DNA of 64,000 nucleotides. Origin: Shinella lacus (GTDB lineage Bacteria; Pseudomonadota; Alphaproteobacteria; Rhizobiales; Rhizobiaceae). The notes beneath the pieces were generated by a model. It searched no databases and was not told the origin of the DNA. It saw only the letters and a list, made by a program, of their open reading frames with translations. Below are positions 1 through 64,000 of the stretch, one piece after another (positions within the stretch are counted from its first letter, which is position 1; the number at the start of each line of letters is the position of its first letter). The position numbers and the translations under genes are program-made. The stretch spans positions 372,001-436,000 of the forward strand of contig NZ_WHSB02000003.1 in assembly GCF_010994755.1 (NCBI RefSeq), given 5' to 3'.

Positions 1-51
1 GCCGCCGCCGAAAAGGCGACGCAGATCCTCGAAGACGCCGGCGCGCTCTAA
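1..51 (+). CDS. 3' end of a gene cut by the window edge, probably a sugar-binding protein
   Basis: Sixteen sense codons (ending in LEDAGAL) and a TAA stop at 49-51 continue from outside the window. The residues are too few to identify a family. The position directly upstream of two MalF/MalG-type permeases and an ATPase, separated by a hairpin, is where the solute-binding protein gene of such operons normally lies. That identity is inference from context only. Confidence 0.5.
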   Translation, partial: AAAEKATQILEDAGAL

Positions 52-60
52 GACCAACCT

Positions 61-84
61 GTGGCGCCGGGCAACTGGCGCCAC
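61..84 (+). terminator. Intergenic hairpin between putative binding-protein gene and permease gene
   Basis: GTGGCGCC at 61-68 pairs perfectly with GGCGCCAC at 77-84 across an 8-base loop, and a short T-run (CCCCTTTT) follows about ten bases later. It can act as a partial terminator or as a 3' stabiliser for the upstream message. Comparable hairpins follow two other binding-protein genes in this window. The tail is not directly adjacent to the stem, so full termination is doubtful. Confidence 0.5.
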
Positions 85-176
85 TTGCCACCCCTTTTGA
101 CATTCCGGAAAATTTCAACGCCGCCGGTTTCGGCAGGCGGGTTTTCCCTGCATTCGTGAAGACTGGAGAAGCCGAT

Positions 177-1073
177 ATGAAAGGCTGGAGGCCACCGGCA
201 CCGTTTCTGCTTCTACTGCCCGCCATCCTGGTGCTGGCAGCCGTCGTCATCGTCCCGCTCATCCTGTCGCTCTATTCGAGCTTCACGCCCTTCCGGCTGA
301 CGCAGCCGGCCTCGCTCTATATGTTCGTCGGCTTTCGCAACTATGCGCGCATCCTGACGGACCTGGAGTTCTGGACGGCGTTCGGCCGCACTGTGTTGCT
401 TTTGACCGTCGCGCTCAATGTCGAGATGCTGCTCGGCCTCGGCCTTGCCATGCTGGTGGAGAAGGCGACGCGCGGCCAGCGCCTGCTGCGCACCATCATG
501 ATGTTTCCGATGATGTTCTCTCCGATCCTCGTCGGCTTCCAGTTCAAGTTCATGTTCAACGACAATATCGGCCTCGTGAACAACGCCCTGCAATCGCTCG
601 GCCTGACCGACCAGGCGATCCCGTGGCTGATCGACGGCACGCTCGCCTTCACGGCGATCCTGATCGCCGAAGTCTGGTCGTCCACCTCGGTCTTCGCGAT
701 CCTCATCCTGGCCGGCCTGCTCGCCATGCCGAAGGAGCCGATCGAGGCCGCCCGCGTCGATGGCTGCACGCCCTGGCAGACATTCCGCTACGTCACCTGG
801 CCCTTCATCATGCCCTTCGCCTATATCGCCATGACCATCCGCTCGCTCGACGTTGCGCGTGCCTATGACATCGTCAAGATTATGACGGATGGCGGCCCGG
901 CCAAGCGCACGGAGCTGCTCTGGACGCTCGTCTCGCGCACCGCCTATGCCGATGCCCGCATGGGTCTGGCGAACGCCATGGCCTATGTCGCGATCCTGCT
1001 TTCCATCCTCTTCACCGTCTATTTCTACCGCAAGCTTGCGGCGGCGCGGACCCAGATTGCGGCGGAGTGGTGA
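177..1073 (+). CDS. Sugar ABC transporter permease, MalF type
   Basis: This is an inner-membrane permease subunit of a carbohydrate ABC importer (binding-protein-dependent transport family, 298 residues). The N-terminus begins with a hydrophobic segment (FLLLLPAILVLAAVVIVPLI), further membrane spans follow, and the cytoplasmic EAA loop that contacts the ATPase is visible near residue 189 (IEAARVDGCTPWQTF). ATG at 177 is chosen because GGAG lies eight bases upstream; an in-frame GTG at 156 lacks a good ribosome site. The next permease gene starts within a few bases of the stop, so the two form a heterodimer encoded in one operon. The substrate is not readable from the permease; downstream enzymes suggest a deoxy-hexose such as L-fucose. 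Confidence 0.9.
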   Translation: MKGWRPPAPFLLLLPAILVLAAVVIVPLILSLYSSFTPFRLTQPASLYMFVGFRNYARILTDLEFWTAFGRTVLLLTVALNVEMLLGLGLAMLVEKATRGQRLLRTIMMFPMMFSPILVGFQFKFMFNDNIGLVNNALQSLGLTDQAIPWLIDGTLAFTAILIAEVWSSTSVFAILILAGLLAMPKEPIEAARVDGCTPWQTFRYVTWPFIMPFAYIAMTIRSLDVARAYDIVKIMTDGGPAKRTELLWTLVSRTAYADARMGLANAMAYVAILLSILFTVYFYRKLAAARTQIAAEW

Positions 1074-1078
1074 GTACG

Positions 1079-1945
1079 ATGAACGAGAACGCAAAAGCCC
1101 GTATCAACGGCATCCTCCTGTCGATCGCCCACAAGATCGGCCTCTTCTTGGCCATGACCGTCATCTGCCTGCCGGGGCTCTGGATCGTGCTCGCCTCGTT
1201 CCGGCCGACGGTCGAGATCATGGCGAAGCCGCCGGTCTGGATCCCGCAGGACCTGTCGCTCGATGCCTATGTCGCGATGTTTTCCGGCGTGGGGCAGGGC
1301 GGTATTCCGGTCATCGAGTATTTCCGCAACTCGCTGATCATCTCCGTCACCTCGACGGCGATCGCGCTCGCCATCGGCATGGCCGGCGGCTATGCCTTCG
1401 CGCGCTTCCGGTTCCGGGCCAAGTCCTCGATCTTCCTCGGCCTGATGCTGACGCGCACCGTGCCCGGCATCGCGCTCTCGCTGCCGCTGTTCTTCGTCTA
1501 TTCGAAGCTCGGCATCATCGATACGCATTTCGGGCTGATCATGGCCTATGTGGCGCTCAACGTGCCCTTCACCATCTGGCTGATCGACGGCTTCTTCCGG
1601 CAGGTGCCGAAGGATCTGGCGGAGGCCGCGCAGATCGACGGCTGCACGCGCTGGCAGGCCTTCTGGCAGGTGGAGTTTCCGCTCGCCGGCCCCGGCATCG
1701 CGTCCGCCGGCATCTTCGCCTTCCTAACCTCCTGGAACGAGTTCGCACTGGCCTCGCAGCTCACCCGTTCCGTCAACTCCAAGACCCTGCCCGTCGGCCT
1801 GCTCGACTATACGGCGGAGTTCACCATCGACTGGCGCGGCATGTGCGCGCTGGCGGTGATCATGATCATCCCCGCCCTCGTGCTGACCTTCATCGTGCAG
1901 AAGCATCTGGTTTCCGGCCTCACCTCCGGCGCAGTCAAAGGATAA
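1079..1945 (+). CDS. Sugar ABC transporter permease, MalG type
   Basis: This is the second inner-membrane permease of the same importer (288 residues from ATG 1079). It has the MalG-like layout: an N-terminal span, a long periplasmic segment, then a five-span core with the EAA loop near residue 182 (LAEAAQIDGCTRWQAFW) and the motif TSWNEF typical of MalG-family proteins. In-frame GTG codons at 1067 and 1070 overlap the upstream stop and are alternative starts; the GGTGAG sequence just before 1079 favours the ATG. The ATPase gene begins three bases after the stop, so the three genes are co-transcribed and probably translationally coupled. Confidence 0.9.
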   Translation: MNENAKARINGILLSIAHKIGLFLAMTVICLPGLWIVLASFRPTVEIMAKPPVWIPQDLSLDAYVAMFSGVGQGGIPVIEYFRNSLIISVTSTAIALAIGMAGGYAFARFRFRAKSSIFLGLMLTRTVPGIALSLPLFFVYSKLGIIDTHFGLIMAYVALNVPFTIWLIDGFFRQVPKDLAEAAQIDGCTRWQAFWQVEFPLAGPGIASAGIFAFLTSWNEFALASQLTRSVNSKTLPVGLLDYTAEFTIDWRGMCALAVIMIIPALVLTFIVQKHLVSGLTSGAVKG

Positions 1946-1948
1946 TCC

Positions 1949-3046
1949 ATGGCAACCGTTTCCCTCGAAAAGCTGGTTAAGCGCTACGGCGCAGTCGAAG
2001 TGGTGCATGGTATCGACCTCGAAGTGGCGGACCGCGAGTTCATCGCGCTGGTCGGCCCATCGGGCTGCGGTAAGTCCACCACGCTGCGCATGATCGCGGG
2101 CCTGGAGCCGATTTCCGGCGGCAACCTCAAGATCGGCGGCAAGATCGTCAATGACCTGCCGCCGCGCTCGCGCAACCTCGCCATGGTCTTCCAGTCCTAC
2201 GCGCTCTATCCGCACATGACCGTGCGCGAGAACATGGGCTTTTCGCTGAAGATCGCCGGCCAGAAGCCGGAGGAGATCGCGCCGCAGGTGGAGGAGGCGG
2301 CTAAAACTCTCGACCTCACGCATCTGCTCGACCGCCGCCCCTCGCAGCTTTCCGGCGGCCAGCGCCAGCGCGTCGCCATGGGCCGCGCCATCGTGCGCAA
2401 TCCGGAAGTCTTCCTCTTCGACGAGCCGCTATCGAACCTCGACGCGAAGCTGCGCACGCAGATGCGCGTCGAGATCAAGAAGCTGCACGCCAAGGTCCAG
2501 TCGACGGTGATCTACGTCACCCACGACCAGGTGGAGGCGATGACGCTCGCCGACCGCATCGTCATCATGCGCGATGGCTATATCGAACAGGTCGGCACGC
2601 CGGAGGATGTTTTCCAGCGTCCGCAATCGAAATTCGTCGCCGGCTTCATCGGCTCGCCGCCGATGAACCTCAAGGATGCCGAGGTGGCGGACGGCCAACT
2701 CGTCTTCGAAAACGGCGACCGCCTGCCGCTGCCGGCCCGCTTCAGGGAGCGTGTTACCGCCGGCCAGAAGGTGACCTTCGGCCTGCGCCCGGACGATCTC
2801 TATCCGGCCGGTCACGGCATCCATTCCGGCGAGGATGCCGATGTGCACGACCAGGATCTGCGCGTTATTCTCACCGAACCACTTGGCAACGAAACGCTGG
2901 TCTTTTCCGATTTCGGCGGTGCCGAATGGGTCGGCCGCATGCTCAACCCGCGGCGGCTGACGCCCGGCGATACGCTGCCGTTCTGCTTCGACCTCTCGCA
3001 AGCCCATCTCTTCGACCGCGACAGCGGCCGTACATTGCGAGGCTGA
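1949..3046 (+). CDS. Sugar ABC transporter ATP-binding protein, UgpC/MsmK type
   Basis: This is the cytoplasmic ATPase that energises the preceding permeases (365 residues, normal for the MalK/UgpC family). Walker A is GPSGCGKST at residues 36-44, the signature is LSGGQRQR near residue 134, Walker B with the catalytic glutamate is [12 protein letters not shown], and the switch histidine lies in [11 protein letters not shown]. The C-terminal third is the TOBE-type regulatory domain of this family. The following enolase-superfamily gene starts two bases after the stop, which ties uptake and catabolism together. Family ATPases are often shared between importers, so it could also serve other transporters. 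Confidence 0.93.
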
Positions 3047-3047
3047 C

Positions 3048-4166
3048 ATGGCGAAGATCGAACGCATCGAACTAAAAATGGTCGACCTTCGCCCGAAGGT
3101 CGAACGCACGGACGCCATCCAGAGCTTCGTTTCGCAGGAAACGCCGCTCGTCACCATCACCGACAGCGATGGCGCGGTCGGCACCGGCTACAGCTACACG
3201 ATCGGCACCGGTGGTTCCTCCGTCATGCGGCTTCTTGCCGATCATCTGGCGCCGCGCCTGATCGGTCGCGATGCCGACCAGATCGAAGCGATCTGGCACG
3301 AGTTGGAATTCGCCACCCACGCCACGACGATCGGCGCGATCACCTCGATCGCGCTTGCTGCGATCGACACCGCACTGTGGGACTTGCGTGCCCGAAAGCA
3401 GAACCTGCCGCTCTGGAAGCTCGCCGGTGGCGCGAAGGATCGCTGCCCGCTTTACACGACGGAAGGCGGCTGGCTGCATATCCCGGTGGAAGCGCTGGTC
3501 GAGGATGCGCTCGATGCCAAGGCGAAGGGTTTTACCGGCTCCAAGGTGAAGATCGGCAAGCCGCACGGCTCCGAGGATTTTGCGCGCCTTTCGGCGGTGC
3601 GCAAGGCGGTCGGCGATGGCTATGAGATCATGACCGACGCCAACCAGGGCTTTTCCGTCGACGAGGCGATCCGAAGGGCCGAGCGCTTGCGCGAGCTCGA
3701 TCTCGGCTGGATCGAGGAGCCGCTGCCGGCGGACGATATCGACGGTCATGTGCGCCTCAACCGGTCGACCGCGACGCCGATCGCCATCGGGGAATCGCTC
3801 TATTCGATCCGCCATTTCCGCGAATATATGCAGAAGGGCGCCTGCTCGATCGTGCAGGTCGATGCCGGCCGCATCGGCGGCATCACGCCCTGGCTGAAGG
3901 TGGCGCATGCGGCTGAGGCCTTCGATATGCCGGTCTGCCCGCATTTCCTGATGGAGCTGCATGTCAGCCTCACCTGTGCGGTGCAGAACGGCAAATATGT
4001 CGAATACATCCCGCAGCTCGACGATATTACCACCTCGCGTCTGAGAATAGAGAACGGCATGGCGCTGGCACCCATGACGTCCGGTCTTGGCATCGATTGG
4101 GACTGGGATGCGATCCGCAGCCGGTCGATTGCCGAATTCGAGCACGAGATCCGCAAGGGAGCCTGA
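3048..4166 (+). CDS. Mandelate racemase/muconate lactonizing enzyme family sugar-acid dehydratase
   Basis: This is an enolase-superfamily TIM-barrel enzyme (372 residues) with the capping N-terminal domain. The catalytic KxK lysines lie in SKVKIGK near residue 168, metal ligands in TDANQGF and IEEPL, and the mandelate-racemase-type Asp/His pair in QVDAGRIGG and CPHFLMELH. That arrangement means proton abstraction from a 2-hydroxy acid, usually followed by water loss to a 2-keto-3-deoxy acid. The operon already holds a recognisable L-fuconate dehydratase, so this paralogue may act on another sugar acid. The exact substrate is not readable. The mutarotase gene follows after three bases. Confidence 0.85.
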   Translation: MAKIERIELKMVDLRPKVERTDAIQSFVSQETPLVTITDSDGAVGTGYSYTIGTGGSSVMRLLADHLAPRLIGRDADQIEAIWHELEFATHATTIGAITSIALAAIDTALWDLRARKQNLPLWKLAGGAKDRCPLYTTEGGWLHIPVEALVEDALDAKAKGFTGSKVKIGKPHGSEDFARLSAVRKAVGDGYEIMTDANQGFSVDEAIRRAERLRELDLGWIEEPLPADDIDGHVRLNRSTATPIAIGESLYSIRHFREYMQKGACSIVQVDAGRIGGITPWLKVAHAAEAFDMPVCPHFLMELHVSLTCAVQNGKYVEYIPQLDDITTSRLRIENGMALAPMTSGLGIDWDWDAIRSRSIAEFEHEIRKGA

Positions 4167-4169
4167 GAC

Positions 4170-4499
4170 ATGCAGCGCATCGGCATGGTGATCGGCGTCA
4201 AGCTGGAGAAGATCGAAGAATACAAGCGCCTGCACGCCGCCGTCTGGCCCGACGTGCTTGCGATGATTTCCGGCTGTAATATCAAGAATTACTCGATCTT
4301 CCTGAAGGAGCCGGAAAACCTGCTCTTCTCCTTCTTCGAATATCACGGCACCGACTATGCCGGTGACATGGCGAAGATGGCGGCGGACCCGAAGACCCAG
4401 GAATGGTGGGCCGTCTGCATGCCCTGCCAGGCGCCGCTTGAGACGCGGAAAGAGGGCGAGTGGTGGGCGAGCATGGAAGAGGTATTCTTTCATGCGTGA
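4170..4499 (+). CDS. L-rhamnose mutarotase family protein
   Basis: This small cytoplasmic protein (109 residues) belongs to the RhaM/YiiL family, dimeric alpha-beta barrel enzymes that interconvert anomers of L-rhamnose and related deoxysugars. Visible family features are the N-terminal GMVIGVKLEKIEEYKRLH strand-helix, HAAVWPDVL, the NYSIFL strand and the tryptophan-rich C-terminal part (TQEWWAVCMPCQ). It would supply the correct anomer to the sugar dehydrogenase of the pathway. Proteins of this family also occur in L-fucose clusters, consistent with the L-fuconate dehydratase downstream. It is translated from ATG 4170, three bases after the preceding stop. Confidence 0.87.
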   Translation: MQRIGMVIGVKLEKIEEYKRLHAAVWPDVLAMISGCNIKNYSIFLKEPENLLFSFFEYHGTDYAGDMAKMAADPKTQEWWAVCMPCQAPLETRKEGEWWASMEEVFFHA

Positions 4500-4511
4500 G
4501 GCCGTGGTTCA

Positions 4512-4664
4512 CCCCCCTCTGCCCTGCCGGGCATCTCCCCCTCAGGGGGGGAGATTGGATGGGGCATCGTCTCGCCCATCTTTGGCGTTTCAGTTCGAGC
4601 AATACCCATGCGTCTTGCCGATCTCCCCCCTTGAGGGGGAGATGCCCGGCAGGGCAGAGGGGGG
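4512..4664. repeat. Rhizobial intergenic mosaic element with two inverted 44-bp arms
   Basis: Arm 1 (4512-4555) and arm 2 (4621-4664) are inverted copies matching at 43 of 44 positions, and each arm is itself palindromic around its C-run/G-run. They flank a 65-base centre. The sequence and layout match the abundant RIME-type palindromic repeats of Rhizobium and relatives. The pair would form a very stable RNA stem between the mutarotase and oxidoreductase genes, dividing the operon and possibly lowering downstream expression or protecting upstream message. Confidence 0.8.
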
Positions 4665-4696
4665 TAAGGCGAAGCCTAACCTTCAAGAGGCCCGCC

Positions 4697-5788
4697 ATGC
4701 CCTTTGAACCCCGCACGCTCTCCCAATCCTGGCCGCTTCCATCAAAGCCGCGCCCGATCGTCACCTTCGGCGCGGGCTCGATCGTTGACGATGCGCATTA
4801 CCCGGCCTATCGCAAGGGCGAATTCCCGATTGCCGGGCTCTACGACCCCGATCACGACAAGGCGAAGGCGCTCGCGGACAAATGGGGCGTAACCGCCTAC
4901 CGCACCGTCGAGGAAGCAGCCTGCGTCGAGAACGCAATCTTCGACCTCGCCACCCCGCCCGCCGCCCATGCCAAGGTGCTCGCAGCGCTTCCCGAAGGTG
5001 CTGCGGCGCTGATCCAGAAGCCGATGGGGGCCGATCTTGCGGCGGCGACCGAAATTCTAAGAATCTGCCGCGGCAAGAAGCTCAAGGCTGCGGTCAATTT
5101 CCAGCTTCGCTTTGCGCCGATGATGCTGGCGCTGAAGGATGCCATCGCCAAGGGGCTGCTCGGGGAGGTGGTGGATTTCGACGTCTATCTCGCGCTCGAT
5201 ACGCCGTGGCAGCTCTGGTCCTTCCTCGAAGGCCTGCCGCGCATCGAGATCGCCATGCATTCGATCCACTATCTCGACGTCATCCGCCAGGTGCTAGGCG
5301 ATCCGAAAGGCGTACATGCAAAATCGATCGGCCATCCGAACCACACGATGGCGCAGACGCGCACCACCGCGATCCTCGACTATGGCGACCGGGTGCGCTG
5401 CGCCGTCTCGATCAACCATGATCACAAATTCGGCCGCAGGCACCAGGCCTGCGAATTCCGCGTCTGTGGCACGGAGGGGGCGGCCTATCTCCAGCTCGGC
5501 GTCAATCTCGATTATCCGCGCGGCGAGCCGGATATCCTGGAAATCTATCCGAAGGGTGGCGATGGCTGGGTGGCCGTGCCGCTTGAAGGGACGTGGTTTC
5601 CGGATGCCTTCGTCGGCCGCATGGCGAACCTCCAGCGCTTCGTTTCGGGCGAGGACGCCGAACTCGTTTCCTCGGTGGAGGATGCCTGGATGACCATGGC
5701 GCTCGTCGAGGCGGCCTATGCTTCCAGTGCCGCGCCCGCCACGCCGCTCGCCGCCCGGCCCCAAAGCAATTCCAGCAAAAGTGCGTAG
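4697..5788 (+). CDS. Gfo/Idh/MocA family NAD(P)-dependent oxidoreductase
   Basis: This is a sugar or cyclitol dehydrogenase-like protein of 363 residues. The N-terminal Rossmann fold begins with IVTFGAGSIVDDAHYPAY, followed by the family strand AGLYDPD and the conserved EKP-like lysine region in ALIQKPMGADL. The C-terminal half carries the substrate-binding alpha/beta domain with the usual histidine-rich motif MHSIHYLDVIRQ. ATG 4697 is preceded by AGAGG six bases upstream. It may oxidise the sugar taken up by the operon, but that is inference. The last residues and the stop codon come from a mosaic repeat (5764-5856), so the C-terminus is not ancestral. Confidence 0.85.
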   Translation: MPFEPRTLSQSWPLPSKPRPIVTFGAGSIVDDAHYPAYRKGEFPIAGLYDPDHDKAKALADKWGVTAYRTVEEAACVENAIFDLATPPAAHAKVLAALPEGAAALIQKPMGADLAAATEILRICRGKKLKAAVNFQLRFAPMMLALKDAIAKGLLGEVVDFDVYLALDTPWQLWSFLEGLPRIEIAMHSIHYLDVIRQVLGDPKGVHAKSIGHPNHTMAQTRTTAILDYGDRVRCAVSINHDHKFGRRHQACEFRVCGTEGAAYLQLGVNLDYPRGEPDILEIYPKGGDGWVAVPLEGTWFPDAFVGRMANLQRFVSGEDAELVSSVEDAWMTMALVEAAYASSAAPATPLAARPQSNSSKSA

Positions 5789-5856
5789 CGGTTTTGCGTC
5801 CGGAATTGCGTAAAAACAGAAAGTTAGAGCATTTTCGCGAAGCGGAAACGCTCTAG
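5764..5856. repeat. Rhizobial palindromic repeat overlapping the 3' end of the oxidoreductase gene
   Basis: Two nested palindromic blocks are visible. GCAATTCC (5766-5773) faces GGAATTGC (5802-5809), and an imperfect hairpin runs from AGAGC (5826-5830) to GCTCT (5850-5854) around TTTTCGCGAAGCGGAAA. The sequence style is that of a repeat family spread widely in rhizobial intergenic regions. It begins inside the upstream coding frame, supplying its last codons and TAG stop (5786-5788), and ends 13 bases before the next start. Confidence 0.75.
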
Positions 5857-5869
5857 ACAGGAACAGGAC

Positions 5870-6322
5870 ATGGAACAGGTCAGATATTTCGAGGACTATG
5901 CCATCGGCGATGGTCGCAAGACGATGGCGCGCACGATCACCGAGACCGATTTCGTCGTGCATGCCGGCCATACGGGCGATTTCTTCCCGCACCACATGGA
6001 TGCGGAATTCATGAAGACGCAGCCCTTCGGCCAGCGCATCGCGCATGGCACCATGGTCTTTTCGATCGGCGTCGGGCTGACCGCGAGCGTCATCAATCCG
6101 GTGGCCTTTTCTTACGGTTATGATCGCATGCGCTTCATCAAACCCGTCTTCATCGGTGATACGATCCACACCCGGGTGACGATAACGGCCAAGGAAGACG
6201 ATCCGAAACGCGCCGGCTTCGGTCGCGTGATCGAACGCACGGAAGTCATCAACCAGAAGGGCGAGGTCGTGCTCGCCGCTGACCATATCTACGTCGTCGA
6301 GCGCCGGCCGAACGCCGCCTGA
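5870..6322 (+). CDS. MaoC-family hot-dog fold hydratase
   Basis: This 150-residue protein has the single hot-dog domain of MaoC/(R)-hydratase enzymes, which add or remove water at activated double bonds. The active-site segment [10 protein letters not shown] near residue 40 and the following helix [14 protein letters not shown] match the family pattern of an acidic residue and histidine in the substrate tunnel. Its usual role is acyl-CoA hydration; in sugar operons its substrate is unknown. It lies between a dehydrogenase and an SDR in an apparent deoxysugar pathway. The start follows AGGA a few bases upstream, just after a repeat element. Confidence 0.83.
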
Positions 6323-6343
6323 CGTCCCATCCAAGGAGCCATC

Positions 6344-7078
6344 ATGTCTTTCTCCCTCGAAAACAAGCGCGTCCTCCTCACCGCCGCCGGCCAGGGCATC
6401 GGCCGGGCGAGCGCGCTTGCCTTTGCCCGCGCCGGCGCCACTGTCGTCGCGACCGATATCAATGCCGATGCGCTGAAGAGCCTGGCGGGCGAGGCCAATA
6501 TCGAGACCTATGTGCTGGACGTGCTGGACGACGAGGCGGTCACGCGCGTCATCACCGCGACCGGGCCGTTCGACGTGCTGTTCAACTGCGCCGGTTTCGT
6601 GCATGCCGGCTCGATCCTTGACATGCCGGACAAGGATCTCGATTTCGCCTTCGACCTCAACGTGCGGGCCATGGTGCGCACCATTCGCGCGGTGCTGCCG
6701 TCGATGCTGGAGCGCAAGGATGGCGCGATCATCAACATGGCCTCCGTCGCTTCCAGCGTGAAGGGCGTGCCGAACCGCGCCGCCTATACCATCACCAAGG
6801 CCGCCGTCGTCGGGCTGACGAAGTCGGTTGCGGCCGACTATGTCGGGCAGGGCATCCGCTGCAACTGCATCTGCCCGGGCACGGTCGAAAGCCCGTCCCT
6901 GCAGGATCGCCTGAAGGCGCAGGGCGACTACGAGGCGGCGCGTGCGGCCTTCATCGCCCGCCAGCCGATCGGCCGCATCGGCACGCCGGAGGAGATCGCC
7001 GATCTCGCCGTCTATCTCGCCGGTGCCACCTATACGACGGGCCAAGCCTACGCCATCGACGGCGGCTGGACCATCTGA
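6344..7078 (+). CDS. SDR-family oxidoreductase, likely 2-keto-3-deoxy-L-fuconate dehydrogenase
   Basis: This is a classical short-chain dehydrogenase of 244 residues. The dinucleotide loop is TAAGQGIG (13-20), the NAG-like motif is NCAG, and the catalytic Ser134, Tyr148 and Lys152 lie in NMASVAS and YTITK. The acidic residue after strand 2 (ATDIN) favours NAD over NADP. Proteins of this subgroup beside L-fuconate dehydratase oxidise 2-keto-3-deoxy-L-fuconate at C4. The next gene is that dehydratase, which supports the assignment. AAGGAG lies just upstream of the ATG. Confidence 0.85.
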   Translation: MSFSLENKRVLLTAAGQGIGRASALAFARAGATVVATDINADALKSLAGEANIETYVLDVLDDEAVTRVITATGPFDVLFNCAGFVHAGSILDMPDKDLDFAFDLNVRAMVRTIRAVLPSMLERKDGAIINMASVASSVKGVPNRAAYTITKAAVVGLTKSVAADYVGQGIRCNCICPGTVESPSLQDRLKAQGDYEAARAAFIARQPIGRIGTPEEIADLAVYLAGATYTTGQAYAIDGGWTI

Positions 7079-7113
7079 AATACTCGAAACCGACCATTGC
7101 AAGGGCCGCTTCC

Positions 7114-8391
7114 ATGACCAAGATCACCAGCCTGCGTTCGATCGACCTGCGCTTCCCCACCTCGCAGAGCCTCGACGGCTCGGATGCCATGAACCCCGAT
7201 CCGGACTATTCGGCCGCCTATGTCGTGCTCGGCACGGACGCGCCGGGTCTCGAAGGCCACGGCCTGACCTTCACCATCGGCCGCGGCAACGACATCTGCT
7301 GCATGGCGATCGAGGCGATGAAACATCTGGTGGTCGGCCTCGATCTCGACTGGGTGCGCGAAAATCCGGGCCGCTTCTGGCGCCATGTGACGAGCGACAG
7401 CCAGTTGCGCTGGATCGGCCCGGACAAGGGCGCGATGCATCTGGCGACCGGGGCAGTGGTGAACGCGGTGTGGGACCTGCTTGCCAAGCAGGCCGGCAAG
7501 CCGGTCTGGCGCCTCGTCGCCGAAATGAGCCCGGAGGAAATCCTCTCCATCGTCGATTTCCGCTACCTCACGGACGCGCTGACGCCGGAGGAGGCGCTCG
7601 CCATCCTCAGACAAGCCGAAGCGGGCAAGGCGGAGCGGATCGCGACGTTGGAGGCCGAGGGTTACCCCTGCTACACGACGTCCGCCGGCTGGCTTGGCTA
7701 CGATGACGAAAAGCTGCGGCGCCTCTGCCAGGAGGCCGTCGACCAGGGCTTTACCCATATCAAGATGAAGGTCGGCCGCGATCTGGAGGACGACAAGCGG
7801 CGGCTGCGCATCGCCCGCGAGGTGATCGGCGACGATCGTTTCATGATGATCGACGCCAACCAGGTCTGGGAGGTCGGGCAGGCGATCGACTGGGTGAAGG
7901 AGCTCCAGCCCTACAAGCCCTATTTCATCGAGGAGCCGACGAGCCCGGACGATGTCTTCGGCCACAAGACGATCCGCGAGGCCATCGCGCCCGTGAAGGT
8001 GGCAACCGGTGAGATGTGCCAGAACCGCATCATGTTCAAGCAGTTCATCGCCGAGGGCGCGATCGACATCGTGCAGATCGACAGCTGCCGCATGGGTGGC
8101 CTCAACGAGGTACTTGCCGTGCTGCTGATGGCGGCGAAATACGACCTGCCGGTCTGGCCGCATGCCGGTGGCGTGGGGCTGTGTGAATATGTCCAGCACC
8201 TCTCGATGATCGATTACATCGCCGTCTCCGGCACGAAGGAGGGCCGTGTGATCGAGTTCGTCGACCATCTTCACGAGCACTTCATCGACCCCTGCCGCAT
8301 CGAGAACGCCGCCTACATGCCGCCGTCTCTGCCGGGCTTTTCGATCGAGATGAAGCCGGAGTCGATTGCGGCCTATACGTTCGGCGGCTGA
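7114..8391 (+). CDS. L-fuconate dehydratase
   Basis: This is an enolase-superfamily dehydratase of 425 residues, the typical length of FucD. It converts L-fuconate to 2-keto-3-deoxy-L-fuconate in the non-phosphorylative L-fucose pathway. The N-terminal segment with FPTSQSLDGSDAMNPDPDYS, the catalytic K217-M-K219 (IKMKVGRD), metal ligands in DANQVW and IEEPTSPDD, and the GEMCQNR and WPHAGGVGLCEYVQHL segments are characteristic of this family rather than of rhamnonate or galactonate dehydratases. The neighbouring SDR and mutarotase fit the pathway. It is the last gene of the operon that starts upstream of the window. Confidence 0.92.
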   Translation: MTKITSLRSIDLRFPTSQSLDGSDAMNPDPDYSAAYVVLGTDAPGLEGHGLTFTIGRGNDICCMAIEAMKHLVVGLDLDWVRENPGRFWRHVTSDSQLRWIGPDKGAMHLATGAVVNAVWDLLAKQAGKPVWRLVAEMSPEEILSIVDFRYLTDALTPEEALAILRQAEAGKAERIATLEAEGYPCYTTSAGWLGYDDEKLRRLCQEAVDQGFTHIKMKVGRDLEDDKRRLRIAREVIGDDRFMMIDANQVWEVGQAIDWVKELQPYKPYFIEEPTSPDDVFGHKTIREAIAPVKVATGEMCQNRIMFKQFIAEGAIDIVQIDSCRMGGLNEVLAVLLMAAKYDLPVWPHAGGVGLCEYVQHLSMIDYIAVSGTKEGRVIEFVDHLHEHFIDPCRIENAAYMPPSLPGFSIEMKPESIAAYTFGG

Positions 8392-8434
8392 AGCCCTAGG
8401 CCTGCGGTCTGGACAGTCCTTGATTGAAGGATTT

Positions 8435-8473
8435 ATGATCGCAACCCCGAACAATGCGATATGCACATTATGA
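8435..8473 (+). other. Possible 12-codon leader ORF coupled to the regulator gene
   Basis: An ATG at 8435, preceded by GAAGGA (8426-8431), opens a frame MIATPNNAICTL that ends with TGA at 8471-8473. This stop overlaps an in-frame ATG (8470) of the regulator gene as ATGA. The regulator has no convincing ribosome site of its own, so translation may reach it through this leader. An inverted repeat TCCTTGATTGAAGGA (8417-8431) covers the ribosome site. Existence as an expressed peptide is inference. Confidence 0.35.
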
Positions 8474-9087
8474 ATATGGTCAAGCCGCCTTTGCCGTCTG
8501 AAAGCCGGGAGGATAGAATCCAGTCGAATCCGGTGCGGCTCGGTGCGCGGTTGCGGCTGACGCGCCAGACGCGCGGGCTGACGCTGAAGGCGCTGGCGCT
8601 GGCGGCGGATTGTTCGGAAAGCCTGCTCTCGAAGATCGAGAACGGCAAGGCCTCGCCTTCGCTTCCCATGCTGCACCGGTTGGTGCGCGCGCTCGATTCC
8701 AACATCGGTTGGATGTTCGAGGAGACCGATGGCGAGGAGGGCGTGGTGTTTCGCGCCGGCACGCGCCCGCTCATCACGCTCGATCCGCTGCGCCGCGGCG
8801 AGGGCATCTCGCTGGAGCGCATCATTCCCTATTCGGCCGGCCATCTGCTCCAGTGCAACATCCACCACATCGAGGCGGGTGGCCAGAGTGCCGGGCCGAT
8901 CCAGCATGTGGGCGAGGAGGTCGGCTATCTGCTGGTCGGCGAAATCGAGCTGATGATCGGCGACAAGACCTTTCGGCTTTCCGCCGGCGACAGTTTCGTG
9001 TTCAATTCCGAACTTGCCCACTGGTATCGCAATGTCGGGGAGGAGCGCGCCTCGATCTTCTGGGTCAATACGCCGCCAACCTTCTGA
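8461..9087 (+). CDS. XRE-family transcriptional regulator with C-terminal cupin domain
   Basis: This DNA-binding regulator (208 residues or slightly fewer) has an N-terminal XRE helix-turn-helix (LRLTRQTRGLTLKALALAADCSESLLSKIENGKASPS is split here between LTLKALALAAD and SLLSKIENGKASPS) and a C-terminal cupin barrel (IEAGGQSAGPIQHVGEEVG, FNSELAHWYRN) that normally senses a small ligand. In-frame ATGs at 8461, 8470 and 8476 are all possible; 8470 overlaps the stop of a short leader frame. It lies between the fuconate operon and a ribose-type transporter whose promoter carries two palindromes, TCAAGTAACTTGA and TCAAGTTACTTGA, plausible targets of this protein. Confidence 0.88.
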   Translation: MHIMNMVKPPLPSESREDRIQSNPVRLGARLRLTRQTRGLTLKALALAADCSESLLSKIENGKASPSLPMLHRLVRALDSNIGWMFEETDGEEGVVFRAGTRPLITLDPLRRGEGISLERIIPYSAGHLLQCNIHHIEAGGQSAGPIQHVGEEVGYLLVGEIELMIGDKTFRLSAGDSFVFNSELAHWYRNVGEERASIFWVNTPPTF

Positions 9088-9133
9088 TATCGTTTTCTAA
9101 AATCCTCTTCGACCGATTTTGAGAACCGAAAAT

Positions 9134-9171
9134 TCAAGTAACTTGACATAAATTCAAGTTACTTGAATAAT
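9134..9171 (+). promoter_or_regulatory. Promoter with two tandem palindromic operators
   Basis: TCAAGTAACTTGA (9134-9146) and TCAAGTTACTTGA (9154-9166) are 13-base palindromes with centres exactly 20 bases apart, about two helical turns, so dimers would bind the same face. A -35 box TTGACA (9143-9148) and a -10 box AATAAT (9166-9171), spaced 17 bases, overlap them. Repression of the following transporter operon is the simplest reading. The adjacent XRE-cupin protein is the likeliest ligand-responsive binder. Confidence 0.75.
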
Positions 9172-9225
9172 GCCTCTCGTAAATTCCTGTGGCCGCCAAC
9201 GGCTTCAAACAAGGGGAACATCAAA

Positions 9226-10164
9226 ATGGGTCGGACAAAATATCTTCTCGGCTGCGCTGCGGCCGCCACGCTGACGCTCATGAGCGCGGCCAATGCCTTC
9301 GCCGATACATTCGCACTCGTCACCATCAACCAGCAGGCACTGTTCTTCAACCAGATCAATGACGGCGCCAATGCCGCCGCCAAGGCTGCCGGCGTCGACC
9401 TCGTCATCTTCAATGCCAACAACGTGCCGTCCGCACAGAACGACGCGATCGAGACCTACATCACCCAGAAGGTCGACGGCATCATTCTGGTCGCCATCGA
9501 CGTCAATGGTGTGAAGCCGGCGATCACCGCAGCCAAGAATGCCGGCATCCCGGTCATCGCCATCGATGCGCAGATTCCGGAAGGCGACAACATCGCCTTC
9601 GTCGGCGTCGACAACACGGCGGCTGGCGGCGATATCGGCAAGTTCTTCTCCGACTACGTGAAGAGCGACATGGGCGGTGCCGCCAAGGTCGGCGTCGTCG
9701 GCGCGCTCAACTCCTTCATCCAGAACCAGCGCCTCGATGGCTTCAAGGCGGCGGTAACCGAAGGGGGCCAGAAAGTCGAGTTCCTCGACACGGTCGATGG
9801 CCAGAACGTGCAGGACGTGGCGCTTTCGGCCGCCGAAAACCTGATGACCGCCAATCCCGACATGAATGCGCTCTACGCCACCGGCGAGCCGGCGCTGCTG
9901 GGTGCCGTTTCGGCCGTCGCCAGCCAGGGCCGCGGCGACAGCATCAAGGTGTTCGGCTGGGACCTGACGAAGTCCGCAATCGACGGCATCGACCAGGGTT
10001 TTGTCACTGCCGTCATTCAGCAGGATCCGGCCGGTGAAGGCAAGGCTGCCGTGGAAGCGCTCGTCAAGGTCAAGAAGGGCGAGACGATCGAGCCGATCAT
10101 CAACGTGCCGGTGACCATCGTCACCAAGGAGAATGTCGACCAATATCGCGACATGTTCAAGTAA
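9226..10164 (+). CDS. Ribose-type ABC transporter periplasmic binding protein
   Basis: This is a type I sugar-binding protein of the RbsB family (312 residues). A Sec signal peptide is visible (hydrophobic core LLGCAAAATLTLMSAANAFA), probably cleaved before DTFAL. The two-lobe fold shows IFNANNVPSAQNDAIETYI, VDGIILVAIDVNGV and IPVIAIDAQIPEGDNIAFVG, and a hinge strand near the end (KVFGWDLTKSAIDGID). The ATG at 9226 follows AAGGGGA, so the in-frame upstream TTG at 9163 is not used. It is the first gene of a nine-gene catabolic operon. The ligand is unknown: a pentose, nucleoside or derivative. Confidence 0.9.
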   Translation: MGRTKYLLGCAAAATLTLMSAANAFADTFALVTINQQALFFNQINDGANAAAKAAGVDLVIFNANNVPSAQNDAIETYITQKVDGIILVAIDVNGVKPAITAAKNAGIPVIAIDAQIPEGDNIAFVGVDNTAAGGDIGKFFSDYVKSDMGGAAKVGVVGALNSFIQNQRLDGFKAAVTEGGQKVEFLDTVDGQNVQDVALSAAENLMTANPDMNALYATGEPALLGAVSAVASQGRGDSIKVFGWDLTKSAIDGIDQGFVTAVIQQDPAGEGKAAVEALVKVKKGETIEPIINVPVTIVTKENVDQYRDMFK

Positions 10165-10171
10165 AGCCGAC

Positions 10172-10210
10172 CACCGCTGCTCGGCCGAAATCCGGGCAGC
10201 GGTGTCTTTT
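10172..10210 (+). terminator. Terminator-like hairpin after the binding-protein gene
   Basis: CACCGCTGC (10172-10180) pairs with GCAGCGGTG (10196-10204) across a 15-base loop, and TCTTTT follows directly at 10205-10210. This is close to an intrinsic terminator, positioned eight bases after the binding-protein stop and before the ATPase gene. It probably attenuates, giving more binding protein than ATPase and permease. Confidence 0.65.
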
Positions 10211-10227
10211 GGGAAGGGCCACTGAAC

Positions 10228-11052
10228 ATGACCGACACGCAAATCAGCCGCGTCCGGATGACCGGCATATCCAAGCGCTATGGCGCGCTGCAATCGCTCG
10301 ACAATGCCTCGCTGAACCTCATGCCGGGCGAAGTGCTCGGGCTGGTGGGCGACAATGGCGCGGGCAAATCGACCATCAGCAAGGTGCTCTCGGGAGCCGT
10401 GATCCCGGATTCCGGCACGATCGAGATCGACGGCCGACCGGTCTCCTTCACGTCGCCGGCGGAGGCGCGGGCCGCGCGTATCGAGATGGTCTACCAGGAC
10501 CTCGCGCTCTGCGACACGATCGACGTCGCGGGCAATCTTTTCCTCGGCCGCGAGCCGAAGCGCCATATCGCGGGCGTGCCCATGCTCGACAAGAAGCTGA
10601 TGCACGAGCGGGCGCGCGACATGCTTTCCAATCTCGGCATTGTCATTCCCGATACTTGGATGAAGGTCGAAAACCTGTCCGGCGGCCAGCGCCAGTCGAT
10701 CGCGATCGGCCGCGCCGCGTCCTTCGATCCCTCCGTGCTGATCATGGACGAACCGACGGCGGCGCTTGCTGTCGCGGAAGTGGAGGCGGTGCTGGAACTG
10801 ATCCGCACCGTGTCGCGCCGCGGCGTTTCCGTCATCCTCATCACGCATCGCCTGCAGGATCTCTTCCTCGTCTGCGACCGCATCCAGGTGATGTATGAGG
10901 GCCGCAATGTCGCCGAGCGGCGCATCGAGGACACCAATATCGAGGATGTCGTCAATCTCATCGTCGGGCGGAAATTCGCTGCCCGTTCCGCCGGCCATCA
11001 GGCCAGCCACAATCAGGCCGGCCACACTCAGGAACGAGGCGCTTCCGCATGA
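10228..11052 (+). CDS. Ribose-type ABC transporter ATP-binding protein, single-domain form
   Basis: This cytoplasmic ATPase (274 residues) has one nucleotide-binding domain: Walker A GDNGAGKST, signature LSGGQRQSIAIGRAA and Walker B VLIMDEPTAAL, then the switch histidine in LITHRLQDL. Classical RbsA proteins carry two fused domains of about 500 residues in total. This one resembles the short FrcA type, which must work as a homodimer. The C-terminal tail is unusually histidine-rich (GHQASHNQAGHTQ), a possible linker or low-complexity extension. The stop overlaps the permease ATG by four bases, indicating translational coupling. Confidence 0.9.
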   Translation: MTDTQISRVRMTGISKRYGALQSLDNASLNLMPGEVLGLVGDNGAGKSTISKVLSGAVIPDSGTIEIDGRPVSFTSPAEARAARIEMVYQDLALCDTIDVAGNLFLGREPKRHIAGVPMLDKKLMHERARDMLSNLGIVIPDTWMKVENLSGGQRQSIAIGRAASFDPSVLIMDEPTAALAVAEVEAVLELIRTVSRRGVSVILITHRLQDLFLVCDRIQVMYEGRNVAERRIEDTNIEDVVNLIVGRKFAARSAGHQASHNQAGHTQERGASA

Positions 11053-12059
11053 GCTCCGAGCCCAACGCCTATTCCAGCCATCCGCCGCGCATGCGCGAGA
11101 CGACCATGCTCGACAAGGTCATCGCCAATGGCGGCGTCATGTCTATCGCGCTGTTCTTCGTCGTCTGCTGCTTTTTCTTCGCGGTGACGACGGACGCCTT
11201 CCTGACCGCGCCGAACTTGCTCAACATCATCCGCCAATCCGCGCCGCTCCTGATCGTCGCGGCCGCCATGACCTTCGTCATCACCACGGGCGGCATCGAC
11301 CTTTCGGTCGGTTCCGTGCTGGCGCTGACCGCCACCCTTTCGGCCGCCGCCTTGCAGGCCGGCATTCCTTGGCCGCTCGCCATTATCTTGATGCTGGCGC
11401 TCGGCGGCGTGGTCGGGCTCATCCAGGGCTATTTCATCGCCTATGAAAAGATCCCCGCCTTCATCGTCACGTTGGCCGGCCTTTCAGTCATCCGCGGTTT
11501 CGCGCTGCTCATCACCGGCGGCTATTCGATCCCCATCGAGCCGACCAGCCCCTTCGTGACGATCGGCCGGGCCTGGGTGCTGGGTATTCCGGCACCCGCG
11601 CTCATCGCCATCGTCGTGCTTCTCGCCGCTTATGTCGTCTTCAACGAAACCCATTTCGGCCGTTACGTCACCGGCGTCGGGGCCAATGCGGAGGCGACGC
11701 GCCGTGCCGGTGTCAACACGCGCCGCGTCATCCTCTGGGTCTATATCCTGTCTGGCACGGCGGCGGCAGCGGCCGGCGTCATCCTCTCGGCCCGCCTCGG
11801 TTCGGGTTCCTCGAATGCGGGGCAGGGGTTCGAGCTCGACGTCATCGCGGCCGTGGTGCTGGGCGGCACAAGCCTTTTCGGCGGGCGCGGGTCGCTGGTC
11901 GGCACGATCCTCGGGGCGCTCACCGTCGCAGTTCTGGCGAACGGCCTCATCCTGTCGCACCTGTCGCCCTTCTTCACCCCCATCGTCACCGGCTTCATCA
12001 TCCTGGTCGCGATCTGGCTCAACTTCCGCCTGTTCAAGGGCGGGGCGAAGGGGCGCTGA
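11049..12059 (+). CDS. Ribose-type ABC transporter permease
   Basis: This inner-membrane permease of the RbsC/FrcC family (336 residues) has eight to ten predicted spans. Family marks are ITTGGIDLSVGSVLAL near residue 77, the segment IPAFIVTLAGLSVIRG, VGANAEATRRAGVNTRRV, and DVIAAVVLGGTSLFGGRGS near the C-terminus, which is the region that engages the ATPase. The start overlaps the ATPase stop (ATGA). An ATG at 11106 is an alternative. One base after its stop the phosphotriesterase-like gene begins, so uptake and hydrolysis are tightly coupled. Confidence 0.9.
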   Translation: MSSEPNAYSSHPPRMRETTMLDKVIANGGVMSIALFFVVCCFFFAVTTDAFLTAPNLLNIIRQSAPLLIVAAAMTFVITTGGIDLSVGSVLALTATLSAAALQAGIPWPLAIILMLALGGVVGLIQGYFIAYEKIPAFIVTLAGLSVIRGFALLITGGYSIPIEPTSPFVTIGRAWVLGIPAPALIAIVVLLAAYVVFNETHFGRYVTGVGANAEATRRAGVNTRRVILWVYILSGTAAAAAGVILSARLGSGSSNAGQGFELDVIAAVVLGGTSLFGGRGSLVGTILGALTVAVLANGLILSHLSPFFTPIVTGFIILVAIWLNFRLFKGGAKGR

Positions 12060-12060
12060 C

Positions 12061-13152
12061 ATGCTCGACCATCTCTTTGCCGAGGAGCCGAGGAAGCGCG
12101 ACCCGATCGGCGTGAACTCCGGCACCGCCATGACCGTCACCGGGCCCGTTCCGGTGGACAATCTCGGCGTCACGCTGATGCACGAGCACATCTTCCTCGA
12201 TGGCGCGACAAGCTGGATCTGCCCGTGCCATCCCGACGAGAAGGCGATCGCCGAACAGAAGGTCGAGATCGGCATCATCGGCGAGTTGCGCATGAACCCC
12301 TATATGAACCGGGACAATGTCTCGCTCGACGACGGGGATCTCGCGCTCAGCGAACTCAAGCGCTTCCAGGCGCTCGGCGGCTGCACGGTGGTGGAAACGA
12401 CGAATTTCGGCATCGGGCGCGACGCGGCCGGCCTTGCCCGCATCGCCCGCATGTCGGGGTTGCGCATCATCATGGGCACCGGTTTCTACCTCGAACACAC
12501 CCATCCCGAATGGCTGAAGGCCATGAGTGTCGAGGAAGTCACGCAGTTCATCGTCGACGATGTCGGCGGCGGCGAGAGCCAGCCGGAGATCATGGCGGGC
12601 ATTATCGGCGAGGTCGGCGTCAGCCGGCATTTCACGGCCGAGGAGGAAAAGTCGTTGCGCGCCTCGGCCCGGGCGGCGCGCATCACCGGCCTGCCGCTTT
12701 CCATCCACCTGCCGGGCTGGGAGCGTCTCGCGCACCGCGTGCTTGACGTGGTGGAGGAGGAGGGGGCCGATCCGGCGCATACCGTGCTCTGCCACATGAA
12801 CCCGAGCCACAGCGATCTCGATTACCAGATGGCGCTCGCGAAACGTGGTGCCTTCCTGGAATATGACATGATCGGCATGGACTATTATTACGCCGACCAG
12901 GACGCCCAGTCGCCCTCCGACGAGGAAAACGCCCGCGCCATCGCCGCCCTTGTCGACAAGGGTTTTGGCGACCGGCTGCTGCTGTCGCAGGATGTCTTTC
13001 TCAAGATCATGCTGACCCGCTACGGCGGCTTCGGCTACGCTTATATCCTCAAGCACTTCCTGCCGCGGCTGAAGCGGCATGGCGTGGATCAGGCAGCGAT
13101 CGACCGCATGCTGATCGACAATCCCAAATCCGTCTTTTCCGCCGCGCGCTGA
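12061..13152 (+). CDS. Phosphotriesterase-family metal-dependent hydrolase, probable sugar lactonase
   Basis: This amidohydrolase-superfamily TIM-barrel enzyme has 363 residues. Metal ligands expected for the PTE family are visible: H41-x-H43 (MHEHIF), a bridging glutamate at residue 184 in IIGEVG where phosphotriesterase has a carboxylated lysine, histidines in SIHLPGW and LCHMNPS, and the aspartate in LLSQDVF. Characterised bacterial members with glutamate as bridge are lactonases, several acting on phosphorylated sugar lactones, rather than true phosphotriesterases. Context with a PfkB kinase and ribose-type importer fits a sugar-derived lactone or cyclic amide. The substrate is not proven. 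Confidence 0.82.
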   Translation: MLDHLFAEEPRKRDPIGVNSGTAMTVTGPVPVDNLGVTLMHEHIFLDGATSWICPCHPDEKAIAEQKVEIGIIGELRMNPYMNRDNVSLDDGDLALSELKRFQALGGCTVVETTNFGIGRDAAGLARIARMSGLRIIMGTGFYLEHTHPEWLKAMSVEEVTQFIVDDVGGGESQPEIMAGIIGEVGVSRHFTAEEEKSLRASARAARITGLPLSIHLPGWERLAHRVLDVVEEEGADPAHTVLCHMNPSHSDLDYQMALAKRGAFLEYDMIGMDYYYADQDAQSPSDEENARAIAALVDKGFGDRLLLSQDVFLKIMLTRYGGFGYAYILKHFLPRLKRHGVDQAAIDRMLIDNPKSVFSAAR

Positions 13153-13178
13153 GCGCCGGCCTGTTTCAAGGAGTTCCC

Positions 13179-13943
13179 ATGACCAAGAAGAAAGTCCTGC
13201 TCGCCGGCGAATCCTGGGTTTCGACCGCGACCCATATCAAGGGTTTCGACCAGTTCCCGACCGTCACCTACCACACCGGCGCCGACGAGTTGCTGAGCGC
13301 CCTGAAGGAAAGCCCCTTCGACGTCACCTTCATGCCGGCGCACGAGGCGCAGAAGGAGTTTCCGAGCACGCTGGAGGGCCTGCAAGCCTATGACGCCATC
13401 GTGCTCTCCGATATCGGCGCCAACACGCTGCTGCTGCATCCCGACACCTGGATCCACTCCCGCCGCACGCCGAACCGACTGAAGCTGCTGCGCGACTATG
13501 TTTCCAAGGGCGGCGCGCTGCTGATGTTCGGCGGCTACTATTCCTTCCAGGGCATCAATGGCGGCGCGCGCTTCCGCAACACCGCCGTGGAAGAAGTTCT
13601 GCCGGTCTCCTGCCTCTCCGTCGATGACCGCGTGGAAGTGCCGGAAGGCTTTACGCCGGTCGTTTCCGGCGATGCGTCGCATCCGATCCTTGCCGGCCTT
13701 TCGGGCGAACTGCCCTATCTGCTCGGCTTCAACGAGGTGGTGCTGAAGGACGGCGCCAACCAGTTGATGACGGTTTCCTCCGAATACGGCTCGCTGCCGC
13801 TGCTCGTCACCGGCACCTATGGCGAGGGCCGCACGGTGGTCTGGACCTCGGATGTCGGCCCGCACTGGCTGCCGCCGGAATTCATCGCCTGGCCGGGCTA
13901 CAAGACGCTGTTCGAGCAGATGCTCGCCTGGGCGACCGACTAA
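13179..13943 (+). CDS. Glutamine-amidotransferase-like (GATase1-like) protein
   Basis: This 254-residue cytoplasmic protein resembles the GATase1-like family of putative glutamine amidotransferases (flavodoxin-like fold). Visible pieces are the N-terminal strand VLLAGESWVSTATHIKGFD, the segment YDAIVLSDIGANTLLLHPDTW, the nucleophile-elbow-like region GGALLMFGGYYSFQGINGGARF and the C-terminal GTYGEGRTVVWTSDVGPHWLP. A canonical Cys-His-Glu triad is not apparent, since the elbow reads MFGGYYSF without cysteine, so glutaminase activity is doubtful. Homologues sit in sugar operons with ribose-type transporters. Its reaction is unknown. AAGGAG precedes the ATG. Confidence 0.8.
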   Translation: MTKKKVLLAGESWVSTATHIKGFDQFPTVTYHTGADELLSALKESPFDVTFMPAHEAQKEFPSTLEGLQAYDAIVLSDIGANTLLLHPDTWIHSRRTPNRLKLLRDYVSKGGALLMFGGYYSFQGINGGARFRNTAVEEVLPVSCLSVDDRVEVPEGFTPVVSGDASHPILAGLSGELPYLLGFNEVVLKDGANQLMTVSSEYGSLPLLVTGTYGEGRTVVWTSDVGPHWLPPEFIAWPGYKTLFEQMLAWATD

Positions 13944-13964
13944 CGCAACGCCGCGGGGCCGTCC

Positions 13965-14870
13965 ATGACCATCCACGTCGTCGGCAATGTCTGCGTCGAT
14001 ACGAGCTTTCGCCTGGAGCGGCTGCCGCAGCCGGGCGAGACGCTGAATGCCCTCGCGACCAGTGAAGGCCCCGGCGGCAAGGGCGCCAACCAGGCGGCCG
14101 CCGCCAGCCGCACCGGCGCCGATGTCATGCTGTGGGCGCCGGTGGGCAAGGATGCGTCGAGCGTCTGGATCGAGGGCGTCATCGCCGCCGAAATCCCGGC
14201 GCTCCGGCTGACGTGGCTCGAACTTCCGTGTGACCGCTCGGTCATCATGGTCGATCGGTCCGGTGAAAACGTCATCGTCACGGCCGCCGCCTGTGCCGAT
14301 GCCTTCGACCCGCTCGCCATGACCGCGCTTCGAGAAACATGGACGGCGGGCGACATGCTGCTGATGCAGGGCAACCTGCGGGCAGGGGTCACCAACGCCT
14401 GCCTTCGCGCCGCGCGTGAGGCGGGGCTGTTCACGGTCCTCAATCCGAGCCCGCTTGCGGCGGAACCGCTCGACTTGGCGGCCGTCTCGCTGATCGTCGT
14501 CAACCGGCCAGAGGCGGAAGCCCTCACCGGCAAGGCCGATCCGGAGCAGGCGGCGCGCGCGTTGGTGGTGGCCGGTGCCGGCAGCGCAATCGTGACGCTC
14601 GGCGCCGAGGGCGCGCTTCTTCTCGATGCGGCGTCGGCATTGCGCCTTCCCGCGCGCGAGGTCGCCGCCATCGACGCCAGCGGCGCTGGCGATTGTTTCG
14701 CGGGCACGCTCGCGGGGCTGCTCGCGCAGGGCGCGTCGCTTTCCGCCGCCGCGACCATCGCGACGCAAGCGGCGGGGATCGCGGTGGGGCGACCCGGCAC
14801 GCTCGCCTCCTTCCCGACACGGGCGGAAATTTCCGCCCTCACCAAGACAACGAAACTGGAAAACGAGTGA
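13965..14870 (+). CDS. PfkB-family carbohydrate kinase (ribokinase-like)
   Basis: This ATP-dependent sugar kinase has 301 residues. The N-terminal PfkB signature is GPGGKGANQAAAASRTG, and the C-terminal signature with the catalytic aspartate D243 and anion hole is DASGAGDCFAGTLAGLLA. The small lid residues IHVVGNVCVDTSFRLERLPQPGET resemble ribokinase. It should phosphorylate the imported or hydrolysed sugar. Its place after a lactonase-like enzyme and before a BtpA-type protein suggests phosphorylation is a middle step. Ribose itself is possible, but the extra enzymes point to a derivative. Confidence 0.9.
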   Translation: MTIHVVGNVCVDTSFRLERLPQPGETLNALATSEGPGGKGANQAAAASRTGADVMLWAPVGKDASSVWIEGVIAAEIPALRLTWLELPCDRSVIMVDRSGENVIVTAAACADAFDPLAMTALRETWTAGDMLLMQGNLRAGVTNACLRAAREAGLFTVLNPSPLAAEPLDLAAVSLIVVNRPEAEALTGKADPEQAARALVVAGAGSAIVTLGAEGALLLDAASALRLPAREVAAIDASGAGDCFAGTLAGLLAQGASLSAAATIATQAAGIAVGRPGTLASFPTRAEISALTKTTKLENE

Positions 14871-14875
14871 TCGAC

Positions 14876-15709
14876 ATGAGCAACCCTATCGGACGGCAGG
14901 ACAACGATACGCTGAAGACGCTTTTCGGGCGCGACAAGCCGGTGATCGGCGTAGTGCACCTGCTCCCGCTGCCGGGCTCGCCACGGTATGACGACGAGGG
15001 CGTGGAAGCGATCTACGAGCGCGGCCTGTCGGATGCCCGCGCCTATCTCGCGGGCGGCTGCGATGCGCTGATCGTCGAGAACCACGGCGACGTGCCCTTC
15101 GCCAAGCCGGATCAGATCGGCCACGAGACCTCCGCCCACATGGCGGTCATTTCCGATCGCATCCGCCGCGAACTCGGCCGGCCGATCGGCATCAACGTGC
15201 TCGCCAATGCGTCCATTCCCGCGCTCGCCATCGCCTCGGCCGCCTCGGCTTCCTTCATCCGCGTCAACCAATGGGCCAATGCCTATGTCGCCAATGAAGG
15301 TTTCGTCGAAGGCGAGGCGGCTCGCGCCATGCGCTACCGCGCGCAGCTGCGCGCCAAGGGCATCCGCATCTTCGCCGATGCCCATGTCAAGCACGGCGCT
15401 CATGCCATCGTCGCCGACCGGCCGGTGGAAGAGCAGGTCAAGGACCTGGTATTCTTCGACGCCGACGTGGTCATCGCCACCGGCCAGCGCACCGGTCATG
15501 CCGCGGACCTCGGTTATATAAAAATGATCAAGGAGGCGGCCTCGTTGCCGACATTGGTTGGCAGCGGCGTGACCCATGACAACGCAAATGACATCCTCTC
15601 CGTCGCCGACGGCGTGATCATCGCCAGCGCTCTCAAATATGATGGTGTGTGGTGGAATGCCGTCGATCCCGATCGCGTCAAGCGCTTCATCGCAGGCCTC
15701 GGTCGATGA
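14876..15709 (+). CDS. BtpA/SgcQ-family TIM-barrel protein
   Basis: This 277-residue protein belongs to the BtpA/SgcQ family. The name comes from a cyanobacterial photosystem I biogenesis factor, but most bacterial members, such as SgcQ, sit in sugar operons and are of unknown enzymology. Characteristic segments are VIGVVHLLPLPGSPRY, GGCDALIVENHGDVPF, IGINVLANAS, FADAHVKHGAHA and VGSGVTHDN, which look like a phosphate-binding TIM barrel. ATG 14876 lies six bases after the kinase stop. Together with the PfkB kinase it probably handles a phosphorylated sugar; nothing in the sequence shows a photosynthetic role. Confidence 0.87.
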   Translation: MSNPIGRQDNDTLKTLFGRDKPVIGVVHLLPLPGSPRYDDEGVEAIYERGLSDARAYLAGGCDALIVENHGDVPFAKPDQIGHETSAHMAVISDRIRRELGRPIGINVLANASIPALAIASAASASFIRVNQWANAYVANEGFVEGEAARAMRYRAQLRAKGIRIFADAHVKHGAHAIVADRPVEEQVKDLVFFDADVVIATGQRTGHAADLGYIKMIKEAASLPTLVGSGVTHDNANDILSVADGVIIASALKYDGVWWNAVDPDRVKRFIAGLGR

Positions 15710-16947
15710 AAAACGAGCCTGCGGTCAATCCCGACCGCCTGCTGCAATCCGTCTCCGACTTCGCGGCAATCGGCGCCACGCCTGCCGGCGGCGTGAACCG
15801 GCAGGCACTGTCGGCGGAGGATCGCGCCGCCCGCCGCCTGCTCGCCGAACGCGCTTTGGCACGCGGCTTCACTGTGTTTCAGGACGAGGCCGCCAATCTC
15901 TTCATCCGGCACGAGGGCCGGGATGCAGCACAGCCGCCGCTCCTCATCGGCAGCCATCTCGACAGCCAGCCGACCGGCGGCCGCTTTGACGGCGCGCTCG
16001 GGACGCTCAGCGCTTTCGAGGTGCTGGAAGCGCTCGCGGATGCCGACGTGGAAATCGAGCGGGCCATCGAGGTCGTCGCCTTCACCAACGAGGAGGGAAG
16101 CCGCTTTTCACCGGGTTGCATGGGCTCCATGGCCTTTTCCGGTGCGGCAAACGTTGCGGATTGGCAGGCGGCTCGGAGCACGGATGACGTGCTTTTCGCC
16201 GACGAATTGCGCGCTACGCTCGACGCGCTGCCCGAAGCCGAAATCCGACCCGCCGGTCATCCCATCTCGGCCTTTGTGGAGCTGCACATCGAGCAAGGTC
16301 CCGTGCTTGAGCGCGAAAACGTGCCGATCGGCATCGTCACCGGCGTGCAGGGCACGAAATGGCTGGAGGTCGCCTTTTCCGGCGAGGCCGCGCATGCCGG
16401 CACGACGCCGCTCGAATTCCGCAAGGACCCGATGGCGGCCGCTGCCGCCGCTATCGCCCGCATCCAGGATGGCATCATGCCCTCCGATCCCGCGGCCCGG
16501 CTTACGGTCGGCCGCATTTCGGCCGAGCCCGGTTCCGTCAATGTCATCCCGGGCCGGGTGTCCTTCACCGTCGACATGCGCCATCCCGATGCCGAGGCCC
16601 TTGCAGCCATCGAGCGGCGCGTCCACGAGGAATGCCTTGCCGCCGCCAAACGCTGGGGCTGCGAAGCGGCGATCGCCTTGCGGGTCGACATGCCGCCGGG
16701 CCGCTTTGCCACCGCCGTGACGGCGGCGATCGCGGAGAGTTGCGCGGCGCTCGGCATCGCCAGCCGCCCGATGGTCTCCGGCGCCTTTCACGACGCGCTC
16801 TTCGTCAACCGCGTCGCCCCGTCTGCGATGATCTTCGTGCCGTGCCGCAACGGTGTCAGCCACAACGAGGCGGAATTCGTCTCCGACGAGCACATCGTCA
16901 CCGGCGCGCGCGTCCTGCTGGGCGTCGCGTTGCAGCTCGCGTCCTAA
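15706..16947 (+). CDS. M20-family amidase/carbamoylase (Zn-dependent amidohydrolase)
   Basis: This 413-residue enzyme belongs to the N-carbamoyl-L-amino-acid hydrolase / allantoate amidohydrolase / ureidoglycolate-type branch of the M20 peptidases. Metal-site motifs are [35 protein letters not shown] and the distal histidine in [10 protein letters not shown], and the dimerisation lobe carries [11 protein letters not shown] and [11 protein letters not shown]. Such enzymes hydrolyse N-carbamoyl or amide bonds. The ATG overlaps the BtpA stop (ATGA), so it belongs to the same operon. Its presence hints that the substrate carries a ureido or amide nitrogen. Confidence 0.87.
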
Positions 16948-18248
16948 ACCTCCACCGGCCGTGCCTTCTGGCCGCCCACGCCGAAGACGCGGCGGTAGCG
17001 TTCGATCTCGGCGGGGTCGCCGGTCGCCTTGGCGGGGTTGTCGGAGAGTTTGACGGCGGGGCGGCCGTTGGCGCTCGTCACCTTGCAGACGAGCGAGATC
17101 GGGTCGAGGCCGTTTCCGCCATCCGGGTCGCAGCCGCGAAAATCATTGGTGAGGTTGGTGCCCCAGCCAAAACTCATGCGCACGCGGCCGTGGAAATGCC
17201 GGTAGGCCTCCTCGATCGAATCGATATCCATGCCGTCGGAGAAGATCAGCAGCTTTTCGCGCGGGTCGCGGCCCTTCTCCTGCCACCAGCGGATAATCTC
17301 CTCGCCGCCGGCAATCGGCGGCGCGCTGTCCGGGCGGAAGCCGGTCCAGTCGGCCAGCCAGTCCGGTGCATTGGCGAGGAAGGAAGGCGTGCCGAAGGCG
17401 TCGGGCAGGGCGATCAGCAGGTTGCCGTTGTAGAGCTGGCGCCATTCCTCCAGCACCTGGTAGGGCGCCTTCGCCAGCGCCGCATCGTCCTCGGCAAGCG
17501 CTGCGGCCACCATCGGCAGTTCATGCGCATTGGTGCCGATGGCTTCGAGATCGGCATCCATGGCGAGCAGCACGTTGGAGGTGCCGATGAAACGGTCGCC
17601 AAGCCCCTCCTTCAGGGCCTCCACGCACCAGCGCTGCCACAGGAATCCATGCCGCCGCCGCGTGCCGAAATCGGAGATGACGAGATCGGGCAATTGCCGC
17701 AGCCGCTCCACCTTCTCCCACAGCCGCGCCTTGGCGCGGGCATAGAGAATATCGAGCGCGAAGCGGCCGCGCTCGCGCATCGCGGCGCGCGATTTCAGCT
17801 CGTTGATGATGGCGAGCGCCGGGATCTCCCACATGGTCGTGTGCGTCCAGGGGCCGTCGAAATGCAACTCGTACTGGCCGTCGGCCTTGCGTAGTTCGTA
17901 GTCCGGCAGGCGGAAGGCGGCGAGCCAGGCGATGAAATCCGGCCCGAACATGCGCGCCCGGCCATAAAAACTGTTGCCGGCCAGCCAGATAAGCTCCTTC
18001 TTGGTGAAGCGCACGCTGCGAGCGTGGTCGAGCTGGGCGCGCAGTTCTCCCTCGTCGATGACGTCGGCAAGCCGCACGCTCGTCGTACGGTTGATCAGCG
18101 AGAAGGTCGCATCGACGTCCGGATGCCGATGCCGGATCATCTGGAGCATAAGAAGTTTGTAGAAATCCGTATCGAGCAGGCTGCGCACGATCGGGTCGAG
18201 CCGGAAGTTATGGTCGTAGGTGCGGGTCGCGATGTCGGTAACGGCCAT
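16944..18248 (-). CDS. pncB: Nicotinate phosphoribosyltransferase
   Basis: This cytoplasmic enzyme (434 residues, usual PncB length) converts nicotinate and PRPP to nicotinate mononucleotide in the NAD salvage pathway. Recognisable segments are [15 protein letters not shown] at the N-terminus, [57 protein letters not shown] and the PRPP-binding [10 protein letters not shown]. It is convergent with the M20 gene and shares four bases at the stops, so it is not part of that operon. ATG 18248 is the natural start with the conserved N-terminus. Confidence 0.95.
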
Positions 18249-18300
18249 GCCGGCTACTCCGTTCAGTATCTCCGAGTTCAGTCATACCCGAATGCAGCGT

Positions 18301-18927
18301 TTATGAAACCAGCGGCCGTGACGACGGCTCCTTCTGAAGCCCGGTGGCGAGGAGGCGGGCGAGCGCCGCGACTTCCCGCTCCAGCAGTGCCGGCGTGATG
18401 CCGACGAAACGGCCTTCGAGGCTGATGGCGATGACGCCGTGCACGGCCGAAAACACGGTTCGCGCGCGGATCGCGATGTCGTCGGCGGAGGTATCCGGCA
18501 TCTGGCGGGCGAGGGGTGCTGCGATCAGGCCGATGAGGAAGGCGTGCTCCGCCAGGTGCCAATCCGGAACGGCGACGCCGTCCGGCATCCGGTGTTCGAA
18601 CAATGCGGACCACAGGTTTCGCTCGGCAAGCGCGAAATGCAGATAGGCGAGCGACAGGTTGAGGAAGGTTTCTTCAAGGTCACCCGAAGACGGTAGCGCG
18701 GCGTTCAGCGCCGTCTCCAGCCGCTTGAGCGTGCGGGAATTGACGTGGAGAACGAGCCCGTCCAGGTCGTCGAAGACGGTGTAGAGCCCGCCGAGCGCCG
18801 AGCCCGCGCGCTCCGCGATGTCGCGCGCCCGCAAACCCTTCAGGCCCTGTTCCTGAATAAGCTCCGTGCCGGCGGCGATCAGCCGTGTCTTCAACTCTTC
18901 CTTCTTCTCCCGCCGCTTTTCCGTCAT
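18301..18927 (-). CDS. TetR-family transcriptional repressor
   Basis: This 208-residue regulator has an N-terminal TetR helix-turn-helix (LRARDIAERAGSALGGLYTVFDDLDGLVLHV) and a helical ligand-binding domain. It is divergent from the large acyltransferase/acyl-ACP synthetase gene, and the shared intergenic region holds three 13-base TGAAC-type palindromes. Repression of the phospholipid-acylation gene and of itself in response to a fatty-acid-type ligand is the likely function. That link is inference from layout. The start follows GGAGGA on the minus strand. Confidence 0.9.
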   Translation of the reverse strand: MTEKRREKKEELKTRLIAAGTELIQEQGLKGLRARDIAERAGSALGGLYTVFDDLDGLVLHVNSRTLKRLETALNAALPSSGDLEETFLNLSLAYLHFALAERNLWSALFEHRMPDGVAVPDWHLAEHAFLIGLIAAPLARQMPDTSADDIAIRARTVFSAVHGVIAISLEGRFVGITPALLEREVAALARLLATGLQKEPSSRPLVS

Positions 18928-18942
18928 CGAGTCCTCCCGTTT

Positions 18943-19010
18943 TGAACGTCGTTCATTTTTAATCTTGAACGTCGTTCATTTTATGCGAAAAAGATCATGA
19001 ACAATGTTCA
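18943..19010. promoter_or_regulatory. Triple TetR-type operator between repressor and acyltransferase genes
   Basis: Two identical palindromes TGAACGTCGTTCA lie at 18943-18955 and 18966-18978 (centres 23 bases apart), and a related one, TGAACAATGTTCA, lies at 18998-19010. All share TGAAC-N3-GTTCA. They fill the divergent promoter region and are typical in size and symmetry for TetR dimers. Control of both genes by the adjacent repressor is the direct inference. Confidence 0.75.
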
Positions 19011-19065
19011 TACAGGCGGATGCGTAAATGTTCAAATATAGTCTGCGCGAAAAGGGGAATGTTCC

Positions 19066-22000
19066 ATGCAACGGAATCTGATGACCTCCCGGCGCTTTGC
19101 GCCGCTCTTCTGGACGCAGTTCCTGTCGGCCTTCAACGACAATTTTCTGAAGAACACCCTGGTCTTCCTCATCCTCGCCACCATGGCGGCCGATGCGGCG
19201 GGCTCGCTCGTCACGCTGGCGGGCGCCGTCTTCATGGCGCCGTTCCTGTTGTTTTCCGCGCTCGGCGGCGAGCTTGCCGACAAGTTTGACAAGGCGGTCA
19301 TGGCCGAGCGGCTGAAGCGGGTGGAGCTTGCCGCCGCGGCCGTCGCCGTCGTCGGTCTCGCCTTCCACTCCGTCACGGTGCTCATGGTCGCGCTCTTCCT
19401 GTTCGGCGTGATCTCGGCGTTGTTCGGCCCGGTCAAATACGGCATCCTGCCCGACCATCTGGAGCGCAAGGAACTGCCGCGCGCCAATGCCTGGATCGAG
19501 GGCGCTACCTTCATCGCCATCCTCGGCGGCACGCTGGTCGCCGGTCTTGCCGCGGCCGATGGCGTCAATCCCTGGCTCTTCGGGCCGATGATGCTGGGTC
19601 TCGCGCTCGCCTGCTGGCTGTCGAGCCGCTACATCCCGCGCGTCGGCGCCAAGGCGCCGGAGCTTGTGATCGAGCGCAACGTGCTCGCCTCCACCGGCCG
19701 CCTCGTCAATGCACTGCGCGGCGACCAGCGCCTCTGGCGCTCCGCCCTGATGGCTGCCTGGTTCTGGCTCGTCGGCGCGATCGTGCTCTCGCTGCTGCCG
19801 CCCATGGTGAAGGGCAGCCTCGGCGGTGAGGAAACCGCGATCACCGCCTATCTCGCCGTCTTCGCCGTTGCCGTCGGCATCGGCTCGGCCATTGCCGCCT
19901 GGATGTCGGCCGGCCGCATCGTGCTTCTGCCGGCCCCTGTCGGTACGCTGATCATGGCGCTGTTCGGCTTCGATCTCGCCTGGAGCGTCGGCCATGCCGG
20001 TGTCACCGTTCCGGCCGAAACGCTCTCCGCCTTCTTCGCCGGCCCCTACACAATCCGCATCGCCATCGACCTCGCCGGCATGGCGATCGCCGGCGCCTTC
20101 CTCGTCGTGCCCACCTTCGCCGCCCTCCAGGCCTATGCCGAGGAAGAGCAGCGCTCGCGCGTCATCGGCGCGGCGAATGTGCTGTCGGCGGGTTTCATGA
20201 CGGTCGGCGGCGGCCTCGTCGCGGCCTTGCAGGCAGCGGGCCTCTCCACGCCGGTGCTGCTGGCCGGCCTCGCGTTCGCCAACTTGGTCGCGGCCTTCGT
20301 GATGCTGCGCACGTTGCCCACCAATGCTTTCCGCGATTTCGTCTCCATCCTCTTCCGTGCCTTCCTGCGGCTGGAGGTGGACGGCCTCGAAAACCTGAAG
20401 AAGGCCGGCAAGGCGCCGATCATCGCGCTCAACCACGTCTCCTTCCTGGATGGCGCACTGGCGCTGGCGCTGACCGACGAGGAGCCGACCTTCGCCGTCG
20501 ACTACACGATCGCCAAGGCCTGGTGGGTGAAACCCTTCCTGAAGATGTGCAACTTCCTGCCGCTCGATCCTTCCAAGCCCATGGCGACGCGCACGCTCAT
20601 CAAGACCGTCAATGCCGGCAATCCGCTCGTCATCTTTCCGGAAGGCCGCATCACCGTTACGGGCGCGCTGATGAAGGTCTATGACGGCGCCGCCATGGTG
20701 GCCGACAAGACCGGCGCCATGGTCGTGCCGGTGCGCATCGACGGGCTGGAGAAGAGCTATTTCTCGCGCCTCTCCTCGCTCCACGTCCGCCGTCGCCTGT
20801 TCCCGAAGGTGAAGGTTACCATTCTGGAGCCGGTGCGCCTCTCCGTGCCGGATGAGCTGAAGGGCCGCAAGCGCCGCATGGCCGCCGGGGCCGCGCTCTA
20901 CCAGGTCATGTCCATGCTGATGTTCCGCACCACGGACACGGATGCGACCGTGCTGGAAAAAGTGATCGAGACGGCAAAGGAACGCGGTTTCCGCAAGCTC
21001 GCCGTGCAGGACCCTGTGACCGGCTCGCTCTCCTACGGCAAGCTTCTGACGGGTGCGGCCGTGCTCGGCGCAAAGTTCAAGGCCCTGTACCCGGCGGAGA
21101 ACACGCTCGGCGTGCTTCTGCCCAATGCCAACGGCGCGGTGGCGACGATCCTCGGCGTGATGTCGGCGGGCAAGGTGCCGGCCATGCTGAACTTCACGGC
21201 CGGTGCCGCCAATATCCTCTCGGCCTGCCGTGCCGCCGAGGTGCGCCATGTGCTGACGTCCCGCGCCTTCGTTACCCAGGCGAAGCTCGGCCCGGTGGTC
21301 GAGGCGCTGTCGAAAGAGGTGGAGATCGTCTGGCTCGACGACCTGCGCCAGACCGTTCGGTTCGTGGACAAGCTGCGCGGCCTGCTGCGCAAGGCCCGGC
21401 CGCTCGTTCGGCGCAAGGCGGATGACCCGGCGGTGATCCTCTTCACCTCCGGCTCGGAGGGCGCGCCGAAGGGCGTGGTGCTGACGCACCGCAACATCCT
21501 CTCCAACGCCGCGCAGGCCGCCTCGCGCATCGATTTCCACTCGGGCGACAAGGTGTTCAACATCCTGCCGGTGTTCCATTCCTTCGGGCTGACGGCCGGC
21601 ACCATCCTGCCGCTTATCTCCGGCGTGCCGGTCTATTTCTACCCGTCGCCGCTGCACTACCGGATCATTCCGGAGCTGATCTATTCCTCCAACGCTACGA
21701 TCATCTTCGGCACGGATACGTTCCTCAACGGCTATGCCCGCACCGCGCATCCCTATGATTTCCGCTCGATCCGCTATTGCTTCGCCGGCGCCGAGCCGGT
21801 GCGCGCCACCACCCGCGCGCTCTACATGGAAAAGTTCGGCGTGCGCATCCTCGAAGGCTACGGCGTCACCGAGGCGGCGCCGGTCATCGCGCTCAACACG
21901 CCGATGTTCAACAAGGCCGGCAGCGTCGGCAAGATCATGCCGGGCATGGAATACAGGCTGGATGCGGTGCCGGGCGTCACGGAGGGCGGCCGCCTCTTCG

Positions 22001-22464
22001 TGCGCGGTGCGAACGTCATGGCCGGCTATCTCAGGGCGGAAAATCCTGGCGTGCTGGAGCCGACGCCGGACGGCTGGCACGACACCGGCGATATCGTGAC
22101 GGTCGACGAGGATGGCTTCATCGTCATCCGCGGCCGTGCCAAGCGCTTCGCCAAGATCGGCGGCGAGATGGTCTCGCTTGCCGCCGTCGAGGCGCTTGCC
22201 GGCGAATTGTGGCCGGGCAACCTCTCGGTCGTCGTCTCGCTGCCCGATGCGCGAAAGGGCGAGCGCCTGGTCATGCTGACCGACGCGCCGAGCGCCACCC
22301 GCGCCGCCTTCCTGGCCTTCGCCCGCGAGAAGGCCGCCATGGACATGATGGTGCCTTCGGAGGTGAAGGTCGGCACGGTGCCTGTGCTCGGCTCCGGCAA
22401 GGTCGATTTCGTCAGCGCGCAGAAGCAGCTGGCCGAGACGGCGCGGGCGGAGCAGGCGGCGTGA
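19066..22464 (+). CDS. Bifunctional acyl-ACP:phospholipid O-acyltransferase / acyl-ACP synthetase fused to LplT-type transporter
   Basis: This 1132-residue membrane protein has three modules. Residues about 1-410 are an MFS-type lysophospholipid flippase (LplT-like, starting RFAPLFWTQFLSAFNDNFLKNTL). About 430-640 is a PlsC acyltransferase with the H-x4-D motif NHVSFLD and FPEGRITVTG. About 680-1125 is an AMP-forming synthetase with FTSGSEGAPKGVVLTH, GYGVTEAAPV, DTGDI and the GRAKRFAKIGGE hinge. In enteric bacteria LplT and Aas are separate proteins that import and re-acylate lysophosphatidylethanolamine; here they are one chain. It is divergent from a TetR gene with operators between. Confidence 0.92.
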   Translation: MQRNLMTSRRFAPLFWTQFLSAFNDNFLKNTLVFLILATMAADAAGSLVTLAGAVFMAPFLLFSALGGELADKFDKAVMAERLKRVELAAAAVAVVGLAFHSVTVLMVALFLFGVISALFGPVKYGILPDHLERKELPRANAWIEGATFIAILGGTLVAGLAAADGVNPWLFGPMMLGLALACWLSSRYIPRVGAKAPELVIERNVLASTGRLVNALRGDQRLWRSALMAAWFWLVGAIVLSLLPPMVKGSLGGEETAITAYLAVFAVAVGIGSAIAAWMSAGRIVLLPAPVGTLIMALFGFDLAWSVGHAGVTVPAETLSAFFAGPYTIRIAIDLAGMAIAGAFLVVPTFAALQAYAEEEQRSRVIGAANVLSAGFMTVGGGLVAALQAAGLSTPVLLAGLAFANLVAAFVMLRTLPTNAFRDFVSILFRAFLRLEVDGLENLKKAGKAPIIALNHVSFLDGALALALTDEEPTFAVDYTIAKAWWVKPFLKMCNFLPLDPSKPMATRTLIKTVNAGNPLVIFPEGRITVTGALMKVYDGAAMVADKTGAMVVPVRIDGLEKSYFSRLSSLHVRRRLFPKVKVTILEPVRLSVPDELKGRKRRMAAGAALYQVMSMLMFRTTDTDATVLEKVIETAKERGFRKLAVQDPVTGSLSYGKLLTGAAVLGAKFKALYPAENTLGVLLPNANGAVATILGVMSAGKVPAMLNFTAGAANILSACRAAEVRHVLTSRAFVTQAKLGPVVEALSKEVEIVWLDDLRQTVRFVDKLRGLLRKARPLVRRKADDPAVILFTSGSEGAPKGVVLTHRNILSNAAQAASRIDFHSGDKVFNILPVFHSFGLTAGTILPLISGVPVYFYPSPLHYRIIPELIYSSNATIIFGTDTFLNGYARTAHPYDFRSIRYCFAGAEPVRATTRALYMEKFGVRILEGYGVTEAAPVIALNTPMFNKAGSVGKIMPGMEYRLDAVPGVTEGGRLFVRGANVMAGYLRAENPGVLEPTPDGWHDTGDIVTVDEDGFIVIRGRAKRFAKIGGEMVSLAAVEALAGELWPGNLSVVVSLPDARKGERLVMLTDAPSATRAAFLAFAREKAAMDMMVPSEVKVGTVPVLGSGKVDFVSAQKQLAETARAEQAA

Positions 22465-22470
22465 CGCTGC

Positions 22471-23478
22471 CTAGCCGAGCACGAGATCGCGGGCCGGAAG
22501 GCGGTATTTGGCAAGGGTGATCGGCGCTGGCCCGACACGCAGCACGTTGATCAGGCGATGGCCCTGCGGCAGCGGAAAACGCTGCAGCAGGGTTTCCGAA
22601 GCGGAAGGAACGTCGGCGAGAACCGCCATCGGCCAGCCGGCAAAGCCGAAGCGGGTGAGCCCGAGCCAGAAGCGATAGAAGGCCCGGCCGGAAACGACCG
22701 GGCTTTCGCCTTCCGGCCGGTGGAACAGCAGGCAGGCCGCCGCCGTCATCGTCTTGCCGGCCTCCGCGACGAGCGTCTTGCCGAGGCCCAGCCGGTCGGC
22801 GAGATCGAAGAGCGGCGAGGCGAGCACGCCCCCCGCCACCGCGCCCTCCAGCCGCCCCATGCGCAGGGCATCGAGGTTCAGGCCGTCGAAAGCGTAGGCG
22901 GCGTGAGCCGGCGTAAGGCGTATCCACGCCACGAGTTCGTCGCGGAACGCGCGCTCGCGCATGACGGACAGGCTAGCGCCGTCGTTGAGTGCGGCGATGA
23001 AGGCGAGGGCGTCCGGCCCGCCGGCAAAGGTGATGTCGTCGGCTTCCACCGCCCATCGTTCGAGGTCCGCCAGCGCCTCCGGCGTGGCCGCAGAGAAGCG
23101 GCCGCGCCAGGTGAAGCGTTTCTCCGTCCAGTCGGCAAGCGAGGAGGGGCTTGCTTCTCCCGCCGGGGTGAGGCGCGCGGCCAGCCGATAGCCGGGGCGC
23201 CAGGAGCGGGTGTCGGCTTCCCAGAGGTCGTCCACCAGAACGCGGATGCCGCGCGCGGCGAGCGCCATTACCATACCCTCAAGCGCCGCGCCGCAGGAAA
23301 GACCCATGTCGCGGCCCGTCGGATCGCCGACGGCGAGGTGCCGGGAGAGATCGGCGGCGATGAGGATGCGGCCCTCTTCATCCAAGGCGAAACGCGCAGG
23401 CTGGGTGTTGTGCACGGAGGGGGCGCGGTTCGCCTGCGCGGCGAGATCGGCGAGCGTGGCGGCGTCGATCCGGCTCAT
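22471..23478 (-). CDS. Acg-type nitroreductase-like flavoprotein
   Basis: This 335-residue protein resembles the Acg branch of the nitroreductase fold, in which two half-domains form one FMN-binding chain. The N-terminal motif NRAPSVHNTQPARF is the typical FMN-phosphate contact, and the C-terminal half repeats the fold (KTMTAAACLLFHRP, FGFAGWPMAVLADVPSASETLL). Members may be reductases, oxidases or flavin-storage proteins; activity cannot be assigned. It is the last gene of a five-gene overlapping operon, and its start overlaps the preceding GNAT-like stop by four bases. It converges on the acyltransferase gene with six bases between. Confidence 0.8.
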   Translation of the reverse strand: MSRIDAATLADLAAQANRAPSVHNTQPARFALDEEGRILIAADLSRHLAVGDPTGRDMGLSCGAALEGMVMALAARGIRVLVDDLWEADTRSWRPGYRLAARLTPAGEASPSSLADWTEKRFTWRGRFSAATPEALADLERWAVEADDITFAGGPDALAFIAALNDGASLSVMRERAFRDELVAWIRLTPAHAAYAFDGLNLDALRMGRLEGAVAGGVLASPLFDLADRLGLGKTLVAEAGKTMTAAACLLFHRPEGESPVVSGRAFYRFWLGLTRFGFAGWPMAVLADVPSASETLLQRFPLPQGHRLINVLRVGPAPITLAKYRLPARDLVLG

Positions 23479-24581
23479 AGCGTCTTTCCGAAGAGGTGCA
23501 GGCGATGCAGGGGGCGGGCGCCGGCCTTTTCGGCCTGGCGCAGACTTGCGGCATTGGCATCTGCGATCCAGGTGCCGCCGGCGGTCTCATAGCCGGCATT
23601 GCGCATTTCGCCGAGCACATGGGCGAGCATCAGCGGATTGAGGCCGCGCCCCTGATGCTCCGGCTTCACACCTTGGAAGATGACGACGGCGCGCCGCCGC
23701 CTGAGACGGTGTTTCAGGAGGTGCCAGGGAGCGGAAAAGCCGAGCCGCGAGCCCATCGCCTTCAGCATCGGGTTGACATCCGGTATGGCGATCACCGCGC
23801 CAGCCGGCACGCCGTTCCGTTCCGCCACGGCCGAGATGCGCGGATCCATGATCCACTTCATCTCCTTGGCCTGGAATTCGTATTCCGCGCGGCTGACGGG
23901 CACGAACATCGGATTGTCTGCGAAACTCTCGTTGAGGATCAACCGTGAATCCTCCAGCTGCCGGTCGAGCGTCGCGCGGCGGATGGGCGAGAAACGAAAG
24001 CCATCGTCGAGGAGCGCCTGCATCTCGGCGCTGCCCAGCAGCCGGTCCGTCGCGGCGTTGCGGATATCGATCTCGAAGGTGGTCATCGGGAAGGAGGGCG
24101 AATAGCCCCGAGCTTCCAGCAGGCGCGGCAGGTGCGGCGGTCCCCAGACCTGGTCGGTATAGGGCGCATTCTCGAAACCGCCGGTCAGGATGCCGACCTG
24201 TTGCATGGCGGTCAGGTTGAAATTGCCGAGGAGTTCGGTGAAACCCTTGGCGCGTGCCCAATCCTCCGCCCGCTCCAAAAGGGCAGCGGCGACGCGCTCG
24301 TCGTCGGCGCAATCGAAATAGCCGAAATAGCCGCGCTTCAGCCCGAACCGGGCATTTGCGGCGCGGTGCACATGGGCCGTGATGCGCCCGCGCACCGCGC
24401 CGTCCTCATGGGCGGTGAAGATGGCGAAATCGTCCGCCGTCTCGAAAAGCGGATTCTTCTCCGCCGAAAGGAAGCGCTTCAGGTCGCTGAACATCGGCGA
24501 GACATAGGGCGTCCTGTCGCCGTAGACCGCGAAGGGCGCGGCGAAGAAGGCGTCGAGGTCGCCCTCGCGGATCTCAATCAT
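23475..24581 (-). CDS. GNAT-like acyltransferase, YghO type
   Basis: This 368-residue protein contains an N-acetyltransferase-like fold in its C-terminal half: the acyl-CoA pyrophosphate loop QGVKPEHQGRGLNPLMLAHV, followed by GGTWIADANAASLRQAEKAGARP. The N-terminal half has FFAAPFAVYGDRTPYVSP, typical of larger YghO-like GNAT relatives whose substrates are unknown. It overlaps the membrane-protein gene by eight bases and the nitroreductase gene by four. A role in acylating a small molecule or peptide made by the neighbouring E1-like enzyme is speculation. Confidence 0.75.
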   Translation of the reverse strand: MIEIREGDLDAFFAAPFAVYGDRTPYVSPMFSDLKRFLSAEKNPLFETADDFAIFTAHEDGAVRGRITAHVHRAANARFGLKRGYFGYFDCADDERVAAALLERAEDWARAKGFTELLGNFNLTAMQQVGILTGGFENAPYTDQVWGPPHLPRLLEARGYSPSFPMTTFEIDIRNAATDRLLGSAEMQALLDDGFRFSPIRRATLDRQLEDSRLILNESFADNPMFVPVSRAEYEFQAKEMKWIMDPRISAVAERNGVPAGAVIAIPDVNPMLKAMGSRLGFSAPWHLLKHRLRRRRAVVIFQGVKPEHQGRGLNPLMLAHVLGEMRNAGYETAGGTWIADANAASLRQAEKAGARPLHRLHLFGKTL

Positions 24582-25770
24582 CGCGCGCGTTCCTTTCCGA
24601 GATCAGGAAGGCCATGCGCTGGGCGACCTTCAGCTCCGTCTCGGCGCCCGGCGTGGCGGAGACGGAGGGCATGTTGAGCGCGATCAGCCGGAATGGCCGG
24701 GCCGATACCAGCATCAGATGGGTCGCCTCGTATTTTTCGAGCAGCCAGGCGAGCTGTTCGGCATCCGATTGCGCAAGCCCGCCCGCTTCCGTGGCGCGCA
24801 GCAGCGGCTGGGCGGCAAAGAGCGCCTTGATGCCCGCAAGGTCGAGATCGGCAAGCTCCTTCTCGCCGAGCAGCAGCGCCCCCTCGACTAGCGGATGGTT
24901 CTGCAATTCCTTGAGGAAACCGAGCGTATCGTCGATGCGGTCTTCCGCGAGATGCCGGATGAGGCTCTGCCGGCGCTGTTCCGTACGCAGGCTGATGCTG
25001 TCCTTCCAGATGACGCCAAGCAGCGCGGCCGAGGTGACGACGGAGGCCGTGCGCACCAGCGCGGCCGCGTCGAGCCCGTTTTCGAGGCCGATGGCGAGCG
25101 CACCGAGAAGGGCTGCGGCCAGCAGGACGGCGAAGGAGACGACGGTGTCGCGATGGCTGACGGCGCGCTGGCCGAGGCTGATCAGCAGCCAGCAGAGAAA
25201 CAGGATGGCGACCCCGCCGAGCCGCACCGGCAGGTCGACATAGGCCGAGCGGAAATCCGTCACGAGCAGCGGCAGGATCAGGAGCAGCGACAGCGCGATG
25301 CGGTCCACCGCCTGGTTTTCCGCCTTCGACAGGCTCGTCCGGTCACGCGTCACCGCCATGTGCCCGGCCAGCGCGAAGGTGACGAGCTGGTAGAGGAAGA
25401 GCAGCACCAAGCGCCACGGATCGACGGCAGCTGGCAGGAAGGCGAGGACCGCGAAAGCGGCTGCACCACCCGCCGCGATCCATTTCGTGATTTTTGGCGC
25501 ATGCCGGCGCAGCAGGCCCTCGGCCAGCAGGACCGTGGCCAGCGGCACGAGCCCGGCCGAGATGATCGTCGCGGCCTCGAAGATGAAGAGGCCCGTCCAC
25601 CAGGCAAGCACACGGCTCACCATCAAGGCGGCCAGCACGCGAAGGCCAAACAGGAAGCGGCGGGTGAGCGGGCTCCCAGCATCGAAACTGCGGATGGCGC
25701 CGATCAGCACCGCCAGCCCGCCGAAGGCGGCGAGCGAAATGAAGGTATCGGCGATCAGCGCTGCGGTCAT
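24574..25770 (-). CDS. Multi-span membrane protein of unknown function
   Basis: This 398-residue protein shows about eight hydrophobic spans in residues 1-240 (for example LIADTFISLAAFGGLAVLIG, LVPLATVLLAEGLL, VAILFLCWLLISLG) and then a soluble cytoplasmic tail of roughly 140 residues with leucine-rich helices (LIRHLAEDRIDDTLGFLKEL, EQLAWLLEKYEATHLMLVS). I do not recognise a family. The ATG at 25770 overlaps the E1-like stop by four bases and is preferred to an upstream in-frame start that would add 42 low-complexity residues. Genomic coupling implies it works with the E1-like and GNAT-like neighbours at the membrane. Confidence 0.72.
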   Translation of the reverse strand: MTAALIADTFISLAAFGGLAVLIGAIRSFDAGSPLTRRFLFGLRVLAALMVSRVLAWWTGLFIFEAATIISAGLVPLATVLLAEGLLRRHAPKITKWIAAGGAAAFAVLAFLPAAVDPWRLVLLFLYQLVTFALAGHMAVTRDRTSLSKAENQAVDRIALSLLLILPLLVTDFRSAYVDLPVRLGGVAILFLCWLLISLGQRAVSHRDTVVSFAVLLAAALLGALAIGLENGLDAAALVRTASVVTSAALLGVIWKDSISLRTEQRRQSLIRHLAEDRIDDTLGFLKELQNHPLVEGALLLGEKELADLDLAGIKALFAAQPLLRATEAGGLAQSDAEQLAWLLEKYEATHLMLVSARPFRLIALNMPSVSATPGAETELKVAQRMAFLISERNARDD

Positions 25771-26654
25771 GGTTTTGCCGGCGCGGCAAGCCGCGTCAGG
25801 TAGCGCCGCACCAGCGGGCGCAGCAGCGCCGCAACGAGCGCGTTGCGCGGGCGCTCGACATGGCCGGCATGCGGATTGAAGAACCAGCCGCGGCAATCGG
25901 CACCCTGCGGCTTGCCGAGCACCGTGTGGATCGCCTCATAGGCCATCAGCATGCCTGTCGTGATGACCATGGGCGCAAAGGACATGCGGCTTCGCGTGCC
26001 GGCCACCACTTCGCCGGCAAGCGCCAGGTCGACATGGCGGCGGGAGGAGGAATGCACCATCACATATTCCGCCTCGCGCAGGAATGCTTCCGCCCGCTGG
26101 TCGCTCGTCAGCGCGTTCCAGGCGGTGCCGATCGTCGGATAGCCGAGCCGTTCTTCCGGCATCGGGTCCTGCGGCCGCGTTACATAGACGGAGGGCAGGG
26201 GGGCGGCATAGGCGTCGATTATCGTGCGCCCGTGCTGTCGCGCCGTGCGATACAGCAGCAGCCCCGCGCCGAGATCGTCCGTGCCGTTTATCACCACATC
26301 CGCACCCGCGACAAGCGCGTCCGCGTGGTCCGTCCATGCCGCACCGTGGACGGTGACGTCCAGATCGGGATTGATCTTCAGGCAGAGATCGCGTGTCGCC
26401 TCCGCCTTCGGCTGGCCGATCGTGTCGGCAAAGCAGAAGACCTGGCGATTGAGGTTCGACAGCTCGAAACGGTCGATATCGGCCAGCACCAGGCGGCCGA
26501 TGCCGGCGCGCACCAGAGCCTGGATGGCCGCGCCGCCCATGCCGCCGGTGCCGCAGAAGAAAACCGTCGCCTGCGAAAGCCGCCGCTGCTCCGCCTCGCT
26601 GACGAAGCCGATGTTGCGCGTGGTGAAGGTGTCGTAGGAAAAGGTGCCGCTCAT
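25767..26654 (-). CDS. ThiF/MoeB/HesA-family E1-like adenylating enzyme
   Basis: This 295-residue protein is an E1-like ATP-dependent adenylyltransferase. The nucleotide loop is CGTGGMGG (34-41), followed by the acidic strand end LADIDRFELSNLNRQ (57-71) with the conserved Asn and Arg, Lys83 in GQPKAEA, and the aspartates in INGTDDLGA (near 126). There is no CxxC zinc pair and no cysteine where the thioester-forming residue sits in true E1s, so it probably adenylates a carboxylate without making a thioester. ATG 26654 overlaps the upstream stop. Neighbours are a nitroreductase-like protein and two GNAT-like proteins; no ubiquitin-like or MoaD/ThiS protein is nearby. Confidence 0.85.
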   Translation of the reverse strand: MSGTFSYDTFTTRNIGFVSEAEQRRLSQATVFFCGTGGMGGAAIQALVRAGIGRLVLADIDRFELSNLNRQVFCFADTIGQPKAEATRDLCLKINPDLDVTVHGAAWTDHADALVAGADVVINGTDDLGAGLLLYRTARQHGRTIIDAYAAPLPSVYVTRPQDPMPEERLGYPTIGTAWNALTSDQRAEAFLREAEYVMVHSSSRRHVDLALAGEVVAGTRSRMSFAPMVITTGMLMAYEAIHTVLGKPQGADCRGWFFNPHAGHVERPRNALVAALLRPLVRRYLTRLAAPAKP

Positions 26655-27649
26655 CGTTTGGAAGGCCTCAAAATGCCCCATTGCCGCCGGCTGTCGGCCC
26701 AATGCAGCACCGGCAGGACGAGCCGCTGCACGAGGATGACGAAGCTTGCCACCGCCAGCCGCCCCAGCGCATTGCGCGGCACGCTTTCAAGCAGATAGCG
26801 CTGCGCGGCGTTGAGATCGAGCTGGCCGATCTGCAGCAGGTCGTCGCCGCGGGCATAGTCGAGTTCGGCGGCACAGAAGTCGTTGTATTCGGGTTTGCGG
26901 TGTTTCGGCGCGGCGTCGAACGTCTTCTTCAGGTTGTCGGAGCCGCCGGTATAGGCGTTGGTGATGACGAAGCGGTCGGCATCGAAGCCGGCCTCCGGGC
27001 CGACGCCGAAAACATGCCGGTGCGCGGCCATGATTTCCGTCGCGATCAACTGTTGGCGCAGCGAACGCCGGGCGCCGCGCGTTGGTGCCGGAAAGACGTC
27101 GCTGAACGTCTCCGCCACCATGCCGGCGACCGCCGGCACCTGCGTGACGTTTGAAATCCACAGCGGGCGAAGCTGGTTGCGCAGGAAGAGCAGAAAGCAG
27201 GTAAGCCCGTAGAGCACCCAGGAAAGCCCCTGGCTGCGCACGGCGGGGTCGATCATCACCAGACCGAGGTGAAGAACTTCGACGGGCTTGCCGGAGAGTG
27301 AAAGTGCGATGACTGGCAACGCATTGAAGGCGACCGGTTGCCCATCGGAGACCCGGTAGACCAGCGTGACGATCGTGCGCGACAGCACGTCCTCCCGCTC
27401 GGAAAACACCCCATAATCGAGGCTCCCATCCGCAACCGCGCGCCGCGCCACCGAGCGCAGATCGTCGCGCAGGCCGGCAATGTCCGGTGCGCTCATCCAG
27501 AGGCCTGGAAACTCGACGATCCGCGCGCGAAATTCGGGCGATGTCTTGAACGCGAGGTCGAGGCGCTTCTTCAGGACGACCGAAAGCAGATTGTACAATG
27601 GACTATGCCCGATGATCCAGAACGGCGGAATGCACGCTTGCGGCTGCAA
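26651..27649 (-). CDS. GNAT-like protein, first gene of the E1-like operon
   Basis: This 332-residue protein has a GNAT-like core (EVLHLGLVMIDPAVRSQGLSWVLYG, with an RSQGLS acyl-CoA loop, then LWISNVTQVPAVAGMVAETFSDVFP) and a C-terminal part ending in a hydrophobic amphipathic stretch (RLAVASFVILVQRLVLPVL) that could attach it to the membrane. The first codon is unclear: a TTG at 27649 gives a plausible N-terminus, and an internal ATG at 27496 would remove 51 residues that look structured. It is the promoter-proximal gene of five overlapping genes. The function is unknown. Confidence 0.68.
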   Translation of the reverse strand: MQPQACIPPFWIIGHSPLYNLLSVVLKKRLDLAFKTSPEFRARIVEFPGLWMSAPDIAGLRDDLRSVARRAVADGSLDYGVFSEREDVLSRTIVTLVYRVSDGQPVAFNALPVIALSLSGKPVEVLHLGLVMIDPAVRSQGLSWVLYGLTCFLLFLRNQLRPLWISNVTQVPAVAGMVAETFSDVFPAPTRGARRSLRQQLIATEIMAAHRHVFGVGPEAGFDADRFVITNAYTGGSDNLKKTFDAAPKHRKPEYNDFCAAELDYARGDDLLQIGQLDLNAAQRYLLESVPRNALGRLAVASFVILVQRLVLPVLHWADSRRQWGILRPSKR

Positions 27650-27669
27650 GCATCGTATATTTGCAGCCG
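27641..27669. other. Inverted repeat over the start of the E1-like operon
   Basis: CGGCTGCAA (27641-27649) and TTGCAGCCG (27661-27669) form a perfect 9-base inverted repeat with an 11-base centre. One arm contains the putative TTG start of the first gene. It could be an operator or a translation-controlling hairpin. No T-run follows on either strand, so a terminator is unlikely. Confidence 0.45.
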
Positions 27670-27771
27670 GGAGGAAACATTTGGTTTAAGCCCAGAAGGG
27701 AGAATCCACCGATGCGGGCCGTCGCGCCGTTTGACGGCACGCGCGCGATAAAAGCCTCGATCGCGCCCCGC

Positions 27772-27999
27772 CTATTCCTCCGGCATCAGGCCATCGAACA
27801 CTTCCAGCAGGGCATTGACGATCTCCTGGCCCAGCGCATTGGCCCTGTCGGCGATTTGTTCGTCACCCTGGTTGCGGACGGCAAGTGCAAGATTGCCGCC
27901 CTCTTCCGCGACAATGGCCTTGGCGCGTTCGATTGCCCATTGTGCGAAGTCACTGCGGTTTTGGATCGTCACCGTTTCCATTGTCGTCGGCCTGTTCAC
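27772..27999 (-). CDS. Small hypothetical protein
   Basis: This 75-residue acidic protein is largely helical by appearance (RSDFAQWAIERAKAIVAEEG, ADRANALGQEIVNALLEVFD) with no membrane span or cysteine. The start could be GTG 27999, with AAGGA immediately upstream, or ATG 27981 six codons later. It lies alone in a thinly coded stretch between the E1-like operon and a cluster of small genes. I do not recognise a family. Confidence 0.5.
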   Translation of the reverse strand: MNRPTTMETVTIQNRSDFAQWAIERAKAIVAEEGGNLALAVRNQGDEQIADRANALGQEIVNALLEVFDGLMPEE

Positions 28000-28140
28000 T
28001 GTTCCTTTGGGAATTCGCGGCTATCTCTAGCATGCGCGTTGAGTCTTGCGTACGCGCCTCACAGATTTGTGTTCCGTTACGGCCACTTGGCCGCACCCTT
28101 AGCGATTGCCAAACGAGGGGGTGCGTGCGACTGCATGGCC

Positions 28141-28359
28141 ATGACCCCCGCACGCTTTATCGAATGTCTTATCGTGATCCGATGGACGCCCATCAACCTG
28201 GCATCAGCGCTCCAATGCGACCTATCATGGGTGGAGGCGATGGAAGTCGGAAACGAAGAAATCCCGGACGGCCTGGCGGTCTGGCTGGAGAACCTTGCAC
28301 GGGTGCATACCGACCAGCCGCCGCCGAAGAGTTTTCGTGGCAAGCGGTCGAGACTTTAA
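28141..28359 (+). CDS. Small helix-turn-helix-like protein
   Basis: This 72-residue protein (two more residues if ATG 28135 is used) has the pattern of short XRE-like proteins common in rhizobia: MTPARFIECLIVIRWTPIN, then LASALQCDLSWVEAMEVG as the helix-turn-helix, then EIPDGLAVWLENLARVH. The C-terminus is basic and proline-rich (PPPKSFRGKRSRL). DNA binding is inferred from the pattern only. A purine-rich run (GAGGGGG at about 28116) lies upstream at longer than usual spacing. It ends on the opposite strand's next gene with a four-base overlap. Confidence 0.58.
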   Translation: MTPARFIECLIVIRWTPINLASALQCDLSWVEAMEVGNEEIPDGLAVWLENLARVHTDQPPPKSFRGKRSRL

Positions 28360-28661
28360 GCGCTGCGTTCCAGTTCGGCATCGAGGCGGTTGTAGGTCGC
28401 CTGGATCATGTCGATGTCGTTGATGTGGCTGGCCACGGCCACTTCGACCAGCACATTCGCGATGGCCGCATCGACCCGCAAGGGCGTCACAGGGTGCGCG
28501 CTTGCGAGCGCGAGGCCGGTTTCCTCATCGCCACCAAGCGCATAGTACAAATCCAACGCCGATTTTAGGAATAGTGCGCTGCGCTGGGGCGAGGATTGCG
28601 CGGCGAGATCGCCTTCATATTGCGCCGCCAGCGCCACTGCCTTGTTTTGTATTTCGCTCAT
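28356..28661 (-). CDS. Small hypothetical helical protein
   Basis: This 101-residue protein is predicted helical (KAVALAAQYEGDLAAQ, QRSALFLKSALDLYYALGG, INDIDMIQATYNRLDAELE) and has no signal peptide, membrane span or metal motif. ATG 28661 has a weak GAGA-type ribosome site. The codon usage looks like that of the neighbours. I do not recognise the family, and no partner is evident; the surrounding genes are unrelated small genes. Confidence 0.55.
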   Translation of the reverse strand: MSEIQNKAVALAAQYEGDLAAQSSPQRSALFLKSALDLYYALGGDEETGLALASAHPVTPLRVDAAIANVLVEVAVASHINDIDMIQATYNRLDAELERSA

Positions 28662-28751
28662 ATCGAGATTCTCAAGATCACTCTGCCGATCGCATTGATT
28701 CTGCCGCTGCCGTGCGGCCTATTAATGCCGGTGAAGCTAGTCCGAACCTGA

Positions 28752-29285
28752 TCAGCCGCCTTTCCAATCCAAGCGCACCAACTCGTACCAAACTTCGCCG
28801 TGCTCACTACCCGCAATGGGATCCGGCCAGTCGACGGAGACTGTGCGCGCATAAATCAAGCCGACCTTTTCCATCACGCGGCGCGAAGCGTGGTTCACCG
28901 CCATCGTGGTTGCGACGATCCTGTCATATCCACCATTCCTGAACCCCCAATCGACGAGCGCCGAAGCCCCTTCCGCGGCCAAACCCTGACCCCAATCCAC
29001 GCGGCGCAAGCGATATCCGAGTTCGGCCACGATCTCGTTCTCGGGCCACAAACAGAACCACCCGACGAATGCGCCGCTGATCGTGCGCCGCGCCGTCCAG
29101 ACGTAGGGCTCGGTTCCTCTGGGCATGAGGAACGTCGCGTTCGGATCGATCTGCTCATGGTCGACGGGGTGCCCACCGTTGAGAAAGCGCATGACCTCCG
29201 GATCGAGTTCAAGATCGATGAAGTCAGCGCGGTCGCCGGGACAGCAGGGACTGAGTGTCAGGCGCGACGTCTGCAAAACAGCCAT
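28752..29285 (-). CDS. GNAT-family acetyltransferase, RimJ/RimL type
   Basis: This 177-residue N-acetyltransferase has the usual layout of the acetyltransferase_3 group: TSRLTLSPCCPGD at the N-terminus, FVGWFCLWPENEIVAELGYRL, the acetyl-CoA loop region DWGQGLAAEGASALVDWGF and IVATTMAVNHASRRVMEKVGL near the end. Targets in this group range from ribosomal protein N-termini to antibiotics and amino acids, so no substrate can be named. ATG 29285 follows GGAGGG at good spacing; an ATG at 29303 would add six residues but has no ribosome site. Confidence 0.85.
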   Translation of the reverse strand: MAVLQTSRLTLSPCCPGDRADFIDLELDPEVMRFLNGGHPVDHEQIDPNATFLMPRGTEPYVWTARRTISGAFVGWFCLWPENEIVAELGYRLRRVDWGQGLAAEGASALVDWGFRNGGYDRIVATTMAVNHASRRVMEKVGLIYARTVSVDWPDPIAGSEHGEVWYELVRLDWKGG

Positions 29286-29317
29286 TTTCGAAAATCCCTC
29301 CATCGGGCAGGCTCAGC

Positions 29318-29545
29318 TCAGTCGCCCGAGGCTCTCGTTTTGAATGTCACTTTCACGACGTAGTTGCCGTTTCGCTTCCACTTGCGTTTCGTGCTGACCA
29401 GCATCTCCGGCCCCAAGGCCGCATCCGCCTCGGCAAACGCCCGCCGGACCTCCGCGATGGCGTTGTGATAATCAGTGTTGTCCCGCTTCGGCGCTTCGAT
29501 CGCCGACTTCATGAGGGCCGTCACGCCCTCCTTTTCCTCATCCAA
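29318..29545 (-). CDS. Small hypothetical protein
   Basis: This protein has up to 75 residues. The end of the chain is basic with a beta-strand pattern (LVSTKRKWKRNGNYVVKVTF), and the first part is helical (YHNAIAEVRRAFAEADAALG). The start is uncertain: TTG 29545, a GTG seven codons in directly after AAGGAGG, or ATG 29512. It lies 33 bases upstream of the RimJ-type acetyltransferase start on the same strand and may be co-transcribed. I do not recognise a family. Confidence 0.45.
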   Translation of the reverse strand: MDEEKEGVTALMKSAIEAPKRDNTDYHNAIAEVRRAFAEADAALGPEMLVSTKRKWKRNGNYVVKVTFKTRASGD

Positions 29546-29733
29546 TGCTGTAACTCCGTCTCACCGTGGTCGCTCGGCTGCGCTCGGCGCCGGCTGCAAA
29601 TGTCTATCCAAACTACCATGCCATCCGGTCAACTCATCGACAATTTTCTGCCCTTTCCTGAGTGGGCACAAGACGTTGGTTCTCATGGATGGCGCAATGC
29701 GGCTCGCCGGCCTGCGCGGATTTCGATATAGCC

Positions 29734-29771
29734 TTGACAATAACAGATCTGTTATATAACAAGTATGTTAT
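29734..29771 (+). promoter_or_regulatory. ArsR-type promoter with two abutting palindromic operators
   Basis: ATAACAGATCTGTTAT (29740-29755) and ATAACAAGTATGTTAT (29756-29771) are consecutive 16-base copies of ATAACA-N4-TGTTAT without a gap. A -35 box TTGACA (29734-29739) abuts the first copy, and a TATAAC -10-like box (29755-29760) spans their junction. This size and symmetry suit ArsR-family dimers, so autorepression of the following gene pair is likely. Confidence 0.75.
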
Positions 29772-29789
29772 TATTTTTGAGGACATGCC

Positions 29790-30140
29790 GTGACCGATCT
29801 TGATTCCGCCTTTGCGGCTCTGGCCGACCCGACGCGTCGGGCGATTCTTGCCCGGCTCGCTTCCGGCGAAGCCACGGTGATGGAACTGGCGCAGCCCTTC
29901 GACATGAGCCAGCCCGCCATCTCCCGGCATCTCAAAGTGCTGGAGGGGGCCGGTCTGATCGTGCGTCGCGCGGAAGGAACCCGACGTCATTGCAGCCTGG
30001 CGCCCACGGCGCTTGAGGAGCTGGAGCAATGGCTGGCGATGCTGCGCCGGGTTCTGGAAGCCAATTACGGCCGGCTCGACCGGCTTCTCGCGACCATGTC
30101 ACTCGAAAACGATCCCTCCAAAACCGAGAACAAGGAGTAA
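29790..30140 (+). CDS. ArsR-family transcriptional regulator
   Basis: This 116-residue winged-helix repressor has LADPTRRAILARLASGEATVMELAQPF, the recognition helix in MSQPAISRHLKVLEGAGLI and a wing RRAEGTRRHCSLAP. No metal-binding cysteine pair (the ELCVCDL-type motif) is present, so it belongs to the non-metal branch usually paired with AHSA1-type genes. GTG 29790 follows GAGGA. It is two bases upstream of the AHSA1 gene and is preceded by tandem palindromes that are probably its own operators. Confidence 0.92.
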   Translation: MTDLDSAFAALADPTRRAILARLASGEATVMELAQPFDMSQPAISRHLKVLEGAGLIVRRAEGTRRHCSLAPTALEELEQWLAMLRRVLEANYGRLDRLLATMSLENDPSKTENKE

Positions 30141-30142
30141 TC

Positions 30143-30607
30143 ATGCCCAGGCTCATGCTCACCACCGACGGCGAGGCCGACGTCATCGTCACGCGCCGCT
30201 TTGCCGCCCCGCCGGAAGCCGTCTTCAAGGCGCATACCGAGCCGAAACTCTTGCAGCAATGGCTGCTTGGCCCGGACGGCTGGACCATGCCGGTATGCAT
30301 CAACGACGCGCGGCCCGGCGGAAAGATCCGCTACGAGTGGAGCGACGGCAACGGCAATGGTTTCCATCTGACTGGCGAGTTCATCGAGGTCGTGCCCTTT
30401 AGCCGCATCGTGCATGTGGAGCGCATGCATCTGCCCGATCCGACCCCGGACAATCGTGTCGAAACCACATTCCAGGCTGATAACGGCGGCACATTGATGA
30501 CCATGCGCATGCACCTGCCCGATGGCGAAACGCGCAAGGCAATGCTCGAAACCGGCATGGAGCACGGCATGGAAGACAGCTACAAGCGGCTGGAAAACCT
30601 GTTCTGA
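30143..30607 (+). CDS. SRPBCC/AHSA1-domain protein
   Basis: This 154-residue protein has one START-like AHSA1 domain: VTRRFAAPPEAVFKAHTEPKLLQQWL at the N-terminus, GWTMPVCINDARPGGKIRYEW, and the closing helix METGMEHGMEDSYKRLENL-like end near residue 135. The fold forms a hydrophobic ligand cavity; ArsR-linked members have no settled biochemical role. ATG 30143 follows AAGGAG, two bases after the regulator stop, so both are one transcript controlled by the upstream operators. Confidence 0.88.
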   Translation: MPRLMLTTDGEADVIVTRRFAAPPEAVFKAHTEPKLLQQWLLGPDGWTMPVCINDARPGGKIRYEWSDGNGNGFHLTGEFIEVVPFSRIVHVERMHLPDPTPDNRVETTFQADNGGTLMTMRMHLPDGETRKAMLETGMEHGMEDSYKRLENLF

Positions 30608-30645
30608 GGCCATCCATCCCTATACGGTGGCCGCGATTGTCGAGT

Positions 30646-30670
30646 GCGAGGATGCAGGTGCTATCCTCGC
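30646..30670. terminator. Possible bidirectional hairpin between convergent genes
   Basis: GCGAGGAT (30646-30653) pairs with ATCCTCGC (30663-30670) across a 9-base loop, in the gap between the AHSA1 gene and the converging aminotransferase gene. There is no clear T-run on either strand, so efficiency as an intrinsic terminator is uncertain. Confidence 0.4.
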
Positions 30671-30679
30671 GTTGACCCT

Positions 30680-32002
30680 TTACACCGCCTCGAAGCTGCG
30701 CACGAAGCGGTCCATCACGTCGTCCACGTCGCTCATCGACAGGCAGAGCGGCGGGCACATGCGGATGACGTTTCGGTAGGGGCCGGAGCGGCTTGCCACC
30801 AACCCGTTGCGGCGGGTCGCTTCGAAGACGGCGAGCGCCTCGTCCGGGGCGGGTTCCTTCGTCTGCCGGTCCTTGACGAGCTCGATCGCCAGCATCAGCC
30901 CTTCGCCGCGCACGTCGCCGACCAGCTCGAAACGATCCTTGAGTTCGGTGAGCCGTGCCTTGAGCGCACCGCCGACCTTGCGGGCATTTTCCTGGAGCTT
31001 TTCCTCGCGGATGACCTTGAGCACCGCGCGGCCGGCAGCGCAGGCCACCGGATTGGCGCCGTAGGTGTGGAACAGGAACTTGTCGGCCATCGATTCGGCG
31101 ACGTCCCGCTTGGCGATGACCGCGCCGAGTGGAATGCCGTTGCCGACGCCCTTCGCGACCACGACGATATCAGGAACGACATCGTGCGATTCGAAGGACC
31201 AGAAGGCGTCGCCGGTGCGCGCGACGCCGGATTGCACCTCGTCAATGATGAGGAGGCCGCCGGCGGCGCGCACCTTCTCGGCAGCACCCTTGATGTAGCC
31301 TTTCGGCATGGGCACGATGCCGCCATAACCCTGCACCGGCTCGATGATCATGCCGGCAAGCCGCCCGCTGGTCGAATAGTCGATCGCGCGCTTGATCTCC
31401 GCCAGATAGGGCTCTACGCCCTCGCCATAGATGCCGCGATACTGGTTGGGCTCCGCGACGAATGTGACGCCGCCAAGCTGCGGCACGTTGTGGCGGAAGC
31501 CGGCGATGCCGGTCAGTGCCTGCGCCCCGAAGGTCGCGCCGTGATAGCTGGAGCGCAGCGCCAGCATGTCGATATTGCCGGTATGGGCGCGCGCCATCAG
31601 CAAGGCGAGGTCGATGGCCTCGGCGCCGGAATTGGTGAAATGCACGACCCACTCATGGCCTTTCGGCATGGTCGCCGCCAGTTCCTCGGCATAATGCGCG
31701 GGCACTGGATGATAGAACATCGTCGTGCAATGGGTGAGCTCCGCCACCTGCGCCGTCGCGGCGCGCACGACCTCCGGATGAGCGTGGCCAACCGATATGC
31801 AGAGGTTCATGCCGAGCAGGTCGATGTATTTGTTATCGTTTTCGTCCCAGACATATTGCCCGCGGCCGCGCTTGATGATCAGCGGATCCTTGAACGGCAC
31901 GAACTTGCGCTGCGAGGCGGCATAATACCGTTCGCGGCGCGCGACGATACCGTCGGTCGACCAATCGATGTCCATCGCGGGCGGAAGTTGGGCCTGGTTC
32001 AT
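30680..32002 (-). CDS. Class III PLP-dependent aminotransferase (4-aminobutyrate/alanine-glyoxylate type)
   Basis: This 440-residue aminotransferase has a fold-type I core. The PLP lysine lies in VVVAKGVGNGIPLGAVIAKRD, the cofactor aspartate in LLIIDEVQSGVARTG, and the N-terminal segment RGQYVWDENDNKYIDLLGMN is typical of class III. Possible donors are 4-aminobutyrate, beta-alanine or alanine with glyoxylate or pyruvate as acceptor. ATG 32002 follows GAGGAGCGCGTC; a farther ATG at 32029 lacks a ribosome site. A LysR box lies 70 bases upstream, linking it to the dimethylglycine/betaine genes, where it could remove glycine-derived glyoxylate. Confidence 0.88.
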   Translation of the reverse strand: MNQAQLPPAMDIDWSTDGIVARRERYYAASQRKFVPFKDPLIIKRGRGQYVWDENDNKYIDLLGMNLCISVGHAHPEVVRAATAQVAELTHCTTMFYHPVPAHYAEELAATMPKGHEWVVHFTNSGAEAIDLALLMARAHTGNIDMLALRSSYHGATFGAQALTGIAGFRHNVPQLGGVTFVAEPNQYRGIYGEGVEPYLAEIKRAIDYSTSGRLAGMIIEPVQGYGGIVPMPKGYIKGAAEKVRAAGGLLIIDEVQSGVARTGDAFWSFESHDVVPDIVVVAKGVGNGIPLGAVIAKRDVAESMADKFLFHTYGANPVACAAGRAVLKVIREEKLQENARKVGGALKARLTELKDRFELVGDVRGEGLMLAIELVKDRQTKEPAPDEALAVFEATRRNGLVASRSGPYRNVIRMCPPLCLSMSDVDDVMDRFVRSFEAV

Positions 32003-32070
32003 GACGCGCTCCTCGTGAGATGCGGGCATGAAATCACCGAACGATCGACCTTGTCACGGCGAAACCACTG

Positions 32071-32087
32071 CATCAGAGAAACTGATG
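32071..32087. promoter_or_regulatory. LysR-type operator upstream of the aminotransferase gene
   Basis: CATCAGAGAAACTGATG is a perfect palindrome with a 5-base centre. Its reverse complement matches the box at 33087-33103 in 15 of 17 positions. It lies between the aminotransferase start and the 3' end of the LysR gene, so it probably activates or represses the aminotransferase. Confidence 0.7.
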
Positions 32088-32100
32088 AAGCTGATTAGCG

Positions 32101-33075
32101 TCAGATGTCGATGGTGCAATAGTCCGGCGCCAGCTGCGGCAACCGGCGCGTGATCGTCTCCGACAGCACCTCTGCGGAACGCCGGGCGAAGGCTTCCGGA
32201 ATCTCCCCGAGCTCCCGCTCGCGCGCAACCAGCTTCAGGCTGCGGGAAAAGCCGGCAAAGGGCAGCGGATGCACGCCGATTTCCATGCCCTCCGCCAGGC
32301 CGTCGATCAAAAGCGTCGGCGTGAGGATGGTGAAACCCATGCCGTTTGCGACCGGTGCCATGACGACGCTCGACCGGTCGCCATCCATGCCGCGCGGGAT
32401 TTCGATCCGGAGACGGCTCAGATGCTGGTCGATGCGCATGCCGACCGGCGTCTCGCGGCTGAAGCGCACGAAGGGCAACTTCTTCGAGAGCTTGTGAATA
32501 TCGTTGACATCGCCGGCAAAACCCTTCGGCGTCACCAACACGAATTTTTCGGTCATGATCGGAAAGCGGATCAGGCCCTCGACCTCGAACATCTCGCTCG
32601 ACGTCACCGCAAGATCGGCCTTGCGGGCGCGCAGCAGGTTGATGTGATCGGTCGCGAGGCCCGCATAAAGGCTGAGTTCCGGCACGTTGAAGCCGTCGCG
32701 TGCCAGCACCGACAAAGCCGGGGCCAGCGTGGTCGCGATCGAGGCGAGCATGGCGATGCGCAGGAGCGGCAAAGGCGCGGAATTGAGCCGGCGGACATCC
32801 GACCGCAGTTCTTCGACCTCGCTGAGGATCGCGATCGAGCGGCGGTGGAGCGCGACGCCGGCCCGGGTCAGCTCGATCGGCCGAATGTTGCGGTCGATGA
32901 GGCTCACGCCGAGGGCCGTCTCAAGGTTTTTCAGGTGCTGGGACGCGGCCGACTGCGTGATGCCGAGCATCTGCGCGGCCTGTGTCACATGTCGCGTTTC
33001 GACAACCGCGGCAAACACTTCGATAGCACGGAAGAGGTTGAAATCGAAGCTGCCCTTGAGCATGGAGGCCATCAT
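32101..33075 (-). CDS. LysR-family transcriptional regulator
   Basis: This regulator is about 320 residues long with an N-terminal winged helix (LFRAIEVFAAVVETRHVTQAAQMLGITQSAASQHLKNLETAL shown here in parts VFAAVVETRHVTQAAQML and TQSAASQHLKNLE) and a periplasmic-binding-like effector domain (LLRIAMLASIATTLAPALS onward). ATGs at 33075, 33072 and 33063 are all possible. It is divergent from the first FAD-GcvT dehydrogenase gene. Three near-identical 17-base boxes at 32071, 33087 and 39675 mark its likely regulon: aminotransferase, dehydrogenase/methyltransferase operon and betaine transporter. Confidence 0.9.
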   Translation of the reverse strand: MMASMLKGSFDFNLFRAIEVFAAVVETRHVTQAAQMLGITQSAASQHLKNLETALGVSLIDRNIRPIELTRAGVALHRRSIAILSEVEELRSDVRRLNSAPLPLLRIAMLASIATTLAPALSVLARDGFNVPELSLYAGLATDHINLLRARKADLAVTSSEMFEVEGLIRFPIMTEKFVLVTPKGFAGDVNDIHKLSKKLPFVRFSRETPVGMRIDQHLSRLRIEIPRGMDGDRSSVVMAPVANGMGFTILTPTLLIDGLAEGMEIGVHPLPFAGFSRSLKLVARERELGEIPEAFARRSAEVLSETITRRLPQLAPDYCTIDI

Positions 33076-33086
33076 CTGTTTGACAC

Positions 33087-33103
33087 CATCAGTTTTTCTA
33101 ATG
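33087..33103. promoter_or_regulatory. LysR-type operator in the divergent LysR/dehydrogenase promoter
   Basis: CATCAGTTTTTCTAATG is a near palindrome (CATCAG-N5-CTAATG) lying 11 bases from the LysR start and about 70 bases from the dehydrogenase start. Its match to the sites at 32071 (15/17, inverted) and 39675 (14/17) supports a shared regulator. Confidence 0.7.
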
Positions 33104-33171
33104 AAGCGAAAATCGAGTTGAACGCAAGTCTCCTTCCCTGAATTCTCATGCCGACGGAAGAGCGGGGTGAA

Positions 33172-35616
33172 ATGCAGGTGGCGGAAAGTGCTGAGATTGT
33201 CATCATAGGCGGCGGGGTCATCGGCCTCGGAATCGCCTATCACCTCGCCGAACGCGGCGTCAGCGACGTCGTGCTGATCGAGCGCAACCAGCTGACGAGC
33301 GGCACCTCCTGGCATGCGGCCGGCATCGTCGGGCCGCTGCGCGCTAGCCTCAACCTCACCCATCTCGCCCGTTATGCGATGGAGCTCTTTCCGGCGCTTG
33401 AAGAAAAAACCGGCCAGAGTTCCGGCTACCAGCGCACCGGCGGCCTCTGGCTCGCCCGCAACGAAGACCGGATGGTCGAACTGCGCCGCATCGCCCATAT
33501 GGGCGAGGTGACGGGCATGCATGTGGAGATGATCGGCCCGTCAACCATTGCCGAACGCGTGCCGAGCCTTTCGGTCGACGGGCTGGTCGGCGCGCTCTGG
33601 GTTGCCGAGGACGGGCAGGCCAATCCGGTGGATATCTGCGCGGCCTATGCCAAGCGCGCCCGCTCGGCCGGCATCCGCATCCGCGAGAATGTCGGCTGCG
33701 CCGGCTTCGACATCGAGAATGGCCGTGTTGCCGGCGTCAGGCTGACGACGGGCGAGACCATCCGCTGCGGCAAGGTCATCAACGCTGCCGGCGCCTGGGC
33801 GCGGGATGTGGGCGCGCTCGCCGGCGTGCCCGTGCCGTTGCAGGCGGTGGAGCATATGTATGTCGTGACGGAAGCGATTCCGGGGCTCGAACAGCCGTTT
33901 CCCATCGTGCGCGATCTCGACGAGGGCGTCTATATCAAGGGCGATTCCGGCAAGCTGGTGCTCGGAGGCTTCGAGCCGGATGCGAAGCTTTTCCAGACGA
34001 AAAGCGTGCAGGGCGAGCAGCCGTTCCTGGAGTTGCCGGAGGACTGGGAGCAGTTCGAACCCTTCATGACAGCCGGGCTGAACCTCGTGCCGAAACTGGC
34101 CGATGCCGGCATCCGCCACTTCATGAACGGCCCCGAAAGCTTCACGCCGGACACGCGGCCGCTGATGGGTGAATCGCCCTATCTGCGAGGCTTCTATGTC
34201 GCGGCCGGCTTCAACTCGACGGGCATGATGTCATCGGCCGGTGCAGGCCGGGCCATCGCGGAATGGGTGCTCGACGGGGAGCCGGCACTTGATCTCTGGG
34301 CGCTCGACATCGCCCGGTTCGACCGGTCCGCAGGGTCGAAATACTTCGCGGGCAAGCGGATGGAAGAGTCGGTTGCCGATCTCTTCCGCATGCACTGGCC
34401 TTACAAGCAGGCCAAGGCGGGACGGGATGTACGGCGTTCGGCCTTTCACCGGCAGTTTGCCGAGATGGGCGCCGTCTTCGGCGCCCCGACAGGCTGGGAA
34501 CGCCCGCTGTGGTTTGCCGCCGACGAGACGGAACGGGACTTCCGCTACGCCATGGGCGAGCAGCACTGGTGGGCGGCTGCGGCGCGCGAGGCCAAGGCGA
34601 TGGCGGCGGGCGTCGGCCTCTTCGAACTCTCGCCCTTCACCAAGGTCGATGTGCAGGGCCGCGATGCGCTGGCGCTGCTGGACTATCTCTGCGCCAACCG
34701 CATCGACGTGCCGGAAGGCAAGGCCGTCTACACCCAGATGCTGAATGCCCACGGCGGCATCGAGGCGGATATCACGGTGACCCGCTTCGGCGAGCGCCAT
34801 TTCCGCGTCACCAGCGGTGCCGCCACCCGCCAGAAGGATGTCGCCTGGATCGCCCGGCATGCCGAGGATCGCGGGCTGGAGGTGATCGTCTCCGACGTGA
34901 CCTCCTCGGAAGCGGTTCTGGCAGTGATGGGGCCGCAGGCGCGCGCGCTTTTGCAAAGCCTGACGGATGATGATCTGTCGGATGCGGCGTTTCCCTTCTC
35001 CACGTCGCGTCGCATCGACATCGGCATGGTCAACCTGCGGGCGACGCGCGTCAGTTTCGTCGGTGAACTGGGCTTCGAACTCTATGTCGCGAACGAGTTT
35101 GCCGAGCAGCTCCTCTCCACGGTGACGGAGGCCGGCAAGGCCTATGGGCTGGTCGCCTGCGGCCACTATGCCCTGGATGGTTGCCGGCTCGAAAAGGGCT
35201 ATCGCCACTGGGGCCACGATATCGGGCCGAAGGAAACGCCGCTGGAAGCGGGCCTCGGCTTTGCGGTCGCCTGGAAGAAATCCGGCTTCCTGGGCGAAGA
35301 GGCGTTGCGCCGGCAGAAGGCGGAGGGCGTCACCAAACGACTAATGCATTTCGCCGTTGAAGGCGCCAATCCGCTGCTGCTGCATGACGAACCGATCTAC
35401 CGGGACGGCCGGTTTGCAGGGCTGACGACATCCGGCGGCCAGGGTTTTCGCACCGGGTTGGCGCTCTGCCTCGGCTATATCGCCTGCGCGCCGGGCGAGC
35501 CGCGCGAGGCGCTTCTGACATCCACCTATGAAATCGCCATCGCGGGCCAGCGCCATCATCTGCGGCCGCTTGCGGAGGTTCCCTATGACGCTGCCGGGAC
35601 CCGGCTGAGGAGTTGA
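33172..35616 (+). CDS. FAD-dependent dehydrogenase with C-terminal GcvT domain (dimethylglycine/sarcosine dehydrogenase type)
   Basis: This protein of about 814 residues has an N-terminal DAO-type FAD domain (EIVIIGGGVIGLGIAYHLAE, then TSGTSWHAAGIVGP, whose histidine is the covalent-flavin residue in dimethylglycine dehydrogenase), a middle FAO-like linker (near residues 370-425) and a GcvT aminomethyltransferase domain to the end (VAWKKSGFLGEEALRRQK, GGQGFRTGLALCLGY). Enzymes of this architecture oxidatively N-demethylate and pass the one-carbon unit to tetrahydrofolate. ATG 33172 follows a GCGGGGTGA-like site; ATG 33148 would add eight residues. A second paralogue follows after two bases. 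Confidence 0.88.
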   Translation: MQVAESAEIVIIGGGVIGLGIAYHLAERGVSDVVLIERNQLTSGTSWHAAGIVGPLRASLNLTHLARYAMELFPALEEKTGQSSGYQRTGGLWLARNEDRMVELRRIAHMGEVTGMHVEMIGPSTIAERVPSLSVDGLVGALWVAEDGQANPVDICAAYAKRARSAGIRIRENVGCAGFDIENGRVAGVRLTTGETIRCGKVINAAGAWARDVGALAGVPVPLQAVEHMYVVTEAIPGLEQPFPIVRDLDEGVYIKGDSGKLVLGGFEPDAKLFQTKSVQGEQPFLELPEDWEQFEPFMTAGLNLVPKLADAGIRHFMNGPESFTPDTRPLMGESPYLRGFYVAAGFNSTGMMSSAGAGRAIAEWVLDGEPALDLWALDIARFDRSAGSKYFAGKRMEESVADLFRMHWPYKQAKAGRDVRRSAFHRQFAEMGAVFGAPTGWERPLWFAADETERDFRYAMGEQHWWAAAAREAKAMAAGVGLFELSPFTKVDVQGRDALALLDYLCANRIDVPEGKAVYTQMLNAHGGIEADITVTRFGERHFRVTSGAATRQKDVAWIARHAEDRGLEVIVSDVTSSEAVLAVMGPQARALLQSLTDDDLSDAAFPFSTSRRIDIGMVNLRATRVSFVGELGFELYVANEFAEQLLSTVTEAGKAYGLVACGHYALDGCRLEKGYRHWGHDIGPKETPLEAGLGFAVAWKKSGFLGEEALRRQKAEGVTKRLMHFAVEGANPLLLHDEPIYRDGRFAGLTTSGGQGFRTGLALCLGYIACAPGEPREALLTSTYEIAIAGQRHHLRPLAEVPYDAAGTRLRS

Positions 35617-35618
35617 AC

Positions 35619-38075
35619 ATGAGAACACAGGCACGGGTCGTGGTCATCGGTGGCGGCGCCATGGGCGTTTCGCTGCTCTACCATCTGGCAAAACGCGGCT
35701 GGAGCGACGTCATGTTGGTCGAGAAGACCGAGTTGACCGCCGGCTCCACATGGCACGCCGCCGGTCTCTGCACGCATTTCGCCCACAACGCCACGATCAT
35801 GGAAATGCGGGCGCATTCGATCCGGATGTATCGCGAGGGTCTGACGGCCGAGACCGGCCTGCCGACCGGCTTCCACGCCAGTGGCGCGCTGCGCGTCACG
35901 CGCTCGGAAGAGCGGATGAACGAGTTCCGCCACGTCCAGGGCATCGGTGACTTCGTCGGCCACGAGTTCCGAATCCTGACGCCGCAGCAGCTCAAGGAGA
36001 TCTATCCGCTAGTCGAACTCGACGGCATCATCGGCGCGATCTACGAGCCCAATGATGGCCACGTCGACCCGACGCTCGCCACGAATGCGATGGCGACCGC
36101 GGCGCGCAATCTGGGCGCCGAGATCGTCCGCCACAATCCCGTCCTGTCGTTCGGCAAGAACGCCGCGGGCGAATGGCTGGTGGAGACGGCCAAGGGCACG
36201 ATCGTCGCCGAGCATGTCGTCAACGCCGCCGGCACCTGGTGCCGCGAGATCGGCCAGATGATGGGCCTCGACCTGCCGGTCGTGCCGATGCTGCACCAAT
36301 ATGTCGTCACCGCCGAGGTGCCGGAGATCGTCGCGCGCATCCGTGCCGGCGAACCGGAACTGCCGATCATCCGCGATCCCGAGGAAAGCTGGTATCTGCG
36401 CCAGGAGCGCGACGGCTATATCGTCGGCCCCTATGAAAAGACCGCCCATCCCTGGGCCGTCGACGGCATTCCGCCGGCCTTCGGCATGGAACTGATGCCG
36501 CCGGATCTCGACAGCATCGAGCACATCATCGCCATGGCGATGGAGCGCGTGCCGGCGCTCGCCAATGCCGGCATCAAGACGGTCGTCAACGGCCCGATCA
36601 CCTTCACGCCGGATGCCAACCCGATGGTCGGCCCGGCCTTCGGGGTGCCGAACGGCTGGCTGCTGACGGGCTCCAGCATGGGCGTCATGGAAGGGGGCGG
36701 GGCGGGCGCCTTCCTCGCCGACTGGATCGTCGACGCCGCGCCGCCGCGCGATGCGCTGGCGATCGACGGCCGCCGCTTCGGCAATTTCGCCGACCGCGAC
36801 TATCGCATCGACAAGGCCGTCGAATGCTTCGGCCTGCAATTCGGCATCCACTTTCCCTATGAGGAGCGCGAGGCCGGCCGGCCGCGTCGCGCAACGCCGG
36901 CCTATGACCAGCAGCAGGCTGAGGGCGCCGTCTTCGGCGCCGCCTATGGCTGGGAACGGCCCAACTGGTTCGCCAAGGACGATGCGGCACCCGACCTGAC
37001 CTTCCGCCGCCCCGGTTGGTTCGAGACGGTGGCCGCCGAATGCCGCAACGTGCGCGACAATGTCGGCTGCGTCGATCTCTCCGCCTTCTCGAAATTCGAG
37101 GTCAGCGGGCCGGGTGCCGCGGAGTTCATGGCCTCGCTCGGCTCCAACCGTCCGCCGGCGCGCGACGGGCGGATCGGCCTGATCCATGCGCTGACTTCGC
37201 GCGGCGGCGTCGCCTCGGAATTCACCGTCACGCGGCTCGCGGAGGATCGCTACTACCTCACCAGCGCCGCCTTTGCCGAACGGCATGACGAGGATCTGCT
37301 GCGGTCTCGGGCAGGCGCCGGTGTCACTATCGAGAACCTCACGGAAAAGCGCGGCATCCTCGGCGTCATGGGACCGAAGTCGCGCGACCTGTTGCAGGCG
37401 CTGACGGATGCGGACCTTTGGAACGTCGCGTTTCCTTGGTTGGCCGCCCAACAGATAACGGTTGCCTTCGTGCCGGTGCTGGCACTCCGCGTCTCCTATG
37501 TCGGCGAGCTGGGCTGGGAGCTGCATGCCGATCTCGATCGATTTGGCGATCTCTACAGGGCCGTGTCGGAGGCGGGCAAAAGCTTCGGCCTCGCCCCCTT
37601 TGGTATCTATGCCGTCAACGCGATGCGGCTCGAAAAGGGTTATCGCGGCTGGGGCGCCGATCTCACGACGGAGCGCACGCCGCTTGAATCCGGGCTAGAG
37701 GCGCTGGTGCGGACGGAGGGCCGCAGCTTCATCGGCCGCGAGGCGATGCTGGAGCGGGCCGCCTCCGAAAAGTCCTGGCGGATGGCGCTGTTTTCCGTCG
37801 AGGAAGATGGCGTCTCGTTGCCCTTCTACAACCACACCGTCTGGCAGGGCGATCAGGCCGTCGGCGTTGTGACGTCCGGCGCCTACGGCTTCCGCACCGG
37901 CAAGCCTCTGGTGCTCGCCTATCTCACGCCGAAAGCGACGGCGGCGCCGATGCACATCCGCGTCATCGACCGCGATCTCGCCATCACGGAGCTGAAGGCG
38001 GCACCCTACGACCCCGAAAATCTCAAGCCGCGCGGCATCGAAGCCGCGGTGCAGCAAATCAAGAAAGTGGGCTGA
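35619..38075 (+). CDS. Second FAD-dependent dehydrogenase with C-terminal GcvT domain
   Basis: This protein is 818 residues, organised like its neighbour: FAD motif RVVVIGGGAMGVSLLYHLAK, covalent-flavin-type motif TAGSTWHAAGLCTHF, linker, then GcvT domain with MRLEKGYRGWGADLTTERTP and SGAYGFRTGKPLVLAYL. The two paralogues differ clearly in sequence, so they probably take successive or different N-methyl substrates (for example dimethylglycine and sarcosine). GAGGAG precedes ATG 35619 by six bases; a TTG two codons earlier is unlikely. It is co-transcribed with the MttB-family gene three bases downstream. Confidence 0.88.
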   Translation: MRTQARVVVIGGGAMGVSLLYHLAKRGWSDVMLVEKTELTAGSTWHAAGLCTHFAHNATIMEMRAHSIRMYREGLTAETGLPTGFHASGALRVTRSEERMNEFRHVQGIGDFVGHEFRILTPQQLKEIYPLVELDGIIGAIYEPNDGHVDPTLATNAMATAARNLGAEIVRHNPVLSFGKNAAGEWLVETAKGTIVAEHVVNAAGTWCREIGQMMGLDLPVVPMLHQYVVTAEVPEIVARIRAGEPELPIIRDPEESWYLRQERDGYIVGPYEKTAHPWAVDGIPPAFGMELMPPDLDSIEHIIAMAMERVPALANAGIKTVVNGPITFTPDANPMVGPAFGVPNGWLLTGSSMGVMEGGGAGAFLADWIVDAAPPRDALAIDGRRFGNFADRDYRIDKAVECFGLQFGIHFPYEEREAGRPRRATPAYDQQQAEGAVFGAAYGWERPNWFAKDDAAPDLTFRRPGWFETVAAECRNVRDNVGCVDLSAFSKFEVSGPGAAEFMASLGSNRPPARDGRIGLIHALTSRGGVASEFTVTRLAEDRYYLTSAAFAERHDEDLLRSRAGAGVTIENLTEKRGILGVMGPKSRDLLQALTDADLWNVAFPWLAAQQITVAFVPVLALRVSYVGELGWELHADLDRFGDLYRAVSEAGKSFGLAPFGIYAVNAMRLEKGYRGWGADLTTERTPLESGLEALVRTEGRSFIGREAMLERAASEKSWRMALFSVEEDGVSLPFYNHTVWQGDQAVGVVTSGAYGFRTGKPLVLAYLTPKATAAPMHIRVIDRDLAITELKAAPYDPENLKPRGIEAAVQQIKKVG

Positions 38076-38078
38076 GCC

Positions 38079-39653
38079 ATGGACACGACAAAAGAGAGCG
38101 TTTCGGACACGGTGCCGGAGCGCGGTCGTTCCCGCACCGGCGGCCGGTCGGGCCGGGTGGAGCAGCGCGCCAATGCGGCGGCACCGCGAAAACCCTTCAT
38201 CAGCCGCAAGCTTGCGCCCTTCGAGATCCTCAACGAGGAAGGTCTCAACCTGATCGAGGGCAATGCCGACCGGCTGCTGAAAGAGATCGGCATGGAATTC
38301 CATGACGATCCGGAAATCCTCGACATCTTCCGCAATGCCGGCGCCGATGTGCAGGGCACGCGCGTGCGTTTCGAGCCCGGCATGTGCCGCAAGATCATCC
38401 AGGCGACGGCACCGCGCGAATTCCAGCAGCACGCCCGCAACCCCGCCAATACGGTCACGATCGGTGGCAACAACACGGTGCTCTGCCCCGCCTGGGGGCC
38501 GCCCTTCGTGCACGATCTCGACCGCGGCCGCCGTTACGCGACCTATGCTGACTTCCAGGATCTCATCAAGATTCACCAGATGATTCCGCATCTGCATCAT
38601 TCCGGCGGCGTCGTCTGCGAGCCCGTCGACCTGCCGGCGAACAAGCGGCATCTCGACATGCTTTACGCCCATATCCGCCATTCCGACCGCTGCTTCATGG
38701 GCGCCTTCATCGGCGGCATGCGGGCGCAGGATGCGGTGGATATGGCGAAGATCGTCTTCGGTGAGGCGTTCGTCGCCAACAATGCCGTGCTCTACAATGT
38801 CAGCAACACCAATGCGCCGCTGGTGCTCGACGCCAACATGTCGGGCTCGCTGAAGGTCTATGCGCGCAACAACCAGCCCGTGGCCTGTACGCCCTGGACC
38901 CTTGCCGGTGCCATGAGCCCCGTCACGGTCGCGGGCACCGTCGCGCAGGTGCTGGCCGAAGCGCTCGCCACGCTCTGCCTCGTCCAGCTCATCAATCCCG
39001 GTGCGCCGTGCCTGATGGGCAGCTTCGCCTCGACGATCTCCATGCAATCCGGCGCACCGACTTTCGGCACCCCGGAGGCCGCCAAGATGGTGCTTGCCTG
39101 CGGCCAGCTCGCCCGCCGGCTCGGCGTGCCCTTCCACACCGTCGGCACGTTGTCGGCCTCGAAGGTGCCGGATGCGCAGGCCGAGCAGGAGGCGACCTGG
39201 GGCCTGATGATGTCGATGCTGGCGGGCGCCAACATCGTCAACCATGCGACCGGCTGGCTGGAGGGCGGGCTGGTGACGGGCTATGAAAAGACCGTCATCG
39301 ACGCCGATCTCTGCGGCAAGATTTCTGCCTTCTTCGACGGTATCGATCTCTCGGAAAATGCCCAGGCGCTGGATGCCATCGCCGCGGTCGGCCCCGGGTC
39401 GCACTTCCTCGGCAGTGCGCACACCCAGTCGAACTTCATGAGCGCCTTCTACCTCTCCACCATCGCCGACAACAATTCCTTCGAGCAATGGAGTTCCGAG
39501 GGCGGGCTGGATGCGGCACAGCGCGCGAACCGCAAATGGAAACAATTGCTGGAAAGCTACCAGGACCCCGGCCTCGACCCCGCCATCGACGAGGCCCTGC
39601 AAGCCTTCATCGCCAGGCGCAAGGGAAGCATGCCGGACCAGAACTACTACTGA
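38079..39653 (+). CDS. Trimethylamine methyltransferase (MttB) superfamily protein, non-pyrrolysine
   Basis: This 524-residue TIM-barrel protein belongs to the MttB superfamily. Family segments include LLKEIGMEFHDDPEILDIFRNAGADV, CPAWGPPFVHDLDRG, CEPVDLPANKRHLDMLYAHI and GLMMSMLAGANIVNHATGWLEGG. The frame runs through with no internal TAG, so it lacks pyrrolysine and is a quaternary-amine type methyltransferase rather than true trimethylamine methyltransferase. Known non-pyrrolysine members demethylate glycine betaine or related betaines with a corrinoid protein. No corrinoid protein or reactivase gene is in this window. It lies between GcvT dehydrogenases and a betaine-type importer. Confidence 0.9.
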   Translation: MDTTKESVSDTVPERGRSRTGGRSGRVEQRANAAAPRKPFISRKLAPFEILNEEGLNLIEGNADRLLKEIGMEFHDDPEILDIFRNAGADVQGTRVRFEPGMCRKIIQATAPREFQQHARNPANTVTIGGNNTVLCPAWGPPFVHDLDRGRRYATYADFQDLIKIHQMIPHLHHSGGVVCEPVDLPANKRHLDMLYAHIRHSDRCFMGAFIGGMRAQDAVDMAKIVFGEAFVANNAVLYNVSNTNAPLVLDANMSGSLKVYARNNQPVACTPWTLAGAMSPVTVAGTVAQVLAEALATLCLVQLINPGAPCLMGSFASTISMQSGAPTFGTPEAAKMVLACGQLARRLGVPFHTVGTLSASKVPDAQAEQEATWGLMMSMLAGANIVNHATGWLEGGLVTGYEKTVIDADLCGKISAFFDGIDLSENAQALDAIAAVGPGSHFLGSAHTQSNFMSAFYLSTIADNNSFEQWSSEGGLDAAQRANRKWKQLLESYQDPGLDPAIDEALQAFIARRKGSMPDQNYY

Positions 39654-39674
39654 GAGGCGGGCACTAATGCCGCC

Positions 39675-39691
39675 GATCAGTTTGGCTAATG
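39675..39691. promoter_or_regulatory. LysR-type operator upstream of the betaine transporter
   Basis: GATCAGTTTGGCTAATG matches the box at 33087-33103 in 14 of 17 positions, in the same orientation, and lies 73 bases before the binding-protein ATG. It is followed by a separate inverted repeat TTCCAA-N5-TTGGAA (39693-39709). It suggests the transporter has its own LysR-controlled promoter. Confidence 0.62.
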
Positions 39692-39763
39692 ATTCCAATT
39701 CCGTTGGAAGCGGACCAGCGATCTCAATACTTTATTAAAGAGCTCTACAAAAAGGGGAACCAC

Positions 39764-40729
39764 ATGGGCCAACGCATTCTCACAACTGCATTGTTCTCGC
39801 TGCTGGCCGCTGGAGTCGCTCCGGCCCTGGCCGCCGACGTGACGATGCCGGACCCGAACTATGCCACGGCGACCGCCGTGATGAACGTCATCAAGGCCGC
39901 CGCCGAACAGGAACTCGGCCTCGAAGTCTCGACCGTCACGACCACGGCCGTGCCCGTCATCTGGGAGGCCATGGACCGCAACAAGGGCGAGGTCGATATC
40001 TGGCCGGATGTCTGGCTGCCGAACCAGCAAGGTCTGGTCGACAAATATGTCAACGGCAACAAGACGGTGAAGCTGGCGAAGAACGGCTACGAAGCAGTTC
40101 AGGGATATTGCGTCACCAAGACGACCGTCACCGACCACAACATCAAGAGCGTCTACGATCTCGCCAACCCGGAAAATGCCAAACTGTTCGACAGCAACGG
40201 CGACGGCAAGGGCGAAATCTGGCTCGGCGCCTCCGGTTGGCAATCGACCAATATCGAGAAGGTGAAGGCGCGCGACTACGGCTTTGCCGAATTCTTCGAT
40301 CAGCAGGTGACCGAAGAGGCCGTCGCCACCGCATCCCTCGACCGCGCCGCCAAGGCCAACAAGCCGTGGGTCGGTTATTGCTACGGCCCGCACCAGAACT
40401 TCGCGCTCTACGACCTCGCCATGCTGGAAGAGCCGAAGAACGACCCGGCGAAATATGTCGTCGTGCAGCCGAACGACGATCCGGAATGGTTCGAGAAGTC
40501 GAAGGTCTCGTCCGGCTATGCGACGACGACCGTCCATATCGGCTATGCTGCCTCGCTTGCGGAACGCCAGCCAGCGCTTGTCGAAGCTCTTGAACGCATG
40601 AGCTTCAAGCCCGAGGACGTCAGCAAGATGGCCTACGAGATCATCGTCAACAAGAAGCCGGCGCCGGATGTCGCCAAGGACTGGATCAAGGCGAATACCG
40701 AGACGGTTTCGAAGTGGTTCGGCCATTGA
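39764..40729 (+). CDS. Glycine betaine/proline-type ABC transporter binding protein
   Basis: This periplasmic protein has 321 residues and a Sec signal peptide (ILTTALFSLLAAGVAPALAA before DVTMPD). The mature part has the OpuAC/ProX-like fold: VMNVIKAAAEQELGLEVSTV, WPDVWLPNQQGLVDKYV, GYCVTKTTV and GASGWQSTNIEKVKARDYG. Tryptophan-rich segments such as NKPWVGYCYGPHQNF suit binding of a quaternary ammonium group. AAGGGGAAC precedes ATG 39764. It is followed by ATPase and permease genes and preceded by a LysR box. The exact ligand is not proven, though neighbours favour glycine betaine or a relative. Confidence 0.9.
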   Translation: MGQRILTTALFSLLAAGVAPALAADVTMPDPNYATATAVMNVIKAAAEQELGLEVSTVTTTAVPVIWEAMDRNKGEVDIWPDVWLPNQQGLVDKYVNGNKTVKLAKNGYEAVQGYCVTKTTVTDHNIKSVYDLANPENAKLFDSNGDGKGEIWLGASGWQSTNIEKVKARDYGFAEFFDQQVTEEAVATASLDRAAKANKPWVGYCYGPHQNFALYDLAMLEEPKNDPAKYVVVQPNDDPEWFEKSKVSSGYATTTVHIGYAASLAERQPALVEALERMSFKPEDVSKMAYEIIVNKKPAPDVAKDWIKANTETVSKWFGH

Positions 40730-40741
40730 CCGGGCGGCCCG

Positions 40742-41827
40742 ATGACCGATCGGCAGAGGGCTGATGCAGACGGACGCATGACGGAGGGCGGCGAGCCGCT
40801 GATCGTCATGCGCAACGTCTGGAAGATCTTTGGCGAGCGGCAGGCCGAGGCGCTTGCCGCCTTGCGCGCCGGTGCGGCGGGCAAGCAGGAAATCGCCGAG
40901 CGCTTCAACTGCGTCGTCGGGGTCGCCGACGTCAACCTGTCGGTCGACCGCGGCGAGATCTTCTGCGTCATGGGCCTTTCCGGCAGTGGCAAGTCGACCC
41001 TGGTGCGGCATATCAACCGGCTTCTGGAACCCACGGCCGGCGAGATCCTTGTGGGCGGCGAGAACGTCATGGCGAAATCGCCGGCGGACCTGCGTTCTCT
41101 CCGCTCCCACAAGATCGGCATGGTGTTCCAGAATTTCGGCCTGCTGCCGCACCGCACCGTGCGCGACAATGTCGCTTTACCGCTGGAAATCCAGCGTGCC
41201 TCGCGCCAGAAGCGCTTCGACATTGCGGAGGAAGCGCTCGAAAAGGTCAACCTCGCCGGTTGGGGCGACCGTTATTGCCATGAACTTTCCGGCGGCATGC
41301 AGCAGCGCGTGGGGCTTGCCCGCGCGCTGGCGGCCGATCCCGATATCCTTCTGATGGACGAACCGTTCAGCGCGCTCGACCCGTTGATCCGCCGGCAGTT
41401 GCAGGACGAGTTCCTGTCGCTCTCGACTGCCATGGGCAAGACGGTGGTCTTCATCACGCATGATCTTGAGGAGGCCGTGCGCATCGGCGACCGTATCGCG
41501 GTTATGAAGGACGGTATGATCCTCCAGGTCGGCACGCCGGAGGAGGTCGTCACCCGGCCGCAGCATGAGTATGTCGAGAAATTCGTCGCCGAGATTTCCC
41601 GCCTCAACATCCTGACGGCGCGCAGCATCATGGTGCCGGTCGGCGACCGCCACCCGGCCGACCTCAACGCGCTACCCTCGGTCCGTCCCGACCAGGTACT
41701 GGGCGACCTCGTCGAGATCGCCGCCAGCCATTCCGGCGACATCGCGGTGCGTGAGGCGGACACGATCGTCGGCCTCATCGACCGGACGGCGATTCTCAAC
41801 GGGCTGAAGCGGAGAGAGGCATCATGA
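40742..41827 (+). CDS. Glycine betaine/proline-type ABC transporter ATP-binding protein
   Basis: This 361-residue ATPase of the ProV/OpuAA family has Walker A GLSGSGKST, signature LSGGMQQRVGLARALAADP, Walker B ILLMDEPFSALDPL, and the family-specific N-terminal extension AEALAALRAGAAGKQEIAERF before the nucleotide domain. The C-terminal tail after residue 290 is a short, degenerate CBS-like region (LGDLVEIAASHSGDIAV, GLIDRTAIL), less than the two full CBS repeats of ProV, so ionic-strength sensing may be reduced. ATG 40742 has a weak ribosome site; ATGs at 40778 and 40808 are alternatives. The stop overlaps the permease start. Confidence 0.92.
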   Translation: MTDRQRADADGRMTEGGEPLIVMRNVWKIFGERQAEALAALRAGAAGKQEIAERFNCVVGVADVNLSVDRGEIFCVMGLSGSGKSTLVRHINRLLEPTAGEILVGGENVMAKSPADLRSLRSHKIGMVFQNFGLLPHRTVRDNVALPLEIQRASRQKRFDIAEEALEKVNLAGWGDRYCHELSGGMQQRVGLARALAADPDILLMDEPFSALDPLIRRQLQDEFLSLSTAMGKTVVFITHDLEEAVRIGDRIAVMKDGMILQVGTPEEVVTRPQHEYVEKFVAEISRLNILTARSIMVPVGDRHPADLNALPSVRPDQVLGDLVEIAASHSGDIAVREADTIVGLIDRTAILNGLKRREAS

Positions 41828-43317
41828 GCGAGATTTCCTCCGAGGATGGGCTGGTCAGGGAATTCACGCGGCAGGGCGCGGACTATTACGCCCGCGTCTT
41901 CGCCCGCATCCGCAGCCATGCCGGCTTCACCTGGTCCTTCAACTGGGCCGCCGCCTTGCTCGGGCCGATCTGGGCGACCGCCCGCAACATCCCCGTCCTC
42001 TTCTGGCTCGCCCTCTTTTTAGAAACGCTCGCCGTCGCCCAGCTTGCCACCGGCTTTGCCGGCAATCTCGGCGGCGAGCAGCGCGTGCGCGCCGAGCGCC
42101 TGTTCAAGCAAGCCGATGAGCGGCGGGTCGAAGCGGAGAAGGCCAAGACGGCGGGCGAGAGCAGCGCGGACAGCATGCTGCGCTCCGCCGATGGCCTCAA
42201 GGTTGCCGCGGAAAATGCCGCCCGGCAGGCCGAGGCCGCGGAGGCGCGCGGGCCGATGCTGATCGGCGCGGGCCTGCTGACCTTGCTCATCGGAAAACTC
42301 CTCGTCGGTGTGCTGGCCAATCCGTTGCTGGAGCGCCGGTTCAATAGGTGGCGCTCCAACCGGACGCTGCGGCACGGCTTCCACCGCGCGGGCGCGCTGC
42401 TCGCGGCGGCGTTCTGTTTCCTCGCTTACGGACTCGTCGCCTGGCGGGTCGCCGCACAGGCGCCGCCGTCCTGGCTGACGACCGCCCCGGTCAATCGCGA
42501 ATGGCAGGGTCTCGTCGCTGCCATGCTTGATCGCGCGCTGGACGGACTGTCGAAATCCGGCGAGGCCGTCTTCTCCGCCATTACTGGCCTCATCAACATC
42601 GTGCTCGACGCTGCGGCGAGTGCGTTGACGACGATGCCGTGGCCGGTCACCATGGCGATGATCGTCATTCTCGCCTGGCAACTGGCAGGCAATCGCGTCG
42701 CAATCTTCACCGCGGCGGCACTGGCCTATCTCGCCGTGCTCGGCTTCTGGGAGAAGAGCCTCGAAACGGTGGCCCTGCTCGGCACCTCGGCCGTGCTTTG
42801 TCTCCTGATCGGCATTCCCCTTGGCATCTGGTGCGGGCGGCGCCCGGCCGTCTATGCGGCGATCCGGCCGATCCTCGATTTCATGCAGACCATGCCGGCC
42901 TTCGTCTATCTCATCCCGGTCATCGCCCTCTTCGGCATCGGCAAGCCGCCCGGCGTCATCGCCACGCTGGTCTTCGGCACGCCGCCGGTCGTGCGCCTCA
43001 CCGCGCTCGGCGTGCAGGGCGTGCCGGCGAGCATCCGCGAGGCGGCCGAAGCCTATGGCGCCACCCGCTGGTTCCTGCTGACCCGCGTCGACCTGCCGCT
43101 CGCCGCTCCGTCGATCATGGCCGGCGTGAACCAGACCATCCTGATGTGCCTGTCGATGGTGGTCATCGCCTCGTTGATCGGCGCCAAGGGGCTGGGCGAG
43201 GACGTGCTGAACGCGCTGCAATATGCAGCGGTCGGCCAGGGCCTGCTGGCCGGGCTTGCCATTCTTCTTTGCGCGATGATCATCGATCGGATCGTGCAGG
43301 GCAAGGCGCGCTCCTGA
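41824..43317 (+). CDS. Glycine betaine/proline-type ABC permease with extra N-terminal module
   Basis: This 497-residue inner-membrane permease has a normal ProW-like core in its last 230 residues (ETVALLGTSAVLCLLIGIPLG, FMQTMPAFVYLIPVIALFGIG, the EAA-type loop SIREAAEAYGATRWFLLTRV, and VVIASLIGAKGLGEDVLNAL). The first 170 residues are unusual: FTWSFNWAAALLGPIWATARN and two hydrophobic spans resemble the DUF2628 type, separated by a charged heptad-like helix (AERLFKQADERRVEAEKAK). That coiled-coil segment would sit outside the membrane and is absent from most ProW proteins. It overlaps the ATPase stop by four bases. Confidence 0.9.
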   Translation: MSEISSEDGLVREFTRQGADYYARVFARIRSHAGFTWSFNWAAALLGPIWATARNIPVLFWLALFLETLAVAQLATGFAGNLGGEQRVRAERLFKQADERRVEAEKAKTAGESSADSMLRSADGLKVAAENAARQAEAAEARGPMLIGAGLLTLLIGKLLVGVLANPLLERRFNRWRSNRTLRHGFHRAGALLAAAFCFLAYGLVAWRVAAQAPPSWLTTAPVNREWQGLVAAMLDRALDGLSKSGEAVFSAITGLINIVLDAAASALTTMPWPVTMAMIVILAWQLAGNRVAIFTAAALAYLAVLGFWEKSLETVALLGTSAVLCLLIGIPLGIWCGRRPAVYAAIRPILDFMQTMPAFVYLIPVIALFGIGKPPGVIATLVFGTPPVVRLTALGVQGVPASIREAAEAYGATRWFLLTRVDLPLAAPSIMAGVNQTILMCLSMVVIASLIGAKGLGEDVLNALQYAAVGQGLLAGLAILLCAMIIDRIVQGKARS

Positions 43318-43420
43318 TTGGGCAAGCACGTCCAATTCTCTCGGATTCACCGATAATGGGATGCGTTCGGCACGGCGCCCATGCTAGGAGGCCGTGCAAA
43401 CAACGTTATGAGATATCCCG

Positions 43421-44107
43421 ATGCTTCCCTGGATTGAGCTGGACCGCGCAACGATTCCCGGTGATGGCGGCGATCTGCGCCTGAAGCGGCGCGGCAGCGA
43501 ATTCTCCATCATGCTCGGCTCGAACGAGTTGATGAACAGCCGGCTGAGCGGCTCGGAAGAAGCGCTCGCGACGCTTGGCTGCGAGCGGATTGCGGGTCGG
43601 AAAAACCCCGGCATTCTGATCGGCGGCCTCGGCATGGGGTTCACGTTGCGCGCCGCCCTTGGCGTATTGGCCGAGGATGCCCGCGTCGTCGTTGCGGAGC
43701 TGGTGCCGGCAGTCGTCGATTGGGCGCGCGGACCCATGGCGGATATCCACCAGGGCACGCTCGACGATCCACGCGTCCACGTTCATGTCGGCGATGTCGG
43801 CGCGCTGATCCGTTCGAGGAAGGACGCTTACGACGCCATCCTGCTGGATGTCGACAACGGCCCCGACGGCTTGACGCGCGCCTCCAACGACAGCCTTTAT
43901 GACCACAATGGTCTTCGTGCCGCAAAGCTCACCCTTCGCGCGGGAGGCGTGCTTGCCGTCTGGTCGTCCGCGCCGGATAGCGCTTTTACGCGCCGATTGC
44001 GCGACGTCGGTTTCGCCGCCGAAGAGGTGAATGTGCGGGCCAATGGCAAGCGCGGTGGCGCCCGCCATGTCCTGTGGGTGGCGACAAAGCCGTCTCAGCC
44101 GAAGTAG
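43421..44107 (+). CDS. Spermidine-synthase-like SAM-dependent methyltransferase
   Basis: This 228-residue protein has a class I methyltransferase/spermidine synthase-like Rossmann fold. The nucleotide loop is GILIGGLGMGFTLRAAL, the acidic strand end is VVVAELVPAVVDWA, and the catalytic-region motif is YDAILLDVDNGPDGL. It lacks an obvious full polyamine synthase active site, and many family members annotated this way have no known substrate. An AGGAGG sequence lies 30 bases upstream, too far for normal initiation. The 3' end overlaps the converging permease gene by 13 bases. Confidence 0.8.
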   Translation: MLPWIELDRATIPGDGGDLRLKRRGSEFSIMLGSNELMNSRLSGSEEALATLGCERIAGRKNPGILIGGLGMGFTLRAALGVLAEDARVVVAELVPAVVDWARGPMADIHQGTLDDPRVHVHVGDVGALIRSRKDAYDAILLDVDNGPDGLTRASNDSLYDHNGLRAAKLTLRAGGVLAVWSSAPDSAFTRRLRDVGFAAEEVNVRANGKRGGARHVLWVATKPSQPK

Positions 44108-45093
44108 CGCACGCGCACGGCGTCTATGGCGACGGCGATGAAGATCATGATGCCGCCGATCATGCCGACATAGAAGGACGGCACGGAGATGATCGCGAGG
44201 CCGACCTGGATGACGGTCAGCAGCAGCACGCCGCCCAGAACGCCGATCACGCTACCGCGCCCGCCAAAAACCGAGACGCCGCCGATGATCGGTGCTGCGA
44301 TGGCGTAGAGCAGGTAGCTCGATCCCTGGTTTGAGGTGATCGCCATCTGCCACGAGGCGAGCAGGTAGCCGGCGACGCCCGCCAGGAAACCGGCGATCGT
44401 GTAGGACAGGATTTTCACCCGGTCGACGCGGATGCCGGCGGAATTCGACGCCACCTGATTGCCGCCGACCGCGAAGATCGAGCGCCCGAGCACGGTATGG
44501 CGCAGCAGCACATACATGCCGAGGATCGCCAGCACGAAGACGATCGGCATCAGCGGCCAGCCGCTGAGCGTCGTCTGGCCGATCCAGACGTAGCCGGGGC
44601 TGAGACTGGTGATGGTGCGCCCCTGCGTGAGCGCCAGCAGCGCGCCTTGCAGGATGATCATCATCGACAGCGTCTGGATCAGCGACACCATCTTGAGCTT
44701 GGTGATGCAGATCGCGTTGAAGAAGCCGATCAGCGTCGCCGCGCCGATGCCGATGAGGGCGGCGAGCGCGAAGGGCAGGCCGAGATCGGTGTTGGCCATG
44801 GCGCCCAGCGCCGAGGAAAAGCCGACATTGGCGGGGATCGACAGGTCGATTTCCGCCACCAGCAGCGGCAGAGACATGGCAAGCGCGATCATGCCGAGCA
44901 CGGTCGCCTGCACCATGATGTTTTGCAGGTTGAACAGGGTGAAGAAATACTGGTTGAACAGGCCGAAGATCACGACGAGCGCGATCAGCCAGATCCACAC
45001 GACATTGTGCAGGACCCATCCCGTCATCGAGCTTCGGCGGGTGCTGGTTGCGGGCGGCTTTGTCGTCGTGGCTGTCATGGTGGTATCGCTCAT
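44095..45093 (-). CDS. Ribose-type ABC transporter permease (second system)
   Basis: This 332-residue RbsC-family permease has an N-terminal threonine-rich cytoplasmic tail, then spans beginning WIWLIALVVIFGLFNQYFF. Family segments are LLVAEIDLSIPANVGFSSAL, FFNAICITKLKMVSLIQTL, VGGNQVASNSAGIRVDRVK and APIIGGVSVFGGRGSVIG. It is the last gene of a binding protein-ATPase-permease operon on the minus strand. The gene downstream converges and overlaps by 13 bases. The substrate is probably a pentose, pentitol or related sugar judged from adjacent RpiA and kinase genes. Confidence 0.9.
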   Translation of the reverse strand: MSDTTMTATTTKPPATSTRRSSMTGWVLHNVVWIWLIALVVIFGLFNQYFFTLFNLQNIMVQATVLGMIALAMSLPLLVAEIDLSIPANVGFSSALGAMANTDLGLPFALAALIGIGAATLIGFFNAICITKLKMVSLIQTLSMMIILQGALLALTQGRTITSLSPGYVWIGQTTLSGWPLMPIVFVLAILGMYVLLRHTVLGRSIFAVGGNQVASNSAGIRVDRVKILSYTIAGFLAGVAGYLLASWQMAITSNQGSSYLLYAIAAPIIGGVSVFGGRGSVIGVLGGVLLLTVIQVGLAIISVPSFYVGMIGGIMIFIAVAIDAVRVRYFG

Positions 45094-45148
45094 CTGAATG
45101 TCTCCTCTCGCACGGAACGCCGACCCCTCGATCGGCGCATCCTGCGCC

Positions 45149-46669
45149 CTATCCGAGATTGCGCAGCCGGCTGCGCGAAATGGCCTCTCCCGCCAGTTCT
45201 TCCCGGATACGCCCGTTGTGGAAAATCAGCACGCGGTCGACCGCGCGCACCAGTTCGTCGGTATCGGTGGAAATGATGATCACGGACACGCCGGTGCGGC
45301 TCAGCTCGTCGACGATGCGCAGCACATCCTGCTTCACGCCGACATCGATGCCGCGCGTCGGCTCGTCGAGCATCAGGAGTTTCGGCTTGGTGGCCAGCAC
45401 CCGGCCAAGGCAGACCTTCTGCTGGTTGCCGCCCGACAGCGTATCCACCGCCACCTCACTGTTCGGCGCCTTGATGCCCAGCGACTGGAAATAGCGCTGC
45501 GACAGCGCGCGCTCCTGCTCCGCATTCATGAAGGCGCCCCTGGCGAGTGCCACCTCGGCTGACAGCGAGATGTTTTCGGCAATCGACATCTGCGAGATGG
45601 AACCGTCCTTGCGCCGGTCGTCGGAGAGATAGGCGATGCCGTCGGCGAAGGCTTCGGCCGGGTGGGCGGGCAGGGTGCGTGCCTCTCCGTCCACAAAGGT
45701 GATCGTTCCGGAGGAGGCCCGCTGCAGTCCGAACAGCGCGCGCGCCAGTTCCTTGCCGCCGCCGCCGGGCAGGCCTGTGACGCCGACGATCTCACCGGCG
45801 CGGATTGCCAGGGACGGTACGTCGAGCGTGCCGGAGCGGATGTCTTTCAGGATGACCGCGGGCGCGCCGGCGGAGAATTGCCGTTTTTCGCGCTCGAACA
45901 GCACCAGGCCGCGCCCAAGCACCAGTTCCGACAGGTCCTCGGAGGTCAGGCTGCCGACATCCTCGGAGCCGCCGGCATATCGCCCGTCGCGCAGCACGGA
46001 AACGGCGTCGCAGATTTCCAGGATCTCGTCATTGAAATGCGAGATGAAGATGAAGGTCACGCCCTCGCTTTTCAGCCGGCGCATGAAGTCGAAGAGCTGG
46101 GCGCGGTCGTCGACGGTGAGGGCTGCGGTCGGCTCGTCGAGGATGATGACCTTGCCGCCGGAAAACATCGCCCGCAGGATGTTGATCTTGCGCCGCGCCA
46201 CGGCATCCAGCGCGCCGGCGCGGGCATCGGCCGCAATGCCCGTGCCTTTCAGCATGCGCTCGGCATCCTGCCGCAGCTTGCGCCAATTGACGAAGCCGAA
46301 GCGGCGTTTCGGCCAGATCCCGAGCATGAGGTTTTCGGCCGCACTCAGGTGGTCGATGATCATCGGCTCCTGCGTGACGAGAAACACGCCGGCCTTCTCC
46401 ATCGCCTGCACGTCCACATGGGCAAGCGGCTTTTCATCGAGGTAGATCGTGCCGGACGTCGGCTTGCGCTGGCCGGACATGATGCCGACAAGCGTGCTCT
46501 TGCCAGCGCCGTTCTCGCCGAGCAGGCCATGGATGGTGCCGGCACGGACCGACAGGTCGACATCCCGCAGGGCGACCAGGCCGCCATAAATCTTGCCCAG
46601 ATTTTCGACCCTGAGCACGGTGCGTGCGGCAGGCGAGGCCTCAAGTCGGAACGTGGGCGCTGTTGTCAT
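45149..46669 (-). CDS. Ribose-type ABC transporter ATP-binding protein, two-domain
   Basis: This 506-residue tandem ATPase is of RbsA/MglA type. Domain 1 has a good Walker A (GENGAGKSTL) and Walker B (VIILDEPTAAL), but its signature reads LDAVARRKINILRAM instead of LSGGQ. Domain 2 has a degenerate Walker A (GLPGGGGKELAR) but a canonical signature LSGGNQQKVCLGR and Walker B LLMLDEPTRGID. The complementary losses leave one composite site made of domain 1 Walker A/B and the domain 2 signature, as known for asymmetric sugar ATPases. It works with the permease gene 55 bases downstream. Confidence 0.92.
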   Translation of the reverse strand: MTTAPTFRLEASPAARTVLRVENLGKIYGGLVALRDVDLSVRAGTIHGLLGENGAGKSTLVGIMSGQRKPTSGTIYLDEKPLAHVDVQAMEKAGVFLVTQEPMIIDHLSAAENLMLGIWPKRRFGFVNWRKLRQDAERMLKGTGIAADARAGALDAVARRKINILRAMFSGGKVIILDEPTAALTVDDRAQLFDFMRRLKSEGVTFIFISHFNDEILEICDAVSVLRDGRYAGGSEDVGSLTSEDLSELVLGRGLVLFEREKRQFSAGAPAVILKDIRSGTLDVPSLAIRAGEIVGVTGLPGGGGKELARALFGLQRASSGTITFVDGEARTLPAHPAEAFADGIAYLSDDRRKDGSISQMSIAENISLSAEVALARGAFMNAEQERALSQRYFQSLGIKAPNSEVAVDTLSGGNQQKVCLGRVLATKPKLLMLDEPTRGIDVGVKQDVLRIVDELSRTGVSVIIISTDTDELVRAVDRVLIFHNGRIREELAGEAISRSRLRNLG

Positions 46670-46689
46670 TGGGTCCTCATGCTGGTGAA

Positions 46690-46720
46690 GGACGATGCCG
46701 CCCTCACGGCGGCATCGTCC
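46690..46720 (-). terminator. Strong hairpin between binding-protein and ATPase genes
   Basis: GGACGATGCCGCC (46690-46702) pairs perfectly over 13 bases with GGCGGCATCGTCC (46708-46720), with a 5-base loop. It lies just after the binding-protein stop on the minus strand. No T-run follows, so it is more likely a 3' stabiliser or processing barrier for the binding-protein message than a terminator. Confidence 0.6.
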
Positions 46721-46762
46721 CGTTCAAACCGGCGGCCTATGGGAGGCTGGCCGTTCCCGGTA

Positions 46763-47848
46763 TCAGGTATAGGGGATGTTCCACTCCTTCTCGGCGATGT
46801 AACCCCAGTGGCGCTTGTCATCGGCATTGGACGGGTCGATGACGAAAGGCGGGATGATCAGCGTCGGTCCGGTCTTGCCGGCGACGATTTCACCCTTTTC
46901 CCAGAAGTATTTCTTGTTCTCGTAGGTGCCGGTCGGAACGGCTTCCTTCTTCATGGCGTGTTTGGCCAGCATCTCCACGGCGATCTCGCCATAGGCGATC
47001 GGATCCTGCGAGACGCAGCCATCCATGTAGCCTTCCTTGATCCAGTTCAGCGCCACCGGCTCACCATCGATGTTGACGAAGATGACATGGCCTTCCTCGC
47101 CGACCTTCTTCCAGCGGCCCTTCTGCTGCAGCGCGGTGACGATGCCGCGCGACGGGCTGTCGGACGGGGCGTGCACGGCGTCGAGGTTCGGGAATTCGGA
47201 CAGGGTCGAAAGCGTGACCGCCAGCATCTGGTCGAGCGCGCCTTCGGTCGGGCGGGCCAGATAGTTGATGTCCGGATATTTGGCGAATTCCGCGTCCATG
47301 CCTTCCTTGCGCTGGCGCCAGGCGACGGATTGCAGTGCGCCGAAGCAATTCAGCACCGTACCCTTGGGGCTGCCGTGTTTCTTGGTCAGGCCCTTGATGA
47401 TCTCCTGCGCCGCCATGACGCCGCCGAGATGGTTGTCGAAGCTGACCGTGATGTCGACCTCGCCGCCATCGGTCGGCGTGTCGATGATGGCGACGGGAAT
47501 GCCCTGGCTCTTGTAGCGGTTGATGACGCTGACGATGGCCTGGCTGTCGATCGGATCGCAGACGATGCCGGCCGGGCTCTTCAGCATCAGGCTCTGCCAT
47601 TGCTCGAGCTGGCGGGTGTTGTCGAAGCTTGCATTGGTCGCCTGGAATTCCCAGTCATTGGCCTGAACGGCCCGCTTCACGGCCTCTTCCTGGATGACGA
47701 AGAAATAGTAGTCGAGGCTCTTGTTGCTGTAGGGCACGAAAGGCTTGGTCTGGGCAAAGACGTTGCTGCCACCGGCAAGCGTTGCCGCGCCCAAAGCCGC
47801 GCCTGCCTGCAGCAGGTGGCGACGGCTGATCTGAATATTTGCGCTCAT
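46763..47848 (-). CDS. Ribose-type periplasmic binding protein with Tat signal
   Basis: This is a 361-residue type I sugar-binding protein. The N-terminus carries a twin-arginine signal (ISRRHLLQAGAALGAATLAGG), so it is exported folded via Tat, unlike the other binding proteins here. The body shows VKRAVQANDWEFQATNASFD, IVCDPIDSQAIVSVINRYK, IPVAIIDTPTDGGEVDI and LDAVHAPSDSPSRGIVTALQ. It starts the minus-strand operon binding protein-ATPase-permease. The ligand is unknown; the context is pentose or polyol metabolism. GGAGG lies upstream of the start on the minus strand. Confidence 0.9.
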   Translation of the reverse strand: MSANIQISRRHLLQAGAALGAATLAGGSNVFAQTKPFVPYSNKSLDYYFFVIQEEAVKRAVQANDWEFQATNASFDNTRQLEQWQSLMLKSPAGIVCDPIDSQAIVSVINRYKSQGIPVAIIDTPTDGGEVDITVSFDNHLGGVMAAQEIIKGLTKKHGSPKGTVLNCFGALQSVAWRQRKEGMDAEFAKYPDINYLARPTEGALDQMLAVTLSTLSEFPNLDAVHAPSDSPSRGIVTALQQKGRWKKVGEEGHVIFVNIDGEPVALNWIKEGYMDGCVSQDPIAYGEIAVEMLAKHAMKKEAVPTGTYENKKYFWEKGEIVAGKTGPTLIIPPFVIDPSNADDKRHWGYIAEKEWNIPYT

Positions 47849-47869
47849 CTGGTTTCCTCCCTCGAAAAG

Positions 47870-47977
47870 CTAGCAAAACTAGATTTCCACTATATCGGTA
47901 CGATGTCAATAGCGCAGGCCTGTGTCTGAAGTCTCCGGAAAACGCTGCTGCCTAATTTTTGTGCCGAAAAATCTAGT
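47870..47977. promoter_or_regulatory. Promoter region of the second ribose-type operon with clustered CTAG motifs
   Basis: CTAG tetramers occur at 47870, 47879 and 47973. The second and third sit in oppositely oriented copies of ACTAGATTT (47878-47886 and, inverted, 47969-47977). CTAG is normally rare in GC-rich bacterial DNA, so the cluster suggests an operator, perhaps for the RpiR-type regulator encoded nearby. No definite -35/-10 pair is assigned. Confidence 0.35.
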
Positions 47978-48016
47978 ACGTAAAATCAATATGTTAAGCG
48001 ATAAAAACCCTGCCGG

Positions 48017-48053
48017 AACGACGGGGATCGAAAACCCCGGGTTCGGCGTCGTT
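48017..48053 (-). terminator. Inverted repeat downstream of rpiA
   Basis: AACGACG (48017-48023) faces CGTCGTT (48047-48053), with an inner GGGG/CCCC pair (48023-48026 and 48035-48038). On the minus strand the structure follows the rpiA stop by about 25 bases and is followed by GGGTTTTTATC. It is a plausible transcription terminator for the rpiA-containing transcript. Confidence 0.45.
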
Positions 48054-48076
48054 TTCGGCAAGTTGGCAATGCCAGT

Positions 48077-48799
48077 CTACGTTGTTTTACTAGATTTTCG
48101 CATTTCCACGTAGGCAGAACCATCGAATTTTCCCACCACCATGCCATCGGATTCTCGCGTGAACAGGCCATTTTCCACGACGCCGGGGATGCGGTTCAGC
48201 TCGATCTCAAGTTTGCCGGGCTCGGCGATCGCGCCGCAGTGGCAGTCGAGGATGAAATTGCCGCTGTCGGTGACGACCGGCAGCTCGTCGCGCATGCGCC
48301 GTTCGATGCGGATGCCGGAGATGCCGTGGTCGGCGAGCGTCTTGCGGACCATGCGCTCCGTCTGCTTCCAGGCGAATTGTACCACCTCCACCGGCAGCGG
48401 GAACCCGCCGAGCCGATCGACGATCTTGCTCTCGTCGCAGATGGTGATCATGCGCTTCGACGCGTGCGCGATGATCTTCTCCCACAGCAGGCAGGCACCG
48501 CCGCCCTTGATCATGTTGAAATCGCGGTCGATTTCGTCCGGCCCGTCGATGGTCAGGTCGATCTCGCCGATCTCGTTCGGCTCGGTGATCTGGATGCCGA
48601 CATCGCGGGCGACATCGATGGTGGAGCGCGAGGTGGTGGTGCAGGTGAGCTTCATGCCGCTGGCGACATGTTTGCCGAGTTCACGCACGAAGAAATGCGA
48701 GGTCGTGCCCGAGCCGAGGCCGAGCTTCATGCCGTCGCGCACGAACTCCTCGATGACGCGGCGCCCGGCCGCCTTCTTTGCTTCGTCCTGGGTGCTCAT
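48077..48799 (-). CDS. rpiA: Ribose-5-phosphate isomerase A
   Basis: This 240-residue cytoplasmic enzyme interconverts ribose 5-phosphate and ribulose 5-phosphate. Conserved segments are GLGSGTTSHFFVREL, the DGPDEID catalytic loop, KGGGACLLWEKI and DRLGGFPLPVEVVQFAW. It is the 3'-most gene of a minus-strand operon with an RpiR regulator, HAD phosphatase, FGGY kinase and aldehyde dehydrogenase. That context makes it a dedicated pathway copy rather than the only housekeeping gene. GGAGGAA lies upstream of the ATG. Confidence 0.95.
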   Translation of the reverse strand: MSTQDEAKKAAGRRVIEEFVRDGMKLGLGSGTTSHFFVRELGKHVASGMKLTCTTTSRSTIDVARDVGIQITEPNEIGEIDLTIDGPDEIDRDFNMIKGGGACLLWEKIIAHASKRMITICDESKIVDRLGGFPLPVEVVQFAWKQTERMVRKTLADHGISGIRIERRMRDELPVVTDSGNFILDCHCGAIAEPGKLEIELNRIPGVVENGLFTRESDGMVVGKFDGSAYVEMRKSSKTT

Positions 48800-48822
48800 G
48801 GGGTCTGCATTCCTCCGGTCTT

Positions 48823-49665
48823 TCAGATCTTGTCGGTTTGCCAGCTGTCGAGCGCCGGCAGTTGGTCAGGGAACTCGGAACCGCTGATCACCGCCATGGA
48901 GGTGACCAGCATGTTGACGACGAGGTGATGGTTGAGGCGCGAGGCGATCGGCGTCAGAAGCTCCGTGCGCTCATAGGGCGTCACGGCGATCAGCACGTCG
49001 GAAATGCTCGCAAGCGGGCTGTCGGCCGCGGTAATCGAGACGACGCGCGCGCCGCGGGCGCGAACGGCAGTCGCCACCTCGACCATCTGCTTGGTATGGC
49101 CGGATTGCGAGAAGATCAGCGCCACCTCGCTCGGCTTCGAGGTCTCGGCATGCAGCCATTGTTTCTTGCGTCCGTTCACGGCCGCGCAACGCAGGCCCAG
49201 GCGCTGGAACTTGTGCTCGGCATCCACCCCGGTGATCTCGGAAATGCCGCTGGAATAGATGCCGATCCAGGTTGCGCCGTTCAGAAGCTTGGCGCCGGCC
49301 TCGATCTGCGCGGGGATGATATCCTCCAGCCCGCGCTGGATGGCGTTCAGCGAATTGCGCGCCGTCTTGCGCACGATGTTCTCGACCGAATCCCCGGCGA
49401 CGATCTGCTCGTAAGCGAAGGGGGCCGAGGGCACGAGGCTCTGGGCGAGGTAGAGCTTGAAATCCTGATAGCCCTGGAAGCCGAAGCGGCGGCAGAAACG
49501 CATGATCGTCGGATCGCTGACGTCGCATTCCTCCGACAGCTTCGCCATGCTCATATGCAGAACCTGGTTCGGCTGCGTGCTGACGAAGCGGGCGACGCGC
49601 GCTTCCGCCGTGCCCATCTCGTGGCTTTCCTGCAAAATGCGTTGCAACAGGCTATCGCTGGTCAT
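48823..49665 (-). CDS. RpiR-family transcriptional regulator (HTH plus SIS domain)
   Basis: This 280-residue regulator has the N-terminal RpiR helix-turn-helix (MAKLSEECDVSDPTIMRFCRRFGFQGYQDFK in two parts: MAKLSEECDVSDPTIMRFC and GFQGYQDFKLYLAQ) and a C-terminal SIS phosphosugar-binding domain (GATWIGIYSSGISEITGVD, VALIFSQSGHTKQMVEVATA). A phosphorylated sugar is therefore the likely effector. The ATG overlaps the HAD gene stop by four bases. It probably controls its own operon and possibly the ribose-type transporter; operator candidates carry CTAG motifs. Confidence 0.92.
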   Translation of the reverse strand: MTSDSLLQRILQESHEMGTAEARVARFVSTQPNQVLHMSMAKLSEECDVSDPTIMRFCRRFGFQGYQDFKLYLAQSLVPSAPFAYEQIVAGDSVENIVRKTARNSLNAIQRGLEDIIPAQIEAGAKLLNGATWIGIYSSGISEITGVDAEHKFQRLGLRCAAVNGRKKQWLHAETSKPSEVALIFSQSGHTKQMVEVATAVRARGARVVSITAADSPLASISDVLIAVTPYERTELLTPIASRLNHHLVVNMLVTSMAVISGSEFPDQLPALDSWQTDKI

Positions 49666-50354
49666 TCCTGCACGTCTCCTTCGACAAGCGGTTGGCGCAG
49701 GGTGGCGAGGTCGGAAAGCCGGGTGAGGCGGTAGGCCGGCGCCACGTCGAGATGCCGGCCGGTTCCCCAGGGAACGGCATAGAACGGCACCCCGGCGCGC
49801 GCCGCCGTGGTCTGGTCCACGGTCGTATCGCCGACATAAACCCAGCGCCCGGCCGCAAGGCCCATGCGCGTTGCGACAGTCAGGAGATGAATCGGGTCCG
49901 GTTTGCAAGCCGGCACGTCATCGGCGCCGGCGACGGCGTCGAACAGGTGGCCGATGCCAAGGATGTCGAGGATGCGTAGCGTCAGGGCATGCGGCTTGTT
50001 GGTACAGATGCCGAGGCGAAAGCCGGCTGCATGCAGCAGATGCAGGTCTTCCTTCACGGCCTCGTAGAAGCGGGTGAGGCGCGAGGGCGTGCGGTCATAG
50101 GCGGCGAGATAGCCCTTCACGGCGCGGTCCACCGTCTCGTCGTCGCTCGGCAGGCCGAGCTCCACCATCATGTCCAGCAGCAGTCGGCGCGGGCCATTGC
50201 CGATGAAGCGCTCGACGAAGCCGACCTCCAGCTGCGGCCAGCCCTGCTCGGCGAAATATTCGTTGACTCCGCCGGCAATGTCCGGCGCGCTGTCGATCAG
50301 CGTGCCGTCCAGATCGAAGATCAGCCCCTCGCACTCCTGGTCGCGTGTCGTCAT
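49662..50354 (-). CDS. HAD-family phosphatase, phosphoglycolate-phosphatase type
   Basis: This 230-residue hydrolase has HAD motif I IFDLDGTLIDS, motif II in LGICTNKPHALTLRILD, the lysine region ACKPDPIHL and motif IV VYVGDTTVDQTTAARAG, with a helical C1 cap (VNEYFAEQGWPQLE). Family members dephosphorylate phosphoglycolate or sugar phosphates. Within a kinase-isomerase operon it could clear a dead-end phosphate or act on a two-carbon phosphate. ATG 50354 follows GAGGGC; ATG 50369, which overlaps the kinase stop, is an alternative that adds five residues. Confidence 0.88.
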   Translation of the reverse strand: MTTRDQECEGLIFDLDGTLIDSAPDIAGGVNEYFAEQGWPQLEVGFVERFIGNGPRRLLLDMMVELGLPSDDETVDRAVKGYLAAYDRTPSRLTRFYEAVKEDLHLLHAAGFRLGICTNKPHALTLRILDILGIGHLFDAVAGADDVPACKPDPIHLLTVATRMGLAAGRWVYVGDTTVDQTTAARAGVPFYAVPWGTGRHLDVAPAYRLTRLSDLATLRQPLVEGDVQE

Positions 50355-50365
50355 CGCTGCTGCCC

Positions 50366-51892
50366 TCATGTCTGAATGTCGTCGAACGCGCGCGACAGCG
50401 CGTGCAGATTGTCGCGCAGCGCCGGATAAAGCGCCTGGTAGACGGCAAAGCCGGGGCTTAGCCGCGACCGGCCTGCCGCATCCGCCGCCTCGCGGGTGAG
50501 GGGGCGGCACAGCGCCGCCGCCTGTTCAGGCGTTTCATAAAGGCCGATGCCGAGGCCCGCCACCAGCGCCGCGCCAAAGGCCGCCCCTTCCGCCGCCCCC
50601 TGCGTCGTCACCACGTCGCAGCCGAAGAGATCGGCCTGCATCTGCCGCCACAGCGCCGAGCGGGCGCCGCCGCCGGAGGCCTTGACGACGCTGGCCTCGA
50701 TGCCCGCCTCGCGCATCACGGTGAAGATGTCGTATAGCGCGAAGGCAACGCCCTCCATTACGGCACGCGCCATGTCGGACGGGCCGTGCAGCCCGGTCAG
50801 GCCGATGAAGGCGCCCCGCGCATCGGGATCGGAATGCGGCGCGCGTTCGCCGTTGAGATAGGGCAGGAAGACGAGGCCGCGGCTGCCGGCCTGGCTTTCG
50901 GCCGCCGCGGCGGCGATATCGTCATAGCTCCAGTCGCGGCCGGCGGCGAAGCCGCGCAGCAGCCGCTGGAACCAGCTCATGGCAAAACCGGCATTCAGCG
51001 TCACGCCCATGGCATGCCACTTGCCGGGCGCGACATTGCAGAACACCTGCAGGCGGCTGCCGGGGTTGTCGATCGGCCGGTCGAGCGCCGAGGCGACGAT
51101 GCCGGCGGTGCCGATCGTCGTCTGCACATCGCCGGGCGCAATGACGCCCGAGCCGATGGTCTGGATGACGCTGTCACCACCGCCGCCGACCACGGGGATG
51201 CCCTCGGCGAGACCGAACAGTTCCGCGCCCGAGCGGCTGACGCGGCCGGTGATTTCCGGCGATTCATGGCAGGGTGCAAACAGGCTGGCGTCGATATCGA
51301 GCTTTTCCATCAGCGAAAAGCTCCAGCCGCGGGCGCGCACGTCGAACAGGCCGGTGCCGGAGGCATCGGAAACCTCCGTCGCCTTTTCGCCGGTCAGCAC
51401 CAGCCGAAGGTAATCCTTGGGGTTGAGCACCTGCTTCAGCCGCCCGAACAGGTCCGGCTCATGGTTGCGCATCCAGGCGATCTTGCCGCCGGTATAACCG
51501 AGCAGCATGCGGTTATTGGTATAGCCTCGCAGCGCCGCCTCTCCGCCGGCCCTTTCCGTCAGCGCCGCACACTCCGCGCCGTTGCGCTGGTCGTTCCAGA
51601 GCAGCGCCGGGCGCAGGACGCGGTCGGCCTCGTCGAGCGGCGTCAGCCCGTGCATCTGGCCGGAAAGGCCGATCGCGCGGATTTCGACGTCGCGATGGGC
51701 GGCGACGAGCCGGCCGACGGCCCGGCGCGTGCCTTCGATCCACAGCGCCGGGTCCTGCTCCGTCCAGCCGGGGCGCGGCTGGGCGAGGTCGTAGGTCGAG
51801 GTCTCGCTGCCGATCAGCGCGCCGTCTGTTGCGAGCAGCAGCGCCTTGCAGCCCGAGGTTCCGATATCGATCCCGAGGACGGCTTGCCGCAT
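50366..51892 (-). CDS. FGGY-family carbohydrate kinase, xylulokinase type
   Basis: This 508-residue sugar kinase has the N-terminal phosphate loop VLGIDIGTSGCKALLLATDG, the xylulokinase-like substrate motif IGLSGQMHGLTPLD, RPALLWNDQRNGAEC, and the C-terminal FGGY signature region GVAFALYDIFTVMREAG with VVKASGGGARSALWRQMQAD. It probably phosphorylates D-xylulose or a related ketopentose or polyol. It lies in an operon with RpiA and an aldehyde dehydrogenase. A second, distinct FGGY kinase of similar type is encoded at 58622-60055. Confidence 0.9.
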   Translation of the reverse strand: MRQAVLGIDIGTSGCKALLLATDGALIGSETSTYDLAQPRPGWTEQDPALWIEGTRRAVGRLVAAHRDVEIRAIGLSGQMHGLTPLDEADRVLRPALLWNDQRNGAECAALTERAGGEAALRGYTNNRMLLGYTGGKIAWMRNHEPDLFGRLKQVLNPKDYLRLVLTGEKATEVSDASGTGLFDVRARGWSFSLMEKLDIDASLFAPCHESPEITGRVSRSGAELFGLAEGIPVVGGGGDSVIQTIGSGVIAPGDVQTTIGTAGIVASALDRPIDNPGSRLQVFCNVAPGKWHAMGVTLNAGFAMSWFQRLLRGFAAGRDWSYDDIAAAAAESQAGSRGLVFLPYLNGERAPHSDPDARGAFIGLTGLHGPSDMARAVMEGVAFALYDIFTVMREAGIEASVVKASGGGARSALWRQMQADLFGCDVVTTQGAAEGAAFGAALVAGLGIGLYETPEQAAALCRPLTREAADAAGRSRLSPGFAVYQALYPALRDNLHALSRAFDDIQT

Positions 51893-51895
51893 GGC

Positions 51896-53368
51896 TCAAA
51901 GCCCTTCCGGCTGGTCGAGGCGGATGCGGATGTGCTTGAAATTGAAATATTCCAGCATGCCCTCGCGGCCGTGTTCATAGCCGACGCCGCTCTGTTTGCG
52001 CCCGCCATAGGGCGCGTTCATCACCCCGGCATCGACATTGTTGACGGCGACATTGCCGTAATCGAGCCGGCGCGACAGGTGGCGGATTTCGGCGGCGTCC
52101 TGCGTATAGAGATAGGAGGCGAGCCCATAGGGCGTGTCGTTGGAGAGCTTGACCGCCTCCTCCAGCCGGTCGAACGGCATGACGCCGACGAGCGGCCCGA
52201 ACGTCTCCTCCGTCATCACCTTCATCGTGTGATCACAATCGGCGACCACGGTCGGGCGGAAGAAGTAACCCTTGGCGAAGGCCTCGCCCTGCGGCCGGTC
52301 GCCGCCGGCGGCGAGCCGTGCGCCCTTGGCGAGCGCGTCCTTCAGGTGGTCGATGGTCTTGTTCAACGGTTCGGCCGAGGCCATGGCGCCGATATCGGCA
52401 TCCGGCTGCGTGAACCCGTTGGCGACGGTCAGCGCATCTGCGGCTTTCGCCAGCCCCGCGACGAAGGCCTCATAGACCGATCGCTCCACATAGATCCGGT
52501 TGATCGCGATGCAGATCTGGCCGTTGTTGCGGAAGCTGCGGCGGGCGGCACCCTTGATGGCGGCGGCGAGATCGGCCTTGGCGGTGACGATCATCGGGCA
52601 ATTGCCGCCGAGTTCCAGCGACAGGCGCTTGATGCGCGGGCAGGTCTTCTGGATGTGCAGGCCGACGGCAGACGAGCCGGTGAAGGCGATCTTGTCGGTA
52701 TCCGGATGCTCGACCAGCGCCTGACCGACGACGGAGCCGGAGCCGGTAACGACATTGACGACGCCCGCCGGGATCTTCGCCTCCTTCACCTTGGCGGCGA
52801 TGGCGAGCGCGGTGAAGGGCGTCAGTTCCGCCGGCTTGATGACGATGGTGCAGCCGGCGGCCAAAGCGCCGCAGAGCTTCCAGCCGATCAGCTCCGCCGG
52901 ATAGTTCCACGGCGTGATGGCGCCGACGACGCCGATCGGCTCGCGCACCACATGGCTTTCGCTGTCGGTCGTGTCGTTCGGAATGATCTCGCCATGCACG
53001 CGCACTGCCTCTTCCGCATAGAAATGGCAGGCCTCGGCAAGCTTCAGGATCTCGCCGCGCGCCTCGTTGACCGGCTTGCCCTGTTCCAGCGTCATCACCT
53101 TCGCCATGGCATCGGCATCGGCGGCGATGACCTCGCCGAGGCGATGCAGCGCGGCGGCGCGCACCTTGGCGGGCGCTGTCGCCCAGTCCGGAAAGGCCTT
53201 GCGGGCAGCAGCGACGGCGGCGTCGATTTCCTCCTGGCTCGCGAGCGTTATGGAGCCGATCTCCTCCAGCGTCGCCGGATTTTCCACCGGAATCGGCCGG
53301 CCGCGCCCGGTCACGAAATCGCCGTCGATAAACAGTTTGCCGCTGAGCTGGTCGAGCATTGTACCCAT
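51896..53368 (-). CDS. NAD(P)-dependent aldehyde dehydrogenase
   Basis: This 490-residue aldehyde dehydrogenase has the cofactor segment ITPWNYPAELIGWKLCGALAAG, the FTGSSAVGLHI Rossmann loop, catalytic glutamate in LSLELGGN and nucleophile cysteine in NNGQICIAINRIY. The sequence type resembles succinate-semialdehyde, glycolaldehyde or 2-oxoglutarate-semialdehyde dehydrogenases. It is the first gene of the minus-strand kinase/RpiA operon and divergent from an FAH-family gene, a pairing that also occurs in non-phosphorylative pentose pathways. Starts at 53368 and 53359 are both possible. Confidence 0.9.
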   Translation of the reverse strand: MGTMLDQLSGKLFIDGDFVTGRGRPIPVENPATLEEIGSITLASQEEIDAAVAAARKAFPDWATAPAKVRAAALHRLGEVIAADADAMAKVMTLEQGKPVNEARGEILKLAEACHFYAEEAVRVHGEIIPNDTTDSESHVVREPIGVVGAITPWNYPAELIGWKLCGALAAGCTIVIKPAELTPFTALAIAAKVKEAKIPAGVVNVVTGSGSVVGQALVEHPDTDKIAFTGSSAVGLHIQKTCPRIKRLSLELGGNCPMIVTAKADLAAAIKGAARRSFRNNGQICIAINRIYVERSVYEAFVAGLAKAADALTVANGFTQPDADIGAMASAEPLNKTIDHLKDALAKGARLAAGGDRPQGEAFAKGYFFRPTVVADCDHTMKVMTEETFGPLVGVMPFDRLEEAVKLSNDTPYGLASYLYTQDAAEIRHLSRRLDYGNVAVNNVDAGVMNAPYGGRKQSGVGYEHGREGMLEYFNFKHIRIRLDQPEGL

Positions 53369-53647
53369 CGTTCTTGCAGTGGTCTTCAAAGGCGTCTTCA
53401 CGCCGGATCGCCGCAATATATAGTATCACTACGTATCCACAAGCCCCGCCATAGCCGGCAATTTCATTTTTGCGCCTGCGAAATCTCGTTGCAATGCAAC
53501 AAGAAAATGGTATTAAATCATTGTCTTATTGTCATATTTTACGCTTATGGCCGCTTCCTGTCGCGGCGCTCATTTTCCTTGGCGCATTTTGGATTGACGA
53601 GAAAATGAAGTAATACTAGTAATGCCGCATCCCAAGGAGGACTTCTC
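53369..53647. promoter_or_regulatory. Divergent promoter region of aldehyde dehydrogenase and FAH-family operons
   Basis: This 279-base AT-richer region contains no gene. It holds a palindrome GTTGCAATGCAAC (53488-53500), TACTAGTA (53614-53621) near the FAH-gene start, and a related GTGATACTAT on the minus strand near the dehydrogenase start. TTGACG (53594-53599) may be a -35 box for the plus-strand gene. AAGGAGG just before 53648 is its ribosome site. Which regulator binds is unknown. Confidence 0.5.
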
Positions 53648-54793
53648 ATGACCATCGATTTTCCGAAGGCTGCGCGCCTGATCGGCCGCGTCTGGCGACC
53701 TGAACTGGACGGGCCGTCCGTCGTGATCGTGCGCGACGGCGTGCTGTTCGACGTCACGCAGGAGGTGCCGACCGTCGCCGATTTTCTCGACCGGGATTGC
53801 GTTGCGACCTTCGATGCGCTGACCGGCGAGCGGCTCGGCCCGGTCGAGGATTTCCTCGCCAGCCCGGAGGAGATGGGCAATGGCGCGGCGCGCGCCTGCC
53901 TGCTCGCCCCGTGCGATCTTCAGGCGCTGAAGGCCTGCGGTGTCACCTTCGCGCGCAGCATGATCGAGCGTGTCATCGACGAGCGCACCGCGGGCGACCC
54001 GCAGCGCGCGGAAGAAATCCGCCAGCGCATCGGCGACCTGATCGGCGGGAGCCTCACCAATGTGCGCGCCGGCTCGGAAACGGCCGAGCATGTGCGCGGC
54101 GTGTTGCAGCGCGAGGGGCTGTGGTCGCAATATCTCGAAGTCGGTATCGGCCCGGATGCGGAAGTCTTCACCAAGTCCCAGCCGATGTCGTCCGTCGGTC
54201 ACGGCGCGCTGGTCGGCGTCAACAAGATTTCCCGCTGGAACAATCCGGAACCGGAAATCGTGCTCGCCGTCAACAGCCGCGGTGAGATCCGCGGTGCGAC
54301 GCTCGGCAACGACGTCAACCTGCGCGATGTCGAGGGCCGCTCCGCCCTGCTGCTTGGCAAGGCGAAGGACAACAATGCCTCCTGCGCCATCGGCCCCTTC
54401 ATCCGCCTGTTCGACGAGGGTTTCGGCATCGCTGATATCGAAAAGGCGGAGCTCAGCATGTCGGTGCGGGGCGAGGACGGGTTCGAGCTCGCCGGCCGCT
54501 CCAACATGGCCGAGATCAGCCGCGCGCCGGCCGAGCTGGTGCGCCAGACGCTGTCGAGCCATCAATATCCGGACGGCTTCATGCTGTTCCTCGGCACGAT
54601 GTTCGCGCCGACGCAGGATCGCGGCACGCCGGGCAGCGGCTTCACCCATCAGGAGGGCGACGTCGTGGAGATCTCCACGCCTCTGCTCGGCACGCTCGCC
54701 AACACCGTCACCTCCTGCGACAAGGCCGCCCCATGGACGTTCGGTACGCGGGCGCTGATGCGCAATCTCGTGCAGCGCGGAGTTTTTGGGTGA
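53648..54793 (+). CDS. Fumarylacetoacetate hydrolase family protein (possible 2-keto-3-deoxy sugar-acid dehydratase)
   Basis: This 381-residue protein has an FAH-type C-terminal catalytic domain: the metal-binding glutamates and aspartate lie in NNPEPEIVLAVNSRG and LGNDVNLRDVEG, followed by GKAKDNNASCAIGPF. The N-terminal 100 residues are the extra domain found in larger members such as 2-keto-3-deoxy-D-arabinonate dehydratase. Given an adjacent aldehyde dehydrogenase, dehydration of a 2-keto-3-deoxy-pentonate toward 2-oxoglutarate semialdehyde is one plausible role; hydrolysis of a diketo acid is another. AAGGAGG precedes the ATG. Confidence 0.85.
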   Translation: MTIDFPKAARLIGRVWRPELDGPSVVIVRDGVLFDVTQEVPTVADFLDRDCVATFDALTGERLGPVEDFLASPEEMGNGAARACLLAPCDLQALKACGVTFARSMIERVIDERTAGDPQRAEEIRQRIGDLIGGSLTNVRAGSETAEHVRGVLQREGLWSQYLEVGIGPDAEVFTKSQPMSSVGHGALVGVNKISRWNNPEPEIVLAVNSRGEIRGATLGNDVNLRDVEGRSALLLGKAKDNNASCAIGPFIRLFDEGFGIADIEKAELSMSVRGEDGFELAGRSNMAEISRAPAELVRQTLSSHQYPDGFMLFLGTMFAPTQDRGTPGSGFTHQEGDVVEISTPLLGTLANTVTSCDKAAPWTFGTRALMRNLVQRGVFG

Positions 54794-55731
54794 TGCGCGT
54801 CGTCGTCACCGATTACGCCTTCGGAAATGTCGATCAGGAGCGCGCGGTCGCTATGGCGGTGGCCGCGGCCTTTTCCGAACACCAGTGCCGCAGCGAGGAA
54901 GAGACTATTGCCGCCGTGCGCGATGCCGATGTCGTCTTCAACAACTTCGCGCCGATGAACGAGCGCACCATGGGTGTCATGGCCCAGGGCGCCACCGTCA
55001 TCCGCTACGGCGTCGGGGTCGACAATGTCGACCTTGAGGCGGCGCGGCGGCTCGGCGTACATGTCTGCAACGTGCCGGATTACGGCGTCGAGGAAGTCGC
55101 CGATCACGCCGCCGCCATGGCGCTTTCGCTGGCGCGCAAGCTCGGCCGCTACGACGCCGGCATCCGCGCGGGCGAATGGAAGATCGGCACGATGGTCGAT
55201 CATGTGCGCTCGCTCGGCCAATCGACCGTCGGGCTTGTCGGCTTCGGCCGTATCGCCCGCGCCTTCGCGCGCCGCATGCAGGCTTTTGGCACGACGATCG
55301 TCGCCTATGACCCTTACGTTTCCGCCGCGGATGGCGCGACGATGCTGCCGCTCGACGATGTGATTGCGCAGGCCGATATCCTCTCGCTGCATGTGCCGCT
55401 GACGCCCGAGACCCGGCATATGATCGGCAAGGCCGAGATCGCCCGCATGCGCAGGGGCGCGATCCTGATCAACGTCTCGCGCGGCGGGCTGGTCGATGAA
55501 GTGGCCCTCGCCGACGCCCTGGCCAACGGCCATCTGGGCGGCGCGGGGGTGGATGTGTTCGAGAAGGAACCGCTGCCGGCAGGGGTGCCGCTTCGCGATG
55601 CGCCCAACGCGATCTTCTCGCCCCATGCGGCCTTCTTTTCCGATGCCTCAGTCGAGCGGTTGCAACGGCTTGCGGCGGAAGAGGGTTTGCGGGCGCTGAA
55701 AGGCGAGCCGCTGCGTTGCGCCCTGACATGA
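54793..55731 (+). CDS. D-isomer-specific 2-hydroxyacid dehydrogenase
   Basis: This 312-residue NAD-dependent enzyme has the Rossmann motif TVGLVGFGRIARAFARRMQAFG split as VGLVGFGRIARAFARRM, the catalytic arginine in NVSRGGLVDE and the histidine in FSPHAAFFSDAS. It resembles glyoxylate/hydroxypyruvate reductases and C-terminal-binding-protein-like dehydrogenases. It likely reduces or oxidises a 2-keto/2-hydroxy sugar acid in the same pathway as the FAH enzyme. The ATG shares one base with the preceding TGA (TGATG), so translation is coupled. Confidence 0.88.
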   Translation: MRVVVTDYAFGNVDQERAVAMAVAAAFSEHQCRSEEETIAAVRDADVVFNNFAPMNERTMGVMAQGATVIRYGVGVDNVDLEAARRLGVHVCNVPDYGVEEVADHAAAMALSLARKLGRYDAGIRAGEWKIGTMVDHVRSLGQSTVGLVGFGRIARAFARRMQAFGTTIVAYDPYVSAADGATMLPLDDVIAQADILSLHVPLTPETRHMIGKAEIARMRRGAILINVSRGGLVDEVALADALANGHLGGAGVDVFEKEPLPAGVPLRDAPNAIFSPHAAFFSDASVERLQRLAAEEGLRALKGEPLRCALT

Positions 55732-55742
55732 TGGAGACGCCG

Positions 55743-56504
55743 ATGGCCTATCTCAAACAATTCGACCTGACCGGCCGCACCGCGCTGGTGACCGGCGCGG
55801 GACAGGGCATCGGCGCCGAATGCGCCGCAGCCCTTGCCGAGGCCGGCGCGCATGTCCATTGCACCGACCGCGAGGGCGCCCGCGCGGCGGAAACGGCGGA
55901 GCGGCTGAAAGCCGCCGGGTTCAGTGCAGATGCCCATGCGCTCGATGTCACCGATACGGCCGCGCTCGAAACCCTGGCGGCAGGGCTGCCGCCGCTCGAC
56001 AGCCTGGTTTGCAATGCGGGCATCGTCACCAATACGCCCGCGGAAGAGATGAGCGACGACGAATGGGACCGGGTCATCAGCGTCAATCTCACCGGCGTGT
56101 TCAAGACCTGCCGCGCCTTCGGCCGCCGGATGCTTGCCGCCGGGCGCGGCTCCATCGTCACGATCGGCTCGATGTCCGGCACCATCGTCAACACGCCGCA
56201 GCCGCAATGCCACTACAATGCCTCCAAGGCCGGCGTGCATCACCTGACACGCTCGCTTGCGGTCGAGTGGGCCAAGCGCGGCGTGCGCGTGAACGCGGTC
56301 GCGCCGACCTACATCGCCACACCGCTGCTCGACAAGCTGAACGAACAGCCGGAACTCATTCGCCGCTGGCTGGACCTGACGCCGATGGAGCGCCTGGGCA
56401 GGCCCTCGGAAATCGCCTCGGTCGTCCTGTTCCTCGCTTCGGATGCTTCAAGCCTCATGACGGGTTCGATCGTGACGGCCGATGGTGGCTATACCGCTAT
56501 CTGA
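55743..56504 (+). CDS. SDR-family oxidoreductase
   Basis: This 253-residue short-chain dehydrogenase has the TGAGQGIG nucleotide loop, DREG after strand 2, the NAG motif (LVCNAGIV), the catalytic serine in IGSMSG and the YNASK pair (Tyr-x3-Lys), with the C-terminal IVTADGGYTAI typical of polyol and sugar dehydrogenases. ATG 55743 follows GGAG at five bases; ATGs at 55728 and 55731 overlap the preceding stop and are alternatives. It probably oxidises a sugar alcohol or sugar acid of the pathway. Transketolase follows from its own promoter. Confidence 0.88.
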   Translation: MAYLKQFDLTGRTALVTGAGQGIGAECAAALAEAGAHVHCTDREGARAAETAERLKAAGFSADAHALDVTDTAALETLAAGLPPLDSLVCNAGIVTNTPAEEMSDDEWDRVISVNLTGVFKTCRAFGRRMLAAGRGSIVTIGSMSGTIVNTPQPQCHYNASKAGVHHLTRSLAVEWAKRGVRVNAVAPTYIATPLLDKLNEQPELIRRWLDLTPMERLGRPSEIASVVLFLASDASSLMTGSIVTADGGYTAI

Positions 56505-56546
56505 CCGCTTGTCGTCTCGGGCGGCCACAATCTCCAAGAATCTCTC

Positions 56547-56575
56547 TTGTCATGTTGTAAGTACAACATTATAGG
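56547..56575 (+). promoter_or_regulatory. Transketolase promoter with GntR-type operator in the spacer
   Basis: TTGTCA (56547-56552) and TATAGG (56570-56575) form a sigma-70-type promoter with 17-base spacing. The palindrome ATGTTGTAAGTACAACAT (56552-56569) fills the spacer almost exactly. The same arms, ATGTTGT and ACAACAT, recur at 60921-60938 beside the GntR gene, so repression by that GntR protein is strongly suggested. Confidence 0.82.
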
Positions 56576-56606
56576 ATGAAGAGAAGATATCTGGAGGATG
56601 CCGCAT

Positions 56607-58601
56607 ATGTCCGAACGCCGTGAGTTGGCGAACGCCATTCGTTTCTTGACCGTCGATGTCGTGCAGAAGGCGAATTCGGGGCACCCCGGAACCGCCATGG
56701 GCATGGCCGATATCGCGGAAGTGCTGTGGAACGATTTCCTGCGGCACAATCCGGCCAATCCGAAATGGCTGAACCGCGACCGTTTCGTGCAGTCGAACGG
56801 CCATGGTTCGATGTTGACCTATTCGCTGCTGCACCTTGCCGGCTATGGGCTCACGGTTCAGGACCTGAAGGATCACCGCAAGCTGCATTCCAAGACGCCC
56901 GGCCATCCGGAATACGGCATCACGGCAGGCGTCGAGACGACGACCGGCCCGCTGGGTCAAGGCTTTGCGACGGCTGTCGGCATGGCGCTTGCGGAACGCA
57001 AGCTGGCGCAGGATTTCAACCGCGACGGTTTTCCGGTGGTCGATCACTTTACCTATGTCTTCGTCGGCGACGGCTGCCTGATGGAGGGCGTCGCGCAGGA
57101 GGCGGCCTCGCTTGCCGGCACGCTGAAGCTCAACAAGCTCATCGCCGTCTATGACGACAACAAGATCTCGATCGACGGCGAAACGCCCGGCTGGTTCGCC
57201 GATGACAGCGCGGCCCGCTTCCGCGCACTCGGCTGGAACGTCATCGCCGATGTGGACGGGCACGATGCCGAGGCCATCGCCGCCGCCTTTACCGCTGCCC
57301 GCCGGTCTGAAGACAAGCCGACCATGATCTGCTGCAAGACGATCATCGGCTACGGTTCGCCGAACAAGCAGGGGAAGGAAGAGGTGCACGGCGCGCCGCT
57401 CGGCGTCGACGAGGTGGCCCGCACGCGCGAGCATCTCGGCTGGACGCACGAGGCCTTCGTCGTGCCGGAAACCGTCATGCGGGCTTGGGATGCCCGTCCG
57501 CGCGGCGAGCGGGTGGAAGCCGAATGGAATGCGCTCTTTGCGACCTACAGGACGCACTATCCCGAGCTCGCGGCAGAACTGGAGCGCCGCAGTGCGGGCA
57601 AGCTGCCGGACGGCATCGATGCTGTCGTGGCAGGCGAGGTGACGCGCATTCTCTCCGCCACGCCCGTCAGGGAGCCGATCCGCAAGGCGTCCAATCGTGT
57701 TCTTGGCAATCTTCTGAAAAGCGTGCCTGAGGTGATCGGCGGCTCGGCCGACGTCTCGCTCTCCACGCTCGCCTGGACGGGCGCCGCCCGCTCCATCACG
57801 CCCGACGATTTCTCCGGCAACTTCCTGCATTACGGCGTGCGCGAATTCGGCATGTCGGCCATGATGAACGGCATGGCAGCCCATGGCGGATTGATCCCTT
57901 ATGGCGCCTGTTATCTCGTCTTCAGCGACTACAGCCGCAATGCCGTGCGCCTTGCCGCGCTGATGGGCCTCAAGGCGATCTTCCTCTACACGCACGATTC
58001 CATCGGCGTCGGCGAGGACGGCCCGACGCACCAGCCGTGCGAACAGCTTGTGGCCTTGCGCGCGATCCCCAACATGTCGCTGTGGCGGCCGGGCAGCGAA
58101 CTGGAGGCATTGGTGGCATGGGAGCACGCGCTGAAGCGGCAGGGGCCGAGCGTGGTGGTTGCCGCGCGGCAGGATGGCGGCGTTTTCGCCCATTCGGCGG
58201 GCGACCTCGATGGCATGCGCAAGGGCGGTTATGTGTTGAAGGATTCGGTAGGCAAACCGGACGTCGTTCTCGTGGCGACCGGTTCGGAACTCGGCCTCAT
58301 CCTTGCTGCTGCGACCACACTCGAAGCGCAGGGCAAGGCAGTCCGCCTCGTCTCCATCCCCAACGGAAACCTTTTTGCGCGGGAAGGCCGCGACTACCAG
58401 GACAGCGTGCTTGCCTTCGGCACGCCGATGGTCTTTGTCGAGGCGGCATCGCCGCTTTACTGGTACCAGTTCCTCAAGGGGCCGGGTACGGTCGTCGGCG
58501 TCGATCGCTTCGGCGAATCGGCGCCGGGGCCTGAGATCTATCGCCTGATGGAGCTGACGGCCGAGCGGATCGTCTCCGAGGCCGAGCAACTGCTGCGTTA
58601 A
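56607..58601 (+). CDS. Transketolase
   Basis: This 664-residue thiamine-diphosphate enzyme transfers two-carbon ketol units between sugar phosphates. It has the N-terminal NSGHPGTAMGMADIAEVLW, the TPP motif FVGDGCLMEGVAQEAASL ending near VYDDNKISIDG, GPTHQPCEQLVALRAIPNM in the pyrimidine domain and the C-terminal FGESAPGPEIY. It is an operon-specific copy under a GntR operator, followed by an FGGY kinase, so it would channel xylulose 5-phosphate from that kinase. ATG 56607 lies nine bases after GGAGG; the in-frame ATG 56598 is too close to it. Confidence 0.95.
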   Translation: MSERRELANAIRFLTVDVVQKANSGHPGTAMGMADIAEVLWNDFLRHNPANPKWLNRDRFVQSNGHGSMLTYSLLHLAGYGLTVQDLKDHRKLHSKTPGHPEYGITAGVETTTGPLGQGFATAVGMALAERKLAQDFNRDGFPVVDHFTYVFVGDGCLMEGVAQEAASLAGTLKLNKLIAVYDDNKISIDGETPGWFADDSAARFRALGWNVIADVDGHDAEAIAAAFTAARRSEDKPTMICCKTIIGYGSPNKQGKEEVHGAPLGVDEVARTREHLGWTHEAFVVPETVMRAWDARPRGERVEAEWNALFATYRTHYPELAAELERRSAGKLPDGIDAVVAGEVTRILSATPVREPIRKASNRVLGNLLKSVPEVIGGSADVSLSTLAWTGAARSITPDDFSGNFLHYGVREFGMSAMMNGMAAHGGLIPYGACYLVFSDYSRNAVRLAALMGLKAIFLYTHDSIGVGEDGPTHQPCEQLVALRAIPNMSLWRPGSELEALVAWEHALKRQGPSVVVAARQDGGVFAHSAGDLDGMRKGGYVLKDSVGKPDVVLVATGSELGLILAAATTLEAQGKAVRLVSIPNGNLFAREGRDYQDSVLAFGTPMVFVEAASPLYWYQFLKGPGTVVGVDRFGESAPGPEIYRLMELTAERIVSEAEQLLR

Positions 58602-58621
58602 TCACAAGGGACGGGGAAGAC

Positions 58622-60055
58622 ATGTATCTCGGCATCGATCTTGGCACCGGTTCGGTCAAGGCCCTTCTGATCGACGACGGCGGCAAGGTCGTTGCCGAGG
58701 GCACCCGTGTCTATCCCGTCTCCTCCCCCGTGCCGGGTTATGCCGAGACCGCACCGGCCGACTGGTGGGCGCAGACGGTGGCGGCCGTGCGCGCCTGCTG
58801 CGAAGGGCGCGGTAGCGAGGTCCGTGGGATCGGCCTGTCTGGCCAGGCCCACGGCCTCGTCGTCCTGGGGGCGGATGCAAAGCCGCTTCGGCCCGCCATT
58901 CTATGGGCAGACCAGCGCGCGACGGCTGAGATGGATGCCGTGCTCGCGCTGCCGGAAACGGTGCGCCGCCAGCTCGCCAATCCCGTCGTCAGCGGCATGG
59001 CCGGGCTTTCCCTGCTGTGGTTGCGCGCAAACGAACCAGAGACGTATGCCGCGACCCGCCGCATCCTCTCTCCGAAGGATTGGCTGCGGTTCATCCTGAC
59101 GGGCGAGACCGCGACGGAGCCCGCGGATGCGTCGATGACGCTGCTTTACGATGTCGGGGCCGACCGTTGGACCACGGATTTCCTCGGTTCGCTGTCGATC
59201 GATCCTTCAATCCTCGCCCCGGTCGTCGAATCCGACGCGGTGGCGGGCAGGCTGACGGCGGCGGCTGCGGCGGAACTCGGCCTTGCGCCCGGCACGCCTG
59301 TGGCCGCCGGCCTTTCGGACACGGCCTCCTGCCTGTTCGGCATGGGGCAGGTAAAACCTGGCTCGACCATCCTCCAGGTCGGCTCCGGCATCCAGATCAT
59401 GTCGGTGGTCGAGGCCATCGAGCCGCGGGTCCAACCCTTCTACAACAGCTATCGCGGCATCGGCCGCAGCCTTTACTCCATGGCCGCGTTGCAGAACGGC
59501 GGCACGGTGTTCGAATGGGCGCGCATGGTTCTCGGCGCCTCCTGGCCGGAAATGTACCGCGCCGGTTTCGAGGAGAACGAGGGAAACGGCGGCATCGTCT
59601 TCCTGCCCTATGTCACGGGCGAACGCGCGCCGCTGCTCGATCCGAACGCCTCGGCCGCCTGGGCCTATATGCGTCTCGGTTGCACGCGAAACCAGCTCAT
59701 CCGCTCGGTCTTCGAGGGCGTGGCGCTTGCGGTACGCGACAGCTGGGATGCGATGCAGGGCATCGGCGTTTCGGCCGACCGCATCCTGCTAACCGGCGGT
59801 GGCAGCACCGATCCACGCTGGCAGCAGATGCTGGCTGACATTCTCGAAATGCCGCTGGTGCCGGCCCACGATCTCGGCAATGCGACCATCGGCGCCGCCT
59901 ATCTCGGCGGCATCGCCGCCGGCCATTGGCGTGGCCCGGACGATATTCCCTTTCCGGACGAGCTTGGCGCGCCCGTTGATCCCCAACCGTTCGAGGGACT
60001 GGACGAACTCCTCGCCCGTTTCCGTGCGACCTACCGCGGCCTCAGGCACATTTGA
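58622..60055 (+). CDS. FGGY-family carbohydrate kinase, xylulokinase type (second copy)
   Basis: This 477-residue kinase has the phosphate loop MYLGIDLGTGSVKALLIDDG, substrate motif GIGLSGQAHGLVVLG, RPAILWADQRATAEM and the C-terminal region ILLTGGGSTDPRWQQMLADI with GNATIGAAYLGGIA. It differs from the kinase at 50366-51892, so the two may phosphorylate different ketoses or polyols. It follows transketolase by 20 bases behind GGGGAAG and is convergent with the GntR gene. Xylulose is the likely substrate because transketolase uses its product. Confidence 0.9.
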   Translation: MYLGIDLGTGSVKALLIDDGGKVVAEGTRVYPVSSPVPGYAETAPADWWAQTVAAVRACCEGRGSEVRGIGLSGQAHGLVVLGADAKPLRPAILWADQRATAEMDAVLALPETVRRQLANPVVSGMAGLSLLWLRANEPETYAATRRILSPKDWLRFILTGETATEPADASMTLLYDVGADRWTTDFLGSLSIDPSILAPVVESDAVAGRLTAAAAAELGLAPGTPVAAGLSDTASCLFGMGQVKPGSTILQVGSGIQIMSVVEAIEPRVQPFYNSYRGIGRSLYSMAALQNGGTVFEWARMVLGASWPEMYRAGFEENEGNGGIVFLPYVTGERAPLLDPNASAAWAYMRLGCTRNQLIRSVFEGVALAVRDSWDAMQGIGVSADRILLTGGGSTDPRWQQMLADILEMPLVPAHDLGNATIGAAYLGGIAAGHWRGPDDIPFPDELGAPVDPQPFEGLDELLARFRATYRGLRHI

Positions 60056-60058
60056 CGC

Positions 60059-60793
60059 TCAATAGGTCCGGTGCAGGTCGATCGTCAGCCGCGTGCGATC
60101 GGGGTGATGCCAGGACTCGTAATATTCGAGCACCTGCTTGTTCTGGTCATAGGTCACTTCGCGGTTGAACAGGACGTAGCTGTTCATCTCCACATGCAGC
60201 TGTGCGGCGATCGCCTCTTCATTGATGCGGGCAAGCTCGACCTGGCGCTTGCCGGTCGTCGCCACTGCGTCGTAGCGTTTGGCGAGGTACTGGTAGAGCG
60301 AGACCCTCTCCAGCTCGTTCGATTGCAGCAGGTCGGGAAAGCGCGAATAAGGCAGGTAGTTGCGCACCACGAGGAAGACGACGCCGTCCGCATAACGCAG
60401 GCGCTCCAGGAAGATCGCGTCGTTTTCGCCGATCTCGTCGGCAATGTGGGCCGGCGGCTTGATGCGCTCCTGCTTCAGCACCCGGGTCGTCAGCTTGAAG
60501 CCGGCCTTTGCCATGCTTTCGAGCAGCGGATCGAGCTGCTGGACAAGCGCGATCGGCACCTTGCGCTCCAGCACGAAGGCGCCGCGGCCGCGTTCTGTCT
60601 CGATGAGGTTGTCATGGGCAAGCGACTGGAGGGCCTGGCGGACGACGCTGCGCGACACGTCGTACTGCTCACAGAGTTCGCCTTCGGTCGGCAACTTGCT
60701 GCCGGGCGGATAGGCGCCCGTCTCGATTGCGGCCCGCAGCGTTTCGGCAAGCTGGAAATAAAGGGGGATGGGTGAATTGCGTTCGATGCTCAT
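60059..60793 (-). CDS. GntR-family transcriptional regulator, HutC/UTRA type
   Basis: This 244-residue regulator has an N-terminal winged helix (TEGELCEQYDVSRSVVRQAL) preceded by the family segment SPIPLYFQLAETLRAAIETG, and a C-terminal UTRA ligand domain (FKLTTRVLKQERIKPP, SLYQYLAKRYDAVATTGKRQ, then DRTRLTIDLHRTY). ATG 60793 follows GGAGGAAGAG. It is divergent from deoC, with operator ATGTTGTCCGTACAACAT between. A sugar or sugar phosphate from the pathway is the probable inducer. Confidence 0.93.
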   Translation of the reverse strand: MSIERNSPIPLYFQLAETLRAAIETGAYPPGSKLPTEGELCEQYDVSRSVVRQALQSLAHDNLIETERGRGAFVLERKVPIALVQQLDPLLESMAKAGFKLTTRVLKQERIKPPAHIADEIGENDAIFLERLRYADGVVFLVVRNYLPYSRFPDLLQSNELERVSLYQYLAKRYDAVATTGKRQVELARINEEAIAAQLHVEMNSYVLFNREVTYDQNKQVLEYYESWHHPDRTRLTIDLHRTY

Positions 60794-60895
60794 GCGAATC
60801 TCTTCCTCCCGGACCGGGGTCGAACGACTTTGCCCGTTGTGCCCATGACATGACAAGCGGACATCTCGAAAAGCATTGGCTGACGTCATGGGCTG

Positions 60896-60938
60896 TTGAC
60901 ACCAGGAACGTAGTTTGATTATGTTGTCCGTACAACAT
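60896..60938 (+). promoter_or_regulatory. deoC promoter with GntR-type operator
   Basis: TTGACA (60896-60901) is a good -35 box, and a -10 region near 60917-60924 overlaps the palindrome ATGTTGTCCGTACAACAT (60921-60938). This operator shares both 7-base arms with the transketolase site at 56552-56569. Binding would block the deoC-aldehyde dehydrogenase transcript and probably the divergent GntR gene. Confidence 0.8.
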
Positions 60939-60999
60939 TACAAACTGCTATCCTGATATAGCAGACTGTGCCGACGACATCAAATCCGGGAGTTGCAAG

Positions 61000-62022
61000 G
61001 TGGGTGCGAGTGAAGCTGTCATCGAGGGTGTATCGGCGTTGCGAGCCGCCACCAAGGCGCGCAATTCTGGCCCGCATCCGTCCAATCCTGGCGTGTCCTT
61101 TTCAATGGATCCGGTCGAGGCGGTGCGCGTCAATCTCTCGGCCGCCGAACGTCGTGTTGCCTCGCTTGCCGGCCGTCGCACGGTCAAGAAGGAATGGCAG
61201 GCCGCCTGGCTCGTGCGGGCGATCGAATGTATCGACCTCACCACGCTGAGCGGCGACGACACGGAAGGCCGCGTGCGCCGGCTCTGCGCCAAGGCGCGGC
61301 AACCGCTGCGCGAAGACCTTCAGGAAGCGCTCGGCCTTGCGAACCGCCGCATCACCACCGGTGCCATCTGCGTCTATCACCGCTTTGTGGCCACCGCCGT
61401 CGACGCCCTGAAGGGCAGCGGCATTCCGGTCGCGGCTGTGTCCACCGGCTTTCCGGCCGGTCTGTCGCCCTTCGAGACGCGCCTCAAGGAAATCGAGGCA
61501 TCCGTCGCCGATGGGGCCGCCGAGATCGACATCGTCATCACCCGCGAGCATGTGCTGCGCGGCAACTGGCAGGCGCTCTACGACGAGGTGAAGGCCTTCA
61601 AGAAGGCCTGCGGCCCGGCGCATATGAAGGCCATTTTGGCGACCGGCGACCTCCAGACGCTGCGCAACGTCTCGCGTGCTTCGTGGGTGGCAATGATGGC
61701 GGGGTCCGATTTCATCAAGACGTCGACCGGCAAGGAAGGCATCAATGCCACGCTGCCGGTCACGCTGATCATGCTGCGCGCCATCCGCGACTATCGCGAG
61801 ATGACGGGCCATGTGGTCGGCTACAAGCCGGCCGGCGGCATCTCCACCGCCAAGGACGCTATGGCCTACCTCGCGCTGATGAAGGAGGAGCTCGGCAATG
61901 ACTGGCTCCAGCCGAACCTCTTCCGTTTCGGCGCCTCCTCGCTGCTCGCCGATATCGAGCGCCAGCTCGAGCATTATGTCACCGGCCGTTATGCGGCCTT
62001 CAGCCACCACGCCATGGCCTGA
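61000..62022 (+). CDS. deoC: Deoxyribose-phosphate aldolase
   Basis: This 340-residue class I aldolase cleaves 2-deoxyribose 5-phosphate to glyceraldehyde 3-phosphate and acetaldehyde. The Schiff-base lysine lies in DFIKTSTGKEG and the second conserved lysine in VVGYKPAGGIST, with IDIVITREHVLRGNWQALYDEV upstream in parts (IDIVITREHVL). The chain is longer than the 220-260-residue bacterial enzymes, like the long form common in alphaproteobacteria and animals. GTG 61000 follows GGGAG by about seven bases. The next gene, an aldehyde dehydrogenase, would oxidise the acetaldehyde formed. Confidence 0.93.
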   Translation: MGASEAVIEGVSALRAATKARNSGPHPSNPGVSFSMDPVEAVRVNLSAAERRVASLAGRRTVKKEWQAAWLVRAIECIDLTTLSGDDTEGRVRRLCAKARQPLREDLQEALGLANRRITTGAICVYHRFVATAVDALKGSGIPVAAVSTGFPAGLSPFETRLKEIEASVADGAAEIDIVITREHVLRGNWQALYDEVKAFKKACGPAHMKAILATGDLQTLRNVSRASWVAMMAGSDFIKTSTGKEGINATLPVTLIMLRAIRDYREMTGHVVGYKPAGGISTAKDAMAYLALMKEELGNDWLQPNLFRFGASSLLADIERQLEHYVTGRYAAFSHHAMA

Positions 62023-62045
62023 CGGCGGGCGAGGGGAGAATAGAA

Positions 62046-64000
62046 ATGTCGATTGCAGAGATTCTTGACACGATGAGCTACGGCCCGGCCCCCGAAAGCG
62101 ACAAAGAAGCGCGCGCCTGGATCAAGACGCTGGGCGGCGAAACGAAGCTGTTCATCGGCGGCGCCTGGAAGAAGGCGAAGACCGGCGAAAGTTTCGAGAC
62201 AACCGCACCGGGGTCCGGCGAGGTTCTGGTGCGCATCGCCCAGGCGGGTGCCGCCGATGTCGATACCGCCGTCAAGGCTGCGGCCAAGGCACAGCCGGCC
62301 TGGGCCGCACTTCCCGGTCACCAGCGCGCCCGCTACCTCTATGCGCTGGCCCGTCTCATTCAGCGCCACAGCCGCCTCTTCTCGGTGGTGGAAACGCTCG
62401 ACAACGGCAAGCCGATCCGCGAGACGCGCGACATCGACATCCCGCTCGTCGCCCGCCATTTCTACCACCACGCCGGCTGGGCGCAGCTCATGGATGGCGA
62501 GCTTGCCGACCGCGAGGCGCTCGGCGTTTGCGGCCAGATCATCCCGTGGAATTTCCCGCTGCTGATGCTCGCCTGGAAGATCGCGCCGGCCATCGCGCTC
62601 GGCAACACGGTCGTGCTGAAGCCCGCCGAATACACCTCGCTGACCGCGCTTCTTTTCGCCGAAATGTGCCAGAAGGCCGGCCTGCCGGAGGGCGTGGTCA
62701 ACATCATTACCGGCGATGGCGCGACGGGCGAGGAGATCGTCAAGCACCCCGGCATCGCCAAGATCGCCTTCACAGGCTCGACCGAAGTCGGCCGCCGCAT
62801 TCGCGAGGCGACTGCCGGCACCGGCAAGAGCCTGACGCTGGAACTCGGCGGCAAGTCGCCCTTCATCGTCTTCGACGATGCCGATCTCGACGCGGCTGTC
62901 GAAGGCGTGGTCGATGCCATCTGGTTCAACCAGGGTCAGGTCTGCTGCGCCGGCTCCCGCCTGCTGGTGCAGGAGAGCATCCACGATCGTTTCATCGCCA
63001 AGCTCAAGGCGCGCATGGAGACGCTGCGCGTCGGTGATCCGCTCGACAAGGTCATCGATATCGGCGCCATCGTGCATCCGGTACAGTTGGAACGTATCCG
63101 CTCGCTGGTGGAGGCGGGCGTCAAGGAAGGCGCCACCCTGCACCAGCCGAAGGCCGGCGTTCCGGGCAAGGGCTGCTTCTATCCGCCGACGCTGCTGACC
63201 GGCGTGCATCCGGCCTCCACCGTCTCGCGCGTCGAGATTTTCGGTCCGGTGCTCGTTGCCACGACGTTCCGCACGCCCTCCGAGGCCGTGGAACTTGCCA
63301 ACAACACGGAATACGGCCTCGCCGCCTCGATCTGGAGCGAGACCCTTTCGCTCGCACTCGACATAGCACCGAAACTGAAATGCGGCGTCGTCTGGGTGAA
63401 TGGCACCAACATGTTCGATGCCGGCGTCGGCTTCGGCGGCTACAAGGAATCCGGCTTCGGCCGCGAGGGCGGTCGCGAGGGGCTTTCTGCCTATAGTCGG
63501 CCGAAATGGCTGGCCAAGGCGAAGGCGATCGTCGAGAAGCCGGCGGCACAGGCGACCGGCGACGTGCTCTCCACCGGCTTCGTCGATCGTACGGCAAAAT
63601 TCTATGTCGGCGGCAAGCAGGCGCGGCCCGATGGCGGTTATTCGCGCGCCATCGTCTCGCCCTCTGGCGCGCTTGTCGGCGAAGTCGGTGAGGGTAACCG
63701 CAAGGACATCCGCAACGCCGTGGAAGCTGCGCGCAAGGCGACCTCCTGGAGCACCGCGAGCGAGCACAACCGCGCGCAGATCCTCTACTACATCGCCGAA
63801 AACCTCGATGCCCGCGCCGGCGAATTCGCCGACCGCCTCGCCGCCATGACCGGCCAGCGCCGGCACGATACGATGCGCGAGGTCTCCGCGAGCGTGTCGC
63901 GCCTGTTCTCCTACGGCGCCTGGGCCGACAAGTACGAGGGCGCCGTGCACAAGCCGCCGATGCGCGGCGTGGCGCTTGCCATGAACGAGCCTGTCGGCAC
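62046..64000 (+). CDS. Aldehyde dehydrogenase with tandem domains, incomplete at window end
   Basis: The first 651 codons of an aldehyde dehydrogenase run off the window without a stop. Residues about 40-480 are a complete dehydrogenase domain: IIPWNFPLLMLAWKIAPAIA, FTGSTEVGRRI, the catalytic glutamate in TLELGGKSP and the cysteine in NQGQVCCAGSR. From about residue 510 a second, partial domain begins (KFYVGGKQARPDGGYSRAIV, then RNAVEAARKATSW). Such near-800-residue proteins are usually encoded beside deoC and probably oxidise acetaldehyde. GAGGGGAGAA precedes ATG 62046. Confidence 0.9.
   Translation, partial: MSIAEILDTMSYGPAPESDKEARAWIKTLGGETKLFIGGAWKKAKTGESFETTAPGSGEVLVRIAQAGAADVDTAVKAAAKAQPAWAALPGHQRARYLYALARLIQRHSRLFSVVETLDNGKPIRETRDIDIPLVARHFYHHAGWAQLMDGELADREALGVCGQIIPWNFPLLMLAWKIAPAIALGNTVVLKPAEYTSLTALLFAEMCQKAGLPEGVVNIITGDGATGEEIVKHPGIAKIAFTGSTEVGRRIREATAGTGKSLTLELGGKSPFIVFDDADLDAAVEGVVDAIWFNQGQVCCAGSRLLVQESIHDRFIAKLKARMETLRVGDPLDKVIDIGAIVHPVQLERIRSLVEAGVKEGATLHQPKAGVPGKGCFYPPTLLTGVHPASTVSRVEIFGPVLVATTFRTPSEAVELANNTEYGLAASIWSETLSLALDIAPKLKCGVVWVNGTNMFDAGVGFGGYKESGFGREGGREGLSAYSRPKWLAKAKAIVEKPAAQATGDVLSTGFVDRTAKFYVGGKQARPDGGYSRAIVSPSGALVGEVGEGNRKDIRNAVEAARKATSWSTASEHNRAQILYYIAENLDARAGEFADRLAAMTGQRRHDTMREVSASVSRLFSYGAWADKYEGAVHKPPMRGVALAMNEPVG

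Follow-up and report, generated by a model that had tools for sequence, protein, structure and literature searches.

Acyl-oxazolones were found recently in gammaproteobacteria and mycolic-acid bacteria and the question of what they do physiologically is described as major and unresolved (PMC12856293). Two reports describe how an N-acyltransferase, a ThiF cyclase and an oxidase of the nitroreductase superfamily cooperate in the oxzAB, tyzACB and trzAS pathways, and formation of an acyl-oxazolone by acyltransferase, ThiF protein and flavin oxidase was demonstrated by expression and in vitro (PMC10404671, PMC12856293). They identify Rv1355c, now TrzS, as a ThiF-oxidase fusion which makes tryptazolones, so that the link to Rv1355c made in a first-pass annotation of the locus described here was correct. 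For the acyltransferases, FeeM is given as a closest structural homologue of TyzA, and low sequence identity is noted for OxzA; FDO-B oxidases, according to the same text, appear from the data to take no part in oxazolone synthesis and were suggested to desaturate other lipids (PMC10404671). One Massilia, in which the candidate clusters have neither ThiF nor nitroreductase, is described as giving the saturated N-acyl form only (PMC12479983).

The locus presented here lies in a window of 64,000 nucleotides of Shinella lacus DNA, the whole stretch that was analysed, and consists of five minus-strand genes followed by a convergent aas gene (Table 1). Position and strand of the five-gene block were given correctly in the first-pass annotation, as were the junction overlaps of 4, 4, 8 and 4 bases, except that gene 1 probably starts at the TTG at 27598 rather than at 27649, because the starts of relatives align there. 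No paper describing the exact gene set was found in a literature search.

Table 1. Features of the operon and its neighbourhood in the window, with the assignment considered for each.
Feature	Assignment	Coordinates	Strand	Model or reference
gene 1	predicted GNAT-fold acyltransferase with hydrophobic C-terminal helix, probable N-acyltransferase	26651..27598	-	
gene 2	ThiF/E1-like adenylating enzyme, probable cyclase	25767..26654	-	PF00899
gene 3	multi-helix membrane protein with C-terminal alpha/beta domain	24574..25770	-	AF2 model
gene 4	large GNAT-family acyltransferase	23475..24581	-	PF00583
gene 5	Acg-like flavin-dependent oxidase, nitroreductase superfamily	22471..23478	-	NF047509, 2YMV
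aas	MFS + acyltransferase + acyl-ACP synthetase; convergent neighbour, probable partner	19066..22464	+	NF005291
regulator	TetR-type, divergent from aas	18301..18927	-	PF13305/PF00440

The operon shares with tyzACB and trzAS of mycolic-acid bacteria, which produce tyrazolone and tryptazolone, respectively, and with oxzAB of Pseudoalteromonas rubra, the clustering of acyltransferase, ThiF and flavin-dependent oxidase genes and, as in tyzBC, the latter two encode separate proteins. It differs in that these two genes are non-adjacent and in carrying a second GNAT gene, an obligatory membrane protein gene and a linked aas. Moreover, gene 1 is not FeeM-like by sequence and gene 5 scores nearer to Acg/Rv3131. 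Given the sequence of gene 1, the leaning of the oxidase and the two extra genes, the operon is, at the level of sequence comparison, a variant of the oxazolone-type clusters and not a plain member. Clusters for the N-acyl dehydrotyrosines stieleriacine, thalassotalic acid and kyonggic acid also combine an NAS gene with ThiF and nitroreductase genes, as is probable here, and in two producers the genes are separated by short gaps or overlap, similar to the operon; the latter differs in its extra genes, and the synthase family was compared with FeeM models and L138 only. L138, a stretch from a Pseudomonadota genome, encodes a patatin, a FeeM-type N-acyl amino acid synthase, a ThiF protein and a flavin oxidase, with the ThiF gene located between those of the synthase and the oxidase. 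It was one of seven among 299 genomes in which a search with NF011425 yielded ThiF matches. Neither the surroundings of these matches nor the 9 kb L138 stretch contained a match to gene 1, 3 or 4.

Relatives of gene 1 were found with two peptide patterns and the loci of the best 80 of 261 relatives, nearly all alphaproteobacterial, were compared, gene presence being scored as a profile match that includes some broken genes (in L102 gene 4, in L031 genes 3 and 5) and relatedness not being removed from the counts. Gene 1 occurs in all 80 by construction, which does not apply to gene 3, and yet the latter adjoins gene 1, or comes next after gene 2, in every locus. All five genes were matched in the order of the window in 37 loci, confirming the block described in the first-pass annotation, and together with the constant gene 3 this puts the association well beyond chance. 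Homologues scattered without co-occurrence, which would have spoken against a functional block, were not encountered. The ThiF and oxidase genes were both present in 50/80 loci, both absent in 26 and found singly in four, while gene 4 was matched in 38 loci, each time with gene 5. Genes 1 and 3 occur without genes 2, 4 and 5 in 26 loci, one of which stops inside gene 3 with gene 5 out of view (L079) and another 162 bases past gene 3 (L056). The operon is thus layered, with a core of genes 1 and 3 and an optional ThiF and oxidase module varying almost as a unit, and the core-only loci parallel the Massilia clusters lacking ThiF and nitroreductase. At least seven state changes of this module were counted on a gene 1 tree, a quickly built one that has long branches and leaves 22 forks open; the count for genes 2 and 5 leaves out L039, L040, L056, L079 and L093, and that for gene 4 leaves out L040, L056, L079 and L093. 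Junctions in the relatives have a median 4-base overlap for every kind of neighbouring pair, but the fixed stoichiometric system that had been read from such overlaps is unsupported because many relatives lack genes 2, 4 and 5.

Neither Pfam nor NCBIfam gives a match for gene 1 itself. Its AF2 model (pLDDT 85.4, pTM 0.83) retrieved mostly GNAT proteins in Foldseek (best E 1.4e-5, with a TM of about 0.3 when normalised by query length), suggesting a GNAT-like fold, and residues 277-301 are hydrophobic. The motif P-x-x-R-S-x-G-x-S at 118-126, of CoA type, is well kept among 48 members (P118 and S126 in all, R121 in 41, G124 in 37). Gene 1 is probably an N-acyltransferase. The FeeM-type family PF21926 was absent from the seven families touched by the 48 members, FeeM was not among the best 50 of 1007 Foldseek matches, and no sequence homology was detected with the FeeM-type synthase of L138, which is likewise unrelated in sequence to gene 4. 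PDB sequence searches with the gene 1 and gene 4 profiles gave nothing below E 0.3. The N-acyltransferase gene of the oxazolone clusters thus has a counterpart here by fold only, in GNAT-like gene 1 or in gene 4, which matches PF00583 at E 2.4e-9; for gene 4, a literature search on ceramide synthase gave no useful paper.

Gene 2 matches PF00899 (E 1.2e-34) and shares the adenylation fold and residues of the MoeB/ThiF/E1 activating enzymes. R13, N67, N69, R70, K83 and D126, which we take, via alignment, to be the adenylation residues known from MoeB/ThiF, are identical in 33/33 sequences, none of which carries a CxxC zinc site, in agreement with the first-pass annotation; the sole invariant cysteine, C34, is located in the glycine-rich loop. 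Unlike those enzymes, gene 2 scores far below the curated cut-offs of the sulfur-carrier models (MoeB 91 of 266 bits, ThiF 90 of 159 bits). The nearest NCBIfam model is PRK08223 (118 bits, under its cut-off of 266), the family to which the L138 ThiF belongs, and the two proteins are homologous over the N-terminal half only (E 8.4e-25). A ThiF plasmid search returned 149 records, ten of them covering 80% of the query, and the rest of those listed were mostly annotated as MoeB, ThiF or HesA. Gene 2 is probably a cyclase.

Gene 5 scores 134.6 bits against NF047509, the Acg/Rv3131 FMN oxidoreductase model, below its cut-off of 199, and 47.5 bits against NF005901 (Rv1355c/TrzS), while its profile matches the Acg structure 2YMV at E 1.1e-12. 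This preference resembles that of three stand-alone oxidases (226-337 against 52-101 bits) and is reversed in the L138 oxidase (77.7 against 90.3 bits), the single ThiF-linked reference, with which gene 5 is homologous over the N-terminal third (E 2.9e-5). These scores lean against a place for gene 5 in FDO-A, the oxidase group of the oxazolone clusters.

The neighbouring aas gene exceeds the curated cut-off of NF005291 (acyl-ACP--phospholipid O-acyltransferase; 1731.9 against 1349 bits). It was searched for in 37 of 61 genomes and, within the genus of the window, was present in all four genomes with gene 1 and in none of 17 without it. It occurs in 20/80 loci; in two of these it lies immediately upstream, in the same orientation and 5 bases away.

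We consider it moderately probable, by analogy with the described pathways, that the operon and aas direct the biosynthesis of a fatty-acyl amino-acid lipid with oxazolone-type cyclisation and oxidation by genes 2 and 5. Aas would convert fatty acid to acyl-ACP, or otherwise supply acyl chains, and gene 1, probably membrane-tethered, would N-acylate an amino acid, the carboxylate of which would then be adenylated by gene 2 at the expense of ATP, leading to closure of the oxazolone ring. Desaturation by gene 5 with FMN and O2 could yield an acyl-oxazolone or, once the ring opens, an N-acyl dehydroamino acid; gene 4 may add or exchange a second acyl group, and gene 3 would be an obligatory partner that serves gene 1 at the membrane as an exporter, a sensor or a scaffold. 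In relatives that have only genes 1 and 3, the plain N-acyl compound would be the product. This reading is favoured by the oxz/tyz/trz precedent, the co-variation of ThiF and oxidase, the affinity to PRK08223, the predicted fold and motif of gene 1 and the co-occurrence of aas, and it is weakened by the lack of FeeM-like sequence in gene 1, the Acg/Rv3131 preference of gene 5, together with the reported lack of involvement of FDO-B oxidases in oxazolone synthesis, and the half-length match of gene 2 to the L138 ThiF. The adenylation, acyl transfer, flavin redox chemistry and lipid-like product envisaged earlier do parallel the published oxazolone pathways (PMC10404671, PMC12856293); fixed stoichiometry is unsupported.

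The ThiF protein and the oxidase could act differently: the former would activate a carboxylate for an intermolecular bond, an amide or ester linking it to another lipid or a second head group, and the latter would modify a fatty-acyl chain, so that no oxazolone forms and the product is a structural membrane aminolipid. The leaning of gene 5 to the Acg/Rv3131 model fits, given the role in desaturating other lipids suggested for FDO-B (PMC10404671), as does the C-terminal half of gene 2, for which no alignment with the ThiF of L138 was obtained. Two acyltransferases and Aas would also suit a membrane lipid, together with the PspA genes and YiaA/B-like genes that lie in the same stretch as the operon in 27/80 and 26/80 loci, respectively. 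However, the ThiF and oxidase genes co-vary, like those of oxazolone clusters, and in the papers considered here no characterised ThiF-oxidase pair acts in this way; we regard the aminolipid as rather unlikely.

Gene 3 is predicted to be a polytopic membrane protein (AF2 pLDDT 92.2, pTM 0.85) with a helix bundle, a long helix at 235-276 and a C-terminal alpha/beta domain. Its presence with gene 1 in every locus, including the 26 without genes 2, 4 and 5, and its sensor-like layout could indicate that gene 1 makes a signal which gene 3 receives at the membrane, the remaining genes only tailoring that signal. Nearly all of the best 50 weak fold matches listed are 7TM receptors, and 7TMR-DISM_7TM was matched by 3/59 members (best E 0.0012), but Foldseek gave no PDB match at E<=0.001 (best E 6.9e-3, rmsd 15) and family searches that included the 59 members recognised no output domain of kinase, cyclase or DNA-binding type. 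NCBIfam gave no consistent match, twelve families each being touched by one of the 59. Seven residues identical in 59/59 (R38, R53, E84, H90, K96, R157 and D172) would also suit an enzyme or transporter, and a receptor role for gene 3 seems improbable.

Returning to oxazolone-type biosynthesis, a broader proposal, which we put forward only tentatively, is that genes 1 and 3 form an undescribed two-protein core, widespread in alphaproteobacteria, of an acyl-lipid synthase and a dedicated membrane protein whose fold has no match, and that an oxazolone module (ThiF and oxidase, then the second GNAT) has repeatedly been gained or lost on this core, giving a modular acyl-oxazolone/acyl-amino-acid signalling or membrane-lipid system outside the oxz/tyz/trz lineages. 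On the oxazolone reading, the operon would extend this chemistry to Rhizobiaceae, Bradyrhizobium, Mesorhizobium and the Roseobacter group, and relatives lacking the module would provide natural built-in controls. The comparison also exposes a membrane protein without family assignment that accompanies the acyltransferase in all 80 loci; the two form a candidate core.

Modification of a peptide or small protein, methanobactin-like or ubiquitin-like, was set aside as highly improbable since, although E1-like and nitroreductase-like enzymes reportedly occur in peptide clusters, a precursor would find no room between the overlapping genes, neither of the two small ORFs upstream has a tblastn match in the 80 loci (E 1e-3), gene 2 lacks the CxxC and, as noted in the first pass, no ubiquitin-like, JAB or YcaO domain was found beside the operon in the window, on nine flanking ORFs (Pfam E<=0.001; ORF 27772-27999 lay outside the scan) or on aas (E<=1).

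The published pathways, the membrane protein in the core, the optional ThiF and oxidase module and the linked aas had not been foreseen from the sequence alone. Neighbour profiles were made from the same 80 loci as were counted and compared with 24 control stretches of 8.7-13 kb from varied genomes, most loci being longer (up to 19 kb); with them, the TetR-type regulator matched the c14 profile at 256.9 bits, and the c14 family was present in 24/80 loci and in 0/24 controls.

The five minus-strand genes, carried by a genome of 7.04 Mb, encode a GNAT-fold acyltransferase (gene 1), a ThiF protein (gene 2), a membrane protein (gene 3), a second GNAT protein (gene 4) and an Acg-like flavin oxidase (gene 5). 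Junction overlaps of 4, 4, 8 and 4 bases, as reported in the first-pass annotation, were confirmed in the window sequence, and the start of gene 1, placed there at 27649, is most likely the TTG at 27598 instead. In gene logic, the operon works as clusters for acyl-oxazolones or N-acyl dehydroamino acids do. According to two reports, the products of OxzAB, TyzACB and TrzAS are acyl-oxazolones, formed by N-acylation, ATP-dependent cyclisation by ThiF and O2-dependent desaturation by an oxidase (PMC10404671, PMC12856293). Clusters of N-acyl dehydrotyrosine producers are described as combining a synthase with ThiF and a nitroreductase, and those of a producer of saturated forms only as lacking ThiF and nitroreductase (PMC12479983).

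Gene 2 matches ThiF (PF00899, E 1.2e-34) and its top NCBIfam model is PRK08223, at 118 bits with a cut-off of 266, ahead of MoeB (91 bits, cut-off 266); the ThiF part of the family model for Rv1355c (TrzS, a ThiF-oxidase fusion) gives 45.7 bits. The retained adenylation residues and the lost CxxC pair, both noted earlier from the single sequence, extend to the family, R13, N67, N69, R70, K83 and D126 being present in 33 of 33 aligned relatives and CxxC in none of them. Gene 5 scores 134.6 bits with the Acg-family model NF047509 (cut-off 199) and 47.5 bits with the oxidase region of the model for Rv1355c, and both models match all 46 aligned members at E<=0.001. Oxidase matches to gene 5 of any strength occur in 45 of 398 Pseudomonadota genomes, only three of which exceed 300 bits; one of these is the window's own genome, and in the remaining two the complete five-gene set is present.

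A direct comparison was made with the oxz-like cluster of a Pseudomonadota reference locus, L138, in which a FeeM-type synthase (PF21926, E 7.4e-8), a ThiF protein (PRK08223, 406.6 bits) and an oxidase adjoin one another. Gene 2 aligns with this ThiF over residues 3-148 (E 8.4e-25) and gene 5 with the oxidase over residues 5-131 (E 2.9e-5); the synthase yielded no sequence match to genes 1 and 4. The L138 oxidase favours the Rv1355c model (90.3 bits) over the Acg model (77.7 bits) whereas gene 5, together with three stand-alone oxidases, favours the Acg model, and for this reason gene 5 is disfavoured as a standard oxazolone oxidase. Since, moreover, gene 1 cannot be recognised by sequence as a FeeM family member, formal membership in the oxazolone clusters is not established.

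The gene 1 protein of the window has no Pfam match. Of 48 family members, nine make weak contact with PF13527 and seven with PF00583 (best E 0.0046), and five further families each have weak matches in between one and three members. The structure predicted for the window protein (pLDDT 85.4, pTM 0.83) retrieved mostly GNAT acetyltransferases, with 25 matches at E<=0.001 and NatD as the best (E 1.4e-5, TM about 0.3 by query length). The protein has a CoA-type P-x-x-R-S-x-G-x-S motif and a hydrophobic C-terminal helix. Gene 4 is a GNAT protein by Pfam (PF00583, E 2.4e-9), and direct comparison detected no relationship between it and gene 1.

Three features are new: a layering into a core (genes 1 and 3), a module (genes 2 and 5) and an extra (gene 4), a membrane protein that is obligatory yet has no significant fold match, and a link to aas, an acyl-ACP synthetase/acyltransferase gene. 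A literature search of limited depth found no published description of this five-gene set. Gene 3 is predicted to combine many hydrophobic helices with a C-terminal alpha/beta domain (pLDDT 92.2); a PDB fold search with this model gave nothing at E<=0.001, and R38, R53, E84, H90, K96, R157, D172 and P181 are identical in 59 of 59 members.

A genome-contig scan with gene 1 yielded 261 relatives, the best 80 of which were fetched as loci and their gene content counted by profile match. By record titles all are from alphaproteobacteria, apart from one Lysobacter record. All five genes are present in 37 loci, genes 1-2-3-5 in 13 and genes 1-3 alone in 26; two have genes 1-2-3 (one cut by a contig end), one has genes 1-3-5 and one, lacking gene 2, retains remnants of genes 4 and 5. 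Gene 3 adjoins gene 1, or comes next after gene 2, in all 80. Genes 2 and 5 occur together in 50 loci, are jointly missing from 26 and disagree in four, and gene 4 occurs in 38, never without gene 5. The median junction for every kind of neighbour pair is a 4-base overlap. A quick tree of gene 1 implies seven or more state changes for the module of genes 2 and 5, seven or more for gene 4 and five or more for aas. A true gene 2 elsewhere in the genome was absent from 16 of 17 genomes with core-only loci, where scores were MoeB-like only (<=79 bits), and present in one (534 bits); three positive controls gave at least 494 bits. The broken gene 4 of a Bradyrhizobium locus and the Mesorhizobium remnants look as if the module were decaying.

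Coordinates of features (window positions, or positions in fetched loci, L)
Feature	Position	Source
Genes 1-5	27598 -> 22471	window, minus strand
TetR	18301-18927	window
Patatin, FeeM-type N-acyl amino acid synthase, ThiF, flavin oxidase	L138:201-3943	Pseudomonadota
Gene 4 and 5 remnants	L040:11260-11867	Mesorhizobium
Gene 4 in two pieces	L102:11995-13116	Bradyrhizobium pachyrhizi contig
Di-haem cytochrome c	L059:14092-15822	
Di-haem cytochrome c	L085:12302-14026	
PspA, TetR, YiaA/B-like genes	L100:6938-8349	

Occurrence of the operon is sporadic. In a set of 61 genomes, made up of the window's genome and 60 relatives, gene 1 was found in four, which belong to a single genus, and in a class-wide scan in one of 240, the window's own. 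Ten plasmid records carry it (Ensifer 6, Shinella 2, Rhizobium 2), and the four of these that were fetched have all five genes in the same order, genes 3 and 5 being split over frames in one. The unannotated plasmid record of Rhizobium sp. 32-5/1 (L011) has genes 3 and 5, and likewise aas, split over frames, perhaps through sequencing errors.

The window aas (acyl-ACP--phospholipid O-acyltransferase; 1731.9 bits, cut-off 1349) is convergent with the operon and ends 6 bases past gene 5. Among 21 genomes of the genus, aas matches at E<=1e-100 in all four with gene 1 and in none of the 17 without; two of 16 further family genomes, all lacking gene 1, show a partial or distant match. It is present in 20 of the 80 loci, downstream and convergent in 18, and directly upstream on the same strand, 5 bases away, in two (Methylobacterium, Bosea).

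Neighbour counts were set against 24 stretches around stand-alone gene 5 relatives, one of which has an aas-like match at a laxer threshold. None of these controls contains the PspA (27 of 80 fetched stretches), TetR (24), YiaA/B-like (26) or di-haem cytochrome c (profiles c7 or c15; 35) families, the YiaA/B-like family taking its name only from its position behind aas in the annotations of L009 and L012. TetR is the sole match among the first three families in the 64 kb window, so PspA and YiaA/B are seemingly missing beside its aas. The di-haem cytochrome c gene (MauG/RoxA-like) often lies convergent just past the operon, and no locus of the 80 has both it and aas.

Core-only genes 1-3 also occur within an apparent sugar catabolism operon (L058, L062, L063, L067, L071, L089 and others), the context profile c9 matching 18 of 80 loci. 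Upstream genes there encode an FGGY kinase and a TIM-barrel protein resembling sugar isomerases, and a glycerate-kinase-like MOFRL/DUF4147 gene overlaps or closely trails gene 3.
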